From the NCBI RefSeq assembly GCF_900111995.1, contig NZ_FOKF01000005.1, positions 1 to 64,000 of the forward strand: a stretch of 64,000 nucleotides of DNA, written 5' to 3'. Below the pieces are notes generated by a model. That model had not been told where the DNA came from. It saw nothing but the letters and a program-made list of their open reading frames with translations, and made no database searches. Below are positions 1-64,000 of the stretch, piece after piece; the stretch's first letter is position 1; each line of letters opens with the position of its first letter. The stretch comes from Collimonas sp. OK607. GTDB lineage: Bacteria > Pseudomonadota > Gammaproteobacteria > Burkholderiales > Burkholderiaceae_D. Made by a program: the position numbers and the translations under genes.

Positions 1-254
1 TCCGGTTTCATCGCCTGAGCCATAAACATCGACAGCGTCTCCGTTGGCGCGAAGAGCCGTTCACGGTGAACCGGCAACGACGCCTCCAGTGTGTCAAATA
101 GTTCCGGCGAAGTAAGTAGATCGAAAAAACGAAATGCGTCGTTGGTGGCAGCGTGATGTCGAACCCGACGTTGCCGAGATAACACAGAACGATTACTATG
201 CATGAGGGCTGGCTCTTGGATGGTGGCGATGGTTTGGCGACTTAAGCTTACCAT
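1..254 (-). CDS. IS4-type transposase, N-terminal part (runs off the left edge)
   Basis: An open frame reads leftward from an ATG at 254-252 to the window edge without a stop, giving 84 residues. The peptide begins MVSLSRQTIATIQEPA and continues with an Arg/His-rich stretch (SRQRRVRHHAATNDAFRFFD) and LFDTLEASLPVHRERLF. This is the N-terminal look of IS4-group DDE transposases, which bind the insertion-sequence ends through this region; the catalytic residues lie beyond the edge. The family assignment is from recognition of the N-terminal pattern, not from a search. A second in-frame ATG (residue 18) is possible. Flanking sequence to the right (285-463) has repeated GGGGTCAGAGT-like motifs that could include the element's end. 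Confidence 0.65.
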   Translation of the reverse strand, partial: MVSLSRQTIATIQEPALMHSNRSVLSRQRRVRHHAATNDAFRFFDLLTSPELFDTLEASLPVHRERLFAPTETLSMFMAQAMKP

Positions 255-284
255 CTTGCCAGCCTGTTTTTCCTCACTAATTCA

Positions 285-463
285 GGCACTTAGCGCTTAA
301 GTAAGTGCCATTCCACTCTGACCCCGCTTAGTGGACCACGGAGCACAAGCAGTGAAACAAAAAGAAACAAACCGGCGATAAGTGAGCTACCGCTCTCCGA
401 AGCCGTGATGTGAGGTCAGAGTCGAGTTTCGCGATAAAACCTGCGAAAGTCGACTCCGACCCC
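285..463. repeat. Inverted repeats beside the IS4-type transposase (possible IS end)
   Basis: Two hairpins are visible. The first has arms GGCACTTA (285-292) and TAAGTGCC (302-309). The second pairs 415-432 with 443-460, 18 bp with two mismatches around a 10-base loop. The motif GGGGTC(A/G)GAGT or a near match occurs three times, on the minus strand near 315-325, on the plus strand near 414-423 and on the minus strand near 455-463. Such motifs are common at insertion-sequence ends, so the right end of the IS4-type element probably lies here, but no target duplication can be defined because the other end is outside the window. Confidence 0.4.
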
Positions 464-499
464 AGATCACTATGTCATCGATTAGCAACCGAAAGGCAA

Positions 500-1252
500 T
501 CAGTCATCATCGGCCCCACTGGGCAGAATCAACTTGTTCAGCCGGGCTGCCGGCGCGGCTAGCGTCGTGTCATGCCACATGGTTTTCCAGCCCGGCGGCC
601 ATGGCAATGGCGGGCCGCTATATTCAGGCACGTTCTTGCGCACCGGGATCACCGGCAAGCTATGCGGCATGACGCCCTCGCTCCAGCCCAGGCTGAAGGC
701 ATAATCCGGCAGCAAGGCATCGCACACCTTGGCAAACCAGTTGCTATGGTCTTCATCGTTTCCCAATGCCTGCGCCAGGCCATGCGGATCGAACTGCGCC
801 AGCGCGCTTGCCAGTTCCGGTATCGAAGCGCCGGGCTGGTCGCCCCAGCCCAGGATCGGATTGAAATTGTAATCGGCGCCGGACCCGTACCAGCCTTCAC
901 GCCGCGGCCGTTCCATCCAGCTGCGACGTCCGCAAAACAGATGCCAGCGCCAGTGCAAGCCGGACGGTTTGGGCCAGCTGTACAGATACAGCCGTTGATA
1001 GCCGGCGCGATGCAATTCGCGCACCAGCGCCATCAGGCGAGCGTGCGGCATACGGTCTGGCGGTGCGTGACGGAACATGATGGGTTCGCCATCTGCGTGC
1101 TGCACTTCGTCGGAAGACAGATTCAAATCCAGCGTCCGCTTCTCACTGCCGAAACGCGCAGCTATCCAGCCGGTTAACAGGTTAACCGAGGTGATTACGC
1201 CGTAGCCGCGAAAGCGGTGAAAAATAACGGTGCCGGGAGCGATGGGTTTCAT
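500..1252 (-). CDS. Hypothetical protein, 250 residues
   Basis: A 250-residue open frame starts at ATG 1252 and has no signal peptide or membrane segment. The sequence is rich in Trp and Pro (for example SWPKPSGLHWRWHLFCGRR and PPLPWPPGWKTMWHD) and has a short basic N-terminal part, VIFHRFRGYGVI, that looks like a small beta-barrel start. I do not recognise the family. No clear Shine-Dalgarno sequence precedes the start. It stands alone between the IS4 fragment and the divergent dehydrogenase operon. A long frame also exists on the opposite strand (572-1177), but the minus-strand reading gives the more protein-like composition. Confidence 0.6.
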   Translation of the reverse strand: MKPIAPGTVIFHRFRGYGVITSVNLLTGWIAARFGSEKRTLDLNLSSDEVQHADGEPIMFRHAPPDRMPHARLMALVRELHRAGYQRLYLYSWPKPSGLHWRWHLFCGRRSWMERPRREGWYGSGADYNFNPILGWGDQPGASIPELASALAQFDPHGLAQALGNDEDHSNWFAKVCDALLPDYAFSLGWSEGVMPHSLPVIPVRKNVPEYSGPPLPWPPGWKTMWHDTTLAAPAARLNKLILPSGADDD

Positions 1253-1404
1253 GAGTCGGAATTCTTAAAAAAGTGCACGCTTATGGCAAATGTTACCAGT
1301 GTAGCCGCTGCGCCGCGTTTTCATAGGATAGGCAAAAGGCGCAACATCGATTTGCTTACCTCAGTATAATCAAGCAACCCCCCAAGGTAGAAAGGACTAG
1401 CCAT

Positions 1405-2043
1405 ATGAAGCAACGTCCATCAGTTGTAGACGAGCGATCAAGCGACCAGCCCATCACAGCAGCCACCGATAGCGGCGCGTTTTCCGTCGGCAGGCGCAAT
1501 CTCATGCTATTGGGAGGCCTCAGTTTCGCGACGATGAGCATCCCATACTGGCTGCGGCAAGCTTCAGCCCAGACCGTCACTCCTGCCTCCACCTCCGGTT
1601 CTACCAGTTCCCCACCCAGCGCAAGCAACCAGCAGCAAACCGATTTCATGGCCTTGTCGACATTGTTGACCGGCGCGCCGAAACTCAACCCGCGCATAGG
1701 AGCAAGACTGTATAGCGCATTGAGCGCACAAGCGATCGAGTTTGAGAAACAAGCTGCGGCGTTGTGGCAATTCAGCATCGAAAAAAATATCAAGGACGTC
1801 GATAACCTGGCTGCCGCAGTCGGCGCCGGCAGTGCGCTATCGCTGGTCTTGCACCGGATTGTCAGCGCATGGTATCTGGGTGTCGTCGGCGACGGTGGCG
1901 TAACCGGCGGCGCCAAGGTAATCGCATTCGAACAGGCATTGATGTTCGACCAGGTGCGCGATGCCGTCGTGGTGCCGACCTATTGTCGTGCCGCCCCCGG
2001 CTACTGGATTACCCAACCGGCAGTCTTGAAAGCGAGGGTTTGA
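1405..2043 (+). CDS. Membrane-bound dehydrogenase small (gamma) subunit, sorbitol/gluconate dehydrogenase type
   Basis: This 212-residue protein carries a hydrophobic export segment around residues 30-55 preceded by VGRRNLMLLGG, a twin-arginine-like motif, and a predicted cut after QASAQT. Small subunits of FAD-linked membrane dehydrogenases (D-sorbitol or gluconate 2-dehydrogenase type) have this form: they are exported by the Tat route together with the folded flavoprotein. The start at 1405 has the ribosome-binding site AGAAAGGA. The next gene begins 2 bases after its stop, and the third encodes a triheme cytochrome c, which completes the standard three-subunit complex oxidising a sugar, sugar alcohol or aldonate in the periplasm. 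The exact substrate cannot be read from the sequence. Confidence 0.75.
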   Translation: MKQRPSVVDERSSDQPITAATDSGAFSVGRRNLMLLGGLSFATMSIPYWLRQASAQTVTPASTSGSTSSPPSASNQQQTDFMALSTLLTGAPKLNPRIGARLYSALSAQAIEFEKQAAALWQFSIEKNIKDVDNLAAAVGAGSALSLVLHRIVSAWYLGVVGDGGVTGGAKVIAFEQALMFDQVRDAVVVPTYCRAAPGYWITQPAVLKARV

Positions 2044-2045
2044 CT

Positions 2046-3647
2046 ATGGCTGACAACTTATCTGCGGATGTTGTGATTGTCGGTTCCGGTGTCGCCGGCG
2101 CCCTGGTGGCGCATCAACTGGCCCTGTCCGGCGCTTCGGTGCTGGTGCTGGAAGCGGGGCCGCGGCTGGAGCGCTGGCGCATCGTCGAAAATTATCGGAA
2201 TACACCGAGCAAAGACGATTTCATGGTGCCCTATCCGTCCACCAAATATGCACCGCATCCCGAATACACGCCGGAAAATAACTACCTGATCCTCAAGGGC
2301 ACGCATAAATACAATTCGCAATACATCCGCGCGGTAGGCGGCACCACCTGGCACTGGGCCGCAGCCGCCTGGCGCTTCCTGCCCAATGATTTCAAGATGA
2401 AAACGTTATACGGCGTCGGCCGCGACTGGCCCATCAGCTACGACGAACTGGAACCCTACTACTATCGGGCTGAAGTCGAACTGGGCGTATCCGGCCCCAA
2501 CGACGGCACCGATCTCGGCTCGCCGCGCAAGCAACCTTACCCGATGGATCACCTGCCGCTATCCTGGAACGACCAGCGCTTCAGCGCCGTGGTCAACAGT
2601 AACGGCCACAAAGTCGTGTCGGAACCGGTGGCGCGCAACAGCCGCGCCTACGATCAACGGCCTAACTGCTGCGGTAACAACAACTGCATGCCGATCTGTC
2701 CGATCGCCGCTATGTATAGCGGCATCATCCATGTCGAGAAAGCTGAAAAAGCCGGCGCCAAGGTGCTGGCGGACGCCGTGGTTTATCGGATAGAAGTCGA
2801 CGCCAAAGAGCGCATCAGCGCAGTGCACTACAAAGATCCGGAGGGAGTTACCCACAGGGTCACCGGCAAGTACTTCGTGCTGGCAGCGAACGGCATCGAG
2901 ATTCCCAAACTGATGCTGATGTCCACCGACGACAAGCATGGCAACGGCGTGGGCAACAGCTCGGACCAGGTCGGCCGCAACCTGATGGATCATCCCGGCA
3001 CCGGCGTCACCTTCCTTGCCAATGAAGACCTGTGGCCGGGGCGCGGCCCGATAGAAATGACTTCCATCGTCGATATGCGCGATGGCGCTTTCCGCGCCGA
3101 ATATGCTGCCAAGAAGCTGCATTTGAATAATATGGCGCAAACCAATCACGCTGCGCAGACGGCTCTGAAAGACGGTCTGGTCGGCGTCAAACTGAATCAG
3201 GAAATCCGCCGTCGCGCCGCACGTACAGTAAATATCAACAGCTTCCACGATATCCTGCCGGATCCGCAAAACCGCATACGGCCAAGTACGGAAAAGCGCG
3301 ATGCGCTTGGCATTCCGCAGCCGGAGATTACCTATTCGATCAACGATTACGTCAAGAAAAGCGCAGTGCTGACGCACCAGGCCTATGCCAGCATCGCCGC
3401 CATGTTCGGCGGCACGGACATCAAATTCGACGACGATTTCGCACCCAACAATCACATCATGGGCGCCACCATCATGGGCGGCGATCCACGTGATTCGGTG
3501 GTCGATGCCCATTGCCGTTCACACGATCACGAAAACCTGTTCATCGCCAGCGGTTCGGTGATGCCGGTGGCCGGCACGGTGAATTGCACTTTGACGATTG
3601 CCGCGCTGTCTTTACGCATCGCTGATACTTTGAGGACAGTGCTATGA
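2046..3647 (+). CDS. GMC-family FAD dehydrogenase, large subunit (gluconate/sorbitol dehydrogenase type)
   Basis: This is the flavoprotein that oxidises the substrate and passes electrons to the cytochrome subunit. From the ATG at 2046 it has 533 residues. The N-terminus shows the FAD-binding fold VVIVGSGVAGALVAHQLA with the acidic end VLVLEAGP. A Cys-rich stretch, PNCCGNNNCMPICPIAAM, typical of gluconate 2-dehydrogenase alpha chains, lies near residue 207-224. The C-terminal GMC domain ends in SGSVMPVAGTVNCTLTIAAL. An upstream in-frame extension to 1869 overlaps the preceding gene and is rejected because MADNLSADVVIVG is the natural N-terminus. It has no signal peptide, consistent with co-export on the small subunit. 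It overlaps the cytochrome gene by ATGA. Confidence 0.88.
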   Translation: MADNLSADVVIVGSGVAGALVAHQLALSGASVLVLEAGPRLERWRIVENYRNTPSKDDFMVPYPSTKYAPHPEYTPENNYLILKGTHKYNSQYIRAVGGTTWHWAAAAWRFLPNDFKMKTLYGVGRDWPISYDELEPYYYRAEVELGVSGPNDGTDLGSPRKQPYPMDHLPLSWNDQRFSAVVNSNGHKVVSEPVARNSRAYDQRPNCCGNNNCMPICPIAAMYSGIIHVEKAEKAGAKVLADAVVYRIEVDAKERISAVHYKDPEGVTHRVTGKYFVLAANGIEIPKLMLMSTDDKHGNGVGNSSDQVGRNLMDHPGTGVTFLANEDLWPGRGPIEMTSIVDMRDGAFRAEYAAKKLHLNNMAQTNHAAQTALKDGLVGVKLNQEIRRRAARTVNINSFHDILPDPQNRIRPSTEKRDALGIPQPEITYSINDYVKKSAVLTHQAYASIAAMFGGTDIKFDDDFAPNNHIMGATIMGGDPRDSVVDAHCRSHDHENLFIASGSVMPVAGTVNCTLTIAALSLRIADTLRTVL

Positions 3648-5110
3648 CGGCCCGCTCTCAATTCACTTACCGCCTCGCCCGCTGGATCGGCGGCATGGTT
3701 CTGGTCGCCGGCATGGCGCACGGCGCGGCTGCTGCGGATGCCGCACCGGCTACAGTCTCGACCACACCCGCCGCCCCTCCCAATGCCGACCAGATCACGC
3801 GTGGCGCGTACCTGACTAAAGCTGCCGACTGTATCGCCTGCCACACGATCGACGCGGCCAAGCCGTTCGCCGGCGGTTATCCGCTGGCGACACCGTTCGG
3901 CACCATCTACGGCCCCAACATCACGTCCGACAAAGAGACCGGCATCGGCAACTGGAGCGATGAAGATTTCATTCGCGCGCTACACAATGGTATCGATGAC
4001 GAAGGTAAGCACCTGTACCCTGCAATGCCCTACGCTTCCTATACCAAACTGTCGCGCGACGACGTGCTGGCGATCAAGGCTTATCTGTTCAGCCTGCCGT
4101 CGATACAGCAAAAAAACCTGGAAAACAATTTACCTTTCCCGCTCAACCAGCGCTGGATCCTGGCCGGCTGGAACCTGTTCAATTTCAAGGCGGGCGAATG
4201 GAAGGACGACGCAGCCAAGAGCCCCGAATGGAATCGAGGCGCTTATCTGGTGGAAGGACTGGCCCACTGTCAGGAATGCCATACACCACGTAACCTGACC
4301 ATGGGTGTCGACCTCAAACGTTCTTTCGGTGGCGCGCAACTGGGTGGCTGGACGGCATTCAACATCACACCTGATCCGGTCAGCGGCATCGGCGGCTGGA
4401 AAGACGAAGAAGTGACCCAGTACCTGAAAACCGGCCTGGTGCCAGGCAAGGCTTCCGCTGCCGGCAGCATGGCTGAAGCGATCGAGCATAGCCTGCAATA
4501 TATGAGTGACGCCGACCTGAAGGCGATAGTTACTTACATGCGCAGCGTGCCGGCCATCAGTGATGCGGCCGACAAGAAGCCACGTTACGCCTGGGGCCAA
4601 CCTGCAGACGACGACGCCGATTTGCGCGGCGTAGCCGCAGTATCGGTCAGCAGCAATGCTTCCGGCGGTGCAGAGTTATTCAGCGGGAACTGCGCCAGCT
4701 GCCACTCGGCTAGCGGCAGCGGTGTGGTCGGCGGTTATTACCCGTCGTTGTTCAGCAACAGCGTGGTCGGCGCGCCCGAGCCAGGCAATCTGCTGATGGT
4801 GATCCTCAACGGCGTGCAGCGCGGCGGCAAGGATGGCGAAGCCTTCATGCCCGGCTTCGCAGATCATCTGAACGATGCCCAGATTGCAACGCTGACCAAC
4901 TACATTCTGAAGCAATACGGCCACGCGGACGCGCCAACCATCACTCCTGAAATGGTCAAAACCCAACGTCAGGGGGGACCGGTTTCACCCATGCTGTCTT
5001 TATTGCCGTGGGGGCTGGCGGCGGCAGCGCTGATCGTGGTATTTATACTGTTTTCGTTGTTTGCGCGTCGTCGGCCTCGGCCGCCTGCTCCACGTGCCCC
5101 GCCGAAGTGA
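3644..5110 (+). CDS. Triheme cytochrome c subunit of membrane dehydrogenase
   Basis: The protein accepts electrons from the GMC flavoprotein and delivers them to ubiquinone or the terminal oxidase chain. It has 488 residues, an N-terminal signal peptide (cut near MAHGAAAAD) and three heme c attachment motifs: CIACH at residue 63, CQECH at 209 and CASCH at 350. These match the three-domain alcohol/gluconate dehydrogenase cytochrome family. A C-terminal hydrophobic helix (about residues 457-475) followed by an Arg/Pro-rich tail anchors it to the membrane. The start codon overlaps the stop of the flavoprotein gene (ATGA), indicating translational coupling in a three-gene operon. Confidence 0.9.
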   Translation: MTARSQFTYRLARWIGGMVLVAGMAHGAAAADAAPATVSTTPAAPPNADQITRGAYLTKAADCIACHTIDAAKPFAGGYPLATPFGTIYGPNITSDKETGIGNWSDEDFIRALHNGIDDEGKHLYPAMPYASYTKLSRDDVLAIKAYLFSLPSIQQKNLENNLPFPLNQRWILAGWNLFNFKAGEWKDDAAKSPEWNRGAYLVEGLAHCQECHTPRNLTMGVDLKRSFGGAQLGGWTAFNITPDPVSGIGGWKDEEVTQYLKTGLVPGKASAAGSMAEAIEHSLQYMSDADLKAIVTYMRSVPAISDAADKKPRYAWGQPADDDADLRGVAAVSVSSNASGGAELFSGNCASCHSASGSGVVGGYYPSLFSNSVVGAPEPGNLLMVILNGVQRGGKDGEAFMPGFADHLNDAQIATLTNYILKQYGHADAPTITPEMVKTQRQGGPVSPMLSLLPWGLAAAALIVVFILFSLFARRRPRPPAPRAPPK

Positions 5111-5150
5111 GCGCGATCAACCATAATTATTGAAAAGGAAACTAATTCCC

Positions 5151-5636
5151 ATGGCTTTACGTATTATCGCCACCGGCGGCACCTTCGATAAGCATTACGA
5201 CGAGATCGCCGGCAAACTGACTTTTGCCGCCAGCCACCTGCCGCAAGTGATCAAGCGCGCGCGCATCACTACCGAAATCGCGTTGGAAGAATTGCCTTTG
5301 CTGGATTCACTCGACATGCAGGATATAGATCGCCGACGCGTGCTGGCTTCTTGTACCCATGCTGCGGAACAGTCGATAGTGATCATCCACGGCACCGACA
5401 CCATGCGTGAGACTGCGGCCGTGTTGGGTGCTGCTGCGCTGGACAAGACCATCGTGGTGACTGGCGCGATGATTCCCTACTCGATTGCCAATTCCGATGC
5501 GCTGTTCAATTTCGGCTTTGCTTGCGGCGTTGCGCAAGCCTTGCCTCCTGGCGTGTATGTGGCGATGAACGGCAAGATTTTTGCGTGGGATAAAGTCGAA
5601 AAAAATCGGGCGGCGGGAGTGTTTGAACCGCTGTGA
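5151..5636 (+). CDS. Short asparaginase-like protein (N-terminal domain only)
   Basis: The 161-residue product begins MALRIIATGGTFDKHYDEI, the first conserved block of type I/II asparaginases with the nucleophile Thr in TGGTF, and contains the second block, HGTDTMRETA, with the Thr-Asp of the catalytic set. Full asparaginases have about 330 residues with a C-terminal domain; here the protein ends soon after the first domain, at RAAGVFEPL. Stand-alone domains of this size exist in proteobacteria, so this need not be a broken gene, and activity is uncertain. The ATG at 5151 is chosen over an upstream one at 5130 because GAAAAGGAAA lies at the right distance. It follows the cytochrome gene by 40 bases and is closed by a bidirectional terminator. 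Confidence 0.8.
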   Translation: MALRIIATGGTFDKHYDEIAGKLTFAASHLPQVIKRARITTEIALEELPLLDSLDMQDIDRRRVLASCTHAAEQSIVIIHGTDTMRETAAVLGAAALDKTIVVTGAMIPYSIANSDALFNFGFACGVAQALPPGVYVAMNGKIFAWDKVEKNRAAGVFEPL

Positions 5637-5644
5637 CAGCTTCC

Positions 5645-5735
5645 GTAGGGTGGGCATGAATGCCCACGCGGACCGCAAATTTTCTCGTACCGGTTATCTT
5701 GCTAACACGTGGGAAAAAAAACTTGCCCACCCTAC
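5645..5735. repeat. REPIN-like inverted pair of GTAGGGTGGGC repeats, copy 1
   Basis: The left half begins GTAGGGTGGGCA and folds on itself with TGCCCACGCG. The right half is the inverted counterpart, CGTGGG...TTGCCCACCCTAC. Together they make a 91-base inverted pair in the intergenic space between two convergent genes. Further copies lie at 51550-51622 and 58950-59064. This is the arrangement of REP doublets moved by RAYT transposases; no such transposase is in the window. Confidence 0.75.
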
Positions 5736-5770
5736 TCGACTCCAATACGGACTTCCAAGACGAAAAAAAA

Positions 5771-5791
5771 CGGGGCAGATTTTCTGCCCCG
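5771..5791. terminator. Bidirectional Rho-independent terminator
   Basis: CGGGGCAG and CTGCCCCG pair around a five-base loop. A run of A precedes and a run of T follows, so it can stop transcription from the asparaginase-like gene and from the convergent peptidase gene. Confidence 0.85.
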
Positions 5792-5809
5792 TTTTTACGT
5801 TGATTCAGA

Positions 5810-8023
5810 TTACTTTGCGGCTTCCGTCAATCCACGAGCCTCCAGCAACGGGCCGACTTCCGGCCCGCGTCCGTAGAAGTCCTTGAACAAAGCACTCGGA
5901 TCGGCGCTGAAGCCGCGCGACAGCACCTTGGAGCGCAACAGGTCGCCGTTGGCGCGTTTCAAGCCGCCGTGGGTATCCATCCAGTGCTCGGTATCCTTGG
6001 CCAGCACGTCGCTCCAGATATACGCGTAATAACCGGCCGAATAACCGTTGGCGAAGATGTGCTGGAAATACGCTGTGTGGTAACGGGGCGGCACTACATA
6101 ACCATCGCTGCCGGCTGCAGTCTGCAACGCCTTCGCCTCAAACGCCATGACGTCCTTGGCCGCTGGAGTCCGGTCCGCCGGCAACTGGTGCCAGGCCTGG
6201 TCCAGTATTGAAGCCGCCAGATACTCAGAGCTATCGAAACCGGCATTGAATTTACGTGCAGCCAGGACCTTGTTAACCAGCGCCTGCGGCATCGGCTTAC
6301 CGGTCTTGTAGTGCTTGGCATAGTGCGCCAGAACTTGTGGATTGTGCGACCACATTTCATTGAATTGCGACGGATATTCGACGAAGTCGGGCGGCACTTC
6401 GGTACCTGAGAAGCGCGGATATTCGACGTTGGAGAACATGCCGTGCAACGCATGGCCGAACTCGTGGAACATGGTGTTGACTTCGTCGAAAGTGAGCAAT
6501 ACAGGTTTGCCGGCCGGCGGTTTGACGATGTTGATATTGTTGGACACCACCGGTTTGGTTCCGAACATCCGCGATTGCGCGACATAGCTGTTCATCCAGG
6601 CACCGCCCTGCTTGTTTTCACGCGCGAAAGGGTCGAACAGGAACAGGGCCAATGGCGAACCATCGTGGTTGAACACTTCGAATACGCGTACATCTTTCTG
6701 GTAGACCGGCAGATCGGTGCGTTCCTTGAAGCTCAAGCCATATAACTCGTGGGCCGCGTAGAACACGCCGTCCTGCAAGACATGATTCAATTCGAAGTAA
6801 GGCTTGGTCTGGGATTCATCGAAGTTGTAGCGCGCCTTGCGTACCTGTTCAGCATAAAACGCCCAGTCCCACGGCTGCAACTTGAATGGCTTGGTATGGC
6901 TGGCTTTAGCCTGGCGGTCTATTAGCTGTTGCATCACAGCTGCTTCCTTACGGGCGTTGGCTGCGGCTGCCGGCGCCAGTTGTGCCAGCATGCGGTTGAC
7001 GGCTTCGGGCGTGCCGGCGGTTTCGTCTTCCAGCACATAGGCGGCGTGGTTTGGGTAACCCAGCAATGCGGCACGCTGGGCGCGCAGTTTGACGATCTGG
7101 GCGACCGCCGCGACATTATCGTCGCTGCCGCCATTCGCACGGGTGATCGAGGCGGTATAGATCCGTTCGCGCAGCTGGCGATTCTTGAGCTGCGCCAGCA
7201 GCGGCTGGTCGGTCGTGTTCTGCAGTGCGATCAGCCACTTGCCGTCGAGCTTGCGGTCGCTCGCGGCTTGCGCGGCGGCGGCGATGGACTCAGCCGACAA
7301 GCCGTCCAGATCGGCTCGTTTGTCGACCACTATAGCGCCGTCGTTATTCGCTTTCAGCAGGGTTTGCTGGAATTGCGTGGTGAGCGTGGAAATTTGTTGG
7401 TTCAGCGTGCGCAACTGGTCCTTGTCGGCCGCCGACAAACGGGCGCCGGCGCGGACGAATTCAATGTGATAGCGCTCCAGCAGCCGCAGCGATTCGGGAT
7501 CGAGGCCCAGCGTGCTGCGTTGTTGATATAGCTGATCTACGCGGGCAAATAATTGCGGATCCAGAAAGATGGCGTCTTTGTGCGCAGCCAGCTTGGGCGC
7601 GATGTCTTGTTGGGTCTGGTCCAGCTCAGGGCTGGTATTGGTGCTGACCAGGTTGAAAAACACGTCCGAGACGCGTGTCAGCATTTGGCCGGAACGCTCC
7701 AGCGCCAGGATCGTATTGTCGAAACTCGGCGCCGCCGGATTGGCGGCGATCGCGTTGACTTCCTGGCGTTGTTGCGCCATCCCGGCTTCGAATGACGGTT
7801 TGTAGTCGCTGTCCTTGATCTTGTCGAACGGCGGCAAGTTGTAAGGCAGGGAACTGATCTGGGCGAAGGGAGAACTTGCAGCGAGCGCTGCGGTGGCGGT
7901 GGCTTGTGATGTCTTGGTTGGCGTATCGCCAATAGCCGAGCATCCCATCATTCCCGCAGCCGCAGCTAACATCAATCCGCATAGCGAAATATGTCGTGAA
8001 ATACATCGTGTAGAAATTTGCAT
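5810..8023 (-). CDS. dcp: M3-family zinc metallopeptidase (peptidyl-dipeptidase Dcp type), exported
   Basis: This 737-residue peptidase has the thimet/Dcp zinc signature HEFGHALHG at about residue 520, in which the two His and the downstream Glu bind zinc and the first Glu is catalytic. M3 enzymes of this subgroup remove dipeptides from the C-terminus of oligopeptides. The N-terminus is an export signal with a weak lipobox (AAAAGMMGCS), so the enzyme is probably a periplasmic or lipid-anchored form rather than the cytosolic Dcp. The ATG at 8023 is preferred over the TTG just upstream because AGGAG sits 5 bases before it. It is monocistronic, with a convergent terminator downstream. Confidence 0.88.
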   Translation of the reverse strand: MQISTRCISRHISLCGLMLAAAAGMMGCSAIGDTPTKTSQATATAALAASSPFAQISSLPYNLPPFDKIKDSDYKPSFEAGMAQQRQEVNAIAANPAAPSFDNTILALERSGQMLTRVSDVFFNLVSTNTSPELDQTQQDIAPKLAAHKDAIFLDPQLFARVDQLYQQRSTLGLDPESLRLLERYHIEFVRAGARLSAADKDQLRTLNQQISTLTTQFQQTLLKANNDGAIVVDKRADLDGLSAESIAAAAQAASDRKLDGKWLIALQNTTDQPLLAQLKNRQLRERIYTASITRANGGSDDNVAAVAQIVKLRAQRAALLGYPNHAAYVLEDETAGTPEAVNRMLAQLAPAAAANARKEAAVMQQLIDRQAKASHTKPFKLQPWDWAFYAEQVRKARYNFDESQTKPYFELNHVLQDGVFYAAHELYGLSFKERTDLPVYQKDVRVFEVFNHDGSPLALFLFDPFARENKQGGAWMNSYVAQSRMFGTKPVVSNNINIVKPPAGKPVLLTFDEVNTMFHEFGHALHGMFSNVEYPRFSGTEVPPDFVEYPSQFNEMWSHNPQVLAHYAKHYKTGKPMPQALVNKVLAARKFNAGFDSSEYLAASILDQAWHQLPADRTPAAKDVMAFEAKALQTAAGSDGYVVPPRYHTAYFQHIFANGYSAGYYAYIWSDVLAKDTEHWMDTHGGLKRANGDLLRSKVLSRGFSADPSALFKDFYGRGPEVGPLLEARGLTEAAK

Positions 8024-8135
8024 CAATTCTCCTGATATTGGTTCTGGGAATTATTTTTTTGACGAAACATTCTACGTCAGCATTCAAGGTCGGGGGGATC
8101 ACGGACTATATTGATAAAAACCGGATGTAAAAAAA

Positions 8136-8176
8136 ACACGAAAGACATGACAAAAAATACGCCATGTCTTTCGTGT
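8136..8176 (-). terminator. Strong hairpin terminator after the porin gene
   Basis: Perfect 14-base arms (8136-8149 and 8163-8176, ACACGAAAGACATG and its complement) enclose 13 bases. Read on the minus strand the hairpin is followed by a run of eight or so T, which fits termination of the porin transcript. Confidence 0.8.
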
Positions 8177-8237
8177 AAAAAAGCAGCCCGGTAACGACGC
8201 AAGTTATATTGCGTCTCGCCAGGCAATAATGCGAACT

Positions 8238-9311
8238 TTAGAACCGGTGCTGAATCCCGCCGATAACACCGGTCTGGCTGGTGCCATAGGCAACGTCGTC
8301 ACGCGACACGCCAACCAGTTGCTGGTTCTTGGCTTTGGCATAGGCCGCGCTCAGGTACAGGTCGGTGCGTTTCGAGAGTGCATACTTGCCGCGTACCGAA
8401 TACATGATCGGATCAGCATCCTTGCCGCTGGCTACATTCTTGATGTTCTGATAGTAGACAGCGCCGATCAGCGTTACTACCGGCGTTACCTTGTAGGTAG
8501 CGCCGCCCCAGAAGAAATCGCTACGAAGATCGGCCGCATTCGATGCCAGCGTCTTCTTGTAGTTGCGATAACCCAGGTCCAGGCCCAGCGTGCTGCTCAG
8601 CTGGTAATCGCCGGCCAGGTGGATGCTGGTGGCCTTGTCGTAAGCGCCGCCGGCGATGGCCGCGGTGCCGTCGACCCGGTCGAATGTCGCTGCGACCCGG
8701 AACGGTCCGTTTTCGTAACCAACGCCCAGCGCGTATTTTGCTGTGTCGCCGGTGCTGCCTGCGACTTCACCGAAGCCATAGGTTGCGCCCAGCTTGAAGC
8801 TGCCGAATTTTCCCGTGTACTTGAGCATGTTCGGCAGGTTGGTCAGCATGCCGTCTTTACGGCCGCCGGTAGCGCCGGCCGAAGTCACCCATGAATACTG
8901 GCCGGAATAACCCATAGGGTCGAACGGCAAGATGAAGTCATAGGTGGTTGAGTAGGAACGGCCGGCAACGATGCGTCCGAAGCTACCTTCCAGGCCCACG
9001 TTGGCTTGGCGGCCGAACAGCAGGCCGGCGCTATCGAATTCGCCGGTATCGGTCTTGAAGCCGTTTTCCAGCTGGAATACGGCCTTCAACCCGCCGCCCA
9101 GATCTTCGGTGCCGCGGAAGCCGATGCGCGAGGTATTCATCGCGCCGGAACTCAGGCGGACCACGCCATCCTTGTTGGCATTGGCGTTATTCACATATTC
9201 GACGCCGGTATCGACGAGACCGTAAACAGTGACGCTGGATTGCGCATAAGCGCCGGATGCCAGCAAGCCAAGTGCAGCAAAGGTGGCTGTCGCCAGGTGT
9301 TTTCTTTTCAT
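8238..9311 (-). CDS. Gram-negative outer-membrane porin (OmpC-like)
   Basis: The 357-residue protein is a 16-strand trimeric porin of the betaproteobacterial type, allowing diffusion of small anions and nutrients through the outer membrane. It has a classic signal peptide cut after SGAYAQ, the opening strand SSVTVYGLVDTGVEY, the loop-3-side motif GSFGRIVAGRSYSTTYD, and the terminal beta-signal ending in Phe (IGGIQHRF). The frequent Gly and alternating hydrophobic residues fit a beta barrel. It sits directly beyond the ABC importer genes on the same strand but has its own 170-base leader and terminator. Confidence 0.92.
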   Translation of the reverse strand: MKRKHLATATFAALGLLASGAYAQSSVTVYGLVDTGVEYVNNANANKDGVVRLSSGAMNTSRIGFRGTEDLGGGLKAVFQLENGFKTDTGEFDSAGLLFGRQANVGLEGSFGRIVAGRSYSTTYDFILPFDPMGYSGQYSWVTSAGATGGRKDGMLTNLPNMLKYTGKFGSFKLGATYGFGEVAGSTGDTAKYALGVGYENGPFRVAATFDRVDGTAAIAGGAYDKATSIHLAGDYQLSSTLGLDLGYRNYKKTLASNAADLRSDFFWGGATYKVTPVVTLIGAVYYQNIKNVASGKDADPIMYSVRGKYALSKRTDLYLSAAYAKAKNQQLVGVSRDDVAYGTSQTGVIGGIQHRF

Positions 9312-9485
9312 TGTTGTTCCTCCGTTGTGTAATATTTTTTTAATGCGATTTTTTTACTGCGATTTTGTTGTTGACTGTGCGGTGATGGTTAAGCTGCACA
9401 AAGGCTGTTGTCGGATATCGATAGAGCTCCCCTTTTATGACTCCCCCTTTCCTGTTTCTATATCTCTATATCTATACATCTCTGG

Positions 9486-10577
9486 CTAGAAAGCCCACAG
9501 CGAGACTTGCGGCAATTGCAGCCAGTACTCGCCCGGCGCCAGCCGTTGCCGTGCATAGGCGCGCAAGACGGTGCTGTCGGTACCGCTTGCGTCGGTGTTG
9601 CGGAACACGCATTCCCACCGGTCGCCCAGATACATGCAGGTCGACAGCGGCAGCTTGATGGCGTTATCCACAGGTGTGTCCGAGATGTTGACTTGCTCGA
9701 CGCGGATAATCGCGACTGCATCCTTGCCGTCGTTATTGATGGCCTGGCCACGCAGTGTTGCCTTCACGTTGCCGCCTTCGACCTGCAGCAAGGCTTGTTC
9801 GCCGTCGTGTTGCAGCACCTTGGCCCGCAGGCGGTTGTTACTGCCCATGAACTCCGCCGTGAACAACGTATCCGGGGTTTCATACATGCGTTGCGGTGTA
9901 CCCTGCTGTTCGATCTTGCCGTTGTTGAGCAACAGGATGCGATCGGAAATCGCCATGGCCTCGGCCTGGTCGTGCGTCACCATCAACGCCGACAAACCTA
10001 ACCGCACGATCAGCTCACGCAGAAAGGCGCGCGCTTCTTCGCGCAGCTTGGCATCCAGGTTGGATAACGGTTCGTCCAGCAGGATGACCGGCGGGTTGTA
10101 CACCAGTGCACGGGCAATCGCGACGCGCTGCTGCTGGCCACCGGACAATTGATGCGGGAAACGATCGCCCAGATGGCCGAGGCCGAGCTGGTTCAATACC
10201 GTTTTGACGCGCTCGGCAATGTCGCTGCCGTTCATTTTGCGCAGCTTCAAACCGTAGGCGACATTGTCGAACACAGTCTTGTGCGGCCACAGCGCGTAGG
10301 ACTGGAACACCAGGCCCAGATTACGTTCTTCCGCCGGTATTTCCAGCTTGCGCTGGCCGTCGAACATGGCGCGTTCGCCGATCTGGATGTTGCCCGACTT
10401 CGGCGATTCCAGGCCGGCTACCGCGCGCAGCAAAGTGGTCTTGCCGCTGCCGGATGGTCCGAGCAGCGCAACCACTTCACCGCGCTGCAATTCCATCGAC
10501 ACACCTTTGAGTATCGGATTGGCGCTAGCGCCGCTGCCGTAGTCGAGATGCAAGTTATTGACGCTTAATTCACTCAT
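9486..10577 (-). CDS. ABC importer ATP-binding protein (FbpC/PotA type)
   Basis: The protein powers the importer encoded by the two upstream genes. It has Walker A GPSGSGKTT (about residues 40-48), the signature LSGGQQQR, Walker B VILLDEPLSNLD and the switch His in MVTHD. A C-terminal TOBE-like domain of about 120 residues follows, as in Fe3+ and polyamine importers of the CysA/FbpC/PotA group. It has 363 residues, normal for the group. AGGAAA precedes the ATG. It is the last gene of the binding-protein, permease, ATPase order, all on the minus strand. Confidence 0.9.
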   Translation of the reverse strand: MSELSVNNLHLDYGSGASANPILKGVSMELQRGEVVALLGPSGSGKTTLLRAVAGLESPKSGNIQIGERAMFDGQRKLEIPAEERNLGLVFQSYALWPHKTVFDNVAYGLKLRKMNGSDIAERVKTVLNQLGLGHLGDRFPHQLSGGQQQRVAIARALVYNPPVILLDEPLSNLDAKLREEARAFLRELIVRLGLSALMVTHDQAEAMAISDRILLLNNGKIEQQGTPQRMYETPDTLFTAEFMGSNNRLRAKVLQHDGEQALLQVEGGNVKATLRGQAINNDGKDAVAIIRVEQVNISDTPVDNAIKLPLSTCMYLGDRWECVFRNTDASGTDSTVLRAYARQRLAPGEYWLQLPQVSLWAF

Positions 10578-10617
10578 GATGATTTCCTGATTATGTGATG
10601 CAACTTATTTGTGCAAT

Positions 10618-12423
10618 CTAGTCGTGCAACTTCACGCCAAAGCGCAGTGCAATGCCAAGGCCGATGGCCACCAGCGTGATGTTGATAAAGGAGAGAGTGG
10701 CAACCAGATCGACAGAGCCCGAGGCCCAAAGCGAAACGATCAAGGCGCCGATGACTTCCGTGCCGGGCGACAGCAGATAAACGCCGGTCGAATATTCGCG
10801 TTCGAAAATCAGGAACACCATCAACCACGCACCGAGTACGCCGTAACGCACCAGCGGCAACGTGACATCGCGTGTCACCTGAGCACGGCGAGCGCCAACC
10901 GCACGTGCCGCTTCTTCCAGTTCCGGACCGACTTGCAGCAGCGCCGTGGTGATCAGGCGCAAGCCGTACGCCAGCCACACTACCGAGTACGCCAGCCACA
11001 CCGAGAAAATGGTGGAGCGCAGCTCACGCAATTGCGGAATGAAATTCTCCACCAGCCATTGCGCCACTACGTTGTCATAACCCTTCAGCATGCTATCGAG
11101 GAAGGATGGTACGAACAGGAACACCCACAGGAACGACAGGCCAGCGAGCAAGCCCGGTACAGCACGCGGAATCAGCACGCTGTAATCGAGGAAGCGCGTG
11201 ATGCCATCCGATTTGCGATGCATGGCGAGCGCGACACAGCAATAGCAGGCCACCGCAATCGCGCCGCCGATGACACCGATCATGATGGTGTTGACGATAC
11301 CGCGCACCAGCGCCGGCTGGTCCCAGATATCGCGGAAGTGCTGCAAGGTCAAGGTATCCATCAGCGATACGCCGTAACCCCAATGCGACACAAACGCACG
11401 CAAGGCGATGCCGGATAATGGAATCACGATCGTGAAAATCAGCCAGGCGGCGATCAGGCTAAACGCCAGCCATTTCCATTTACCCAGCGGCAGCGCTTTC
11501 TGGCGCGCGCCCTTGCCCTTGATCGAGACATACTTGTTGGCCGAACGCAGCAGCCAGCGCTGGATCATCACCAGCGGCAAGGTCACCGCCACCAGACACA
11601 CCGCAACCGCAGCCATCAAATGATAGGAGGGGGTGCCGAGTTTGTTTGTCAGCTTGTACAAATAAGTCGGCAGTACCAGATGGCCTTCCGGATCGCCCAG
11701 AACCAACACCAGGCCGAACACTTCGAAACCCAGGAAAAACACCAGCACGCCGGCATAGGCCAGCGCCGGCATGATCATTGGCAGCGAGACATTCAGCGCC
11801 ACTTGCAACGGCGAAGCGCCGGCCACGCGGGCAGCTTCTTCAACGTCGGCGCCCAGGCTCTTCAGCGCAGCCGAGGCGTACAGATAAACGTGCGGGACAT
11901 GAGTCAGGCCGGCGATGATGACAATACTGGGGAAGGCATACACATTCCATGGCGTCGCTTCGATGCCGATCATCCGCAGCAGATCCTGCACCCACACCGT
12001 ATAGAAACCGACCGGGCCCATCGAGACAACGTAACCGAAAGCGATCACCATCGGCGATACGAAAATCGGCACCAGCAGCATCGGCGCAATCCAGTTGCGG
12101 CCAGGCAGATCGGTGCGCACCATCAGGAACGCCAGCATGCCGCCCAGCGGCACGGCGATAAAGGCGAGGCCGGTAGCCAGCAACAAGCCGTTAATGAAAG
12201 CCTGGCGGAAATCAGGATCGTCGAAAATGAAGCGATAAGGTTCCAGGCTCAGGGTTTTGACCGGCGCGAAAAACGGCGCGGATAAGAAGCTTTGATAAAA
12301 AATCAATACCAGCGGCAGAAAAATGGCTATCGCCGCCAGCGTAACCACCAGTCCGCGCGGCCAGTTAAGGCGCGCCAGCCGGGAACGGCTTGCCAGCGGA
12401 TGGGGAGGAGAAATGGATGACAT
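10618..12423 (-). CDS. ABC importer permease, fused double-domain (FbpB type)
   Basis: The 601-residue membrane protein contains two MetI-like permease halves and about 12 membrane segments. Each half carries an EAA loop that docks the ATPase: EEAARVAGASPLQVALNV and EEAARAVGARRAQVTRDV. Such fused permeases are typical of Fe3+ and related importers. The ATG at 12423 (MSSISPPH) is preferred over an in-frame ATG at 12465 because AAGGT precedes it and because the longer form would start inside an inverted repeat (12460-12487). The ATPase gene follows after 40 bases. Confidence 0.9.
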   Translation of the reverse strand: MSSISPPHPLASRSRLARLNWPRGLVVTLAAIAIFLPLVLIFYQSFLSAPFFAPVKTLSLEPYRFIFDDPDFRQAFINGLLLATGLAFIAVPLGGMLAFLMVRTDLPGRNWIAPMLLVPIFVSPMVIAFGYVVSMGPVGFYTVWVQDLLRMIGIEATPWNVYAFPSIVIIAGLTHVPHVYLYASAALKSLGADVEEAARVAGASPLQVALNVSLPMIMPALAYAGVLVFFLGFEVFGLVLVLGDPEGHLVLPTYLYKLTNKLGTPSYHLMAAVAVCLVAVTLPLVMIQRWLLRSANKYVSIKGKGARQKALPLGKWKWLAFSLIAAWLIFTIVIPLSGIALRAFVSHWGYGVSLMDTLTLQHFRDIWDQPALVRGIVNTIMIGVIGGAIAVACYCCVALAMHRKSDGITRFLDYSVLIPRAVPGLLAGLSFLWVFLFVPSFLDSMLKGYDNVVAQWLVENFIPQLRELRSTIFSVWLAYSVVWLAYGLRLITTALLQVGPELEEAARAVGARRAQVTRDVTLPLVRYGVLGAWLMVFLIFEREYSTGVYLLSPGTEVIGALIVSLWASGSVDLVATLSFINITLVAIGLGIALRFGVKLHD

Positions 12424-12459
12424 AGTTGTACCTTGCAGAAAACCGGAATCTTGAAAAGC

Positions 12460-12487
12460 CGTCATCCCCGCTTACGCAGGGATGACG
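12460..12487. repeat. CGTCATCCC inverted repeat between binding-protein and permease genes
   Basis: CGTCATCCC and GGGATGACG form 9-base arms around CGCTTACGCA. The hairpin lies in the 72-base gap between the binding-protein stop and the permease start. It resembles the common CGTCATnCCCGC intergenic repeat. In this place it could lower expression of the permease relative to the binding protein, as seen for other ABC operons; that role is inference. Confidence 0.6.
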
Positions 12488-12495
12488 TTGTTAAG

Positions 12496-13596
12496 TTATT
12501 TTTTCCCTGCAGCGGCTTTCCATTGCTTCAGGAATGCCAAGCGCTTCGTTTGGTCGAGGTAGTGCAGCAAGTCCGGTGTAATCGCGATTGGCTTGAGGGC
12601 GGTGCCGAGTTGTGTCGTCAGGCTCGCCAGCGTCGCGTGGCCGCTGACATCCGAACGCAATGAATACAGCTGGGATTCATTCGAAATGATGGTCTGGCCG
12701 CGTTTCGACAACAGATAGTCGATCCACAGTTTGGCTGCATTCATGTTCTTTGCAGATTTGTTGATGAACGCCACGCGCGACAGCACCAGGTTGTAATCTT
12801 TGGTGAAAGTGACGCCGAGCGACGGATCCTTTGCAGCACGAGCCTGGGCGTAAGAGCCGATCACGTTGTAGCCGATCAGGTTCTCGCCGGACGAAATTCT
12901 TTCCAGCATGGTGCCGGTCGACGATTGCACTCTGACGCTGACATCGCCGAAGGCTTTTGCCAGATCCCAGAATTGCGGATTGATTTGCGCATCTTCGGTA
13001 ATGAAGGAAAAGCCGACGCCGGATTTTTCGATATCGTAGGTGGTGACCTTGTTGCGGAACTTGTCGGCCTTGGTGATCAGCAGCTTGGTCAGTTCGGCAT
13101 GGGTCGACGGTACTTCGTCGGCGCTGACCAGTCGTTTGTTATAGACGATTGCCAGCGGCTCGAAAGTTGTGCCGTAAGCGCTATCCTTGTAGTTGGCCCA
13201 GGCCGGAATTGCAGCGGCTTCCTGCGATTTGTACACCGCGCCATAACCTTCGCTGACCAGCTTGAATTGCAAATCCATCGCCGAAGACCACAGCACGTCG
13301 GCAGTGGCGCCGCCGGCAGCTGCTTCCGAGATGAAGCGGTTGTATACCTCGGTCGAATTCATGTCGTTGAATTCAACTTTAACGCCTGGATAAAGCGCGC
13401 TGAAATCTTTGATCAAAGGTTCTGCCGCCTTGGAATCGGTGGCGCTGTAAATCACCAGCTTGCCTTCTTTCTTGGCTCCGTCGACAATTTTGGCGTAGTC
13501 GGCCGGGTAGCCTGCAGGCGTCTGAGCCGAAGCATTCAGCGTCAAGCTCAGGGACAGAACGGCGAGCGCGCTTGCCAGAGGTTTTTTGATCAGCAT
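12496..13596 (-). CDS. Periplasmic substrate-binding protein of Fbp-type ABC importer
   Basis: The 366-residue protein starts with a signal peptide (MLIKKPLASALAVL... cut after NASA) and belongs to the AfuA/FbpA fold that captures Fe3+, thiamine or phosphonates for the adjacent permease and ATPase. Family-typical blocks are GKLVIYSATDSKAAEPL, VEFNDMNSTEVYNRF and ADVLWSSAMD. The Tyr pair of true Fe3+-binding proteins cannot be assigned with certainty, so the ligand is open. The ATG at 13596 has AGGAG 9 bases upstream; the longer in-frame start at 13644 would spoil the signal peptide. Confidence 0.85.
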   Translation of the reverse strand: MLIKKPLASALAVLSLSLTLNASAQTPAGYPADYAKIVDGAKKEGKLVIYSATDSKAAEPLIKDFSALYPGVKVEFNDMNSTEVYNRFISEAAAGGATADVLWSSAMDLQFKLVSEGYGAVYKSQEAAAIPAWANYKDSAYGTTFEPLAIVYNKRLVSADEVPSTHAELTKLLITKADKFRNKVTTYDIEKSGVGFSFITEDAQINPQFWDLAKAFGDVSVRVQSSTGTMLERISSGENLIGYNVIGSYAQARAAKDPSLGVTFTKDYNLVLSRVAFINKSAKNMNAAKLWIDYLLSKRGQTIISNESQLYSLRSDVSGHATLASLTTQLGTALKPIAITPDLLHYLDQTKRLAFLKQWKAAAGKK

Positions 13597-13747
13597 GGGT
13601 ATCATCTCCTGGTAGTTATGGATACTGCGAACGAGGTAAGTCATTCAAAAGGCGCAGGCGAGCAGAAGCCAGCCATGTGATGGCTGCCATCTGGCATTGC
13701 TTGCGGGGTTTTGCCGGACCTGCAAGATCAGCAGGTCGAAGCCGGAT

Positions 13748-14719
13748 TTATCTGATCAAGCCAAGCTGGATCGATTGCTGGTGATAGTCATCAACGGTTT
13801 TCCTGATATATGCAGTGAGCTTGTCGCCGCTCATCGCGAATGGATACAAGCCATTGCTGGCGCGCAGGCGGTCGAATTCGGGAGTCGCCATCATTTTGTC
13901 GAAAGTGCCGACCCAACGTTTGTAGTCGGCATCGCTGACCTGGGGGCCAACGTAGACGCCGCGTATGATCGGCCAGCTGACCGGAAAGCCTTGCTCGCGC
14001 GCCGTCGGCACGTGGGCCAGCGCGCCTGGCAGGCGCTTGTCGGATAACACCACCAGCACGCGGATCTCGCCGTCCAGGGAATGCAGGGTGGCTTCAGAAG
14101 CATCGCCGGAAACTACTTGCACATGACCGGCGTGCAAAGCCGTAAATGCCTCGCCGCCGCCTTCCAATGCGACAAAGCGCAGCGTCTTGGGATCAATCTG
14201 ATCTTGTTTGGCCAGCATCGAAATCTTCAGCCAGTCCTGGCTGCCGACGGTACCGGCAGCGCCAATGGTGATCTTGCCCGGATTTTTCTTGAGCGCGTCC
14301 AGCAACTCGTGCAAGGTCTTGTACGGTGAGTCGGCACGCACCGCGATCATGCCGTAGTCGACGCCGACCGCCGCGACCCAGCGAACATTGCTGACATCGG
14401 CATCGCCATATTTTCCCTGCGCCAGATTCATCAGGGAGCCGCCGGAAAACACCACCAGCGTATCGGCTTCAGCTCGGCGTTGCGTGACGATGGAATTCCA
14501 GGCCACAGCGCCGATGCCGCCCGGCAAGTAACTGATCTTGACGGGGGTATCCTGCTTTGCACCTACGGCCGGCAGTTGCAGGCCTTTCTGGATCAGCTTG
14601 CAAGTCACGGCCATGCCGCCGCCCGGTTTTGCCGGGGCGATGCATTGCACCGGCGCCGCGTAAGCGCCTAGCGTGACACATGCACCGAGTGCACCAATCC
14701 AGTTGATAACGGAAGTCAT
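13748..14719 (-). CDS. Bug/TctC-family tripartite tricarboxylate-type binding protein
   Basis: The 323-residue exported protein has a signal peptide ending in AYAA and the Bug-family blocks CIAPAKPGGGMAVTCKLIQ, TIGAAGTVGSQDWLK and LSDKRLPGALAHVPTAREQG. Bug proteins bind carboxylates such as citrate, either for TctAB permeases or as co-sensors. No TctA/TctB permease is nearby. Instead an Fbp-type ABC importer lies downstream and a TctD/TctE-like two-component system lies divergently upstream. This context suggests sensing or uptake of a carboxylate or a metal-carboxylate. AGGAGACA precedes the ATG. Confidence 0.85.
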   Translation of the reverse strand: MTSVINWIGALGACVTLGAYAAPVQCIAPAKPGGGMAVTCKLIQKGLQLPAVGAKQDTPVKISYLPGGIGAVAWNSIVTQRRAEADTLVVFSGGSLMNLAQGKYGDADVSNVRWVAAVGVDYGMIAVRADSPYKTLHELLDALKKNPGKITIGAAGTVGSQDWLKISMLAKQDQIDPKTLRFVALEGGGEAFTALHAGHVQVVSGDASEATLHSLDGEIRVLVVLSDKRLPGALAHVPTAREQGFPVSWPIIRGVYVGPQVSDADYKRWVGTFDKMMATPEFDRLRASNGLYPFAMSGDKLTAYIRKTVDDYHQQSIQLGLIR

Positions 14720-14763
14720 TGTCTCCTACCCATTCTGTTGTTGTTTCAGCTGCAATACCAGAG

Positions 14764-14953
14764 CCTGTTAACATTTGATTTGGGAGTGCGAACGCGCGGC
14801 AGGCGATGCCTGCAGCCGTTCCCGGAGGGTTCAAGCCCAAACGTGCGCTGGCCGCGTTACATGGCTTGCAGGGGCCTCGGCCCCTGCTGCTCCACGCGCC
14901 TTGCCAGCACACGTTTGGGCTTGAACGCATCTCCCAAATCAAATGTTAACAGG
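14764..14953. repeat. 190-bp nested inverted-repeat element (MITE-like) between divergent genes
   Basis: The outer arms (14764-14786 and its complement ending at 14953) match over 23 bases, beginning CCTGTTAACATTTGATTTGG. A second pair of arms, TTCAAGCCCAAACGTG at 14830-14845 and its complement ending at 14925, extends to GCTGGC with one or two mismatches. Two short hairpins lie inside: GCAGGC/GCCTGC near 14799-14813 and a perfect 9-2-9 stem at 14868-14887. The whole intergenic stretch 14720-15131 holds this element and the two divergent promoters. It looks like a small non-autonomous mobile element or a long structured regulator. Confidence 0.7.
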
Positions 14954-15131
14954 CCCTGGTGTGTATGCGAGCAAATGCGAAACCAGGGCTTTATTCATTT
15001 TTTTACATCATAACGGCCGCAGTCTTTCATTTTCCTTTCACTCAGGTTTTGCCAAGCGCGGTTTTCTGTGTGAGTATTGGCGACCGTTTTTTGAATTTTA
15101 GCTACTACTCGCCCATTACTCGCCAATAGCC

Positions 15132-15815
15132 ATGCGGATTTTACTGATTGAAGACCATGTCGAGTTATCGCGCTGGCTGACCAAGGCGCTACAGGATGCA
15201 CATTGGTCGGTCGAATGCGCCATGAACGGCGCCGACGCCGACAGTTTGCTGCACACCCAGCAGTATGCCTTGGTGATACTGGACCTGAGCTTGCCGAAAA
15301 TGGACGGACTGGAAGTTTTGAAGCGGCTGCGCGCCCGCGGCAGCAAAACACCGGTACTGATCCTGACCGCGCGCGGCGGCTTGCAAGACCGGGTGCAGGG
15401 ACTCAATCTCGGTGCCGACGATTACCTGGCCAAGCCGTTCGAACTGGTTGAGCTGGAAGCGCGCGTCAAGGCGTTGCTGCGCCGCGCGCAAGGCGGCGAG
15501 GCGCCGATTTATAGTTGCGGCGCGTTGCAGTTCGATACGGTATCGCGCATGTTCAGCTATGGCAATGCAGTACTGCCGCTGACCCCGCGTGAGCATGCGG
15601 TGCTGGAGGTGCTGATCAGCCGCACCGGCCGTGTAGTATCGAAGGAAAAATTATTCGACGAGGTATTTTCGCTGGTTGACGATGCCAATCCCGACGCAAT
15701 TGAAATCTATATCCATCGATTGCGCAAGAAGTTGCAGCGCACCGATGCCGAAGCCGTTGCCATTACTACCTTGCGCGGCCTCGGTTATCTGCTGGAAGTT
15801 GTCGCGGAAAAATGA
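15132..15815 (+). CDS. tctD: OmpR-family response regulator (TctD-like)
   Basis: The 227-residue protein has a receiver domain (MRILLIEDHVELSRWL; phospho-acceptor Asp in LVILDLSLPKMDG; Lys in YLAKPFE) and a C-terminal winged-helix DNA-binding domain (LTPREHAVLEVLISR...VSKEKLFDEVF...IEIYIHRLRKKL). TctD-type regulators switch on carboxylate uptake genes when phosphorylated by the cognate kinase. The next gene, overlapping by ATGA, encodes that kinase, and the divergent gene encodes a Bug-type binding protein, so the natural targets are the porin, ABC and Bug genes to the left. Confidence 0.88.
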   Translation: MRILLIEDHVELSRWLTKALQDAHWSVECAMNGADADSLLHTQQYALVILDLSLPKMDGLEVLKRLRARGSKTPVLILTARGGLQDRVQGLNLGADDYLAKPFELVELEARVKALLRRAQGGEAPIYSCGALQFDTVSRMFSYGNAVLPLTPREHAVLEVLISRTGRVVSKEKLFDEVFSLVDDANPDAIEIYIHRLRKKLQRTDAEAVAITTLRGLGYLLEVVAEK

Positions 15816-17335
15816 CGGCGCCGTTAGTCCATCCTGCCGGCACTGATCACAAGTCCAAGCCGGCTAAATCCTTAGGCAGCTTGCGCAGCCAGCTGTTGAG
15901 CTGGCTGCTGATTCCCTTGCTGCTGGTGGTAGCGCTGGATGCATTTTCCGTCTATCGCAACGCGCTTGATGTGGCCGACCTGGCGTATGACCGCGCCCTG
16001 CTAGCCTCGACCCGGGCGCTGGCCGAGCGGGTCTCGGTGGTCGATGGCAAGGTGGTCGCCGATGTGCCGTATGTGGCGCTGGACAGCTTCGAAACCGATA
16101 CCCTGGGGCGCATCTATTACAAGGTCACCGGCACTAACGGCGAATTCGTTTCCGGCTACGAGGATTTACCGGCGTTGCCGCCGGACGTGCCACGCTCGGA
16201 AATCTATCCGGCGCTGGTGCGCTTTTATCACGCCAATTATCACAACCAGCCAGTGCGCATCGCCGCCCTGTATCAACCGGTGTACGACGATTCGATGCGC
16301 GGCATCGCCCTGATCCAGGTTGGCGAAACCATGGATGCGCGTAGCGACCTGACCCGTAAAATCCTCTTCAGCACCATGTGGCGTCAAGGTTTGCTGGTGA
16401 CGGTGGCAGCTTTGCTGGTGTGGTTTGCGGTGCGTTTCGTATTGCGCCCGCTGATGCAGTTGAAAGCGGCGGTGGAAGCGCGCGCCACCACCGATCTGGC
16501 CGATTTCGAGGTCAACCAGGTGCACCGGGAAGTGCGGCCGCTGGTGGTTGCCATGAACGGCTACATGGGACGACTGCAAGCGCTGATTACCGGTCAGCGT
16601 CGTTTCATCGCCGATGCCTCGCATCAGTTGCGCACGCCGCTCACCGTACTCAAGACGCAAGCCGAACTGGCCCTGCGCGAATTCGACCGCAATCCCAACG
16701 ACCCCCGCGCCTGGCAAGACTTGCGTGAGATCGTCGCCAGCATTGCCGGCACCACCGACGCCACCGTCCATCTGGCAAATCGGCTGCTGACACTGGCGCG
16801 TGCGGAGCACGGGGCAGCCGAGAGTGGTATCGAACCGGTGTCGCTGACCGACATTACGCGCCAGGTAGGGCTGGAGCAGGCGCGCAGCGCGGTCAAAAAG
16901 CAGATCGATCTGTCGTTTGACGCAACCGACCAGTTGGTAGTCAATGGCAATGCACTGCTGCTGCACGAATTGATCAGCAATTTGCTGGACAATGCGATTC
17001 ACTATACGCCGGTCGGCGGCAAGGTCGTCTTGAGGCTGCGCCGCGATGACGTGGCTAGCGTGGCGCAGCGTGCCATACTGGAAGTGGAAGACAGCGGCAT
17101 GGGCATCGCGGAAGAAGATCGGGAGCGTGTGTTTTCCGCCTTTTATCGGGCACCGTCGGCGCAGCAGCAAAACCCTGGCGGCGCCGGTCTCGGCTTATCG
17201 ATCGTGCGCGATATCGCTTCGATGCATCAGGCGCAGATTACGCTTTCTGCGGGAGACGACCGTAAGGATCAGGCTCCCGGTCTTAAGGTCACGCTTAGTT
17301 TTCCCTTGCCTTTATCGTTGAAACAAGGAGGTTGA
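15812..17335 (+). CDS. tctE: Sensor histidine kinase (TctE-like)
   Basis: This 507-residue membrane kinase has two transmembrane segments (about residues 30-50 and 190-212) around a periplasmic sensor domain of the TctE/2CSK type, then a linker, the His box FIADASHQLRTPLTVLK and the ATPase domain with N box ELISNLLDNAIHYTP, G1 DSGMGI and G2 GGAGLGLSIV. It would phosphorylate the regulator encoded just upstream. The ligand is probably a carboxylate, by analogy with TctE and from the neighbouring Bug gene; the sequence itself does not show this. Confidence 0.88.
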   Translation: MTAPLVHPAGTDHKSKPAKSLGSLRSQLLSWLLIPLLLVVALDAFSVYRNALDVADLAYDRALLASTRALAERVSVVDGKVVADVPYVALDSFETDTLGRIYYKVTGTNGEFVSGYEDLPALPPDVPRSEIYPALVRFYHANYHNQPVRIAALYQPVYDDSMRGIALIQVGETMDARSDLTRKILFSTMWRQGLLVTVAALLVWFAVRFVLRPLMQLKAAVEARATTDLADFEVNQVHREVRPLVVAMNGYMGRLQALITGQRRFIADASHQLRTPLTVLKTQAELALREFDRNPNDPRAWQDLREIVASIAGTTDATVHLANRLLTLARAEHGAAESGIEPVSLTDITRQVGLEQARSAVKKQIDLSFDATDQLVVNGNALLLHELISNLLDNAIHYTPVGGKVVLRLRRDDVASVAQRAILEVEDSGMGIAEEDRERVFSAFYRAPSAQQQNPGGAGLGLSIVRDIASMHQAQITLSAGDDRKDQAPGLKVTLSFPLPLSLKQGG

Positions 17336-17337
17336 AA

Positions 17338-17649
17338 TTGAGCGATACCCCTATAAAAATCGTGCACGGCACGGCGCTGACGGATGAGCAGAAAAAGGAT
17401 TTGCTGCACCGTCTGGCGCGCGTTGAAGGGCAGATTCGCGGAGTGCAGAAGTTGATTGCCAATGCCGCCGTGCCGGCAGATTGCGATGGCGTCGCCCAGC
17501 AGCTTGCCGCCGCCCGCAAGGCGCTGGACCGGGCATTCGTCACCCTGTTGACCGATGCCATCGTTACCCACACCACCGCTGCAGACGGTCCTGAGCAAGT
17601 ACAGCAGAGCGCCAGGCATCTGGCGGCTCTGCTGGATAAATTTGCTTGA
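17338..17649 (+). CDS. CsoR/RcnR/FrmR-family repressor (DUF156)
   Basis: This small all-helical repressor has 103 residues and the family core LLHRLARVEGQIRGVQKLI. The conserved Cys is present in PADCDGVAQQ and a His follows in DAIVTHTT, but the second Cys of copper-sensing CsoR (the HC pair) is replaced by Thr. This Cys-His set resembles FrmR/RcnR proteins, which sense formaldehyde or Ni/Co. The start is TTG at 17338, six bases after a perfect AAGGAGG that lies within the end of the kinase gene, so it is co-transcribed with the two-component genes. Its place in such an operon is unusual. Confidence 0.8.
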   Translation: MSDTPIKIVHGTALTDEQKKDLLHRLARVEGQIRGVQKLIANAAVPADCDGVAQQLAAARKALDRAFVTLLTDAIVTHTTAADGPEQVQQSARHLAALLDKFA

Positions 17650-17772
17650 AGTTTAGCTTGAAGTTTATTTAGGTATTGCCTGCTGCGCACTTAGGCGCAT
17701 AACCTATTCCCTCGTCGACAAGCCGTTTCTATAATTCTTTTCAGAAGATGTTGGACTGAAAAGGAGACGGAT

Positions 17773-18315
17773 ATGAGCTTGGCCGGCAATCGCGCTGCGA
17801 TGCAATCCGGAATCGGCATGATAGAAGTGATGGTGGCGATCGTCATCATGGTCTTCGCCGTGTTTGCCTTGATCAGCATGCAGATCGTCGCGTTGCGCTA
17901 TCAGAAGACGGCGCACCTGCGTTCTATGTCAAGCCAGTTCAGCGCCGATTTGGCCGATCGTATGCGGGCCAATATCCGCGGCGCTCATGACGGCGCCTAC
18001 AATCTGTCGCAGCAGACATATCCCGCGCTCGGCGAGCCTGCGCCATCCTGCCCTGATCCCGGGAGTTGTACTTCGCAGGAACTGGCGGCAAAAGATATCC
18101 ATGAATGGCGCACTGGTCTGGGCGATGCAATGGCTGGCGGCTGGGGTGAGATCGCCGGTTCGGTGGCCGATGGTTTTACGGTCAAGGTGTATTTCCTGGA
18201 TATGCTTGCTGCGGCCGACGGCGCTACTCCAGTTGCGAGAAATTGCCAGCCAACAGCAGCCGATCCGGTGTTGCATCGAGATGTGTCTTGCTACGCTGCG
18301 CTGGTTTCGCCATGA
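17773..18315 (+). CDS. pilV: Type IV pilus minor pilin PilV
   Basis: The 180-residue protein has a prepilin N-terminus with the processing site before MIEVMVAIVIMVFAVFALIS (Glu at +5) and the PilV-typical stretch FSADLADRMRANIRGA. PilV primes the pilus tip with the other minor pilins. AAGGAGA precedes the ATG. It overlaps the next gene by ATGA. The leader residue before the cut reads Gly-Ile-Gly-Met, a slight variation of the usual Gly-Phe junction. Confidence 0.85.
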   Translation: MSLAGNRAAMQSGIGMIEVMVAIVIMVFAVFALISMQIVALRYQKTAHLRSMSSQFSADLADRMRANIRGAHDGAYNLSQQTYPALGEPAPSCPDPGSCTSQELAAKDIHEWRTGLGDAMAGGWGEIAGSVADGFTVKVYFLDMLAAADGATPVARNCQPTAADPVLHRDVSCYAALVSP

Positions 18316-18830
18316 AGAATTTTCGTCGGCAATTGCATCCACAGTCTGGCCTGGCCTTACCCATGGTGTTGATTTTCCTGATGGTCATGTTGTTTCTGGG
18401 TTTCGCGGCATTGCGTGCCGCGCTGCTTGAAGAAAAAATGGCCGCCAATGCCAGCAACCAGCAGATGGCATTCCAGGTCGCCGAACATGCCCTGCGTTTT
18501 TGCGGAAACCAGCTGCAGCTATCGCCGATAACCATACCGCAGCTCAAGCAAGGGCCGATTCCGGTCGGCGGCGCAAATAGCAAACCCTATTGGGAAATCG
18601 CAGATAGCTGGAGTAACAGCAATGTCTCGGTAGCCGTGCCGCGCATGGGCAGCGAAGGCGCGGCTGCTGCGATGCCATCGCGTTGTCTGGTTGAGAAGTT
18701 GCAGTTCGACGGCGATCTGCAGTACCAGCAGCACCTTCCACAACAACGGCCAGCGTACAGAGTTACCGCGCGCGGGATAGGTGCGAGTACGGCGGCTGTG
18801 GTTGTGTTGCAAAGTTATTTGATTTTGTAA
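18312..18830 (+). CDS. pilX: Type IV pilus assembly protein PilX-like
   Basis: The 172-residue protein begins MKNFRRQLHPQSGLALPMV with one N-terminal hydrophobic helix; the PilX group lacks the Glu at +5, as here (SGLALPMVLIFLMVMLF). The block ALRAALLEEKMAANASNQQ is typical of PilX, which sits below the tip and promotes pilus assembly with PilV and PilY1. The start at 18312 overlaps the pilV stop; a longer in-frame start at 18243 lies inside pilV and is rejected. No pilW gene separates it from pilV, which is the usual order. Confidence 0.8.
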   Translation: MKNFRRQLHPQSGLALPMVLIFLMVMLFLGFAALRAALLEEKMAANASNQQMAFQVAEHALRFCGNQLQLSPITIPQLKQGPIPVGGANSKPYWEIADSWSNSNVSVAVPRMGSEGAAAAMPSRCLVEKLQFDGDLQYQQHLPQQRPAYRVTARGIGASTAAVVVLQSYLIL

Positions 18831-18859
18831 CCGTCATATCCTTCAAAACGTCGCTCCTC

Positions 18860-20731
18860 ATGGAAGTGGTCCCAAGCATGAAAGCTGTCTTTCCCGGCAT
18901 CTGCGCAGCCATGCTGATGTTTGTTAATGCCCAAGCTGCAAATACGCCCGATGAGCAGCCGTTCATCTATACAACAAGCTACGAAGCCACCACATGGCAA
19001 GGTCATGTCAAAGCCTATCCGATCGGCAAAAGCGGCGTTTCCGAAACGGCGCAATGGGATGCTGCCGATCTGATTCCGCAGTGGCAGACACGGCGCATCC
19101 TGACTGGAGTCGACGGCACTGCCGCTCAAGCAGTGCCATTTGAATGGCAGCATTTGAATGACATGCAAAAATCCATCTTGTCCTCGGCGGATGTCCTGCA
19201 ATACCTGCGAGGGAACGACGCGCTGGAAATAGAACATGGCGTCGGCCAGTTCCGGGATCGCAAAGGCAAGCTCGGCGATATCGTCAATTCGTCACCGTTG
19301 TATGTCAGTGTCTCCGATTCAGCTTATCAGTTTTTGCCCGCAGCAGAAGGCGGTAGCAGTTATCGGCAGTTTGTCGATAGCAAGAGGCAGCGTCGCGCCA
19401 TGCTTTACGTTGGCGCCAATGATGGCATGCTGCATGGTTTCGATGCGATCAGCGGAATCGAAAAAACTGCTTTCATCCCAAGCGCTATTTTTGACCATTT
19501 GCCGTTGTTGAGCGACATCGACTATGCACACCGTTTATTTGTTGATGGCCAGATCACCGCCGGTGACGCCTATCTCGGCAATAGCGGAAGCGCCGCATGG
19601 AAAAGCATCCTCCTGGGTTCGACCGGCGCCGCTGCGAAGAGCATGTTTGCGATCGATGTCAGCGATCCGGAAGCGCAGATATCCACACTCCTATGGCAAA
19701 AGAGCGCGGAAGACGATGGCCAGGGGGTACCCGATGATGACATGGGTTATTTGCTGGGCGAGGCATTCGCGATTCGTTTGCGCAACGGTAGCTGGGCTGC
19801 GCTTTATGGCAATGGTTATCAGAGCGAGAAGCAACGCGCTGTCATGGTTCTGGTCGATCTGGTTAGCGGCAGATTGAGAAAGAAAATGGTGGCTGGCGCC
19901 GTTGATCCCGTGGCGTCAAACGGCTTGGGGACTCCGGCTCTGGTCTTTAGCCAGCAGCGTGACGCAATTACGGCCTATGCCGGCGACTTGCTAGGCAGTC
20001 TTTGGAAATTCGATCTTAGCGCAAGCGAGCCGGAGCGCTGGCAAGTCGCGTTCGACGGTCGTCCCCTGTTTGAGGCTGCCGATAGCGGCGGCAAGATGCA
20101 ATCCCTGGTGCAGCAAGCTTTGCTTGAACATCATCCCCAGGGTGGCGCCATGATCATGTTTGGCGCAGGTAGAACGGACGACGATGCCAGAAGCAAGCCG
20201 CAAACAGCAAGCTTGTATGGCATCCTGGAAAAAACAGGTGCCGCTCCTGCCGCAAGTAGAAGCCAGTTGCAGAAACAAATCCTGACAGAAACAGACGGCG
20301 ACGCTGGAAAATGGCAATTAACCAGCAATATCATCAACTGGGGTACGCAGCGCGGCTGGTACATCGACCTGCCCGCCAAAGTCGGCCAGGTAATTGGAAA
20401 ATTACAAATCATCGATGGCGTATTGTGGGCGCTGACCTACTCTTCCAGCGCGGAAAAATCGTATCTGATTGCAATCGATTTCGCCACCGGCGGCGCCACA
20501 GCCGAAGCAGCACTCGCGGATTTCCCGCAAGATGTTTCAATGCTGGAAGTCGACGTGTCAGCCGTGACGCCCGTCTTCATCACGCTGCCGGATGGCCGCC
20601 GGCAACTTGTCATAAGAGGCCTCGACGGCGGGCTGCAAACGCTTGATCTGAACCCCGCCACGCGACGCCCGATAAGGGCCTGGCGTCAACTGCCGGTGCC
20701 GTCGAGTAGCGTTGATCCGAGCCAGGGGTAA
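18860..20731 (+). CDS. pilY1: PilY1-like pilus tip protein, short form
   Basis: The 623-residue exported protein matches the C-terminal beta-propeller part of PilC/PilY1 adhesins: LGDIVNSSPLYVS, RRAMLYVGANDGMLHGFDA, WKSILLGSTGAAAKSMFAID, GNGYQSEKQRAVMVLVD and AYAGDLLGSLWKFDLS are family blocks. A signal peptide (cut after NAQA) precedes the propeller directly, so the long N-terminal von Willebrand-type part of classical PilY1 (over 1000 residues) is absent. The start may be ATG 18860 or 18878; neither has a strong ribosome-binding site. It lies between pilX and pilE in the same operon. PilY1 controls pilus extension and adhesion. Confidence 0.82.
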   Translation: MEVVPSMKAVFPGICAAMLMFVNAQAANTPDEQPFIYTTSYEATTWQGHVKAYPIGKSGVSETAQWDAADLIPQWQTRRILTGVDGTAAQAVPFEWQHLNDMQKSILSSADVLQYLRGNDALEIEHGVGQFRDRKGKLGDIVNSSPLYVSVSDSAYQFLPAAEGGSSYRQFVDSKRQRRAMLYVGANDGMLHGFDAISGIEKTAFIPSAIFDHLPLLSDIDYAHRLFVDGQITAGDAYLGNSGSAAWKSILLGSTGAAAKSMFAIDVSDPEAQISTLLWQKSAEDDGQGVPDDDMGYLLGEAFAIRLRNGSWAALYGNGYQSEKQRAVMVLVDLVSGRLRKKMVAGAVDPVASNGLGTPALVFSQQRDAITAYAGDLLGSLWKFDLSASEPERWQVAFDGRPLFEAADSGGKMQSLVQQALLEHHPQGGAMIMFGAGRTDDDARSKPQTASLYGILEKTGAAPAASRSQLQKQILTETDGDAGKWQLTSNIINWGTQRGWYIDLPAKVGQVIGKLQIIDGVLWALTYSSSAEKSYLIAIDFATGGATAEAALADFPQDVSMLEVDVSAVTPVFITLPDGRRQLVIRGLDGGLQTLDLNPATRRPIRAWRQLPVPSSSVDPSQG

Positions 20732-20736
20732 AGAGT

Positions 20737-21159
20737 ATGGGCAGGCAAAGAGGCTTCACCCTGGTCGAAATCATGATCGTGGTGGCGATCGTCGCTATCC
20801 TGAGCAGCATAGCGCTACCAAGTTATAGCGAACATGTCAGGCGCAGCCAACGCCTGGCAGCGCGAGCAATCATGCTGGAAGCGGCAAACTGGATGGAGCG
20901 TCGATTCTCCGTGCATCACAACTACCTCGGCAGCGATAACCAGCCCCCTGTCCTGCCGGACGGCCTGGATCGTTCGCCTCAAAGCGGTACGGCAAAGTAT
21001 GCGATCAGTTTGATGACCGGGCAAACCCATGCCACAACCTATCAGCTGCAAGCGTCGCCGGTTGTTGCCGACAAATGCGGCACATTTACTTTGGATCACA
21101 CCGGCGCACGGGGACTAATCGGCAATACTGCCTCGTTGCCGGCATGCTGGGGACGTTAG
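20737..21159 (+). CDS. pilE: Minor pilin PilE-like
   Basis: The 140-residue prepilin has the cleavage and methylation site RGFTLVEIMIVVAIVAILSS with Glu at +5, and a C-terminal pair of Cys (KCGTFTLD... and PACWGR) that form the usual disulfide loop. It is the last gene of the pilV-pilX-pilY1-pilE cluster, five bases after the pilY1 stop, and is followed by a terminator. This place and size fit the minor pilin PilE, which couples the tip complex to the major pilin. Confidence 0.85.
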   Translation: MGRQRGFTLVEIMIVVAIVAILSSIALPSYSEHVRRSQRLAARAIMLEAANWMERRFSVHHNYLGSDNQPPVLPDGLDRSPQSGTAKYAISLMTGQTHATTYQLQASPVVADKCGTFTLDHTGARGLIGNTASLPACWGR

Positions 21160-21171
21160 TCGTAAAAAAGA

Positions 21172-21190
21172 AGCCCGCTGACAGCGGGCT
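21172..21190. terminator. Hairpin terminator between pilE and a convergent gene
   Basis: AGCCCGCT and AGCGGGCT pair around GAC. A T-rich tract follows on the minus strand, so it best serves the convergent small exported protein gene, and it may also end the pilus operon transcript. Confidence 0.75.
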
Positions 21191-21223
21191 CGGCAATACG
21201 ATTAAATCACCGAGGCTGCAACC

Positions 21224-21535
21224 TCAATCATCATCGCGATGGCGGCGGTGTTCACGCCAACCTTCACGACGCCGCCATTCTTCGCGGCGCCACTCGTCGT
21301 CACGACGCTCCCGCCATTCGCGGCGCTCGCGCCAGCCGGGTTCCACGTAGACTGGCTGCGGAGGGTAATACACCGGCGCAGGAACATAACGCGGTTCGTA
21401 CTGTACAACTGGCGGGTAATACGGTTGCGGCGGCTCGACGTAAATGCCAACGCCGACATCCACGCGTGCTGCAGCGCTGCCGCAAGCACCAGCAGCGATC
21501 ACACCAAACGCTAGACATGCTAAAAGTTTTTTCAT
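21224..21535 (-). CDS. Small exported protein with Pro/Tyr repeats and charged tail
   Basis: The 103-residue product has a signal peptide (MKKLLACLAFGVIAAGACGSAAA), a middle part of repeated Pro-Tyr-Val units (YVEPPQPYYPPVV, YVPAPVYYPPQPVYVEP) and a C-terminal tail made almost only of Arg, Glu, Asp and Trp. It resembles the PXPV-repeat small proteins common in Burkholderiales, whose function is not established. AGGAAATAAA precedes the ATG. It is periplasmic or cell-surface by inference. Confidence 0.75.
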   Translation of the reverse strand: MKKLLACLAFGVIAAGACGSAAARVDVGVGIYVEPPQPYYPPVVQYEPRYVPAPVYYPPQPVYVEPGWRERREWRERRDDEWRREEWRRREGWREHRRHRDDD

Positions 21536-21795
21536 TTTATTTCCTGTTTACCTGCACACCATCTGGCGATTTCGCCGTTTCATGATTTCAGTGTACGGAC
21601 AATAATGAGTAGATGTTGTTCGGAGGGGCAACAAGTGTAACTTTAAGTAAATGAATGTAGCAAAATGAGAATGCAAAATCGTCTTCTCTTTTGTGCATTT
21701 GGCATGCTTATCCGTCCAAAATTCGGATTTATGCAACAGAATCTTAGAGAATAGATAATCAGGAACGGGTTTAGCTGAATTAAAGGAAATCTTGT

Positions 21796-22371
21796 ATGGG
21801 AAAGAGCCGGCTGGAAGCATTCAGCGATGGCGTCATCGCCATCATCATCACCATCATGGTGCTTGAAATGAAAGTGCCGCACGAACCTAGCCTGGCCGCG
21901 CTGTGGCTGATACTGCCGGTGTTCGTCAGCTACATACTCAGTTTTATCTATACTGGTATCTACTGGAACAACCATCATCACATGCTGCATGCGGTACAAA
22001 AGATCAATGGTTCGGTCTTGTGGGCCAATCTGCATCTGTTGTTCTGGCTCTCGCTGATTCCGTTCGCCACCGGCTGGATGGGGGAAAACCATTTTTCCGA
22101 AGTGCCGGTGGCGCTGTATGGCGTGGTGCTGCTGATGGCCGGCGTCGCCTACTACATTTTGAGTCGCACGTTGATCAAGCTACATGGAAAGGAATCGACC
22201 CTGGCCCAGGCGGTCGGCAATGACTTCAAGGGGAAGATTTCGGTGATTTCGTACGCGATTGCGATTCCGTTCTCTTTCGTCAATCGGTGGCTGGCGCTCG
22301 GGTTGTATGTGCTGGTTGCGATCATGTGGTTAATTCCTGATCGCCGTATCGAGAAAGTAATTAACACCTGA
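21796..22371 (+). CDS. TMEM175-family (DUF1211) membrane protein
   Basis: The 191-residue protein has about six hydrophobic segments and begins with the family hallmark RLEAFSDGVIAIIITIMVLE; FSDGVxAI is the conserved motif in the first helix of TMEM175-type potassium channels. It contains a His-rich loop (WNNHHHMLHAV), also typical of the family. Bacterial members form K+-selective pores. AAAGGAAA precedes the ATG. It stands alone, with no linked partner. Confidence 0.85.
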   Translation: MGKSRLEAFSDGVIAIIITIMVLEMKVPHEPSLAALWLILPVFVSYILSFIYTGIYWNNHHHMLHAVQKINGSVLWANLHLLFWLSLIPFATGWMGENHFSEVPVALYGVVLLMAGVAYYILSRTLIKLHGKESTLAQAVGNDFKGKISVISYAIAIPFSFVNRWLALGLYVLVAIMWLIPDRRIEKVINT

Positions 22372-22574
22372 AGCGGCCGTTGCAGTCGATAGCCCGGGGA
22401 GCGAAGATCAACGAATAAATTTGACAGCCGATACTTTGCATTTTTGGCAATGGATGCATAAAATCCATCATAGGCAACACGCGCACCAGTCTTGCACGAA
22501 CCGAAAGAACAAAATCTGCTTCCGCCTCTCTAATTGGAAGCTCCGCCTGCTCCACTAAATCAGAGGGTGTCAAA

Positions 22575-23012
22575 ATGAAAAATTCACATCGCCTGCCTGT
22601 CCGGAGGGATCAAGGTTTCACGTTGATAGAGTTGATGCTGGTTGTTGCGATTATTGGTATTTTGGCAGCGGTTGTTATACCTGCTTATCAAAACCGTCTG
22701 AAGAAAGAAAAATTTGCAGAGGTGATTGCGGCGAGTGTCGCGGCTAAATCTGCAGTCGAGGCTTGCGTGCAGAAATTGAATGCCATCGCCGGTTGCGATG
22801 GCGGCGCCAATGGGATTCCTGCGGACTCCACCGGAGATCCCGGCGGCCGAGTGGCTACGGTCAGCACCAAGAACGGCGTCATTACAATTGTCCCTCAAGT
22901 AAAAGATGGCATTCTTGCCACAGATACCTACGTGTTGACGCCAACCGCCGGCAATCCGGTCCAATGGTCGACTAGCGGCAGCGGCTGCCTCGCCACGGTG
23001 TTGTGTAAATAA
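22575..23012 (+). CDS. Type IV pilin (PilA-like)
   Basis: The 145-residue prepilin has an 11-12-residue basic leader followed by QGFTLIELMLVVAIIGILAA, the canonical cleavage/methylation site and assembly helix with Glu at +5. It carries two Cys pairs, ACVQKLNAIAGC and GCLATVLC, the second closing the usual D-region loop. It is not in the minor-pilin cluster that ends 1.4 kb upstream and has its own 200-base leader. It could be a major-pilin paralogue or an accessory pilin. Confidence 0.85.
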   Translation: MKNSHRLPVRRDQGFTLIELMLVVAIIGILAAVVIPAYQNRLKKEKFAEVIAASVAAKSAVEACVQKLNAIAGCDGGANGIPADSTGDPGGRVATVSTKNGVITIVPQVKDGILATDTYVLTPTAGNPVQWSTSGSGCLATVLCK

Positions 23013-23150
23013 CGGAACTCGTCAATCAATTTGCCTGTCAGAATTTTTATTCTGTGTAGATGTCTGTTAAGCGTCTGGGTTCTGTAATGAAAATTGTAGA
23101 AATTGCTGCTTCAAGACATTATTTTTGTAGCTGAGAAGCAAGAGGCAAAT

Positions 23151-23351
23151 ATGTACGGCGACGTTGACTGGAGGCATGCGCCGAAAGGCGCGCATTGGTG
23201 GGCAATAGATGCAAGCGGGCACGCCCATTGGTTCATGGAGCCAAATCATAAGCTCAGGACACATTTTTGGTACGCCCAGGAAGTCCATGCCCCGACTTTC
23301 GGCTATTCCGGCGACTGGCGCGAGAGCCTGACCGAACGGCCGGCCAGTTAG
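23151..23351 (+). CDS. Trp-rich microprotein, paralogue 1
   Basis: The 66-residue protein MYGDVDWRHAPKGAHWWAID... has seven Trp and no membrane segment. It is clearly homologous to the product at 26292-26489 along its whole length; shared blocks are DW(R/K)xAPxGAxWWAxDA, AHW(F/Y)M, RTxFW and FGYxGDW...SLxERPA. Proteins of this form occur near phage and island genes in Burkholderiales, but I know no function. The ATG at 23151 has AGAGG upstream and matches the start of the paralogue; the longer frame from 23103 has no such support. Confidence 0.65.
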   Translation: MYGDVDWRHAPKGAHWWAIDASGHAHWFMEPNHKLRTHFWYAQEVHAPTFGYSGDWRESLTERPAS

Positions 23352-23441
23352 CCGTTTCCATATCGGACCGATTCGGGCGGAATGAACGATACGCGGATTC
23401 AAGCGTCGAAACTGATATCCCTGAAAAGTCTGGAATACATC

Positions 23442-23609
23442 ATGAAACGCCTTGCTATCTTGTTTGGTTTGGCTGTCCTGCTCAGCGGCTGCGTAGTTGC
23501 CCCGTATGGTCCGAGAGATGGCGGTTATAGAAATGGCGGCGACCAGCACGAGCACCACGATGACAGAGGCGATGATCGTCGCAGGGATGACAACCCCAAC
23601 CGCTATTAA
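23442..23609 (+). CDS. Small lipoprotein with a His/Asp/Arg-rich tail
   Basis: The 55-residue product MKRLAILFGLAVLLSGCVVAP has a signal peptide with lipobox LSGC. After processing only about 38 residues remain, made of Gly, Arg, Asp, Asn and His (DQHEHHDDRGDDRRRDD). The tail might bind metal or simply be disordered. The start at 23442 is chosen because it begins the signal peptide. Function unknown. Confidence 0.6.
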   Translation: MKRLAILFGLAVLLSGCVVAPYGPRDGGYRNGGDQHEHHDDRGDDRRRDDNPNRY

Positions 23610-23697
23610 TCACTGATCGCAGGTGGCGGGCACTATTGCCGTCAGTCGTGCCGTACGCTGATCGTCGACCCTCGATATCGAGAGGATACGAGGCGCG

Positions 23698-23934
23698 CTA
23701 CTTCCTTACGCAAATCCTGTACAGGCTCTTTGCCATCTGGATGATCAAGGCAGCCAGCCACGTCATTTTCAATGTCAGGAAAAGAGCCAGGATTGCAATG
23801 CAGATCTTGAGCGTCATGCTGTCGACATGAGCAATGCCAAATTTGCTGCCTCTTAAAATGGCAAACATCATGGGTATGCACAGCAGGCACAGGTAGAGGT
23901 TCTCGTCGCGGAGCAGCCTGGAGAGGTATTTCAT
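23698..23934 (-). CDS. Small membrane protein, paralogue 1
   Basis: The 78-residue protein has two hydrophobic helices (about residues 14-32 and 42-66) and begins MKYLSRLLRDENLYLCLL. It is homologous to the 78-residue product at 25134-25370: shared blocks are MK(Y/H)...LLR(D/E)N.LY...L, FA(I/V)(L/I)(R/K)G and TLK...LLALK.... The two genes sit on either side of the AI-2E-family permease gene and both point left. Function unknown. Confidence 0.6.
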   Translation of the reverse strand: MKYLSRLLRDENLYLCLLCIPMMFAILRGSKFGIAHVDSMTLKICIAILALFLTLKMTWLAALIIQMAKSLYRICVRK

Positions 23935-24035
23935 AGATCCCTTTATTAGGCGGAATATGGACTGTACACGTTTCGGTTACCATTGAAAACGGCTCCGGTT
24001 GGCCAAGGCGCATATCAACTAAAAAAGACACCTCT

Positions 24036-25103
24036 ATGATCCAACGCAAGTCTGGCGAGCCAGAACCCGGCAACAAGAAAATCCAGCAAGCCGCATCGAC
24101 CGCGCTCTACGCGGTGCTCGTCATACTCGCGCTGTGGGTTGTGCGCGATTTCATTCCGGCAGTGGTTTGGGCCGCCGTAATTGCGATAGCGTTGTGGCCT
24201 CTGTTGTTGCGCCTGGAACCGCAGCGTGGATCGCGGGCCCGCGCAACCATCGTCGCTTTATTGCTCACAGCCGCTGTCGCGTTGTTCGTCGTGCTGCCTT
24301 TCGTACTCGTCATTACGCAGGCCGCGCATGAGACGCACGATTTCGTAACCTGGTTCAAGCAGGCGGAAGCCAACGGCATCCCACTGCCTGACCTGATCAA
24401 TCACTTGCCTTTCGGGGCGCAGCAGATCGCAAGCTGGTGGCAAGAAAATCTCGCACGTCCGCTACACGATTCACCGGTAATGAACGGGTTGCATGGTGAA
24501 ACGGCCGTTGCTTTCGGCCGCCATTTTGGCGCGGTCGCCGCGCACGGGCTGATCCTGTTCGGTTTCATGCTGGTCACGCTTTTCGTTATCTTCCTGGCCG
24601 GTCCGCGCATGAGCGAAAACCTGGTCAAGGCAACCCGCCGCGCTTTTGGCGACGACGGCGCGCTGATCGCAAGCCAGATGACGGCAGCTGTGCGCGGCAC
24701 CGTCGCCGGCCTGGTGGTGGTCGGCATCGGCGAAGGTGCGCTGCTGGGTATCGCCTACGCGATAGCCGGTGTGCCACATGCGACGCTACTTGGCTTGTTG
24801 ACGGCGATTGCCGCCATGCTGCCGTTTTGCGCGCCGATCATTTTTTGCGGAGCCGCTCTGTGGTTGTTTGTGCAGGGTGCAACCGTCGGCGCCGTCAGCG
24901 TCCTCATATTCGGGTTTGTCGTCGTGCTGATTGCCGAACATCTGGTGCGACCGCTGCTGATCGGCAGCTCGACGCGCCTGCCGTTCCTGCTGGTTCTGTT
25001 CGGTATTCTCGGCGGCGCGCAGACGTTCGGATTGCTCGGCCTGTTCATCGGTCCTGCGTTGATGACGGTGCTGATGGTGTTGTGGCGCGATTGGGTGAGG
25101 TAA
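24036..25103 (+). CDS. AI-2E-family transporter (YdiK-like permease)
   Basis: The 355-residue integral membrane protein has about eight hydrophobic segments, with the long soluble loop between segments 3 and 4 (ETHDFVTWFKQAEANG...) and the C-terminal block LVRPLLIGSSTRLPFLLVLFG found in the AI-2E exporter/PerM family. Members export autoinducer-2 or act in Na+/H+ exchange; the substrate cannot be inferred here. It is flanked by two paralogous small membrane proteins on the opposite strand. The ATG at 24036 lacks a strong ribosome-binding site. Confidence 0.85.
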   Translation: MIQRKSGEPEPGNKKIQQAASTALYAVLVILALWVVRDFIPAVVWAAVIAIALWPLLLRLEPQRGSRARATIVALLLTAAVALFVVLPFVLVITQAAHETHDFVTWFKQAEANGIPLPDLINHLPFGAQQIASWWQENLARPLHDSPVMNGLHGETAVAFGRHFGAVAAHGLILFGFMLVTLFVIFLAGPRMSENLVKATRRAFGDDGALIASQMTAAVRGTVAGLVVVGIGEGALLGIAYAIAGVPHATLLGLLTAIAAMLPFCAPIIFCGAALWLFVQGATVGAVSVLIFGFVVVLIAEHLVRPLLIGSSTRLPFLLVLFGILGGAQTFGLLGLFIGPALMTVLMVLWRDWVR

Positions 25104-25133
25104 GCCGGTTCAGGCTGGTAATCGAAAATCGCG

Positions 25134-25370
25134 TTATTTCAGCAGGAGGGGCCTGGACTGACGCTTTGCCCTGTTGGCAAACCATGCAGTCACCAGCAGT
25201 ATTTTCAGGGCAAGTAAAAGACCCACTGCCACAACGCCAAGCTTAAGCGTCGCGCCAATGACGTAGGCAATTCCGACGGTGATACCTTTTATCACGGCAA
25301 ATATCGCGAGTACACCCAGCAACGCCGCGTAGAGGGGATTTTCGCGAAGAAAGGTGGAGAAGTGTTTCAT
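25134..25370 (-). CDS. Small membrane protein, paralogue 2
   Basis: From the ATG at 25370 the protein is 78 residues, MKHFSTFLRENPLYAALLG..., with two hydrophobic helices and a basic C-terminus (NRAKRQSRPLLLK). It matches the product of 23698-23934 over its full length. An upstream in-frame ATG at 25382 would add four residues; the shorter start aligns with the paralogue. It is convergent with the AI-2E-family gene, 30 bases from its stop. Confidence 0.62.
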   Translation of the reverse strand: MKHFSTFLRENPLYAALLGVLAIFAVIKGITVGIAYVIGATLKLGVVAVGLLLALKILLVTAWFANRAKRQSRPLLLK

Positions 25371-25513
25371 ATGCGGTTTCATATGCGTCTCGGTTCGACG
25401 TTATAGGCAATGTACACCTTTGATTTGTCGTTGAAAATAATTTCTGCGAGTTTGTGAATCGGCTTTATTATTATTTTGTCATTATCTCATGCGTTTGCAA
25501 TAAACAAAAAAAA

Positions 25514-25634
25514 GCCCGCCAGCCTTTCGGCAGCGGGCTAAGTCCAAAACTTAGGGAGATTTGGAGGAGACCAAGACAATATTGTGCCCACCGGCCAATT
25601 TTCAAGACCTTTTGAGTTATTTACTATTTATATA
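25514..25634 (-). ncRNA. Candidate small RNA A with anti-Shine-Dalgarno motif
   Basis: Read on the minus strand, this stretch contains TCTCCTCC and then TCTCCC, both complementary to Shine-Dalgarno sequences. A perfect 6-base stem CTAAGT/ACTTAG (25538-25554) follows, and then a terminator hairpin GCCCGC...GCGGGC with GAAA loop (25514-25538) running into eight T. About 100 bases are nearly identical to candidate B at 25968-26080. It starts just after the dodecin stop codon (25649), so it may be cut from the dodecin mRNA 3' end or have its own promoter (a TATAAAT box lies near 25625-25635). Confidence 0.65.
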
Positions 25635-25648
25635 TGGCAATCGCCCGG

Positions 25649-25867
25649 TCAGGGCGCGCCGTCCAAAAGTCTGAAGCCGACTTTGAGCGTGACCTGAAAG
25701 TGAGCGACCTTGCCGTCAGCTACATGTCCCCGGGTTCCAATGACTTCAAACCAGTCAATGTGTTTTACCGTAAGTGCGGCCTTGGAAATCGCGTTCTGGA
25801 TGGCGTCGTCAGTGCCAATCGTGGACGATCCGACGAGTTCGACTATCTTGTAAGTATGTGCGGACAT
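25649..25867 (-). CDS. Dodecin, flavin-binding dodecameric protein
   Basis: The 72-residue protein MSAHTYKIVELVGSSTIGTDD matches dodecin closely: the conserved block DAIQNAISKAALTVKHIDWFEV contains the Trp that stacks on the flavin isoalloxazine ring, and the tail HFQVTLKVGFRL is the last strand. Dodecins form 12-mers that store or buffer riboflavin/FMN or CoA in the cytosol. Candidate small RNAs of the same family lie on both sides on the same strand. Confidence 0.92.
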   Translation of the reverse strand: MSAHTYKIVELVGSSTIGTDDAIQNAISKAALTVKHIDWFEVIGTRGHVADGKVAHFQVTLKVGFRLLDGAP

Positions 25868-25967
25868 ACGAATCTCCTTTGTTAATTACTGTTTTAAGGA
25901 AGATGCACGTGCCCGTTCACTTTACTCCTGCTGCGCAGTAAAGCAATCCGCGATGAACCAAAAAAAA

Positions 25968-26080
25968 GCCCGCCAACCTTTCGGTTGCGGGCTAAGTCCA
26001 AAACTTAGGGAGAGTTGGAGGAGACCAAATCAATATTGTGTCCCTCAACCGATTTTCAATACCCTTTTAAGCTATTTATA
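25968..26080 (-). ncRNA. Candidate small RNA B with anti-Shine-Dalgarno motif
   Basis: This is the sibling of candidate A, lying upstream of dodecin on the same strand. It has the same single-stranded TCTCCTCC and CTCTCC tracts, the CTAAGT/ACTTAG stem and a terminator GCCCGCAACC-GAAA-GGTT(G)GCGGGC followed by at least seven T (25961-25967). The upper stem changes from G-C in copy A to A-U here, a compensatory change that supports a folded RNA. An extended -10 box, TGATATAAAT on the minus strand near 26076-26085, could start it. The rest of the 25868-26291 gap holds the island end. Confidence 0.68.
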
Positions 26081-26088
26081 TCAGTGCC

Positions 26089-26104
26089 TATTTCGATACA
26101 GAAG
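26089..26104 (-). other. Candidate left attachment core
   Basis: On the minus strand this reads TTCTGTATCGAAATA, similar to the mnmE 3' end at 43887-43904 (shared TGTATCG) and to the TTCTGTAT core described for SGI1-type integration in trmE. Only about 11 of 15 positions match the local mnmE end, so the call is tentative. Confidence 0.4.
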
Positions 26105-26160
26105 CTAGTGAGCATCTTGAAAGCCTTTGCCATATTGGGTTTTTGAAGATCATCTTGAAA

Positions 26161-26187
26161 TTGTGTACTTACCTGTGTACTTAAAAC
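26161..26187 (+). repeat. Left 27-bp island end repeat with paired GTGTACT sites
   Basis: Two GTGTACT heptamers (26163-26169 and 26175-26181) are 12 bases apart and followed by TAAAAC. The unit matches 43753-43779 at 24 of 27 positions in the same orientation. The 12-base spacing fits integrase arm-type binding sites; alternatively the repeats themselves are the attachment duplication. Confidence 0.7.
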
Positions 26188-26291
26188 ATAAACTGCATCG
26201 AGTTATCCACAGGGCGTAAAAAACCACTGAAGCGGTTTGACGTTGCCATATCGCAAAGGCTGACTAGAATGGAGCGAGGGAGGGTGATGCC

Positions 26292-26489
26292 ATGCCGACA
26301 GAGATCGACTGGAAGAAAGCGCCGACGGGCGCTAGGTGGTGGGCGATGGATGCCGACCGGGATGCGCACTGGTACATGGCGCCGGACTTCATTGCCAGGA
26401 CTAATTTCTGGATGGTAGAGGAAAGACCGGCGCCGTCATTTGGCTACGAAGGGGATTGGGATGTGAGCCTGGTCGAGCGACCGGCGTAA
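26292..26489 (+). CDS. Trp-rich microprotein, paralogue 2
   Basis: The 65-residue protein MPTEIDWKKAPTGARWWAMD... is full-length homologous to the product of 23151-23351 (about half of the residues identical by eye). It has six Trp, is acidic and soluble. It lies just inside the predicted left end of the island, so one paralogue is on the chromosome and the other on the mobile element. A hairpin terminator follows at once. Function unknown. Confidence 0.65.
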   Translation: MPTEIDWKKAPTGARWWAMDADRDAHWYMAPDFIARTNFWMVEERPAPSFGYEGDWDVSLVERPA

Positions 26490-26492
26490 AAA

Positions 26493-26514
26493 AGCCCACC
26501 GCGTAGGGTGGGCT
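26493..26514. terminator. Hairpin terminator between convergent genes
   Basis: AGCCCACC and GGTGGGCT pair around GCGTAG. On the minus strand it runs into six T, so it ends the transcript of the 302-residue gene; it can also slow plus-strand transcription from the microprotein gene. Confidence 0.75.
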
Positions 26515-26527
26515 GGATAGTCGTGAT

Positions 26528-27436
26528 TTATAGGCCAGGCAGCGGTATTTGTCTTGCTGATGTCCGATGCTCTATTACCCGGACTACCTCGTATTCTGTC
26601 TTCGCACCAGATGTGGTTTGCCATTGCAAGACGCGCACATCACATACTAAAACGTCACCTTTTGCGAAAGCAATCTGATTCCGATCTACTTTGCTCAAAA
26701 ATTCAATATCGGTAATTGTTGCGTGGATTGTCGCGGCGCCGTCATACAACCGCCATTTATTATCTTCTTTGAAGGCAAGCGAGACGATTGAAAATGCCAT
26801 TTTTCGGACATCGTCTAGTAGCAATTCATCTGTTGGCACAGGGGCGACAAACCAACTTATTTCATCTGCTGTTACTGTTTCCACAATTTCACTGTCTGTG
26901 CCAGCCGCGAATGTATCGATGCCACTCCTAGAAAGCGGCTCCAAAACTTTGCTTGTCGCGTTGCGTACTGAAACATCCCTTAGTAGCACAAGGACACTTA
27001 ATTCAATAGTTAGCTGATCGCCATCAACGTAAATCACTGCAGAATCTTCGGACGTTTCTACCCGCTCAATCTTTCTGCCCTTGATCCATTTTAGGACCGC
27101 GAACAGTCCAGGCTTTGCGACTTTTTTAGAGACAAAGCCGAGTGCGCCAAGAATTGCTAAGGAGTTTGCAATCGCAGCTGCGTTGTCTCCTGCGAATATG
27201 TCGCGCACTCGAGATAGAAGACTGGTTGCTAGATTGAAATCAATTCCAAAGCTGCCGGTTTTAAAGCTTCCTTTTACGCTCACCTGTGGCTTGATCTGAT
27301 CGCCGTATAGCGCTGTAGTTGCCGCTTCTAGAAGGTCCCCTATCGACAATAAGGCGGGTGCGAGCTCGCGAACATCCATTTCAGATGTTTCAAGTGCCGG
27401 ACCATCATAAGTAATTCGAAAAGTAGACATATCCAC
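26528..27436 (-). CDS. Hypothetical island protein, 302 residues
   Basis: The protein starts at GTG 27436 (GGGAG 11 bases upstream) or ATG 27430 (MSTFRITYDGPALETSEMD). A weakly hydrophobic Ala/Leu-rich stretch (AAAIANSLAILGALGFVSKK, about residues 85-105) could be one membrane or packed helix, followed by the basic KWIKGRKIERVE. The C-terminal half is a mixed alpha/beta domain with no catalytic motif that I recognise. I cannot assign a family. The gene is A+T-richer by eye than the flanking chromosome and stands alone near the left island end. It is a candidate for an undescribed cargo function. Confidence 0.7.
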   Translation of the reverse strand: MDMSTFRITYDGPALETSEMDVRELAPALLSIGDLLEAATTALYGDQIKPQVSVKGSFKTGSFGIDFNLATSLLSRVRDIFAGDNAAAIANSLAILGALGFVSKKVAKPGLFAVLKWIKGRKIERVETSEDSAVIYVDGDQLTIELSVLVLLRDVSVRNATSKVLEPLSRSGIDTFAAGTDSEIVETVTADEISWFVAPVPTDELLLDDVRKMAFSIVSLAFKEDNKWRLYDGAATIHATITDIEFLSKVDRNQIAFAKGDVLVCDVRVLQWQTTSGAKTEYEVVRVIEHRTSARQIPLPGL

Positions 27437-27558
27437 AGTTTACATTGCTCCCCATATTGATGCTGTTTTTGTTTTGCAATCAACGATCATGCGCCACGAC
27501 TGCGTCAAGTGCTTGGACTGGCAACCAATTGCCGGCGACTAGGCGCTCACCTCATTTC

Positions 27559-27936
27559 TCAACACCCATACCGCTTGTGTCCATTCACCATTCGATACCG
27601 GCCACCGCGCGGGCCGGTTAGGCAGGCTGAACTAGATGGCACGCGCCGATAGCTTACGTGGCACAACTCCCGCTCTCTCTGGTCTTTAGCCTTTCCATCA
27701 GCAATTGTCTGCCACTGCATGTTAGCCGGTGCATCAGCTCCGCCGTGACATAGCGGATCAATATGGTCGATCACGTAACCAGGGCACTTGCCGAGATTCT
27801 GCCCAGTGCTTGGACACGGCGTCATATGTTGAAACTCATGTTTTGCTGAGGCGCTGCGCTCGACTCTGGCGCCGGCTGGGGTGACGGCAAATAGCGAGGC
27901 GGCAAACAGAATCGTCAATGCGATGGTTGTTTTCAT
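27559..27936 (-). CDS. Exported HNH nuclease-like protein
   Basis: The 125-residue protein has a signal peptide (MKTTIALTILFAASLFA...cut after GARV or earlier) and an HNH-type core: PGYVIDHIDPLCHGGADAP followed by NMQWQTIADGKAKD, with Cys pairs (CPSTGQNLGKC, LC) that could bind structural zinc. The C-terminus, TGPRGGRYRMVNGHKRYGC, resembles the short basic adaptor motif found at the end of some viral and phage enzymes. HNH nucleases cut DNA or RNA with a single metal ion. Export to the periplasm suggests action on incoming DNA or use as a nutritional or antagonistic nuclease; this is inference. Confidence 0.8.
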   Translation of the reverse strand: MKTTIALTILFAASLFAVTPAGARVERSASAKHEFQHMTPCPSTGQNLGKCPGYVIDHIDPLCHGGADAPANMQWQTIADGKAKDQRERELCHVSYRRVPSSSACLTGPRGGRYRMVNGHKRYGC

Positions 27937-27982
27937 TTTTCAATCCCCTCCGGCAAATGAGCGTGCCGTGGCGCCTTATTTG

Positions 27983-28264
27983 TTAGATGCAGCTGAACTC
28001 AATTTCAGCTTCAGGATATGCGCCTGGTCGAAAGCCGACACCGGCCTGGCGGGTGTTGATGATTTTGAGTGCCTTACTTTGATTAGCGCAATATTGACTA
28101 GCTTCCTGAATGACGTCGGCATTCAAGGTACTGGGCGCTGTCCAGAAACCATTTCCTTGTTTCAAGACCATGTATGTCCCTGGGCCAGTTGAAATGACAC
28201 CAGTTTGCGTGGCGCATCCAGACAAGGCTACGGCTGCAGCAAGAGCAAGTATTGTATTTTTCAT
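27983..28264 (-). CDS. Small lipoprotein
   Basis: The 93-residue product has a signal peptide with lipobox ALSGC (MKNTILALAAAVALSGCATQ). The mature part contains TGPGTYMVLKQGNGFWTAPS and ends with a Cys pair (YCANQ, FSCI). It resembles small lipoproteins spread widely in Burkholderiales genomes with no assigned role. It lies on the same strand as the exported HNH gene, 46 bases upstream of it, so the two may be co-transcribed. Confidence 0.72.
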   Translation of the reverse strand: MKNTILALAAAVALSGCATQTGVISTGPGTYMVLKQGNGFWTAPSTLNADVIQEASQYCANQSKALKIINTRQAGVGFRPGAYPEAEIEFSCI

Positions 28265-28417
28265 TTTTCTCCCTGGATCAACAATACAGCAAGTTATTGT
28301 GTGTATTCTTCAATGTTGCCAAAAAACATCGCGACTACTGCTAATTGCTGTACTGTCGGAAAACTTATGTGAGCTAATGCTTTCGCATATCGTTTTAACC
28401 AATCCGGAGGCCAAATG

Positions 28418-28690
28418 ATGTCAGTGAAAGCAGCGATTTCAAAAATTAAGCCTGGATTTTATGGATACCAGGTTTTCACCGGTGACGAAAAAATTGCGGA
28501 GGATTACGATTACTCACGCATCGCTGACGTGATCAAGGCGATTGCCGGCGACGTCGACGAAAGTCACGCGGTTGAGCTTTCCTACTCTCACTTTGTCGTA
28601 GGCACCTATACTGGCCTGGAACTGGATTTTCGATCTGAAGAAATTGCCGAGATGGTCGTAGAGCGAATGGGACGATTACATGGTGACTGA
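28418..28690 (+). CDS. Hypothetical acidic protein, 90 residues
   Basis: The protein MSVKAAISKIKPGFYGYQVFTGDEKIAEDYDYS... is small, acidic and soluble, with predicted beta strands then a C-terminal helix (EEIAEMVVERMGRLHGD). Two ATG codons are in tandem (28415, 28418); GGAGG is spaced best for 28418. It overlaps the next gene by 11 bases, so the two form a unit with the excisionase-like protein. I do not recognise the family. Confidence 0.62.
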   Translation: MSVKAAISKIKPGFYGYQVFTGDEKIAEDYDYSRIADVIKAIAGDVDESHAVELSYSHFVVGTYTGLELDFRSEEIAEMVVERMGRLHGD

Positions 28691-28901
28691 AGATATATTG
28701 ATTGAGTGCGCCAGGCGCGGTGCGCAGATTTACGCCGAGCAACATCCGCGGCCTTCACAGGTAACGCAGGTGCAGGCAGCGCAAATGTTGGGCCTTTCCG
28801 CGCAGACGATTTGTAAGATGGTACGCGCCGGCCGGCTGTCGCTTAACGGCTTGGGCATGATTCCAATATCAGAGATCGACGGCGCGTTACGATTAAAGTA
28901 A
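28680..28901 (+). CDS. Helix-turn-helix DNA-binding protein (excisionase/MerR-like)
   Basis: The 73-residue protein has the excisionase-type winged-helix pattern VTQVQAAQMLGLSAQTICKM followed by VRAGRLSLNGLGMIPISEIDGAL, where the first part is the helix-turn-helix and the rest the wing and last helix. It overlaps the preceding gene by 11 bases. It may be an excision factor or a local regulator of the island. Confidence 0.72.
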   Translation: MVTEDILIECARRGAQIYAEQHPRPSQVTQVQAAQMLGLSAQTICKMVRAGRLSLNGLGMIPISEIDGALRLK

Positions 28902-29122
28902 TGTATTTGAAGATAGCGACTACTACACATCAACACTGCTTGTCACACTCACCAAATGGACGAGCTAGCAGGTGCAGCAGATCCAGGCGAACAACATATT
29001 CGTCGTCGACGTCGACTGGCTCAAGCTCGGTTCGACATTCCATGAGCACATCGATGGGATGAAGCTCGAACCCGTAGCCAGCCGCCACACCATTGCCCAG
29101 TGCCACACCTGCCGGGATGCGG
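28902..29122. other. Intergenic stretch with no supported gene
   Basis: A 66-codon frame (28972-29172) crosses this gap and runs into the end of the convergent lipoprotein gene, but it has no ribosome-binding site and no protein-like pattern. I see nothing else in it. Confidence 0.5.
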
Positions 29123-29833
29123 TTAATCAGACACTTTCAATTTCGTGCCATCAGCAAAGACGATTGCACTAGGAAAAAAACGAGTTGTGTATTTTCCCTC
29201 TGCAAGATTAGCAAGGTTTTTTTGCCCATCATTAAATTGATTGATGTCTAGGCCACCTTCCCAGACAGCAGTAGCACCTGCCTTGACTCCTTCATCGAAA
29301 CTAAACCGGATGGAATACACTTCTTTATCAAATATGTCATAAAACTGTACTCGCCCAGCCACGCCTTCAATATCTTTTCCACTCTTATTCTGCAGACCCA
29401 ATTTGAAAGTCTGGTAGTCAGAATAGCGACTGGCATGGTAGTCCTTCGGTAGTACCTTTTTTTCCAAAACCGTTACCGTCAGAGCCTCCGCCACCGTTTT
29501 TTGAAATGCCAGTTGCTCAGCAACTAGCTTTTGTTTGAGAGCTTCTTGCTCGGCTTGCTCCGCTTGCTGCTGCAAAATCCATTGTTTTTGTTCAGCGATT
29601 GCAGTCCCAATTGTTGTGCCTGGGACTATTCCTTTTCCGCCAAATGCAGTTCCGATTGCGCTTCGCATTGCATATCCGGCCAACAGCTTGCGATCATCTT
29701 CTGACAATTTTTGTGCGGCATCGCTCACCTCCTGCCCCCACTTCGCTGGGTCCGGTGAAAGGACTACGTCTTGCGGCTTGCTACAACCAGTGGCCACAAT
29801 CATCGTAAAAAGCAATGCAATTATTTTTTTCAT
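29123..29833 (-). CDS. Lipoprotein with coiled-coil segment
   Basis: The 236-residue protein has a signal peptide with lipobox VATGC (MKKIIALLFTMIVATGCSKP). A Gly-rich stretch (IGTAFGGKGIVPGTTIGTAI) is followed by a Gln/Glu/Ala coiled-coil (EQKQWILQQQAEQAEQEALK, about residues 81-110) and a C-terminal beta-sandwich-like domain (FKLGLQNKSGKDIEGVAGRVQFYDIFDKE...). It resembles exported proteins with an Ig-like domain of the FxLYD kind; function unknown. It shares strand and spacing (39 bases) with the membrane-anchored nuclease gene upstream. Confidence 0.72.
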   Translation of the reverse strand: MKKIIALLFTMIVATGCSKPQDVVLSPDPAKWGQEVSDAAQKLSEDDRKLLAGYAMRSAIGTAFGGKGIVPGTTIGTAIAEQKQWILQQQAEQAEQEALKQKLVAEQLAFQKTVAEALTVTVLEKKVLPKDYHASRYSDYQTFKLGLQNKSGKDIEGVAGRVQFYDIFDKEVYSIRFSFDEGVKAGATAVWEGGLDINQFNDGQKNLANLAEGKYTTRFFPSAIVFADGTKLKVSD

Positions 29834-29872
29834 TTTCTCTCCCTGTCCGGCAATATAGCGTGCAGTTCCGCC

Positions 29873-30799
29873 CTATTGCTCTCTGATTATGAATTTGCTT
29901 TTACAACGCGGATAATTGCGGCAGCCCCAAAATACTCCACGCTTGCTATCTCGTTTTACCATCTTGATTCCGCAAGATGCACACGTAGGGGTGGCGTAAT
30001 CACCCCCGAATGCGAACTTGAGCAGTTCAGTTTGATTTTCAGTCGATAACTCTTGAATCTTCTTTACGAAGCCTGGGCCGTCCAACAACTGCATAGGATT
30101 GGCATCACCGAATACCAATGCATCTTTGCTGTATGAGCCGGTGGTAATGAACACACCGCGTACCACCTTCTCTGAAGTCATCACCCCTAGTAATTCGCGT
30201 ATTTCTTTGACGCCTACCAAGCGGGCGTTCCAGGCTTTGCATTGCACAACTGCCAGCGGCTTGGCAGGATCGTGCTTGAACAATTTCACGTCAATTCCAC
30301 CATCGGCGCCGCAACGTATCGTTTCGGACTTAAATCCAACTGCCTCGTAGTATTTCGCGCACAGCAATTCGAATCGCTTCCACTCCAGTGATCTCAGTGC
30401 TTCCACACTCCAGGCATCAGATGGACCTTTACCCCTTATAGCTTCATCGATGGTCTGGTTGGAAGCACCCCAGCGGTTATCCAGAGTAGAACCGGATGGC
30501 GGGTTCAATGGTTCGCGCTTGAATCGCGGCCGTTTGCCCGTATCAATATTTTCGACTGCCTTGCCGGCCTTGGCAGTGGCAAAGGCAATGAGTCCAACAA
30601 ACCCGAAGACCAATAACGGCATCCAAGCGATCGCTTGCAATCCTGCGGCGATACTCTTCAGGTAGAGATTGCCGGCCCACATCGCCGGCAGTATCCAGCG
30701 CATCCCCGCGAAAGCTACACATCCCACGAGCAAACTCACCCACGCTGGGAGTTTCAGCAAGACGTCTATCAACCCTGCATTTGACCGTCGGCGCGCCAT
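29873..30799 (-). CDS. Membrane-anchored Mrr-type restriction nuclease with C-terminal zinc finger
   Basis: The 308-residue protein has two N-terminal membrane helices (about residues 14-33 and 54-75), a Mrr_cat domain and a C-terminal topoisomerase-type four-Cys zinc finger. The catalytic pattern of the PD-(D/E)xK fold is clear: WKRFELLCAKYYEAVGF, then GADGGIDV and VVQCKAW with the Asp and Gln-x-Lys residues, then FITTGSYSKDAL. The finger is CASCG...GCRNYPRC. Mrr-type proteins cut modified or foreign DNA. Membrane anchoring places this one at the point of DNA entry. Nuclease activity is family knowledge; a defence role is inference. Confidence 0.85.
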   Translation of the reverse strand: MARRRSNAGLIDVLLKLPAWVSLLVGCVAFAGMRWILPAMWAGNLYLKSIAAGLQAIAWMPLLVFGFVGLIAFATAKAGKAVENIDTGKRPRFKREPLNPPSGSTLDNRWGASNQTIDEAIRGKGPSDAWSVEALRSLEWKRFELLCAKYYEAVGFKSETIRCGADGGIDVKLFKHDPAKPLAVVQCKAWNARLVGVKEIRELLGVMTSEKVVRGVFITTGSYSKDALVFGDANPMQLLDGPGFVKKIQELSTENQTELLKFAFGGDYATPTCASCGIKMVKRDSKRGVFWGCRNYPRCKSKFIIREQ

Positions 30800-31015
30800 A
30801 GTTTCCTTTGCTCGCAGCTCTTCTGAAGTGTCATCTGTTTAACATGTTTTCAAAGTACACCACCGTTTTCTATTGAGCAACAGGATTTCAGTATCGGGGC
30901 ATTACTTTGCTACGACACTCAGTTTGGCTCGATGCATGCGTGTTCGAAAACGACCGTTTATGAACACTGACGGGAAGAACTATTTACACTGTTCATAACT
31001 TATGCATTTCATTTT

Positions 31016-31027
31016 TGAACATGTTCA
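31016..31027. promoter_or_regulatory. Palindrome TGAACATGTTCA upstream of resolvase
   Basis: A perfect 12-base palindrome lies 70 bases before the resolvase start. Related half sites (GTTCAT, TGAAC) recur at about 30960, 30991 and 31045 in the A+T-rich gap 30800-31096. Serine resolvases often bind their own promoter region, so this may be an operator or part of a recombination site. Confidence 0.5.
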
Positions 31028-31096
31028 TATATATTTAATACATTATTGAACGGCAATGGACGTTGCCGCAACACAAAATTAATGGAGAACAGCAGC

Positions 31097-31666
31097 ATGG
31101 CAACTTTCGCTTACGGTCGAGTCAGCACAAAAGACCAGACGACCGAGAATCAGCGCCGGGATATCGAGAAGGCGGGCTTCAAAGTTGATTACTGGTATGC
31201 AGATGAGGGCGTGAGTGGAAAGACCCATGCATCACAACGACCGCAGTTCAAAGCACTGCTCGGCCAGATCCGCGATGCCGAAACGCTTGTGGTCTCAAAA
31301 CTGGATCGTCTCGGCCGTGATGCCCAAGATGTTGGCGTAACGATCAAGACATTGGCCGCGCGGAAGATTCAGGTCATAGTCCTGCAGCTCGGGACGCTCG
31401 ATCTGGCATCGCCAGCCGGAAAGCTGATGCTGAATATGTTGACGGCCGTCGCAGAGATGGAGCGGGATCTGCTGGTCGAACGGACTCAATCTGGTTTGGC
31501 CCGTGCGAAGGCTGAAGGCAAGACCCTTGGCCGGCCAACCAAGACAAACGACGTGCAGCGCACTGAGATCATCGACATGCGGAAGAACGGGGCATCCGTA
31601 AGTGCACTGTCTCGGACCTATGGTGTATCCCGGGCCAGCATCATGCGGGTGACAGGCGATTTATGA
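31097..31666 (+). CDS. Serine recombinase (resolvase/invertase family)
   Basis: The 189-residue protein has the resolvase catalytic domain: FAYGRVSTKDQTTENQ with the nucleophile Ser in GRVST, then LVVSKLDRLGRDAQD and the helix block ERDLLVERTQSGLARAKAEG, and a C-terminal helix-turn-helix (GASVSALSRTYGVSRASIMR). These enzymes resolve cointegrates or invert DNA through a Ser-DNA bond. GGAGA lies 8 bases before the ATG at 31097; in-frame starts further up are rejected. No Tn3-type transposase accompanies it, so it may be a relic or serve dimer resolution of the island. Confidence 0.88.
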   Translation: MATFAYGRVSTKDQTTENQRRDIEKAGFKVDYWYADEGVSGKTHASQRPQFKALLGQIRDAETLVVSKLDRLGRDAQDVGVTIKTLAARKIQVIVLQLGTLDLASPAGKLMLNMLTAVAEMERDLLVERTQSGLARAKAEGKTLGRPTKTNDVQRTEIIDMRKNGASVSALSRTYGVSRASIMRVTGDL

Positions 31667-32889
31667 TTGAAGTATCGGAGGGGTAGCGTTTGAACGCGAC
31701 TCTTTGAAACGGCTTGAGCTACCGCGCTGACCTAGTCTTGCGGCAAGCTAGTTATTACTGGCGAACCAAGGTACGCATTTGAAATGCCCGTTTCCGTGCG
31801 CACCACGTTGCGTACCGTTGCTTTGCGTACCAGTAATGCTCAGCGTTACCTAACCGTGAAGCCACCGTTATATCGATACAAAATAGTCGCCATACTCACC
31901 GTCCGTTCAACATCCGCCAATGGCGGAAGTAGCGTTTGAAACGCGACATAGAAGTCGGATTTTGAATCTGCATTCTCATTGCCCGAAAGATATCGGTGAG
32001 TGCGTTCCTAAAAATTTAGAGGGCGCCTTGGGAAAGATGCATCCAATTCTGGATGGGTCTCACGCCGCAAAGGATGGCGTAAGCGCTCTTGAAAAGCCCC
32101 CGTTTATAGCGTCCAGGCGGATTTGAGTAACTATTTTCAGCAGCCTTTTCCGTGGAAACAGAACTGGAAACACCGAACTCGCGCGCGCACGGACTTGGCT
32201 GGATTTCAAATCCGACCAAGCCGAATCGCACCCAACTCTCGGGCGCACGGGCTTTTCATTGTCGGCGGTACCGCCTCCTCAATTTTGGGAAGACGGTTCC
32301 ACTCCTCAATGAGGGTTCGACAGCGTCACTCGCGGGCGTGCACGAGGCATCCCAGCCACAATTTGTGGATAGGATTAAATGTGTCACTCATGCGTGCGCA
32401 GGCGTGATTAACCACCATCGGTGGATGTTGAATAGCGCTTCTCCGCGACGACTCCTGAAAAGTCAGACTCATTAGTCCCACAGCTGTTAGTGAGTGCTGA
32501 ACTCCAGCGCGTGCATCCGGATAATTTTCTCCAGGGGCATCTTGTCCGTTGGGGGTGTCCCCAAATTTGGGAGTACCCCTATTCTCGCAAACCCGCTGTC
32601 GTCGCATGATATCAACTACGGTTTTCGTGTTGCTTTGGCTGTTGCTTTGCCGCCCATTGGATAAAGGCTCATAGCGCGTCTATTTCTGTCGGCCGACAAC
32701 TTGGCGGCCGTAGCGACTGCGCTGGCAATTTGACACTCTGATAGATGTACATCGTACCGCATTGCAATAGTTGTATTATTTATGTAGAAAGATTGCTACT
32801 ATATAAATTAAACAATGCGACCAGTCATACAACAATGGCGTCGCTTAGCTGTTTCGTCGTTACCATTCAAAAATCAAGAGAGTATTTGC
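31667..32889. other. 1.2-kb intergenic region without a supported gene
   Basis: No convincing open frame is present; short frames lack ribosome-binding sites. Visible structure: a repeated GTAGCGTTTGAA...CGCGAC (near 31684 and 31929), inverted TTACTGG...CCAGTAA with GCGTACC repeats (31754-31839), and a hairpin TTGG-GGATTT/AAATCC-CCAA at 32195-32219 beside repeated CGCAC(G) sequences. It looks like decayed mobile DNA or a recombination region next to the resolvase. Confidence 0.45.
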
Positions 32890-33357
32890 ATGACCAGATT
32901 CCTCACTATCTTGCTCGCTTTCTCGCTCACCGGATGCATGGCCATGGTCTTTGGCACGGCGGACCAACTCAACCAGTTGTCCATAGGCATGCCTAAGAGT
33001 GATGTGCTAAAGCTGCTCGGCCCACCCAAGTCCGTTTCGGCAAGCGGTGATACCGAGTACATGCAATATAGTTGGGTAAAGACTGTTATAGCCGCCGATG
33101 CTAATCGGCCTGGTGACTACTACGTAGCAATTCAAAGCGGTAAGGTCTCAAGCTTCGGGCGCAAAGGTGACTTCGATAGCACGAAGCCCCCAACCCAGAG
33201 AATCGAAATTGATCAAACTGTCCGGCAGTCTTCTTCTACCAAGGAGACCAAAGACTTGTACACCGAACTCAAAAAATTGAAAGACTTGAAGGACTCGGGC
33301 GTGATTACAGACTCAGAGTTTGAGTCCCAGAAGAAGAAGTTGCTCGCTACTCAGTGA
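32890..33357 (+). CDS. Lipoprotein with BamE/SmpA-like domain and SHOCT tail
   Basis: The 155-residue protein begins with a lipoprotein signal (MTRFLTILLAFSLTGCMAM). The mature part has LSIGMPKSDVLKLLGPPKSV, the (x)GMxxxxVxxxLGxP pattern of SmpA/OmlA-like domains, and ends with a SHOCT-type helix pair (LYTELKKLKDLKDSGVITDS...FESQKKKLL), a short oligomerisation module. The ATG at 32890 is chosen because it starts the signal peptide; the frame opens at 32815. It stands alone in the island. Confidence 0.75.
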   Translation: MTRFLTILLAFSLTGCMAMVFGTADQLNQLSIGMPKSDVLKLLGPPKSVSASGDTEYMQYSWVKTVIAADANRPGDYYVAIQSGKVSSFGRKGDFDSTKPPTQRIEIDQTVRQSSSTKETKDLYTELKKLKDLKDSGVITDSEFESQKKKLLATQ

Positions 33358-33448
33358 GTATTGCAGCCACTCACTCCTCAACCCATAGAGACCGCGTACC
33401 TCGCCAATTCGGCTTCTCATACCCATCACCTCAAATGATAGGTTTCGG

Positions 33449-33616
33449 ATGCGCACCGTTGTAGCTTTCTTTTTCTGTTCGCTAATCACAGGCATCGCCC
33501 ATGCTGATAAATACGGAATCGACGAAACTAATTCCGGAGGAGGTACTTGGCTTCCCTCGCTGACTCATCAATTCTTACCGCATCTTCGCGACATTCCACT
33601 GGTGCTATTGAGGTGA
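33449..33616 (+). CDS. Small exported peptide, possibly a truncated gene
   Basis: An ATG at 33449 opens a 55-residue frame with a good signal peptide (MRTVVAFFFCSLITGIAHA) followed by DKYGIDETNSGGGTWLPSL and a short hydrophobic end. The mature part is only about 36 residues. It may be a secreted peptide or the start of a larger gene that has lost its end. No strong ribosome-binding site is visible. Confidence 0.45.
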   Translation: MRTVVAFFFCSLITGIAHADKYGIDETNSGGGTWLPSLTHQFLPHLRDIPLVLLR

Positions 33617-33704
33617 TTCCATGAGATGGCTCAAGCACATACTGAGGCGAAAACGGGCACTGACTTTTTCTAGTTTTTGCTTTCAAGTAGTCGGCCACTT
33701 CTTC

Positions 33705-34201
33705 TCAAGTCTGGAATTTGCGGATAGATCGCCAATTGTCGCGTGAGCAATAGCGGGAATTGGAAACGGCCCAACCCGAGCCTTCGTGCATTTCACTCCC
33801 TGGCCGGAAATCGGTTATCGCAGCCATGAGCATCGACTCGCCCGATTTTAGCCGTATGTACCACGGCTGTTTGTGACCTTTCTCGCCCGTCCATTCGTAC
33901 CACCCCTCGGCGGGGACAATCACCCGCCCAGACTTAAACATGCTGCGCCGGTAGCCGCTTTTTCAAGCCGTGCATTAATCATCATAGGCAGCTTTCGCTC
34001 GACAGCCCATTTGGGGTGATATCCCCAGTGTACAGAATCAATTGCTGGTTTCCCGCCAAGCAGATGCAACACGAACGGGTTGCGACCAGGTGGCATATTC
34101 CAGTCTGGATGCCAGTCACGGTCGCGATAGTCAACCTCCGACCAGCCGACTTTCTTGGCGTATGCTCTGGCTTCTCTGGTTTGGGTGATTCGTCCGCACA
34201 T
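33705..34201 (-). pseudogene. SOS response-associated peptidase (SRAP/YedK) gene, frameshifted
   Basis: The first frame (34201 to 33920) begins MCGRITQTREARAYAKK, with the catalytic Cys2 used to trap abasic sites in single-stranded DNA, and has NMPPGRNPFVLHLLGGKPAI and the conserved Asn in MINARLE. It then leaves frame and stops. The second frame resumes as YRRSMFKSGRVIVPAEGWYE with the conserved Glu-Trp-Tyr region. A loss of one A in the run at about 33963-33967 would explain the shift. The end of the second frame also lacks the HDR block of intact proteins. The gene is therefore dead or makes only a fragment. Confidence 0.8.
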
Positions 34202-34236
34202 ACATCGATCCCTAGAAAGGTAGAGAGGAATTTATT

Positions 34237-34560
34237 ATGCCATTTGCCAGAGAAGTGACAAGTTGCAATCTGGCATTACATTTATATAATGTTAGTATCA
34301 ATTCAATGACGAGGGAAACGATTGTCTTTCTAAACTGGGCACGGATAAATTACGCTGGCCTCGCATCAATAGCGGCCAGCATCTTGTGCCTGGCTTACAA
34401 CGCCTGGCGGGTTTGGCAAGAGTGGCGAGGAATTGGCGAACTATGTTATTCCTGCAGCATGCCCGCCTCATATCATTCGAACGGAAAGTACGGCCCATAC
34501 TTCAAGTGCTGGAACTGTGGCACGAATAGGGAAGAGGACAATTTTTGCAACGGAGAATAA
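34237..34560 (+). CDS. Hypothetical membrane protein with zinc-ribbon-like Cys pairs
   Basis: The 107-residue product has one hydrophobic helix (about residues 38-56, YAGLASIAASILCLAYNAW) followed by a cytosolic tail with CYSC and CWNC pairs about 20 residues apart, a spacing that could bind one zinc ion. The start at 34237 has AGAGGA upstream; MTRETIVF at 34306 is an alternative. Family unknown. It directly precedes the MORN gene and may be its partner. Confidence 0.55.
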   Translation: MPFAREVTSCNLALHLYNVSINSMTRETIVFLNWARINYAGLASIAASILCLAYNAWRVWQEWRGIGELCYSCSMPASYHSNGKYGPYFKCWNCGTNREEDNFCNGE

Positions 34561-34626
34561 ATGGATCTATGTAACAATTAGATACATTTAATCGTATCCA
34601 ATTTCGCAAACTTTCGTCCTCTTCCC

Positions 34627-35505
34627 ATGACTACTCTTCGGCTTATAGGCTTAACGGTACTTCTCACTTCGGCACATGCGTTTGCTGCCGACTCATACGT
34701 ACGTTTGACCTGCGATGAGGAGGACAGAGGTTCCGATGTAGTGCTGGACGGCGATTACAAAGGCAAATGTCCGGTGGATATCACCACCAAGCCGGGCAGT
34801 CATCGACTGGAAGTCGCAACAAAAAAAGATGGTAAATACAAACTCGTCTATAGCGTGGACGTACCTCTAGGCGCTGGTGTCGCACAACGTATTGAATTGC
34901 CAAAAGCCCCTGCTTATTCCCAACCGCCCGAATGGGACAATTTCTGGGCAAGAAGAACGCCTTTTCCCGTGCTCATGCGTGGGGTCACGGCCGGCAGTCC
35001 GCTCGCCAAAGCCGAATTGGCGCTGAATTATCTAGCTGATAGCAAAGGCTGCTATTTCCTTTTGAATATGCCTGAGGATATGCATGCATCTGTCAAGTCC
35101 TGGAGCGGCGCTTGCAAGGGGGGCGCTGGCTCAGGCCCCGGAGAGTTGGTGTGGTCGGTGGACGGCATCCAGGAGTACGGTCGTCTCACAGGCAACTTCG
35201 TTCAGGGAAAGATCGAAGGACAGGGCAAACAAATTTTTCACAACGGGGAAAATTTTGAGGGCATGTTTGTCGGAGGTCAGCAACGCGGACGTGGCGTGCA
35301 GATGTACGCCAATGGCGATCGCTATGAAGGCGACTTCCAGGACTGGAAAACAACTGTGAAGGGCATTCTGATCAAAAAGAACGGTGATCGCTACGAAGGC
35401 GAATTGAGAAACGGCCAGATGAACGGCAAGGGCGTGCTAATCAGCGCAGACGGTACCCGCACAGCCGGAAAATTCGAACGAAACAAATTCATCGGTCCGG
35501 AGTAA
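34627..35505 (+). CDS. Exported MORN-repeat protein with N-terminal PEGA-like domain
   Basis: The 292-residue protein has a signal peptide cut after AFA. Residues 22-90 form a PEGA-like beta domain (VRLTCDEE...VVLDGDYKGKCPVD...LGAGVAQRIEL) that is shared with the Sel1 protein encoded at 36799-38019. The C-terminal half (about residues 170-285) is a row of MORN-type repeats: YGRLTGNFVQGKIEGQG, FEGMFVGGQQRGRG, YEGDFQDW, YEGELRNGQMNGKG. MORN repeats mediate protein or lipid contact at membranes. With the next two genes it forms a same-strand cassette of exported proteins. Function unknown. Confidence 0.78.
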   Translation: MTTLRLIGLTVLLTSAHAFAADSYVRLTCDEEDRGSDVVLDGDYKGKCPVDITTKPGSHRLEVATKKDGKYKLVYSVDVPLGAGVAQRIELPKAPAYSQPPEWDNFWARRTPFPVLMRGVTAGSPLAKAELALNYLADSKGCYFLLNMPEDMHASVKSWSGACKGGAGSGPGELVWSVDGIQEYGRLTGNFVQGKIEGQGKQIFHNGENFEGMFVGGQQRGRGVQMYANGDRYEGDFQDWKTTVKGILIKKNGDRYEGELRNGQMNGKGVLISADGTRTAGKFERNKFIGPE

Positions 35506-35584
35506 CGGTCGGTTTCCAATTTTCTAAAGCGCTATTTATAACAATTAGCCGACGTGCATCAGCATGCGGCAGGGGAGAATCATT

Positions 35585-36733
35585 TTGAACAAGGCAAATT
35601 TTTGTGATGGGGGGAAATTCCAATTCAGCTGGGACACCTACCGCTTACGTACTCTGTTGATTCTCGCCTGTTGCGCAATGGCGTGTTATAGCAGAACTCC
35701 ACATGCACAGGACCTTCTGCGCATGAGCGACCAATTCGACAAAATGGACAAAGGCGACTTCGACGTCTCGATTTCCAAGGCAAACCAGTGCATTGCTGCA
35801 CGCGACTTCAACTGTGCCGACACCCATTTGCGCGCAGCACGCAAGCTCGCCAACGACAGTAAATCCAAAAGCACACTCAAACGCGCCGAAGACGCCTCTC
35901 TCGCGGAAAAAGAACGCATCAGAGAAGAGGAGCGCGTCATCGCGCAGCGCCAGCGCGAACTGGAAGAGCAGGAGGCCCAGCTGCTGCAAGCCGAACAACG
36001 TGCGCGCGATGCCGATCGGCAAGCGCAGGCGGAGGCCGACGAACGTGAAAACCTCAACAATCGCATCGCTGCAGCAGGCAATGTGTATTCGCAAACCATC
36101 CGCGCGCAGGCAAATGTGCGGGCGGCAGAACAGGCGCGCAATCGACAATTTGAGAAGCAGCAGGCGGAGGCCGCGAGAACCGTAGCGAACGATCAACGAC
36201 GCCTGGCTCAGGAACGTTCGCAAATCGAGTCACAACGCCAGCAGCAGCAACGCCAGGCCGAAACCCAGCGTATTCAATTGGTGCAAGCACAGCAGGAAAC
36301 TCAACGTGCGCAGGCTGTTGCGGCAGAAACGAGACGTACGTCGGAGAGCAAACCGGTTCGCGAGGCGGCGCCGGCTACAGCAGCGGCCACAACAACAACT
36401 CAAAAGAAATCGAACTCGATCAATACCGGACGCGACGCCATACGCTGCGTCTCCGTCGCGCGTGAAAAGGAAGACGTCGCTTTTAGCAACACTTGCAATA
36501 TCCAGATCTTCGTGGTGTGGTGCGGTGATCTCAAATATTCGAACAAACATTGCGGGGACGGCCCCACTGGCAACAGTTTCTACACGCATTCGATCAACGT
36601 GATGCCTGGAGACAAACAATATGCACGTGCTATCGACAACTATCACTATGCTGCGTGCGAAGGCGGAATTTCATTCGGCAAGGATGAAATTCAAGATCGC
36701 GCAGACGGCACTTTTACCTGCGTTCCGAAATAA
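35585..36733 (+). CDS. Exported long coiled-coil protein with Cys-rich C-terminal domain
   Basis: Translation probably starts at TTG 35585, six bases after GGGGAGA; an upstream ATG at 35564 lies before that ribosome-binding site and is less likely. The 382-residue protein has an N-terminal hydrophobic export segment (TLLILACCAMACYSRT), a short helical-repeat region (ISKANQCIAARDFNCADTHL), then about 180 residues of Gln/Glu/Arg/Ala coiled coil. The C-terminal 100 residues hold about six Cys (RCVSVAREKED, NTCNIQIFVVWCGD, KHCGDG, AACEGG, TFTCVP) as a disulfide-bonded domain. It is the middle gene of the MORN / coiled-coil / Sel1 cassette. Confidence 0.72.
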   Translation: MNKANFCDGGKFQFSWDTYRLRTLLILACCAMACYSRTPHAQDLLRMSDQFDKMDKGDFDVSISKANQCIAARDFNCADTHLRAARKLANDSKSKSTLKRAEDASLAEKERIREEERVIAQRQRELEEQEAQLLQAEQRARDADRQAQAEADERENLNNRIAAAGNVYSQTIRAQANVRAAEQARNRQFEKQQAEAARTVANDQRRLAQERSQIESQRQQQQRQAETQRIQLVQAQQETQRAQAVAAETRRTSESKPVREAAPATAAATTTTQKKSNSINTGRDAIRCVSVAREKEDVAFSNTCNIQIFVVWCGDLKYSNKHCGDGPTGNSFYTHSINVMPGDKQYARAIDNYHYAACEGGISFGKDEIQDRADGTFTCVPK

Positions 36734-36798
36734 ATCTGCATAAAGACATCTACAGAAAGAGCTACGGTATGGTCCGTGGTTAACAGCGAGAAAATAAA

Positions 36799-38019
36799 AT
36801 GGAAAAAATAATGAATCGCCGCTATCTATTGATTGCATTGCTGTTTGCGCACGGCCTAGTCAGCTCTGCAGAAACGGCGTCTCCCGCCAAAGCAAAAGGG
36901 GCAAACTCGTCAAAGCAAGCGCCGGCGGAACTGTCGGCAATACGTGTCTTTTGCGAAGGGAAAAGCATGGACGCGCAGGTGAGCGTCAATGGCGTTCTGA
37001 AAGGGGAATGCCCGATTGACATGGAGGTCAAGACAGGCCTCATCCAGATCAGGGCAACAAAAAAACGTGACGAATACTACGACCAGATATTTGAGCAAAG
37101 CTTCACGCTTGGCGCGGGCGTTGCCAAACGGATAGAGGTCGTTTTCAACAAGAGTCCGCAGTTCCGGGCGGAAGCCATTACACGCGTCGATAAAGCTGTT
37201 GAGACCAGTGAAAGCGCGATGGAAACCAAGCGGCGCAATGAAATGCCGTCTCTGGAAAATGCTGCTGCCGCCGGCGACGGCGCGGCTATGGCGCGCCTTG
37301 GAATGTTCTGGAAACAAGGACTTGCCGGCCCGGTCGACATGAAGAAATCCGTCGACTGGTATAGGAAAGGCGCTGACGCCGGCAACGCCGAGGCCATGTA
37401 CGAATACGCCTCGCTGTTGGAGAGGGGGTCTCAGGTTTCAAAAAACATGGCGCTTGCCGTCGAGCTTTATCAAAAAAGCGCAGCGCTAGGAGAGTACCGA
37501 GCGCTTCAGAAAATGGGAATGTTCATGGAAAAAGGCAGCAATGGAATTCAAAAAAATACTCGCATGGCCACTACTTATTACATCAAAGCGGCGGAGGCCG
37601 GCAGCAAGTTGTCTGCGTTGATGTATTGGAGAACCTTGCCTGAAGCCGAGAAGGACGCCGGCTTGGCGACCGAGGATAAATTATCCGAAGCCGCGACCGG
37701 GATCCAGCTTCGTAGAGCGGAAGCCGGCGAGGATTTTGAGGCCCTTACCGATGCGGCATCGACCTACGCCTTCGGGGTCTACGGGAATGCGAAGAATCCC
37801 GAGCGAGCCTTGACCTATTATCGAATGGCATTGCGGCAACAGAAAAAAATTGCGGCCGCGGGAGATGCGGTCGCTAACTATCAACTGGGATACTGGTATG
37901 AAGTGGGAGCGATAGGTTTGACTCCGGATACAAAGGACGCGGCGCGTTATTACAAACAGGCGCAGCAGCTTGGTTATCCCGAAGCTACCGACGCACTAAA
38001 CAAATTGCAATCGAATTAG
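36799..38019 (+). CDS. Exported Sel1-repeat protein with N-terminal PEGA-like domain
   Basis: The 406-residue protein has a signal peptide (cut after SSAE or nearby). Residues 44-118 repeat the PEGA-like domain of the MORN protein (IRVFCEGK...VSVNGVLKGECPID...LGAGVAKRIEV). The rest is a set of Sel1-like helical repeats, for example AAMARLGMFWKQG...DMKKSVDWYRKGADAG and AVANYQLGYWYEVGA...DAARYYKQAQQLG. Sel1 solenoids are protein-binding scaffolds, often in envelope signalling. The start may be ATG 36799 or 36811. It closes the three-gene cassette. Confidence 0.8.
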   Translation: MEKIMNRRYLLIALLFAHGLVSSAETASPAKAKGANSSKQAPAELSAIRVFCEGKSMDAQVSVNGVLKGECPIDMEVKTGLIQIRATKKRDEYYDQIFEQSFTLGAGVAKRIEVVFNKSPQFRAEAITRVDKAVETSESAMETKRRNEMPSLENAAAAGDGAAMARLGMFWKQGLAGPVDMKKSVDWYRKGADAGNAEAMYEYASLLERGSQVSKNMALAVELYQKSAALGEYRALQKMGMFMEKGSNGIQKNTRMATTYYIKAAEAGSKLSALMYWRTLPEAEKDAGLATEDKLSEAATGIQLRRAEAGEDFEALTDAASTYAFGVYGNAKNPERALTYYRMALRQQKKIAAAGDAVANYQLGYWYEVGAIGLTPDTKDAARYYKQAQQLGYPEATDALNKLQSN

Positions 38020-38127
38020 GAAATCCGATCTGAGAATTGGTCCGCTTCTGGCCGAGGCTAATGGAATGGTACCCCGAGTTCGTAATGTGTTTTGGCCTCG
38101 TCAAAGTCGGCACCGAAAGGCTTCCGG

Positions 38128-38484
38128 CTACTTAAACAAACCGTGTTTGAAAACCCATCGCTCATGCCATCGCTGAGCATTCATCAGACGCCGTATTCGC
38201 TCTTTATACTTATCTGGAGAAAGCGGACGCTTGCTCTTGTGGCGGGTACCATTGCAATACAAACACGCGGCGACAATATTTGTTTGCAATGTCGCCCCTC
38301 CAGCGCAACGAGCCTGTAGGTGCTCGCCTGTACACTGCAAACGCTTGGCCTGGCCAACTGTAATTTTGTGTTTCTTGATGAGTTCAGCGGGATCGCGCTG
38401 CCACATTGGCACATTACAGTAAAAACAGCGGCCCGATTGGCGGGTGAACGCGACAGAACGAAGACGAGATAGAGAGGTAGTCAT
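38128..38484 (-). CDS. HNH endonuclease
   Basis: The 118-residue cytosolic protein has the HNH layout with two zinc-binding Cys pairs: RCFYCNVPMW, then TGEHLQARCAGGATLQTNIV with the His of the active site, then AACLYCNGTRHKSK. GGAG lies 6 bases before the ATG. HNH proteins of this size occur in phages and islands as nicking or restriction nucleases. It points toward the Sel1 gene and is separated by about 220 bases from the replication module to its right. Confidence 0.82.
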   Translation of the reverse strand: MTTSLSRLRSVAFTRQSGRCFYCNVPMWQRDPAELIKKHKITVGQAKRLQCTGEHLQARCAGGATLQTNIVAACLYCNGTRHKSKRPLSPDKYKERIRRLMNAQRWHERWVFKHGLFK

Positions 38485-38702
38485 GAGCAGCTCCGATATT
38501 TAAAGGAACCCGCTCGTTGTCACAACATCACGGGAACCAGCAGAGTCACTCCGACTGGCAAAAAAGGCACTCTTCATAGAGATACCCAAACCCCTCAGTT
38601 GCAAGAGGTGAAAAAATTATACACAAAATTTCTCGCAATAGGAGCGGATGTAGAAGTTTTCTAACCCGTAATGATGCTCATAATCTAGTTCGAACTGAAT
38701 GC

Positions 38703-38846
38703 TTAAAGCGGAGCCAAGGAATCGGCGGAGGTCCCCATTCCGGTACCGAAGTCGTACGAGACTTCTTTAAGCTCCGCCAGAAGAACGTCGCCCAGTGAGC
38801 CAGGATTAAACCATCCCAGTGTGTCGGCCCTCATCAGCGCGTCCAT
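38703..38846 (-). CDS. Small ORF after the replication module
   Basis: An ATG at 38846 opens 47 codons (MDALMRADTLGWFNPGSLGD...) ending at TAA 38705-38703. AGGAAA lies upstream. The frame is the same as that of the preceding gene, whose TGA stop is only 31 bases away, so it may be either a separate small gene or the former C-terminus of that gene after a stop mutation. The composition is protein-like. The stretch 38485-38702 beyond it holds nothing else I can support. Confidence 0.45.
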   Translation of the reverse strand: MDALMRADTLGWFNPGSLGDVLLAELKEVSYDFGTGMGTSADSLAPL

Positions 38847-38876
38847 CCGGCGATTGATTTCCTGTTTAACTAGCGG

Positions 38877-39449
38877 TCATTGCTTTGCCCTTTCAATCAG
38901 GGCCATCACATCAACGAACGCTGCTTCGTCACTGCGAGGCGGATTATCAGCAACCCACCTCCCCGCTTCTGCTATTGCCTCCTCAAACTGGAAACCACGC
39001 GCCATAATCAATCGGTAAGCAATGTTATTGACGCGCCGTAGATCCTCTCCGGGAAAGCCTGACGCAATATCCCGCTGCACAAGATCAAATCGAAATCGTG
39101 CCAGCACATCTCCCGTGCCGACTTCATTTTCCGATTTGACGTGGATTTGCGGTGGATCGGGTGGAACAAGTGGAACGGGAATAGCGAGTCCTAGGTGTTC
39201 ATTGGGTTTGCGGGGTAGTGCATCAGTGTTCGAGTTTGTTTTTGTCGCGGTGGAACATAATGGGCCAGGTGGAACAAGATAGATTTCTGTTCCATTTGTT
39301 CCATCTTGACCTATTGCAGTTGAGTGCGCAGGTGGAACGGTGAAATCCTTGTATTCATTGGGTTTGCAAGGCGGTGTTCCATTTGTTCCACCCGCCCCAC
39401 CATTTGTTTGCATGTTTCCTGCTTTTGGTTTAAATGCATCTAGCCACAT
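38877..39449 (-). CDS. Island protein with Val-Pro-Pro / Gly-Thr-Asn-Gly repeats
   Basis: From the ATG at 39449 the protein has 190 residues. The N-terminal 110 are low complexity: GGTNGTPPCKPNEYKDFTVPP, DGTNGTEIYLVPPGPL and IPVPLVPPDPP are imperfect repeats written by GGTGGAACA-type DNA repeats. The C-terminal 80 residues are helical (FRFDLVQRDIASGFPGEDLR...). The start is two bases after the DUF927 stop with GGGGGA upstream; the longer frame to 39488 is rejected. Similar Pro-rich proteins accompany DUF927 genes in phage-like elements; function unknown. Confidence 0.7.
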   Translation of the reverse strand: MWLDAFKPKAGNMQTNGGAGGTNGTPPCKPNEYKDFTVPPAHSTAIGQDGTNGTEIYLVPPGPLCSTATKTNSNTDALPRKPNEHLGLAIPVPLVPPDPPQIHVKSENEVGTGDVLARFRFDLVQRDIASGFPGEDLRRVNNIAYRLIMARGFQFEEAIAEAGRWVADNPPRSDEAAFVDVMALIERAKQ

Positions 39450-39451
39450 AT

Positions 39452-41248
39452 TCAGTCCCCCAGCACTTTTGACGTGAACACATAGCATCTCGTTGAGCCA
39501 ATTCCCGGCAATCGTTTTTTCTGCGATGTTTTCCCGTCCTTGTCAGACTCCAGCCACCCTTCTTCTTTCAAAACCTTTGTGACGGTCTTCGTATCGAACC
39601 CGGCACATACGTCGCGCCTGTATGCTTCGGGCAGCACAAAATATTCCTGTCCTTCGTCTGTCGTTTTCCTGAAGCCCGCTCGATTGATCGTGACTCTACC
39701 GGAGGTGTCCTTTATATCTGAGAATCTTGATTCTCCATGCGATTCAAAGAACGCCTTTACGCTAGCTAAAATCGCGGTTTTCTCCTGATTCCCTCCGCCG
39801 CCCCGACTGTCGAGCCATGACCGAAAACATGTTGCCGCCGCCGCTACTGCTTCACCTTGCTGCCATCCGGTAATGCCTGCCCCGGTTGCGTACTCGCCGG
39901 CAATGGCAATGACGGCGAACTTGTTGCAGACACGCTCTGCTTGTCCACCTGCGTCACGTGGCAAGTGGTTCGCGACAAAGGCGTTCATTGCCGTTTTTAG
40001 AGCAGCTGGAAAATTTTCCAGATCACCGGTAAGTTGCTCCAAGAAGGCAATTGCAGGCGTGCCGTAATAAGTCTGGGTGGCCTCTTTGATAGCATCCGAC
40101 AACTTCGCGCCGCCCTCATAGCCGTGTAACTCCTCAAACAAGCCTTGACCCGCACCGGCATCGGCTGCAATGTCGATCATGCGTACCTCTTGGCCTGCCT
40201 TGGCAATTCTGCCGCCGTCGCGCATATGCTGTGCCAGTCCAATCTCACCTGAGCTGACAATCATCAAGCGCCACGTCTTTCGTTGCTTTGCCTCACCTGT
40301 GCGTCCGGCACGCCCTTTGCCCGTGCCGTTGCCAATCATGTACACAATGCTGCCAACTTCTTTCGGGTCTACCTCGGCCATTTCGTCCAGAATAAGCGCC
40401 GCATCGTTGTGAAGCGCACAAGTACCTTCCAATGCATTCCCTGTGGCCCTCCAACTCTGTTTAAATGCTGAACTGCCATAGACCGAAGCAGCGACCAATT
40501 GCGCCGTACTCTTCCCTGTTGAACTGCCGCCGACAAAATGGATTCCACCAGACTCCTGCCCGGCATGATGAAGAATCATCCCGGCGAATGAGGCAGACAA
40601 AGCAAAGATTAGGCGACTATTCCCGGTGCAAAGCTGCGCTACGCTGTTGCGCCACTGGTCAAGTGTACCGCCTTGCAGGTATTGACAGATCGTCTTACTT
40701 CCCGATTGATACAGAACAATTTCCTTGCTTTCCCCGATGGTGCGATCTGGCATGACGAACACGTTATCAAACCAGCCCGTTTGCTGAACGCAGCGCGCCC
40801 TGGCCTTGGGCACGCATTCGATTAGGTATTCCGCCAGCTTGTTCCGGGCTGTTATGCTGGGTGCTATGGCCAATCCTTGACGCGACAACTCCCGCCGCAT
40901 ATCTGCGCCATCACTTGCCAACATTTCCATGGGAACTGCCCATTTATGGGAGACTCCATCGGCATCATTGAACTTGATCACTCGCCCCCAGTTCTCGGAT
41001 GAACGATCTCGAATTAACGCAATGACGTACAGTTCAGAACACACGCGAATAGTCCTCGACTCGCGGTCTCCCGATTGGTCGGGGGTAAAAAAGACGCCTG
41101 ATTTAGATACGACAAAACCTTTGGGCATACCGTCAATATGCTTAATAGGTTGATCGGCGCGACTCTTTGCCAGTAGCTCTCGCAACTCGATCAAGTCCGG
41201 CTCGGCGGGTACGATTTTCATTTTCCCGGATATGGCGGCTGGGCTCAT
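39452..41248 (-). CDS. DUF927-domain ATPase (island replication helicase-like)
   Basis: The 598-residue protein contains a DUF927 domain with Walker A GGSSTGKST (about residue 245), the Walker B region AALILDEMAEVDP and the arginine-rich block GRAGRTGEAKQRKTWR. These proteins occur beside integrases and AlpA-type regulators in P4-like satellites and islands and are taken to be replication helicases or primase partners. A C-terminal winged-helix-like part (VTKVLKEEGWLESDKDGKTS) could bind DNA. It overlaps the upstream gene by four bases. The primase half found in longer relatives is not obvious here. Confidence 0.82.
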   Translation of the reverse strand: MSPAAISGKMKIVPAEPDLIELRELLAKSRADQPIKHIDGMPKGFVVSKSGVFFTPDQSGDRESRTIRVCSELYVIALIRDRSSENWGRVIKFNDADGVSHKWAVPMEMLASDGADMRRELSRQGLAIAPSITARNKLAEYLIECVPKARARCVQQTGWFDNVFVMPDRTIGESKEIVLYQSGSKTICQYLQGGTLDQWRNSVAQLCTGNSRLIFALSASFAGMILHHAGQESGGIHFVGGSSTGKSTAQLVAASVYGSSAFKQSWRATGNALEGTCALHNDAALILDEMAEVDPKEVGSIVYMIGNGTGKGRAGRTGEAKQRKTWRLMIVSSGEIGLAQHMRDGGRIAKAGQEVRMIDIAADAGAGQGLFEELHGYEGGAKLSDAIKEATQTYYGTPAIAFLEQLTGDLENFPAALKTAMNAFVANHLPRDAGGQAERVCNKFAVIAIAGEYATGAGITGWQQGEAVAAAATCFRSWLDSRGGGGNQEKTAILASVKAFFESHGESRFSDIKDTSGRVTINRAGFRKTTDEGQEYFVLPEAYRRDVCAGFDTKTVTKVLKEEGWLESDKDGKTSQKKRLPGIGSTRCYVFTSKVLGD

Positions 41249-41559
41249 ACCGCCCCCAATTTGAGAAATGCAACACGCTTTGTGTCCAGGTCAACAATTT
41301 GCAGCCGTCGAGGCCTTGCCTTTAACAACGCCTTGCAGATTTTCCACAGAATGCTGTATCGAATCAGGTCTCCGCAATAGGTTAGCACTACGTCCAGGCC
41401 TGCTACTGATAGACATTCGTCGTCAGTTGGCAGATCATCGAATTCAATTTTTATCGAGTTGAATTTTGGTGGCGTGATACCAAGGCCAAGCCAAACAATA
41501 CGCTTGTCAGGCATACCGCCTGCATCAACGGCTTCTTTCAATTGAACTAGCGCGCTCAT
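41245..41559 (-). CDS. Hypothetical island protein, 104 residues
   Basis: The protein MSALVQLKEAVDAGGMPDKRIVWLGLG... is a small alpha/beta protein without known motif. Blocks such as ECLSVAGLDVVLTYCGD and RRLQIVDLDTKRVAFLKLG suggest a Rossmann-like or P-loop-free fold. It overlaps the DUF927 gene by ATGA downstream and a 28-codon ORF by ATGA upstream, so its translation is coupled to both. Probably an accessory of the replication module. Confidence 0.65.
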   Translation of the reverse strand: MSALVQLKEAVDAGGMPDKRIVWLGLGITPPKFNSIKIEFDDLPTDDECLSVAGLDVVLTYCGDLIRYSILWKICKALLKARPRRLQIVDLDTKRVAFLKLGAV

Positions 41560-41642
41560 ATCGCACCGCTAATGTTGGATTCGTCGGGACGTGTGATTTC
41601 ATGAGCTACCGCGCCAACGGTGGCTTTCTTTTTGTCTGTCAT
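41556..41642 (-). CDS. 28-residue ORF in the replication module
   Basis: A frame of 28 codons, MTDKKKATVGAVAHEITRPD..., starts at ATG 41642 with AAGGGGA six or so bases upstream and ends in a TGA that overlaps the start of the next gene (ATGA). It has the best ribosome-binding site of the module. It may be a microprotein or a leader that couples translation of the 104-residue protein. Confidence 0.55.
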   Translation of the reverse strand: MTDKKKATVGAVAHEITRPDESNISGAI

Positions 41643-41651
41643 ATCGTCCCC

Positions 41652-42182
41652 TTAAGCTACGTTAGAGGTAATGACGCGACTTTCTACCCACGCATCAATA
41701 TCGGAACTCAACCATCCTACGGCTCGAGAACCCAATGACACTGATCGCGGGAAATTCCCACTTTTTATGAATTCGTAGATTGTGCTGCGAGATAGTCCGA
41801 TTTGGACTTTTAACTCTGCCATTCGCAAGATGCGTTTGGACGTGGTGATACGCTTTTTATGAAGCGCGGTTTGAAGTATTTCTGTATAGCGGGATTTTTG
41901 CGGGATGTGGGACGCTCGATCACTATCAGGATCGCCATCGCCACCATCATCGTCATCGCCAGCAGCTCCTGCGGTCGCGCCGTCGCTGCCAGGAGATTCA
42001 ATTGCACAATCAGCCGTTACTGCTGCCGTCGTACCTTTGTATGATGGGCCACCAGCGTGACGAGACATGCATGCGTTATAAATATCACTGCCATACGACC
42101 TTTGGAGCTTAGTCACGGCGCCTTCCCTTTCCAAACCACTTAATAGATTTACCGTGCGCCCGTTTTTACAAATTAATTTCAT
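41652..42182 (-). CDS. AlpA-family regulator with long N-terminal extension
   Basis: The C-terminal 65 residues form an AlpA-type helix-turn-helix domain: AELKVQIGLSRSTIYEFIKS and FPRSVSLGSRAVGWLSSDID. AlpA proteins activate integrase or act in excision of phage P4-like elements. Here the domain follows a 110-residue N-terminal part that includes CKNGRTVNLLSGLEREGAVT, which looks like the Rho-type helix-turn-helix found in some phage regulators, and an acidic Gly/Asp linker (GDDDDGGDGDPDSD). The ATG at 42182 has AGGA six bases upstream; the frame further up to 42248 is not supported. Usual AlpA proteins have only 60-90 residues. Confidence 0.75.
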   Translation of the reverse strand: MKLICKNGRTVNLLSGLEREGAVTKLQRSYGSDIYNACMSRHAGGPSYKGTTAAVTADCAIESPGSDGATAGAAGDDDDGGDGDPDSDRASHIPQKSRYTEILQTALHKKRITTSKRILRMAELKVQIGLSRSTIYEFIKSGNFPRSVSLGSRAVGWLSSDIDAWVESRVITSNVA

Positions 42183-42485
42183 TGCATTTCCTAAAAAATA
42201 AAGCGTCTCGTAACCTCGGCATTGTCCAGCTCTGTCGGGGGACGGCAATTCTAGTCCAGAACTGTCTAGGGGTACAAGTAATAAAATGGGCGGTTTATAT
42301 AGTAATCCTCTCCTCTCTAAACCCGCTGCGTTCCTGCTGCCACTAGATCAGATTGAAAATCTCACCTGCGCGCAACATAAGGAGATTGTCCGCTGGATTC
42401 AGCAGCACAGATAAAGCATAAAGCCGTGGTTCCTTAGTGAGGAAGCGGGTAGAAAACTATCTTGGCCAATCAAATGCGGGCATTC
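42183..42485. other. Intergenic region between AlpA-like gene and integrase
   Basis: About 300 bases without a gene. It must hold the promoter for the replication module on the minus strand. I see no strong terminator or repeat. Confidence 0.4.
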
Positions 42486-43721
42486 TTATGCCGCCTTACC
42501 AAATTGCCCGATTACAACCTTGCGACCTTCATTGATCTGTGCATCCACGAAATTCGCCCATAGTTGCAGAATCTTGCGGCGCTCATCCGCATACTCTGCG
42601 CGGTTATAAACGCCTTTGATTCCTTTGATTGAGTGCGCCAGCGCCTTCTCAATGGCATCGGATGACTGGCCCATTTCATGCAAGTGCGTCGACGCTGTAC
42701 GGCGGAAGTCGTGAATGACGAAATGTTGCACATCGGTATTCATGGCCCTAACTGCGGCATTGAGGGTAGATTTGGCGATTGGTCGATCTTCACAATAGCC
42801 GCGGCGCATTGGCAATATGTAGCGGTCACTATGCGACAGCTGCCACAATTCGGTTAAGAGGGTAATCGCCTGGCTTGATAGGTGTACCCAATGTTCGCGG
42901 TCCTTCTTCATTCGCTCAGCGGGAATGCGCCAGATGCCGGTAACGAAATCAAATTCGGACCACTCGGCCTCGATTAGTTCAGATTTGCGCACCATCGTGA
43001 TGACCAAGAGGTGTAACGCCAACTTTGAAGGGCGCGCCATATCGGATGCATATACGGTGCGCAGCACGCTGCCGATCTCGTCGGGGGTGAGAACGCGCGT
43101 ACGGCTTTGAGGTGTTGCGATAAACCGTGCGACAAGTTGCTGTGCGGGATTGGCTGTGGCTACCTGCCGCGATATCGCGTATTCATACATACGCTTAATG
43201 ACGTTACGAGTGACGAGCGCAGACTGTGGTGAGCCGCGACCCTTGATCCGATCACAGATGGCTAACACGTCGCCTGCTGTTACTTCGGATAGCGCTTTGT
43301 TGCCGATGGCCGGAAATATGTCCTTATCAAGCTGACGCCTCGTGATGGTGCGATAGGACTCCGATTTATGCGCGATCTCTGCTTGATACCAGTAGTCAGC
43401 GAATTCCCGTATAGAGTTAAGCACCTTGGATGTGCCTCGATCTTTCTTGGCGTCTGCGATCGGGGAAACGCCGCTAGCGACAACCTCAGCGTAGCGCCGG
43501 CGCCGCTCACGTGCATCTTGTAGGCCGACCGCTGGATAGTCGCCGATAGTAACAACAGGCTGCTGTTTGCCATGTAGCCGATACCGGTACCGCCAGATCT
43601 TCGCGCCTGATGTCATGATCTCAAGCGTCAAACCTTCACCATCCGAAACGGAATAGCGCTTGGCTTTTGGTTTCAGAGCCTTGATACGAGTGTCATTGAG
43701 TGGGTTGGCAATTTTTGGCAT
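42486..43721 (-). CDS. int: Tyrosine integrase (P4/SGI1-type, DUF4102 arm-binding domain)
   Basis: The 411-residue recombinase has the N-terminal arm-binding domain (KPKAKRYSVSDGEGLTLEIM...YRLHGKQQPVVTIGDYPAVG), a SAM-like core-binding domain and a catalytic domain with all key residues: Arg in TMVRKSELIEAEWSEF, the His-x-x-Arg pair in IHDFRRTAS, His in ALAHSIKG and the nucleophile Tyr in GVYNRAEY. It catalyses integration and excision of the island. The start lies 165 bases from the mnmE end, and AGTACAC/GTGTACT sites surround its promoter region (43726-43779), as expected for self-regulated arm-site binding. Confidence 0.93.
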   Translation of the reverse strand: MPKIANPLNDTRIKALKPKAKRYSVSDGEGLTLEIMTSGAKIWRYRYRLHGKQQPVVTIGDYPAVGLQDARERRRRYAEVVASGVSPIADAKKDRGTSKVLNSIREFADYWYQAEIAHKSESYRTITRRQLDKDIFPAIGNKALSEVTAGDVLAICDRIKGRGSPQSALVTRNVIKRMYEYAISRQVATANPAQQLVARFIATPQSRTRVLTPDEIGSVLRTVYASDMARPSKLALHLLVITMVRKSELIEAEWSEFDFVTGIWRIPAERMKKDREHWVHLSSQAITLLTELWQLSHSDRYILPMRRGYCEDRPIAKSTLNAAVRAMNTDVQHFVIHDFRRTASTHLHEMGQSSDAIEKALAHSIKGIKGVYNRAEYADERRKILQLWANFVDAQINEGRKVVIGQFGKAA

Positions 43722-43752
43722 TTTGAGTACACGGTAAAAAATATCGCAAGAT

Positions 43753-43779
43753 TTGTGTACTCAAGTGTGTACTTAAAAC
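43753..43779 (+). repeat. Right 27-bp island end repeat with paired GTGTACT sites
   Basis: GTGTACT occurs at 43755-43761 and 43767-43773, 12 bases apart, followed by TAAAAC; an inverted AGTACAC lies at 43726-43732. The unit matches the left repeat at 26161-26187 with three mismatches. It sits upstream of the integrase start. Confidence 0.7.
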
Positions 43780-43886
43780 CACTGGATGTCAACGGACGGC
43801 TTCGGACGTCACAGGGCATTTACCTTATACTTTATGAGGCTTTTAAGGTGTTTTGTGGATGTCGTTGGACGTTATTGGATAACTGT

Positions 43887-43904
43887 TTATTTTCCGATAC
43901 AAAA
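43887..43904 (-). other. Candidate attachment core at the mnmE 3' end
   Basis: The last 18 bases of mnmE on its coding strand, TTTTGTATCGGAAAATAA, correspond in position and pattern to the SGI1-type attachment core TTCTGTATTGGkAAGTAA. The gene end is intact, as expected when integration restores it. Confidence 0.55.
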
Positions 43905-45284
43905 CCGAGAAAAAATCACCCCCAGCAAATCATCCGGCGTAAACGCCCCGGTAATACTGCTGAGCTTGTCCTGCGCCAGCCGCAACTCTTCCGCAAACAA
44001 ATCAAGCGACTGATCGTTGACGCGGTTGTCGAGCGACGCGTGCTGATCGGCAATATCCAGATGATCCCGCGCTGCCTTAAGCGCAATCAAATGCCGCTCG
44101 CGGGCCAGGTAACGCGATTCGCCGGTTTGCTGCCAGCCGGCGATGCGTAGCAACTCTCCACGCAGCAGGTCGATACCAAGATGGTCGGTAGCTGACAGGT
44201 AAATATGGGTAGCGTCGTTCATCACATCGACCGCAGGCCGGTGGCCGGACTGGTCGATCTTGTTCCAGATGCGGATGATCGGCGCGCTGTTCGGGAAGCG
44301 GGCGACGATTTTTTCATCCGCCAGCGACGGGCCGTGATTGGCGTCCAGCATGTGCAGGATTACATCGGCGCTGGCCACTGCGGCCCAGGTACGCTCGATG
44401 CCGATCCGTTCCACTTCGTCGTTGGCATCTTCGGCTTCGCGGATGCCGGCGGTGTCGATGATGTTGAGCGGGATGCCTTCCAGCTGGATGGTTTCAGTTA
44501 CCTTGTCGCGGGTGGTGCCGGCGATCGGCGTGACAATGGCGACATCGGATCCGGCCAGCACATTCAGCAAGGACGATTTACCGACATTCGGCTGGCCCGC
44601 CAGCACAATGTTCAAGCCATCGCGCAGCAAAGCACCCTGCGCGGCCTGGCTGAACACGTTATCCAGCGTACTGCGAATATTCGCCAACTGGCCGCGCGCA
44701 TCGGATTTCTCCAGGAAGTCGATTTCCTCTTCCGGAAAGTCCAGCGTCGCTTCAACCAGCATGCGCAGATTGGTAACCTGCCCTACCAAGGCGTGGATCA
44801 CTTTGGAAAACGCGCCGGACAACGATTCCGAAGCAGATTTGGCAGCCGCCTCGGTGGACGCTTCAATCAAGTCGGCCACCGCTTCAGCCTGGGCCAGATC
44901 CAGCTTGTCGTTGATAAACGCACGTTGCGTGAATTCGCCCGGCTCCGCCATCCGCAGTCCGATATCTGCACCTGCCTCCAGGCAGCGAGTCAGCAGCATC
45001 TGCAACACCACCGGGCCGCCATGGCCTTGCAGCTCCAGCACGTCCTCGCCGGTATAGGAATGCGGCGCCTTGAAATAGATCGCCAGCCCCTGGTCGATGA
45101 CACTGCCGTCGGTATTCTTGAAAGGCAGATAGGTGGCGTGGCGCGGGGTCAGCTTGCTTTCCGGAACGCCGCAAACGGCTTCAATCAGGGAGCCCAGCTG
45201 CTTGCCGGAAATACGGACTACGCCAATGCCGCCGCGTCCTGGTGCGGTGGCAATTGCGGCGATGGGAGAGGAATCGAAAGACAT
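43887..45284 (-). CDS. mnmE: tRNA-modifying GTPase MnmE
   Basis: MnmE works with MnmG to place the carboxymethylaminomethyl group on U34 of certain tRNAs. The 465-residue protein has the folate-binding N-terminal domain ([20 protein letters not shown]), the helical domain and the inserted G domain (G1 [13 protein letters not shown]2 region IAGTTRD, G3 DTAG, G4 NKID) and ends in the catalytic FCIGK with its Cys. Length and ends are normal. It is the last gene of the rpmH-rnpA-yidD-yidC-mnmE run, separated from yidC by a terminator. Its 3' end is the insertion point of the island. Confidence 0.95.
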
Positions 45285-45346
45285 GGAATTATTCTACGAG
45301 GGTTGTTGGATAATAGAAACAACGATAAGCAAATGGCCACAAAAAA

Positions 45347-45371
45347 GCCCGTGAATTTTTAATTCACGGGC
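45347..45371. terminator. Bidirectional hairpin terminator between yidC and mnmE
   Basis: GCCCGTGAATT and AATTCACGGGC pair perfectly around TTT, with A and T runs on the two sides. It ends the yidC transcript, so mnmE probably has its own promoter between 45285 and 45346. Confidence 0.85.
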
Positions 45372-45399
45372 TTTTTTACGACAATCGGTATATCCGATT

Positions 45400-47094
45400 T
45401 TAAGCCTTGGCCGGACCTGCACCCATCTTGCGGGTAATCACCCACTGCTGTGCAATCGACAGCACGTTGTTGGTGACCCAGTACAGCACCAGGCCGGACG
45501 GGAAGAAGAAGAACATGACCGAGAAAATCAGCGGCATGAACATCATCACCTTGGCTTGCATCGGATCCGGCGGAGTCGGATTCAACTTGGTCTGGATGAA
45601 CATCGAAATCGCCATCACAACCGGCAAGATGTAGAACGGATCCGGTGCTGCCAGATCGTGGATCCAGCCCAGCCACGGTGCGTTACGGATTTCGACGCTG
45701 GCCAGCAACACCCAGTACAGCGAGATGAACACCGGAATCTGCACCACGATCGGCAGGCAGCCGCCGAGCGGGTTGATCTTCTCGGTCTTGTACAGCTCCA
45801 TCATGGCCTGGTTCATCTTTTGCGGTTCGGATTTGAAACGCTCGCGGATCGACGTCATCTTAGGCGTGACCAGTTTCATCTTGGCCATGCTGCGATAGCT
45901 GGCAGCCGACAATGGGAAGAACGCCAGTTTGATCAGCACGGTCAGCGCGATGATGGTCCAGCCCCAGTTGCCGAGGACTTTGTGGATTTGCGTCATCAGC
46001 CAGAAAATCGGCTTGGCGATGATTGTCAGCCAGCCATAATCCTTGACCAGTTCCAGGCCAGGAGCAATAGCTTCCAGGTCAGCCTGCACTTCCGGACCGG
46101 AATACAGACGCGCATCCATAGTTACGCTGGCGCCCGGAGCAATCGTGCCCAGCGGCAGGATGTTGCCGACTGCATACAGGTTAGTAGCGATCTTCTTGGT
46201 GAAGATTTCGCGCGGCGCCTTGTCTTGCGGAATGAACGCGGAGACAAAGTAATGCTGGATCAGTGCAAACCAGCCGTCGTCAGACTTGGTTGCATGGTCG
46301 GCTTTGCCGCTTTCGATCTTGTCGAAGGCAAACTTCTGGAACTTGCTGGCATCGGTATACACCGAGGCGCCAGTGAAGGTGTGCACAAAACGCTGTTCGC
46401 CTTCTGGTGCATTGCCGTCACGCACCAGTTGCAAGTACAGCGAAGGCGACACTGGCGCGGCGCTGTCGTTGGTAACTGTGTGCTTGATGTCGATCGAGTA
46501 ATCGCCGCGCTTGAAGGTGTAGGTCTTGGTCAGCTTGACGCCGCCTTCGGTCGATTCCAGCACCAGCTGCACCTGGTTGCCGTTGTCCATAGTGCGGGCG
46601 CCCGGCAAGGCCGTGAATGGCGACTTGTGGTTAGGGAAAGGACCGCCGATCAGGCCGGTTTCAGCCAGATAGGTACGGATCGCGCTGTGGTCGAACAACA
46701 CCAGGTTCTTGGTCGGATCGACCGTGTCCTTGTGGTGCAACAGTTCCAGGCGTGTCAGTTCACCGCCAACCGTATCGATGTCAGCTTTGACGACATCGGT
46801 AGTGATGGTGATGATTTGGCCTTTGGTGTCCGCCGCAGTGGCAGGCACGGCGCTAGCCGATGCACCGGCGGCGCCGGTGACAGCAGATGCTGCAGAAGCT
46901 TGCGGCACCGAAGTGCTGGCGTCGGCTGACGCAACAGCGCTGGCAGAGCCGGCAGGACCGGTTACAGCCGGCACAGTCTGGTTAGCACTTGGGAAGAACA
47001 ATGACGGCTGGCCGTTATGGCGCTGCCATTGATCCCAAAGGAACAACAGCGAAACCGAAAATACAACCCACAGGACGGTACGTTTGATATCCAT
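45400..47094 (-). CDS. yidC: Membrane protein insertase YidC
   Basis: YidC inserts and folds inner-membrane proteins alone or with SecYEG. The 564-residue protein has the N-terminal signal-anchor ([20 protein letters not shown]), an Ala/Ser/Val-rich linker, the large periplasmic beta-sandwich domain (about residues 90-345) and five C-terminal membrane segments, including [17 protein letters not shown] and the hydrophilic groove region [20 protein letters not shown]. The end has a basic tail. It lies directly downstream of yidD, as in most proteobacteria. Confidence 0.95.
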
Positions 47095-47113
47095 AAGAGT
47101 ATTTATCTATGAT

Positions 47114-47398
47114 TCAGGAATGGCCGCAACCACACGATCGGGAAACCGATGCGGGTTTGGTTGCAGAGGGAGATGTGGATGACTGGTGTGGCGGAACCGG
47201 ATCGAGTCCGCCTGCATGCCACGGATGGCATTTGCACAGGCGACGTCCGGCCAGCATGCTGCCCTTCAGGGCGCCATGCGTGCGGATAGCTTCGGCTGCG
47301 TAATCGGAGCAGCTGGGATAAAAACGGCAATTCTGTCCCAGAAACGGGCTGATGCCCAGTTTGTAGAGGCGCAACAGGAACAGTAGAGGCATTTTCAT
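47114..47398 (-). CDS. yidD: Membrane protein insertion efficiency factor YidD
   Basis: The 94-residue protein has the YidD core [20 protein letters not shown] followed by [11 protein letters not shown] with conserved Cys, and [20 protein letters not shown]. It aids YidC-dependent insertion at the inner face of the membrane. ATG codons at 47398 and 47392 are both possible. The C-terminus (after DPVPPH) is longer and more variable than in short family members. It lies between rnpA and yidC in the conserved order. Confidence 0.9.
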
Positions 47399-47518
47399 GA
47401 CAGCTTTTTTCCTTCTTCTTCCGGGCCTGGACTATGGGCTAGTGCTATCTATAGCCAGGCTGGAACAATACAAGCCCTGAAATTATCGATACAAATACGA
47501 CGTTACAAGGCTGCACTG

Positions 47519-47935
47519 CTACGGCGTACCAGCCGCCAGACGTTGCGAGGCGAACAACTGCTTTAGTTCGCCATGTAGCTCTCGCTTCAAGCGCGCAGTC
47601 GTAGCCGGGCCTGCTTTGGTGTTTACCGGTTTGGATAAACGCACAACGCAGTCGATTGGCGGCAATGGTGTCAGACGAAACAACTCACGCGTAACCCGTT
47701 TTACCGTGTTACGCGTCACAGCGCGTGGTGCCAGCCGTTTTGCCGCCACTACGCCCAGACGGGCATGCGGCAGCGCATTAAGGCGGGTATACAACACGAA
47801 ATGCGCCGTTCTAAAGACAGGGCGCAAACGAAAAACGGATGAAAATTCATCCGTTTTAACGATGCGCCGTTTACGTGCAAAGTCTTGGACGCAGTTTTCG
47901 CACTTCTTTAAACGGTCGTCTGAATTCTCTGTCAC
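47519..47935 (-). CDS. rnpA: Ribonuclease P protein component
   Basis: RnpA is the protein subunit of RNase P, which cuts the 5' leader from pre-tRNA. The 138-residue protein has the family blocks RIVKTDEFSSVFR, RLGVVAAKRLAPRAV and the RNR-type motif TRNTVKRVTRELFR. An N-terminal extension of about 18 residues (MTENSDDRLKKCENC...) precedes the usual start of the fold, so initiation at a later codon is possible. It follows rpmH by 31 bases. Confidence 0.92.
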   Translation of the reverse strand: MTENSDDRLKKCENCVQDFARKRRIVKTDEFSSVFRLRPVFRTAHFVLYTRLNALPHARLGVVAAKRLAPRAVTRNTVKRVTRELFRLTPLPPIDCVVRLSKPVNTKAGPATTARLKRELHGELKQLFASQRLAAGTP

Positions 47936-47966
47936 GCAAGCAACGCTTTAAGCGTCAGGCTTGAGA

Positions 47967-48101
47967 TTAAGCTGCCAGACGCTTGCGGCCTTTGGCGCGA
48001 CGTGCATTGAGCACAGCGCGGCCACCGCGGGTTGCCATACGGGCGCGGAAGCCGTGAGTACGCTTACGGCGCACGACGGAAGGTTGGTAAGTACGTTTCA
48101 T
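47967..48101 (-). CDS. rpmH: Large ribosomal subunit protein bL34
   Basis: The 44-residue, very basic protein [20 protein letters not shown]... is bL34, with the invariant KRTYQPS start and the GRKRL end. It is read leftward from ATG 48101 to TAA 47967. It is the first gene of the operon going left from the origin. Confidence 0.97.
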
Positions 48102-48701
48102 GTTGGTCTCGCTAATCAGCAAAAATAAATCGGATCTTCACACTCAGAGCGCTGGGTTTTTACCCTTTCGCCATTGGATCTGAGCCTGGTCGCCACGGTT
48201 TCGAATAACGAAATCGGGACAAGTACAGAGAGCAGTCAACACGCAAACCGGCAATTCAGCGGACAGTGAACCTTGAATTAGAACCCATTTTCTGCTTGTT
48301 TGTCAATCACTTAGCGGTTTTTTACACTTAGGCTTTTTACTTTAATAGTCGGTATTAATTGGCCGTGCCTGTGGATAACTTGCGCCGGCAAGGGTAGAAT
48401 AGCGGCTTATGTGTGGCACGCCCGCCAGTTATGCATTGCTCAGTAGTACGAAATTCATTACTGAACCCAGCGTGCAATAAAAATAACGGGGGGTTGTTGG
48501 ATTTAGGTCATCGAAGCGAAAAAATAGCTGGGCGAGGCCAGATTTTGCCGTGATCGAAGCGTCAATAGCGAGCTATTGACCGAGAGCGCGGTGAAATATG
48601 GGCCGGCCAGCTGTTTTTGCAGCCGATTATCCTAAGTCCAACAACCCCCTCAGCCAGGGCGTAAAGAACCTCATCCCGCACACCTTCACATAGAACGATT
48701 C
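48102..48701. other. Origin-side intergenic region upstream of dnaA, with DnaA box
   Basis: The 600-base gap between the divergent rpmH and dnaA genes holds an A+T-rich tract (about 48295-48360, with TTTTTTACACTTAGGCTTTTTACTTTAA-like sequence), a perfect DnaA box TGTGGATAA at 48370-48378, and a 162-base inverted-repeat element at 48488-48649. Divergent rpmH/dnaA with such boxes is the usual site of oriC or of half of a split oriC. A strand-skew switch would confirm it. Confidence 0.65.
48488..48649. repeat. 162-bp inverted-repeat element just upstream of dnaA
   Basis: The left arm (48488-48531, starting GGGGGGTTGTTGGATTTAGG) and the right arm (48607-48649, ending CCTAAGTCCAACAACCCCC) pair over about 42 bases with a few mismatches. 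The loop contains a perfect 8-2-8 palindrome, TCAATAGC-GA-GCTATTGA (48562-48579). The element ends 52 bases before the dnaA start codon. It could be a mobile MITE-like sequence or a structured leader of dnaA. Confidence 0.7.
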
Positions 48702-50138
48702 ATGGAAAATTTCTGGCAGAGCTGCTCTACCCAGTTGGAGCAGGAATTGACGCCTCAACAATTTAGCGCGTGGATAAAACCACTGGCGCCACTCGATTAC
48801 GAGGATGGGCGGTTGCGCATAGCTGCGCCGAATCGCTTTAAGCTGGATTGGGTCAAAACACAATTTGCAAGCCGCATCACGACCCTGGCGCACCAATATT
48901 GGGAAGCGCCGATCGAAGTGGTGTTCGTGCTCGATCCACGCAAGTCGACCGCAGCACCGGCCAGCTCCAGCATGCCGGTCGCTATTAATAATAGTAACAA
49001 TAGCGAACAGTCGAGCGGCCAGTCGTCCGCTGCCAGTGGTGGCAGTTATGGCAACAGCAACTTCGATCGCCTGCCGGAAGTGCAGACCGAGAACAGTGCC
49101 GTCAGCGCCCGGCGCGATCAGTCACGTATCAATACGGCACTCAGTTTTGACAGTTTCGTAACCGGTAAAGCCAATCAACTGGCACGGGCGGCAGCTATCC
49201 AGGTGGCGAATAATCCGGGTGTTTCCTACAATCCGCTGTTCTTGTATGGCGGTGTCGGGCTCGGTAAAACCCATCTGATCCACGCCATCGGCAATCAGCT
49301 GCTGGCCGACAATCCGAACTCCAAGATTCGCTACATTCACGCAGAACAGTACGTTCGCGACGTAGTGACCGCTTACCAACGTAAGGGTTTTGACGATTTC
49401 AAGCGTTATTACCACTCGCTTGATTTGCTGCTGATCGATGATATCCAGTTCTTCGGCGGCAAGAGTCGCACCCAGGAAGAATTCTTCTACGCATTCGAAG
49501 CGCTGATTGCCGCAAAGAAACAAATCATCATCACCAGCGACACCTATCCAAAAGAAATCACAGGCATGGATGACCGCCTGATTTCGCGTTTCGACTCCGG
49601 CCTGACGGTGGCCATCGAGCCGCCGGAACTGGAAATGCGGGTAGCGATTCTGCTTAAAAAAGCAGCATCGGAAGGCGTCACCTTCTCCGATGACGTCGCG
49701 TTTTTTGTTGCCAAACATTTACGTTCCAACGTCCGTGAGCTGGAAGGCGCACTGCGCAAGATTCTTGCTTACTCACGTTTCCATGGCAAAGATATCAGCA
49801 TCGATGTTGTCAAAGATGCATTGAAAGATTTGCTGTCGGTGCAGAACCGGCAGATCTCCGTCGAGAACATCCAGAAAACCGTTGCCGACTTTTTCAACAT
49901 CAAAGTTGCCGATATGTACTCGAAAAAGCGGCCGGCCAATATCGCCCGTCCGCGCCAGATCGCTATGTATCTAGCCAAAGAGTTGACCCAGAAGAGCTTG
50001 CCGGAAATCGGCGAATTGTTCGGTGGCCGCGATCACACCACTGTGTTGCACGCAGTCCGCAAGATCGCCGGCGACCGTACCAAGAATCCAGAGTGCAACC
50101 ATGAGTTGCACGTGCTGGAACAAACGCTCAAGGGCTGA
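48702..50138 (+). CDS. dnaA: Chromosomal replication initiator DnaA
   Basis: DnaA binds DnaA boxes at oriC, melts the origin and loads DnaB. The 478-residue protein has domain I ([20 protein letters not shown]), a flexible Ser/Asn-rich domain II (about residues 85-140), the AAA+ domain with Walker [17 protein letters not shown] and Walker [13 protein letters not shown], and the C-terminal DNA-binding domain with the signature [15 protein letters not shown]. Length and ends are normal. No strong ribosome-binding site precedes the ATG, as is common for dnaA. Confidence 0.97.
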
Positions 50139-50432
50139 TTTCAAGAGTGCCTTATCCACAGCCAGGGTTGCCTGCAATCCTGTGGATAAGTTTGGATAGG
50201 GCAATTTTGAAAATCGGTTGCAAGTGTGGTTTTTTTGTCGCTACGCCAAAATAAAGATGTTCTGGTGGAAACTATAAAAAAACCTGAAACTGGCGCAGAT
50301 TTACCTGCTTTATGAGTCGTTGGCAGTCGAATTAAGTTACATTTATAGACTGCTTGAAAGTATTCGCAAAGTAATAAGCAAAGCATGCCAGCAAGCGGCA
50401 ATATTTGATTTTTAAATAACAAGGATATAGCT
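50139..50432. other. dnaA-dnaN intergenic region with two DnaA boxes
   Basis: Two perfect boxes lie 20 bases apart in opposite orientation: TTATCCACA at 50152-50160 and TGTGGATAA at 50181-50189. A+T-rich sequence follows (50195-50430). Together with the box upstream of dnaA this suggests a bipartite origin or dnaA/dnaN autoregulation. Confidence 0.65.
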
Positions 50433-51539
50433 ATGCAATTGGTCAAAACCAACCGAGATACCCTTCTCCGGCCACTGCAGATCGTGAGCGGTATTGTCGA
50501 GCGTCGGCACACATTGCCGATTCTGGCCAATATCCTCATTCGCAAAGACGGCGAAAAGGTCTCTTTCCTGTCAACCGACATCGAAGTGCAAATCACCACC
50601 AACGCCAAGGTCGGCAGCGGTAGCGAAGTTGCAGCAACGACTGTTGCAGCACGCAAGCTGCTGGATATTCTGCGCGCCTTGCCGGACACCGGTGAAGTCT
50701 CGCTGACCCTCAGCAACAAACGCATGACTGTGCAATCCGGCAAATCCCGTTTCGCGCTGCAAACACTGGCCGCCGAAGAATTTCCGACAGTAGCCCAGGC
50801 AGATCATTACAACGCCACCGTCACCCTGCCGCAAAAGACCCTCAAGCATTTGTTCAACATGGTCCATTTCTCGATGGCCCAGCAAGACATCCGCTATTAC
50901 CTGAACGGCCTGCTGCTGGTACTCGATGGCAAGAACGTTATAGCCGTCGCCACCGATGGCCACCGTCTGGCGTTTTGCCAGGTCGCCACCGAGCAGGAAT
51001 TTGCGCGCCAGGAAGTCATCATTCCGCGCAAGACCATCATCGAACTGCAGCGCCTGCTGGAAGAAACCGACGAACCGGTCCAACTCGAAATCGCCAACAA
51101 CCAGGTCAAGCTGTCGTTCGCCGATATCGAACTGATCTCCAAGCTGGTAGAAGGCAAGTTCCCCGACTACACCCGCGTGGTGCCGAAGGGTTACAAGAAC
51201 GACTTCACCATCAGCCGCGACCAGTTGCTGCGCTCCCTGCAACGTGCCGCCATCATGACCAGCGACAAGTTCAAGGGCGTACGCTGGGTAGTCACTCCAG
51301 GCAGCCTCAAAATCAGCTCGACCAATGCCGATCAGGAAGAAGCGATTGAAGAACTCGAAATCGATTACGGCGGCGATAGCGTCGACATCGGCTTCAACGT
51401 CACCTACCTGTTGGATGTACTCAACAACCTGAAAGGCGACAACGTCAACATCGCCCTCGGCGACGCCAATTCCTCAGCACTGATCACCGTGCCGGAAAAC
51501 GCCGATTTCAAGTACGTAGTAATGCCAATGCGAATCTAA
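50433..51539 (+). CDS. dnaN: DNA polymerase III beta sliding clamp
   Basis: The clamp dimer encircles DNA and tethers polymerase III. The 368-residue protein has three repeated clamp domains; recognisable blocks are MQLVKTNRDTLLRPLQIVSG, RHTLPILANILI, VATDGHRLAFC and the C-terminal NADFKYVVMPMRI. AAGGA precedes the ATG. It follows dnaA in the standard order. Confidence 0.97.
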   Translation: MQLVKTNRDTLLRPLQIVSGIVERRHTLPILANILIRKDGEKVSFLSTDIEVQITTNAKVGSGSEVAATTVAARKLLDILRALPDTGEVSLTLSNKRMTVQSGKSRFALQTLAAEEFPTVAQADHYNATVTLPQKTLKHLFNMVHFSMAQQDIRYYLNGLLLVLDGKNVIAVATDGHRLAFCQVATEQEFARQEVIIPRKTIIELQRLLEETDEPVQLEIANNQVKLSFADIELISKLVEGKFPDYTRVVPKGYKNDFTISRDQLLRSLQRAAIMTSDKFKGVRWVVTPGSLKISSTNADQEEAIEELEIDYGGDSVDIGFNVTYLLDVLNNLKGDNVNIALGDANSSALITVPENADFKYVVMPMRI

Positions 51540-51549
51540 TCCCGGTCTC

Positions 51550-51622
51550 GTAGGGTGGGCAAGGTTTTTGCCCACGCTGTGTACCAGATACCGTACAGCG
51601 TGGGCCCAAGTGCCCACCCCAC
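51550..51622. repeat. REPIN-like inverted pair of GTAGGGTGGGC repeats, copy 2
   Basis: GTAGGGTGGGCAAGG...TTGCCCACGCTGT is followed by an inner stem GTACAG region and the inverted half CAGCGTGGGCCCAAGTGCCCACCCCAC. The two halves pair across a short centre. It fills most of the dnaN-gyrB gap without harming either gene. Confidence 0.75.
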
Positions 51623-51679
51623 GGCCGCATTTGCTTGCAAAAGTAGCATCCTGCCCCAATATGTGTAGTTCCGAAGTAA

Positions 51680-54181
<2,502 letters not shown>

Positions 54182-54240
54182 TTTGTCGGATGACATTGAA
54201 ACTGGAAAACGTGCCAACTAAGTGAGAAATTTTTGTCAAA

Positions 54241-54271
54241 AATGTCAACCTTCGTGGTTGGCATTTTTTTT
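54241..54271 (+). terminator. gyrB terminator
   Basis: AATGTCAACC and GGTTGGCATT form 10-base arms with one G-U pair around TTCGT, followed by at least six T. It lies 60 bases past the gyrB stop. Confidence 0.85.
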
Positions 54272-54622
54272 AACTGAGTGCACCAAGACATACACGATTG
54301 TTTGCCGGAAACGTCTGTTACTTACCTGGTGGCCACAAGGTTCAATGCAAGTCCATACTTTCACACTCACTAGTAAGGATAGATATTTTTAACATAGACA
54401 TGTAGAAATTTTTCCTTGGAGTAGGAAGCTATCAGGTCCTGATAAATCAACTCCGGTACGTTTCAATAGTCCGTCGGCAGGGGACTATTGGGCATCAAAA
54501 AGCTGAATTGTTGAAACAGTTGGTAGGTCGGAAGACTGACTATGAAGACTCTGGCCTCACCACATAGACGAGTAGAGCGACATACAATATTCGTTGTAAA
54601 AAATTAACCAAGAAAAATAAAT
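54272..54622. other. Intergenic region after gyrB
   Basis: No open frame is supported. A hairpin with perfect 9-base arms, CAATAGTCC (54464-54472) and GGACTATTG (54482-54490), is the only visible structure. The sequence is A+T-richer than the neighbours and leads into two truncated genes, so it may be part of a decayed foreign segment. Confidence 0.45.
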
Positions 54623-54847
54623 ATGGAAATGCGAAAAACGGGGGAAAAGTTAATCCTTTTCGTACATGGTTTATCTGGATCACGCTTAGGCACATGGGGA
54701 GATATGCTTTCGGTATTGGCCAGTGATCCAGAGATGGAGTCATACGCTTTTGACTGTTTTGCATTTCCCACGACTCTCTTACGGCTTCCTTTTTCTAAGA
54801 AATTAGCGGATATCAATCAATTGGCACAAGGATTAGATACCAGCTGA
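54623..54847 (+). pseudogene. Alpha/beta-hydrolase gene, 5' fragment only
   Basis: The frame encodes 74 residues: KLILFVHGLSGSRLGTWGDM is the oxyanion-hole His-Gly region of a lipase/esterase-type hydrolase, and the fragment ends ...INQLAQGLDTS. Intact members have several hundred residues with a Ser nucleophile and an Asp-His pair, all missing here. The coding sequence is cut near 54835-54845, where it runs into the 3' end of a methyltransferase gene on the other strand. Confidence 0.7.
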
Positions 54848-55335
54848 GCAAATTCATCGCGTCCTAGAATTCGAATATGATTGGGCGGTTCAAAACACGA
54901 CGGATGCGCGATTTGTTTGAAAATCGCCTCTGAAGCAGGATCCGGCACTGCCAGCAAATACAACGCGCCCGGTTTCCCGACCCGGACCAACTCTTTCAGG
55001 AACACCATTGGATCTGCGACGTGCTCAATAACTTCCGTTGAGACGATTCTGGTAAATGTTTCATCCGGAAGCGGAAGAGGATCGGCATCCGTCACGATGG
55101 CTTCAATTTTTCGGGCCGGGGTGCCCTGCAACAAGCGCCCGGTCTCCTCAACCATCGCCTGGTCGATATCAGCAAATACGATGTGAGCACCCTGGCGCGC
55201 GCAAAAGGCAGCATTCCCGCCGCCGCCGCATCCCACATCCAAAACGACGTCACTTTCAGAAACCGGAAACCCTTTATACAATTCTCCGGTTTCCTCGTTG
55301 CACCAACCACTGATCCTTGGGCTTCTATCCATCAC
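54817..55335 (-). pseudogene. Class I SAM-dependent methyltransferase, C-terminally truncated
   Basis: The protein has the methyltransferase nucleotide-binding signature VVLDVGCGGGGNAAFCARQG, the acidic end FADIDQAM, and STEVIEHVADPMVFLKELVR. The C-terminus breaks off at DEFAQLVSNPCAN, exactly where it meets the hydrolase fragment on the other strand, so 50-80 residues are probably lost. The frame is open upstream to about 55455 and reads protein-like (LFGTKKTVLQEVDPVAIEV, KFPGEFDPYTV), with AGGAG before a CTG at 55455; the true start may be there, not at GTG 55335 or ATG 55332. Substrate unknown. Confidence 0.65.
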
Positions 55336-55633
55336 CGTGTAGGGATCAAATTCGCCGGGGAATTTGTCGTTCTTAACCTCTATAGCTACCGGATCTACTT
55401 CCTGGAGAACCGTTTTTTTTGTCCCAAACAGCTGCTTAATGAAATTTACGACCAGCGTCTCACTCCTGGAAAAATCTTTATTTGCGGGTTCTGTTCAGTG
55501 TTTCCGTGATTAATCCCCTAATTCTGTTGAAGCCACTAGCGGCCCCCTACCAACCAGAGGACATCAGGAAACTCCGCTCAAAAGAGCGCGGCATAGGACC
55601 CTGTGCGGTGTTTTTCGTTGTTGCGGTTTCGTA

Positions 55634-56047
55634 TCAGAAGATTACGGCAGCTTCCAGCTCGGCTGGTGAATACACTGTGATAGTCGATTTTTTGAAGTCC
55701 GGCCCGTTTCTTGTGACGATGCCTTGTGCGCCAACGCTGAGTGCCGCTTGGTGAAGCACTGCATCTTCAAAATCGGTAAATCCGTCATTTAGTGCTGCCT
55801 CCAGCACGGAGCGAGTAACGGCGGCCACTTCAAAGATGCTGAGCAGCTTCTTGATGCTGGCCTGAGCCACCGCGGCTCCTAGTTGTTTTTCTACGAAATA
55901 GAACACCGTGGTCACGGTGGTCGCACAAATAGCGCCGCTTATTCTCCCGGTTTCAACTTTTGCCACGAGTGGTGCAGATAAGGTCACGTGCGGCTGTCGA
56001 TTAAGTAGCACATCAAGGATGACGTTCGTATCATAGAGGATCTTCAC
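55634..56047 (-). CDS. PIN-domain toxin (VapC-like ribonuclease)
   Basis: The 137-residue protein has the acidic PIN residues in KILYDTNVILDVLLNR (first Asp), GRISGAICATT and GFTDFEDAVLHQAALS (Glu/Asp pair), ending IVTRNGPDFKKS. PIN toxins cut RNA when freed from their antitoxin. It overlaps the upstream antitoxin gene by ATGA. The pair lies between the decayed segment and the ABC ATPase gene. Confidence 0.85.
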   Translation of the reverse strand: MKILYDTNVILDVLLNRQPHVTLSAPLVAKVETGRISGAICATTVTTVFYFVEKQLGAAVAQASIKKLLSIFEVAAVTRSVLEAALNDGFTDFEDAVLHQAALSVGAQGIVTRNGPDFKKSTITVYSPAELEAAVIF

Positions 56048-56322
56048 CGATATTTTTCCTCTAGGTGCGCGCGGTAATCTCGCTTATCGTCAACATCATG
56101 GCCTGGCTTCAAGATCCCTAAGAGGGATCTTGTGACGGGTGGGAGATTATCGAGCAGTCCCAAATCTTTGGCTGGCTGCTGACCAGCAGTTGGTTCCAAG
56201 TCATCCAGGAGCGCGAAAAAATCACCAACCATTTTAGAGAGGGATTTACCCGATCTTTCTGCATGCGCCTTCGCGTGCTTAATCAACTTGTCATCGAGCC
56301 GAAGCGTAAGTTTCGTTTCCAT
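56044..56322 (-). CDS. Antitoxin of the PIN toxin (DUF6364-like, ribbon-helix-helix)
   Basis: The 92-residue protein opens with a ribbon-helix-helix-type DNA-binding part (METKLTLRLDDKLIKHAKAH, SGKSLSKMVGDF) and has a C-terminal toxin-binding tail (SLLGILKPGHDVDDKRDYR). Antitoxins of this type bind the toxin and repress their own promoter; a matching palindrome lies 26 bases upstream. Start and overlap with the toxin gene are clear. Confidence 0.82.
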   Translation of the reverse strand: METKLTLRLDDKLIKHAKAHAERSGKSLSKMVGDFFALLDDLEPTAGQQPAKDLGLLDNLPPVTRSLLGILKPGHDVDDKRDYRAHLEEKYR

Positions 56323-56348
56323 ATTGACCCCATATCCTTGTGACGTAC

Positions 56349-56369
56349 ACGTACAGTGAAACTGTACGT
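56349..56369. promoter_or_regulatory. Operator palindrome of the toxin-antitoxin operon
   Basis: ACGTACAGT-GAA-ACTGTACGT is a perfect 9-3-9 inverted repeat, with an extra half site TGACGTAC at 56341-56348. It lies just upstream of the antitoxin start and is the natural site for ribbon-helix-helix autoregulation. Confidence 0.75.
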
Positions 56370-56554
56370 CATAAACTCGATGGTTTCAAGCATTCATGGC
56401 CAAAGGGACATGGGAAAAAAGACTAACTTATAAAAACAACGTGGAAATTACACAACTTATTGATTTTTCAAGAATTATTTGTCATTTGCGGAGCTTGAAT
56501 TCGGTCCTTTGGCGGTCACGGATGCCAGCCAACGCCATTGACGCATCGTAACCT

Positions 56555-57187
56555 TCAATCTCCCAGTTCCACCGTAGCCGCCAACGGCACTCCCTCTGGC
56601 GCCTCATAAAGCGCAATCACCCAAACCTGCCCCGGATTGCCAGCCACCTGATTCAACATCTTCACAACAAAATTAATCGATGCCTTATCCAACCCCGCAA
56701 ACGGATCGTCCAGCAAATTAAGCGTGGCGCCGGCAGCGAACGCTGCAGCCAGCCAGACTTTCCGTTTGCTTCCTGTGGATAACTTATACAGCTGCTTGTC
56801 CAGATGCGGCGTCAGCGACAACCCTTCGGTGAGTACTGGCAACAGCGCATCATCAAACCCGGGATACGCACCGTGCAACGAAGCAAAATACTCATGCGCC
56901 GTCATCTGGTCGAATGCTTCCGAACGCGGATCCACCCAGAATACCTGCCGCCGATAAACATCGGGCTGCTCATTCAAGCGCACATCGTTGATTTGCAATT
57001 CCCCCGCTTGTGCCGCCAAGTCGCCGGCCAGAAGCCGCAGCAAACTACTCTTCCCACGTCCATCGCCGCCGCGCACCAACGTGATGCCTGCAGGAATTTC
57101 GGCTGACCAGTTGTCGAATAATTTTTGCTCTGGGTAATGAAAAGTGAGATTGACGGCTTGAAGGATGGCTGTGTGATGGTGCTTCAT
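56555..57187 (-). CDS. Stand-alone ABC-type ATPase
   Basis: The 210-residue protein is a single ABC ATPase domain: Walker A VRGGDGRGKSSLLRL (about residues 40-50), signature KLSTGSKRKVWLAAA, Walker B LNLLDDPFAGLD. The Walker A loop GGDGRGKSS and signature STGSKRK are variants of the usual forms and resemble the CcmA/heme-export-like group. No permease gene is adjacent. The ATG at 57187 is used because the longer frame begins with TTG; neither has a strong ribosome-binding site. Confidence 0.75.
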   Translation of the reverse strand: MKHHHTAILQAVNLTFHYPEQKLFDNWSAEIPAGITLVRGGDGRGKSSLLRLLAGDLAAQAGELQINDVRLNEQPDVYRRQVFWVDPRSEAFDQMTAHEYFASLHGAYPGFDDALLPVLTEGLSLTPHLDKQLYKLSTGSKRKVWLAAAFAAGATLNLLDDPFAGLDKASINFVVKMLNQVAGNPGQVWVIALYEAPEGVPLAATVELGD

Positions 57188-57202
57188 GGCATGGATTTTC
57201 AA

Positions 57203-57509
57203 AGATAAACGGGGAACCGGATACTGCTTGAAGCGAGTCAGAAAACGTGTTTCCGTGAAGCCTGGCGAGGGCCGCAGGAACAGGTCGAAACCATTTGTAA
57301 AAGGTCAAGACGTGCACTAATCTTCACTCAGTGAAAACACATTTTTGACGATGAATCCAATGCATCATCTTACGTTCGTGGAACGTCTCAATGCTGAAGC
57401 ACAACACATCTCGATTGTAAGTATTCAAAGGATCTGCTGACCTGCTTCAGGCTCGCATGTCGATCGCGTCGAACAACGATGCGTTCACAAACACTGACAG
57501 GAGAATAGC
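57203..57509. other. Intergenic region between divergent ABC ATPase and DUF1326 genes
   Basis: About 300 bases with no supported gene. It must contain both divergent promoters. GGAGA at 57500-57504 is the ribosome-binding site of the DUF1326 gene. I see no strong repeat. Confidence 0.4.
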
Positions 57510-58142
57510 ATGGCACAAGCTGACTGGCGCCTCGAAGGCGAATGGATCAAGAACTGCAACTGCGCATTCGGATGCCCTTGCGATTTCAACGCCAGGCCGA
57601 CGCAGGGTAGCTGCCAGGGTCTCGCAGGCATGCGCATTACCAAAGGTCATTTCGGCACCACCAACCTGGATGGCTTGAGTTTCTTCGTGGTGGTCTCGTT
57701 CCCGGGCGCATTGCATGAGGGAAACGGGCAGTTGCAGCCGATCATTGATGAGCGCGCCAGCCCAGAGCAGCGCGAAGCATTGTTCAACATCATGTCGGGG
57801 CAGAATTCGGCGGAAGGAACGTTGTTCCATATCTTCAGCCTGATTGTGACGAAGATGCACGATCCTATCTTCGCTCCCGTCACGTTTGAGTTTGACAAGG
57901 CTGCCAGGCTCGCGCGCCTGGTTATCCCCGGCGTGCTTGAAACCGAGGTGGAACCGATCAAGAACCCGGTGACCGGTGCACCGCATCACATTCAGGTGGT
58001 GATGCCGGAGGGTTTCGAACATCACGAGGGCGAAGTGGCATCGGCCAATATCCGCAGCAACGGCGCCATCAAGTTCGAGACCACGGGTAGCCACAGCACG
58101 CTGGCTAATGTAGTGCAGACACCGGAAGGCGTGGCGGCTTGA
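57510..58142 (+). CDS. DUF1326-domain protein
   Basis: The 210-residue soluble protein has the DUF1326 hallmark near the N-terminus, EWIKNCNCAFGCPCDFNARP, with a CNC...CPC set of Cys that could bind a metal. DUF1326 genes are very often followed by DUF2182 genes, as here: the stop TGA is directly followed by the ATG of the next gene. The pair is thought to act in metal handling at the membrane; the reaction is unknown. Confidence 0.85.
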   Translation: MAQADWRLEGEWIKNCNCAFGCPCDFNARPTQGSCQGLAGMRITKGHFGTTNLDGLSFFVVVSFPGALHEGNGQLQPIIDERASPEQREALFNIMSGQNSAEGTLFHIFSLIVTKMHDPIFAPVTFEFDKAARLARLVIPGVLETEVEPIKNPVTGAPHHIQVVMPEGFEHHEGEVASANIRSNGAIKFETTGSHSTLANVVQTPEGVAA

Positions 58143-58922
58143 ATGGCCGATAGTATATTCATGCAGCGCGTGCTACGGCATGATCGTTTGCTTGTCGTAT
58201 CCGGGCTGCTGATCGTCGTCATCCTGTCCTGGGCGTACCTGCTGACGGGCGCCGGGATGATGGAAGCGATGGGCGACATGCTGATGCCGATGAGCATGGG
58301 GCCGTGGACGCCCGGCCATGCCGTCCTTGTGTTCACCATGTGGGCGGTAATGATGGCGGCCATGATGTTGCCAAGCGCCGCGCCGATGATCCTGCTCTAT
58401 TCCACCATTGCCCGGAGCAAAGCCGCAACCGGCGAGCTGGTGACAGCGTCAGGCGGCTTCATGTTTGGCTATGTCGCGGTCTGGGCTACGTTTAGCCTGG
58501 TCGCTGCCACGCTGCAGTATGTGTTGGAGCAAACGGCGCTGTTGTCGCCGATGATGGAAACCACCAGCACTGTCCTGGCGGGAGCGGTGTTGATCACCGC
58601 CGGGTTGTATCAATGGATGCCGTTAAAGCAGTTTTGCCTGCGCCACTGCCGTTCGCCGATTGAGTTCCTGACGACGCATTGGCGGGCCGGGGTGCGTGGT
58701 GCGTTTGCGATGGGTTTCCGGCACGGTGCTTATTGTGTCGGCTGCTGCTGGCTGCTGATGCTGCTGCTCTTCGTTGGCGGCGTGATGAATTTTACGTGGA
58801 TCGGCGGCATTGCCCTGTTTGTCCTGATCGAAAAACTGGCGCCCGCCGGGCATTGGATCGGGCGCGGCGCCGGCGTCGTGCTGATGGCTTGGGGCACCGC
58901 GACTTTATATTCCGTAGCCTGA
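58143..58922 (+). CDS. DUF2182 integral membrane protein
   Basis: The 259-residue protein has about seven membrane helices and the conserved Met-rich segment FTMWAVMMAAMMLPSAAPMI, which gives the family its predicted metal-binding nature. Further conserved parts are KQFCLRHCRSP and GAYCVGCCWLLMLLLF with Cys pairs. It is read in one operon with the DUF1326 gene. Substrate metal unknown. Confidence 0.88.
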   Translation: MADSIFMQRVLRHDRLLVVSGLLIVVILSWAYLLTGAGMMEAMGDMLMPMSMGPWTPGHAVLVFTMWAVMMAAMMLPSAAPMILLYSTIARSKAATGELVTASGGFMFGYVAVWATFSLVAATLQYVLEQTALLSPMMETTSTVLAGAVLITAGLYQWMPLKQFCLRHCRSPIEFLTTHWRAGVRGAFAMGFRHGAYCVGCCWLLMLLLFVGGVMNFTWIGGIALFVLIEKLAPAGHWIGRGAGVVLMAWGTATLYSVA

Positions 58923-58949
58923 TCGGCAAAATCTCATAATCAGAAAGAA

Positions 58950-59064
58950 GTAGGGTGGGCACATCGTGCCCACGCGTGAACTCACTCCAAGTACATACCT
59001 ATCTCAATACCGGGTGGGCCAAGACTCCGGTTATTGCGACGTGGGCACAATGTGCCCACCCTAC
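58950..59064. repeat. REPIN-like inverted pair of GTAGGGTGGGC repeats, copy 3
   Basis: The left half GTAGGGTGGGCACATCGTGCCCACGCG and the inverted right half CGTGGGCACAATGTGCCCACCCTAC enclose about 60 bases that include a third partial copy, CGGGTGGGCC. It is the longest of the three copies and lies between the DUF2182 gene and a gene remnant. Confidence 0.75.
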
Positions 59065-59105
59065 CTGTACAAATATGCCGTGGGAATTTGGCACGCTGGT
59101 TAGTT

Positions 59106-59288
59106 TTACCGTGCGGGCATCTCGATCGCATAATCCATCCCATTGATCTGCCGCATCCTTGGCCTGCCGAGCAAGAACAATTCGACCAGGCCTAACATGC
59201 AAGCGGTCATCAGGACGCCGGTCTTGGCCAGTTCATTGACGCTCAGCATGCCCAGCGCCCAGAACGCGCCCAGTCCGGCCAGACCGAT
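59106..59288 (-). pseudogene. Remnant of a membrane protein gene
   Basis: Read leftward, the frame encodes IGLAGLGAFWALGMLSVNEL followed by a hydrophobic helix (GVLMTACMLGLVELFLLG) and a basic end RPRMRQINGMDYAIEM, then TAA at 59108-59106. A stop codon lies just upstream in the same frame (near 59289), so only a C-terminal piece remains. It may still be translated from the internal ATG at about 59246 as a 47-residue peptide. The parent family is not identified. Confidence 0.45.
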
Positions 59289-59327
59289 CTATAGCCGCTT
59301 AGCTAATGATTTCAATGGGCGAAGCTG

Positions 59328-60365
59328 TTAGTTGCTCTGCAACCTGCGCACAATCGCGTCGGTGAACTCTTGGGTGGATGCCTTACCCTTGAGATCGCCG
59401 GTAGCAACGTGGTCTTTGTTAAGCGTATCGGTGATCGCGGTACGCAGTCGCAACGCCAGATCATCATGGCCGACATGATCAAGCATCTGCCCCGCTGCCA
59501 GCAGCAGGGAAATCGGATTGGCGATACCCTTGCCGGCAATGTCCGGCGCCGATCCGTGCACTGCTTCGAAGATCGCGACGTCATCGCCGATGTTCGCGCC
59601 GGGCGCCATGCCGAGGCCGCCGACTAATCCTGCCAGTTGATCCGAAAGAATATCGCCGAACAGGTTGGTGCATAAGAGCATGTCGAACTGCCACGGATTC
59701 AGCACCAGTTGCATCGCGCAGGCGTCGACGATCATGTCGTTCATCTGCACTTTACCTTCGTAATCGCGCGCTACTTCCCGGGCGGCTTCGAGGAAGATGC
59801 CGGTCAGCGCCTTGAGGATGTTCGCCTTGTGCACTACGGTGATTTTCTTGCGGCCGTTCTTTACCGCGTATTCAAAGGCAAAACGCGCAATCTTCTTGCA
59901 GGCTTCGCGTGTGTTGATGCCGGTGGAGACGGCAACTGCGCGCGGATCGTCGCCGACCGGAATATAGTATTCGTGCGCTACATAGAAGCCGCCGATGTTT
60001 TCCCGGATCAGGACGACGTCGATGTCTTCAAAGCGGCCTGGAACAATCGTCCTTGCCGGCCGGACGTTGGCATATAACTGGAATTCTTCCCGTAGGCGGA
60101 CGTTGGAGGAGCGGAAGCCTTCGCCAATCGGTGTAGTCAGCGGGCCTTTGAGGGCGAGCCTGGTCTTGCGGATGCTGGCCAGGGTTGCTTCCGGCAGCGG
60201 GTCGCCGCTGGCAGTGACGCCGGCCACACCTGCTTGTTGTATATCCCAGGAGAATGGAGATCCCAAAGCGGCCAACACCTGGACCGTGGCCTCGACTACT
60301 TCAGGGCCGATGCCGTCGCCGGGGATCAGCGTGGCGGGAATTTGTTTCAGTGTCGGGGTATTCAT
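59328..60365 (-). CDS. NAD-dependent isocitrate dehydrogenase-like enzyme
   Basis: The 345-residue protein belongs to the isocitrate/isopropylmalate dehydrogenase family: [19 protein letters not shown] at the start, [20 protein letters not shown] at the substrate site, the metal-binding Asp residues in [20 protein letters not shown] and the cofactor region [20 protein letters not shown]. The Asn-x-x-Leu/Arg substrate pattern and YANVRP favour the NAD-type isocitrate dehydrogenase over isopropylmalate dehydrogenase. It would feed 2-oxoglutarate to the TCA cycle. It stands alone here. Confidence 0.82.
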
Positions 60366-60552
60366 GGAATCCTCTTGAGAGCGCAGTGATAGGACAAGCC
60401 GGAACAGGCAGCGAGACTGACAATATTAGCACCGCGAAGCTTTCGGTCAGTTTACAAAGACGTCGTGCAGGCGGAAGCGCGCGGCATCACTGTCGCGTTG
60501 TGTTTCAAACAAATAAAGATGGGGATAGAGACAGTTCGGAGGCAGGTCGCCG

Positions 60553-60582
60553 TTGCGCCAGCCGCGGATCGGGCTGGCGCAA
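60553..60582 (-). terminator. Hairpin after ahpF
   Basis: TTGCGCCAGCC and GGCTGGCGCAA pair perfectly (11 bases) around GCGGATCG. It lies 36 bases beyond the ahpF stop. The T-run is short, so termination may be partial. Confidence 0.6.
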
Positions 60583-60617
60583 AACCTCTTGGCAAGTTGA
60601 TTACTGAGGTGGTTTAC

Positions 60618-62213
60618 TTAAGCAGCAACAGTCTCGGCTTCGCTGACAACCTCTTCTTCATCCGAGTCCGAGCTACGGATCAGATAATCGAATGCGCTCA
60701 GGGATGCCTTGGCGCCCTCGCCTACCGCAATCACGATCTGCTTGAACGGCACGGTGGTGACGTCGCCGGCGGCGAATACACCAGGGATCGAGGTCTGACC
60801 CTTGGCATCGACTTCAATTTCACCATGACGCGACAAGGCCAGCGTGCCCTTCAGCCATTCGGTATTCGGCACCAGGCCGATTTGCACGAACACGCCTTCG
60901 AGTTCAACGGCATGCACGGCATCGGTCTTGCGGTCCTTGTACACCAGGCCATTTACCTTCTTGCTGTCGCCGGTGATTTCGGTAGTTTGCGCCGAGGTGA
61001 TCACGGTAACGTTGGCCAGGCTGCGCAGCTTGCGTTGCAATACTGCATCCGCACGCAACTCATCGCCGAATTCGATCAAGGTGACATGGCTCACCAAACC
61101 AGCCAGGTCGATCGCCGCTTCCACGCCGGAATTACCGCCGCCGATCACCGCCACGCGCTTGCCTTTGAACAGCGGGCCGTCGCAGTGCGGGCAGTAGGCG
61201 ACGCCGTGGTTACGGTATTCGCGTTCGCCCGGCACGTTGATTTCGCGCCAGCGGGCGCCGGTTGCCAGTACCACGGTTTTGCTTTTCAGCGAGCCGCCGT
61301 TGGCCAGCTTGATTTCAATCAGCTTGCCTGGGATCAGGGCCGACGCCAGTTGCACGTTCATGATGTCGACTTCATAGGTCTTGACGTGCTGTTCCAGCGC
61401 GGTGGCGAACTTTGGCCCTTCGGTTTCTTTTACCGAAACGAAGTTTTCAATCGACAGCGTATCCAGCACCTGGCCGCCGAAGCGTTCCGACACTACACCG
61501 GTGCGGATGCCCTTGCGTGCTGCATAAATCGCAGCTGCCGCGCCGGCAGGGCCGCCGCCGACGATCAACACATCGTAGGGCTCTTTAGCGCTCAGTTCGA
61601 CCGCTTTGCGGGCGCCGGCGCCGGTATCCAGCTTGGCGAGGATTTCTTCAACGCTGGTGCGGCCCTGGCCGAACACTTCACCGTTCAGGTAGGTGGTCGG
61701 CACAGCCATGATTTCGCGTTTTTCCACTTCGTCCTGGAACAACGCGCCGTCGATGGTGACTTGACGGATGCGCGGATTGATCAGCGCCATCACGTTCAAT
61801 GCCTGCACTACTTCAGGGCAGTTCTGGCAAGACAGGGAGATATAGGTTTCGAACACATAATCGCCATCCAGATTGCGGATCTGTTCGATGATGGCTTCGT
61901 CCAGTTTCACCGGGTGGCCGCCGACTTGCAGCAAGGCCAGCACCAGCGAAGTAAATTCGTGGCCCATCGGAATTGCGGCAAAACGGATGCCGGTATCGAC
62001 GCCTGGGCGATTGATAGAGAACGAGGGTTTGCGTTCGTTGTCGTCGCTACGCTCGATCAGCGTAATGCGGTCCGACAGCGTCGCGATTTCTTGCAACAGC
62101 GCTTGCAGTTCACGTGATTTGTCACCGTTGTCCAGCGACGCAACGATCTCAATCGGTTGCACGATTTTTTCCAAATAGCTTTTCAATTGGTTTTTGAGAT
62201 TTGCATCAAGCAT
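60618..62213 (-). CDS. ahpF: Alkyl hydroperoxide reductase subunit F
   Basis: AhpF is the NADH:peroxiredoxin reductase that recharges AhpC. The 531-residue protein has the N-terminal double thioredoxin-fold domain with the redox pair SCQNCPEVV, an FAD domain starting [20 protein letters not shown]-like ([15 protein letters not shown]), the second redox pair [10 protein letters not shown], and the NADH site [12 protein letters not shown], ending in [17 protein letters not shown]. It follows ahpC on the same strand, the usual order. Confidence 0.95.
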
Positions 62214-62341
62214 GGCGGTTCCTTACGTTTGTCACGATGTTTGTGACGATTTGAATTGGGGTACTGCCGGTTCGAGCCCAGTTTCAGACTCGAACCGTAA
62301 AACATTTGCAGCTATCAGATCTTAAAAAATCTTAAAAGATC

Positions 62342-62905
62342 TTAGATCTTGCCAACCAGGTCCAGCGATGGTGTCAGAGTTGCTTCGCCTTCTTTCCACT
62401 TGGCTGGGCAAACTTCACCTGGGTGCGATGCTACGTATTGCGCTGCTTTAACTTTACGGAGCAATTCCGAAGCGTCACGGCCGATGCCGTTGTCGTGGAT
62501 TTCGTACAGCTTGATCAGGCCTTCTGGATTGATCACGAATGTGCCGCGCAGTGCCAGGCCTTCTTCTTCGATCAGGACTTCAAAGTTGCGCGACAGAGTT
62601 GTAGTCGGGTCGCCGATCAGTGGGTAGTTCACTTTCTTGATCGCGTCCGATGTGTCGTGCCATGCCTTGTGAGCGAAATGGGTATCGGTCGAGATACCGT
62701 AGATTTCCACGCCCAGTTTTTGGAATTCAGCGTAGTTGTCGGCCAGGTCTTCCAATTCAGTCGGGCAGACGAAAGTGAAGTCGGCTGGGTAGAAAACGAA
62801 TACAGACCATTTGCCCTTCAGGGTGTCCTGAGTGACTGGAACGAATTTGCCATTGTGGAGGGCAGTTGCCGAGAACGGCTTAATTTGGGTATTGATCAGA
62901 GACAT
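62342..62905 (-). CDS. ahpC: Peroxiredoxin AhpC
   Basis: AhpC reduces hydrogen peroxide and organic hydroperoxides. The 187-residue protein has the peroxidatic Cys in [17 protein letters not shown] (about residue 47), the resolving Cys in [13 protein letters not shown], and the C-terminal extension typical of sensitive 2-Cys peroxiredoxins. The start at 62905 ([11 protein letters not shown]) fits all homologues; the longer frame to 62950 is rejected. ahpF lies 128 bases downstream. Confidence 0.96.
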
Positions 62906-63336
62906 AGTGTTTTCCTTACTAAGTGCTGGGTTGAGAAGTCTAGGTAGCAACGATAAACCAGGTTGGTCGATTTGTATAATTGATTTAATTTTGTGTTTCG
63001 ATTTGAAATAGCTATCGATAACGGATTAATTCCTCCTTTGAGTGCATTTTGCCTTGGTATAAATAATGCTTTCCAGGCAATCAAAACCCGACCAGAAATG
63101 AATGGACGCTTTATCGGACTATAAGTTTAAGCAAACTGTTCCGATTCGTCATGCCGAGATCCTGGTTGTAGGACGAAACCCCGCAAATGTACAAGTACGA
63201 AGCGAATGTAACGCAATGTAATGATCGGGAAATATTTCCAAAATATAATCTTCGCCCGGAACGCCCCCAAAAAGCGCGTATCAGTGGCGCCAGCTTCTTA
63301 TCAAGACCAGCCCCGTAAATATTTCCGAAAGTTATC
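62906..63336. promoter_or_regulatory. Divergent promoter region between ahpC and a CpdB-like gene
   Basis: The 431-base gap has no gene. Near 63000-63030 it contains ATAGCTAT and CGATAACG, spaced like parts of an OxyR site, which would fit peroxide control of ahpC; the match is weak. An A+T-rich tract with TATACAAAT on the minus strand (near 62972-62985) may be the ahpC -10 region. Confidence 0.35.
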
Positions 63337-64000
63337 ATGCATAAAGAGATGCGTTTGACCACGTTGACCATTCTGGTCGCACTTGCAGTTTCCGCCTGCA
63401 GCAGCAATGGCGGCAGCAACCTTGAGGCTGGCGTTCCGGAGGGAACCGTGCTGAAGCTGGCATTGCTGGAAACCACCGACATCCACCAGAACGTCCTCAG
63501 TTACGATTACTACGGTTTGAAGGCCGACACCAGCCTCGGCCTCGAGCGCACCGCAACCCTGATCAAGGGCGCGCGCCAGGAAAATCCCAACAATCTTTTG
63601 CTGGACGATGGCGACGTCATTCAGGGTACGCTGCTCGGCGATTACCAGGCGGTTGCCGCGCCGGTTACCTGCAGCGGCACGCTGGCGGTGCATAAGGTGA
63701 TGAACGCCTTGCAATACGACGGCGCCGGCATGGGTAACCACGAATTCAACTACGGTCTCGATTTCCTGAGCCAGATCACCAACACCGATTTCGGCGTTCC
63801 GGGCGTGCAAAAAGGCAGCAACTGCGGCGCGCCGAATTTCCCGCTGGTGTTATCCAATGTGGTCGGAGTCGCATCCGGCAAACCGATTTTTAATCCGTAT
63901 GCGCTGATCGCCAAACAGTTCAGCGCCACCAAGCCTGACGGCAGCACCATGAGTGTCGCATTGAATGTCGGCATCATCAGCTTTGTGCCGCCGCAGATCA
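63337..64000 (+). CDS. CpdB-like 2',3'-cyclic-nucleotide phosphodiesterase/3'-nucleotidase, N-terminal part
   Basis: A frame from ATG 63337 runs to the right window edge without a stop (221 residues). It begins with a lipoprotein signal (lipobox AVSAC). The metallophosphoesterase motifs are LLETTDIHQNVL (Asp-x-His), LLDDGDVIQGTLLGDY and GAGMGNHEFNYGLDFL, with the spacing seen in CpdB and 5'-nucleotidases. DYYGLKADTSLGLERTATLI is closest to CpdB. It would release nucleosides from extracellular nucleotides in the periplasm. The C-terminal nucleotide-binding domain is beyond the edge. A second start at 63349 is possible. Confidence 0.82.
   Translation, partial: MHKEMRLTTLTILVALAVSACSSNGGSNLEAGVPEGTVLKLALLETTDIHQNVLSYDYYGLKADTSLGLERTATLIKGARQENPNNLLLDDGDVIQGTLLGDYQAVAAPVTCSGTLAVHKVMNALQYDGAGMGNHEFNYGLDFLSQITNTDFGVPGVQKGSNCGAPNFPLVLSNVVGVASGKPIFNPYALIAKQFSATKPDGSTMSVALNVGIISFVPPQI

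What the first reader, a model, noticed from the sequence alone, without database searches (positions are those of the whole stretch)
25514..26080. Twin candidate small RNAs with anti-Shine-Dalgarno tracts flank dodecin
Two ~100-base stretches on the minus strand, on either side of the dodecin gene, are nearly identical. Each has TCTCCTCC and (T)CTCTCC/TCTCCC tracts, a 6-base stem CTAAGT/ACTTAG and a strong terminator hairpin with GAAA loop and a run of T. The upper stem differs by a compensatory pair (G-C versus A-U), evidence for selection on structure. The exposed CU-rich tracts could pair with ribosome-binding sites of many mRNAs, as known for other anti-SD RNAs such as the CcsR/cuckoo type in alphaproteobacteria. 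Association with a flavin-storage gene suggests a link to flavin or oxidative state.
Basis: partly seen in the sequence, partly recalled or inferred. Interest (0 to 1): 0.75.

Follow-up and report, generated by a model that had tools for sequence, protein, structure and literature searches.

The report
Two copies of known toxic-sRNA family
The twin minus-strand elements beside a dodecin gene look like real small-RNA genes, but they belong to an already catalogued and partly studied beta-proteobacterial family thought to damp nutrient-uptake genes, and the dodecin gene looks like a chance neighbour.

Summary
A 112-nt block occurs twice on the minus strand, 87% identical, on either side of a dodecin gene. 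Each copy has a sigma70-like promoter, a UCUCCUCC tract, a second CU-rich tract and a GAAA-capped terminator. The interpretation needs correcting. Both copies match Rfam RF02278, "Betaproteobacteria toxic sRNA", the double-hairpin RNAs of Burkholderia cenocepacia (ncS03/05/27/62); S17 of Bordetella pertussis is a published homologue. Copy 1 scores 51.6 bits (cut-off 50), copy 2 47.1.

The host is a Collimonas. Its genome has 11 clear copies, and 14 of the 15 genus genomes searched, its own included, have 9-14 matches. Covariation over 53 members supports a 5' hairpin (UCCNN/NNGGA) and the terminator.

The dodecin link looks incidental. Nine genus genomes lack dodecin; 8 still have this sRNA type, 6 of them next to matched neighbour genes. 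None of 76 dodecin loci outside Collimonas has the sRNA in the flanks held, and dodecin is not a preferred predicted target. Sites complementary to the tract lie before transporter ORFs (6 of 9), as published for relatives. New members of a known kind; low interest.

The parts
25506..25572 (-). sRNA copy 1, RF02278 (Betaproteobacteria toxic sRNA), downstream of dodecin
   Evidence: cmscan 51.6 bits, gathering 50, E 5.1e-9; own model R1 69.0 bits (this copy was among the 53 model rows)
25960..26026 (-). sRNA copy 2, RF02278, upstream of dodecin
   Evidence: cmscan 47.1 bits, just under gathering 50, E 7.2e-8; own model R1 74.3 bits (this copy was among the 53 model rows)
25578..25605 (-). sigma70-like promoter of copy 1: TTGAAA, 16 nt, AATATT
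   Evidence: 3 such sites in the 801-base stretch, 1.3 expected; TTGAAA and CAATAT in 17 of 17 copies, at constant spacing in 16; start of transcription inferred, about 25571-25573
26032..26059 (-). sigma70-like promoter of copy 2: TTGAAA, 16 nt, AATATT
   Evidence: start of transcription inferred, about 26025-26027
25563..25570 (-). UCUCCUCC anti-Shine-Dalgarno tract, copy 1; its last UCC forms the 5' side of hairpin 1
   Evidence: first seven of its eight bases invariant in 53 of 53 aligned members
26017..26024 (-). UCUCCUCC anti-Shine-Dalgarno tract, copy 2
25543..25565 (-). hairpin 1 of copy 1 (UCCAA/UUGGA) with second CU-rich tract UCUCCC inside it
   Evidence: helix 99.6% paired over 53 members, 3 pairs with two-sided changes; fold
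25997..26019 (-). hairpin 1 of copy 2 with CUCUCCC inside it
   Evidence: formed in the 67-nt fold of copy 2, but not in the fold with five more 5' bases
25506..25538 (-). rho-independent terminator of copy 1, GAAA loop, T run
25960..25992 (-). rho-independent terminator of copy 2, GAAA loop, T run
   Evidence: not listed by the simple terminator scan, which found only the copy 1 site
25649..25867 (-). dodecin gene between the copies; a neighbour, not judged part of the RNA system
   Evidence: PF07311, E 5.7e-29

Best explanation
Two independently transcribed, roughly 65-nt trans-acting sRNAs of the RF02278 double-hairpin family. Each is made from its own promoter and ends at its own terminator. 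The exposed 5' UCUCC tract, and the CU-rich tract inside hairpin 1, pair with Shine-Dalgarno regions of many mRNAs and block ribosome binding, mostly on nutrient-uptake genes. They are two of at least 11 copies in this Collimonas genome. In part of the genus this position holds one copy and no dodecin; in four species it holds two copies with dodecin between them. Shown here: family match, promoter and terminator conservation, covarying hairpins, copy number, distribution in the genus, and complementary sites before transporter ORFs. Inferred: transcription in this strain, Hfq use, repression, that the one-copy state is the older one, and a nutrient-limitation role carried over from published relatives.
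For: Rfam matches. Promoter-to-terminator conservation in 17 copies. Covariation of hairpin 1 and terminator: 97.3% of cells paired against 86.4% in shuffles, 0 of 500 shuffles reaching it, 23-49% when slid; 6 pairs with two-sided change, reached by 3 of 500 shuffles. GGAGGAGA-N3-9-ATG occurs 12 times in the genome, the reversed pattern 3 times. Of the 12 hits, 9 open an ORF of 60 aa or more, and 6 of those 9 are transport proteins: three periplasmic binding proteins, a porin, a dicarboxylate symporter (Pfam) and CstA (Pfam; that it is a transporter is recalled). Six ORFs behind the canonical AAGGAGGT gave 0; two-sided Fisher p 0.028. The GGAGGAGA site at one binding-protein gene is kept in 10 of 14 genus orthologues. 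Published relatives: dRNA-Seq transcripts, and slower growth on overexpression of ncS27 (PMC5688073, passages seen); transporter-rich targets and direct repression of BP2158 for S17S (PMC11722255, passages and abstract part seen); four copies in H. seropedicae (PMC7011215, passages seen).
Against: No transcript data for this strain. The target test is small and was framed after seeing the first hits; 4 of 14 orthologues lack the GGAGGAGA site. In the stricter genus-wide pattern TGGAGGAGAC-N2-8-ATG (18 hits, 9 of 15 genomes), 6 of 18 open no ORF of 60 aa, 2 of these being the complement of sRNA genes themselves, and the hit recurring in most genomes (4) lies before an alcohol dehydrogenase-like gene, not a transporter; of 5 further proteins scanned 3 are transport-related. 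The count of further pair types did not exceed shuffles (10 against 10.9). With five more 5' bases the minimum-energy fold of copy 2 lacks hairpin 1. Binding-protein genes may simply favour strong ribosome-binding sites. [quoted passage not shown] coli, so the family name may not describe function.
Confidence: 0.93

Rival explanations
1. A dodecin-linked regulatory module: the two RNAs regulate dodecin or respond to flavin or oxidative state.
For: In the 4 twin-copy Collimonas genomes the two copies flank dodecin directly. The dodecin RBS contains GGAGAUU, which can pair 7 nt with copy 1 (read).
Against: 8 of 9 dodecin-free genus genomes have this sRNA type, 6 of them beside matched neighbour genes. 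0 of 76 dodecin loci outside Collimonas carry it in the flanks held. Dodecin ranks 36 of 65 (copy 1) and 37 of 65 (copy 2) among window starts by duplex energy. G003 has dodecin with one copy only, in the 8 kb fetched.
Confidence: 0.04
2. The 112-nt repeats are mainly a recombination product: duplicated flanks of a dodecin insertion or excision cassette, with copy 2 a passenger without function.
For: Dodecin and the flanking pair are confined to part of the genus. A one-copy, dodecin-free state is seen beside matched neighbour genes in 6 genomes. Direct repeats would allow loop-out (inference).
Against: Both copies keep promoter, tract, hairpin and terminator in four species while their surroundings diverge. 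The upper terminator stem differs between copy 1 and copy 2 in the same way in all four. Repeat origin and RNA function do not exclude each other.
Confidence: 0.08
3. The stretches are only terminators with CU-rich leaders, for example the 3' end of dodecin and of a gene further upstream, without sRNA function.
For: Copy 1 lies in the 3' region of dodecin on the same strand.
Against: Conserved promoter-like sites directly upstream of both copies, family-wide covariation of hairpin 1, 9-14 matches in 14 of 15 genus genomes, and published short primary transcripts of homologues.
Confidence: 0.03

Closest known systems
RF02278 Betaproteobacteria toxic sRNA / double-hairpin RNAs ncS03, ncS05, ncS27, ncS62 of Burkholderia cenocepacia
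   Same: Sequence, length, two hairpins, 5' CU-rich tract plus CU-rich stretch inside hairpin 1, terminator, several genomic copies.
   Different: Burkholderia genomes are reported to hold 3-5, not in tandem; here at least 11, including this pair 454 nt apart. Copy 2 falls just under the Rfam cut-off.
S17 / S17S of Bordetella pertussis
   Same: Described as homologous to the RF02278 RNAs in its 5' region; pairs with RBS regions of many genes, transporters among them.
   Different: S17S is cut from a longer transcript and no promoter was seen at its start; here a promoter-like site sits directly before the RNA.
NmsRA/NmsRB (NgncR_162/163, RcoF) of Neisseria
   Same: Two related RNAs side by side, CU-rich tracts against RBS sites; weak covariance-model similarity. 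The likeness to the double-hairpin RNAs was already noted in PMC5688073.
   Different: 33.7 and 29.6 bits against a cut-off of 52; apart from this pair and a cluster on contig C67 the copies here are dispersed.
Alphaproteobacterial CcsR/cuckoo anti-SD RNAs
   Same: General idea of CU-rich anti-SD RNAs in several copies (recalled).
   Different: No such family reached its cut-off here; SorY and suhB/mmgR appeared only far below theirs.

Membership tests
RF02278 Betaproteobacteria toxic sRNA | Covariance-model score at or above gathering (50 bits), copy 1 | tested here: met
   51.6 bits, whole model matched
RF02278 Betaproteobacteria toxic sRNA | Covariance-model score at or above gathering (50 bits), copy 2 | tested here: not met
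   47.1 bits, E 7.2e-8, whole model matched. Filed with the family because it is 87% identical to copy 1 over 112 nt; the curated cut-off itself is missed by 2.9 bits
RF02278 Betaproteobacteria toxic sRNA | Two hairpins with conserved pairing | tested here: met
   97.3% of cells paired over 53 members, 0 of 500 shuffles as high; 6 pairs with two-sided change, 3 of 500 shuffles as high
RF02278 Betaproteobacteria toxic sRNA | 5' CU-rich anti-SD tract | tested here: met
   GUCUCCUC invariant in 53 of 53 aligned rows
RF02278 Betaproteobacteria toxic sRNA | Short transcript; growth inhibition when cloned in E. coli | not testable with these tools
   No expression data for this strain; reported for B. 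cenocepacia
NmsRB (RF02877) | Score at or above gathering (52 bits) | tested here: not met
   33.7 and 29.6 bits
CcsR/cuckoo anti-SD RNAs | Match to a catalogued alphaproteobacterial family | tested here: inconclusive
   Only RF02278 reached its cut-off over the window; I did not check whether CcsR itself has an Rfam model

The most novel reading that the evidence does not exclude
Collimonas and some relatives have expanded the double-hairpin RNA into a set of 9-14 (elsewhere in the family up to 21) paralogues. They share the same constant anti-SD seed but have several conserved, different promoter types. Many signals would then feed one common brake on nutrient uptake. The dodecin pair would be a lineage-specific duplication that adds dosage, or a recombination-prone cassette carrying dodecin in and out.
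Probability: 0.3. Interest if true: 0.45.

Novelty: new member of a known kind. Interest (0 to 1): 0.2.

Why it matters
It settles the locus as members of a named family with experimental literature, so no new RNA class should be claimed. It adds three modest points: a high copy number in Collimonas, covariation support for the 5' hairpin, and complementary sites before transporter genes that fit the published role. It also shows that a suggestive gene neighbour (dodecin) can be coincidental.

Tried and rejected
Dodecin/flavin link: rejected on distribution and target ranking. CUAAGU/ACUUAG stem: 52.4% of cells paired over 53 members, equal to the shuffled mean 52.4%. Tree of the 17 copies to find the parent of the pair: weak support, one long branch, no answer. 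Papers on a dodecin-sRNA link: one search of 4 terms with at least 3 present; 229 found, 10 listed, and none of those 10 holds the word dodecin; the other 219 were not seen. Papers on such RNAs in Collimonas: 8 found and listed; the 4 that hold the word Collimonas (1-2 times) do not hold 'toxic small RNA'. The founding paper (Kimelman 2012) is not held, so it is known to me only through citing papers. Orthologues of the dicarboxylate symporter were sought, but only one other genus genome had a close one (76%), so its site conservation was not analysed.

Rows dropped: of 75 loci L001-L075, 2 gave no extraction and 8 were misplaced or at the distance limit (five of these are a paralogue type that my rule for an unbroken T run missed, one is a weak match, two lie near contig ends); 9 were duplicates; of the 56 distinct rows left, 3 weak ones (L013, L014, L017) were left out by judgement, giving 53. 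This favours well-formed members. Model R1 holds 10 of the window genome's 11 copies, so its scores on them are partly by construction. Of 12 GGAGGAGA hits, 3 opened no ORF of 60 aa, and one of the 9 others (109 aa, no Pfam match) is doubtful. Of 7 AAGGAGGT hits, 6 gave an ORF of 60 aa or more, one of just 60 aa without Pfam match, and one was not extracted. From the 18 genus-wide hits I scanned 5 proteins not yet seen, one per gene. The loci were chosen by me from the hit table, with two candidates each for G002, G009 and G010.

Full report
What is there. On the minus strand, a 112-nt block occurs at 25502-25613 and again at 25956-26067, 87% identical. Between them lies a dodecin gene, 25649-25867, also minus (PF07311, E 5.7e-29). 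Read 5' to 3', each copy has TTGAAA, 16 nt, AATATT, then a few bases, then GGUCUCCUCC, a hairpin with a CU-rich stretch inside, and a GC-rich hairpin with a GAAA loop followed by eight T. The 67-nt RNAs fold better than shuffled sequences, z -3.26 and -2.72. With five more 5' bases copy 1 keeps hairpin 1, but the minimum-energy fold of copy 2 loses it.

What family. An Rfam scan of the window gives one match over cut-off, RF02278 Betaproteobacteria toxic sRNA at 25506-25572 (51.6 bits, cut-off 50). A permissive scan of 25000-26800 gives the second copy at 25960-26026, 47.1 bits, E 7.2e-8, just under the cut-off. A model built from 53 members gives 69.0 and 74.3 bits; both copies were among those 53, so these scores are partly by construction. 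The next family, Neisseria NmsRb, reaches 33.7 bits against a cut-off of 52.

How many. The window's genome has 17 matches at E up to 1, of which 9 pass the cut-off and 11 score 37 bits or more. The control genomes also ring at E up to 1 in 11 of 14, none over the cut-off, so only the strong matches count. The new model finds the same 11 at 52 bits or more and three weaker ones. In the genus, 14 of 15 genomes (own included) have 9-14 matches at E up to 0.001, some of them under the cut-off; no control genome rings at that level; the exception is a 1.7-Mb genome. In a sample of 145 genomes of the family, 134 have matches at E up to 0.001 and 126 have one over the cut-off; the most in one genome is 21. 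The genus is judged to be Collimonas from four named Collimonas dodecin records whose contig lengths equal those of G001, G010, G013 and G014.

Structure. On 53 distinct members, hairpin 1 (UCCNN with NNGGA) plus the terminator stem are paired in 97.3% of cells; shuffles average 86.4% and none of 500 reaches it. Six pairs change on both sides (3 of 500 shuffles as high), the number of further pair types does not exceed shuffles (10 against 10.9), and sliding the partner drops pairing to 23-49%. In the 17 copies of this subtype its letters hardly vary, so there it is neither supported nor refuted. So the last UCC of the UCUCCUCC tract is in a stem, and the free parts are the 5' UCUCC and the CU-rich stretch inside hairpin 1.

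Dodecin. In the genus, 6 of 15 genomes have dodecin at E up to 1e-5. Four of them (G000, G001, G013, G014) have the two copies around it. G003 has dodecin and one copy in the 8 kb fetched. In G010 the contig ends inside the promoter of the downstream copy and no second copy was found, so its state is undecided. Of the nine genomes without dodecin, eight (G002, G004-G009, G012) have a copy of this type in the stretch fetched. In six of them (G002, G004, G005, G006, G008, G009) a neighbouring gene of the window locus is found beside it; in G007 and G012 none was matched, so their position is open. G007 and G012 also have other copies of similar type elsewhere. G011 has neither. G006 is 86% complete, so its lack of dodecin is less sure. 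Among 80 named dodecin loci (the best 80 of 160 relatives), the sRNA occurs in 3, all Collimonas and the same genomes as G001, G013 and G014; the fourth Collimonas locus is cut by a contig end; 0 of the other 76 has it within the flanks held, at most 2.5 kb and in some loci less. By duplex energy the dodecin start ranks 36 of 65 for copy 1 and 37 of 65 for copy 2 among window ORF starts, a rough test without accessibility and with heuristic starts. The link to flavin is therefore not supported.

Selection on the RNA gene. In 17 copies from 13 Collimonas genomes, TTGAAA and CAATAT are invariant. From 25573 to 25514 identity averages 0.91-0.99 per ten bases; the stretch with the T run has 0.86, the promoter region 0.73-0.82, and the outer flanks 0.33-0.54. 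Copy 1 reads AAAUCUCCC with UGCC/GGCU in all four twin genomes. Copy 2 has AACC/GGUU in all four, and AACUCUCCC in two. This suggests that the duplication is older than those four species. A tree of the copies was too weak to show which came first.

Likely mechanism. The constant 5' region is complementary to strong ribosome-binding sites. GGAGGAGA-N3-9-ATG occurs 12 times in the genome, the reversed pattern 3 times; the canonical AAGGAGGT version occurs 7 times against 6. Of the 12 hits, 9 open an ORF of at least 60 aa, and 6 of the 9 are transport proteins: three periplasmic binding proteins, a porin, a sodium:dicarboxylate symporter and CstA (Pfam; CstA as transporter is recalled). Of 6 ORFs behind AAGGAGGT none is a transporter; Fisher two-sided p 0.028, post hoc and small. 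A longer pattern over the genus gave 18 hits in 9 of 15 genomes. Six of the 18 open no ORF of 60 aa, two of these being the complement of sRNA genes. Of five further proteins scanned, three are transport-related (an OprD-type porin and two binding proteins), one is an alcohol dehydrogenase-like protein found in four genomes, and one is FAD-binding. GGAGGAGA before the binding-protein gene L183 is kept in 10 of 14 orthologues. This agrees with published work: ncS27 overexpression attenuates growth and predicted targets of the double-hairpin RNAs cluster at RBS regions, with transport and metabolism among the predicted roles (PMC5688073, passages); candidate S17S targets include 32 transporter-related genes or operons, and S17S directly represses BP2158 (PMC11722255, passages). 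That the RNA is expressed and represses in Collimonas is inferred.

Conclusion. They are two new members of a known family; the copy number in Collimonas is a modest extension of the 3-5 copies reported for Burkholderia.

Noticed in passing
L001, L003, L004, L008 (G000 contigs C62, C31, C67) and many of the genus loci L018-L045: Other paralogues have a different conserved upstream region: a GAATATC-N-G-TAT-like motif about 45-60 nt before the RNA, an element like AAGCA(G/T)AC and a TATAGT-like -10. Promoter types differ between paralogue groups (judged by eye).
   Followed up: partly
G000:C67:123367-130020: Cluster of four RF02278 copies, plus one weak match, within 7 kb; clusters of similar spacing in several genus genomes.
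   Followed up: no
window 23103-23351 (+) and 26292-26489 (+); 23698-23934 (-) and 25134-25382 (-): Two pairs of look-alike small ORFs without Pfam match on either side of the AI-2E-type transporter gene; looks like a local duplication (likeness judged by eye; Pfam).
   Followed up: no
G000:C74:137754-137821 (-), L012: A decayed-looking copy with a broken anti-SD tract, 29.3 bits with Rfam and 34.9 with the new model.
   Followed up: no
L163 (G013), positions 3082-3576: The AI-2E-type transporter gene beside the sRNA pair seems to have lost an inner part in this genome (two matched pieces only).
   Followed up: no
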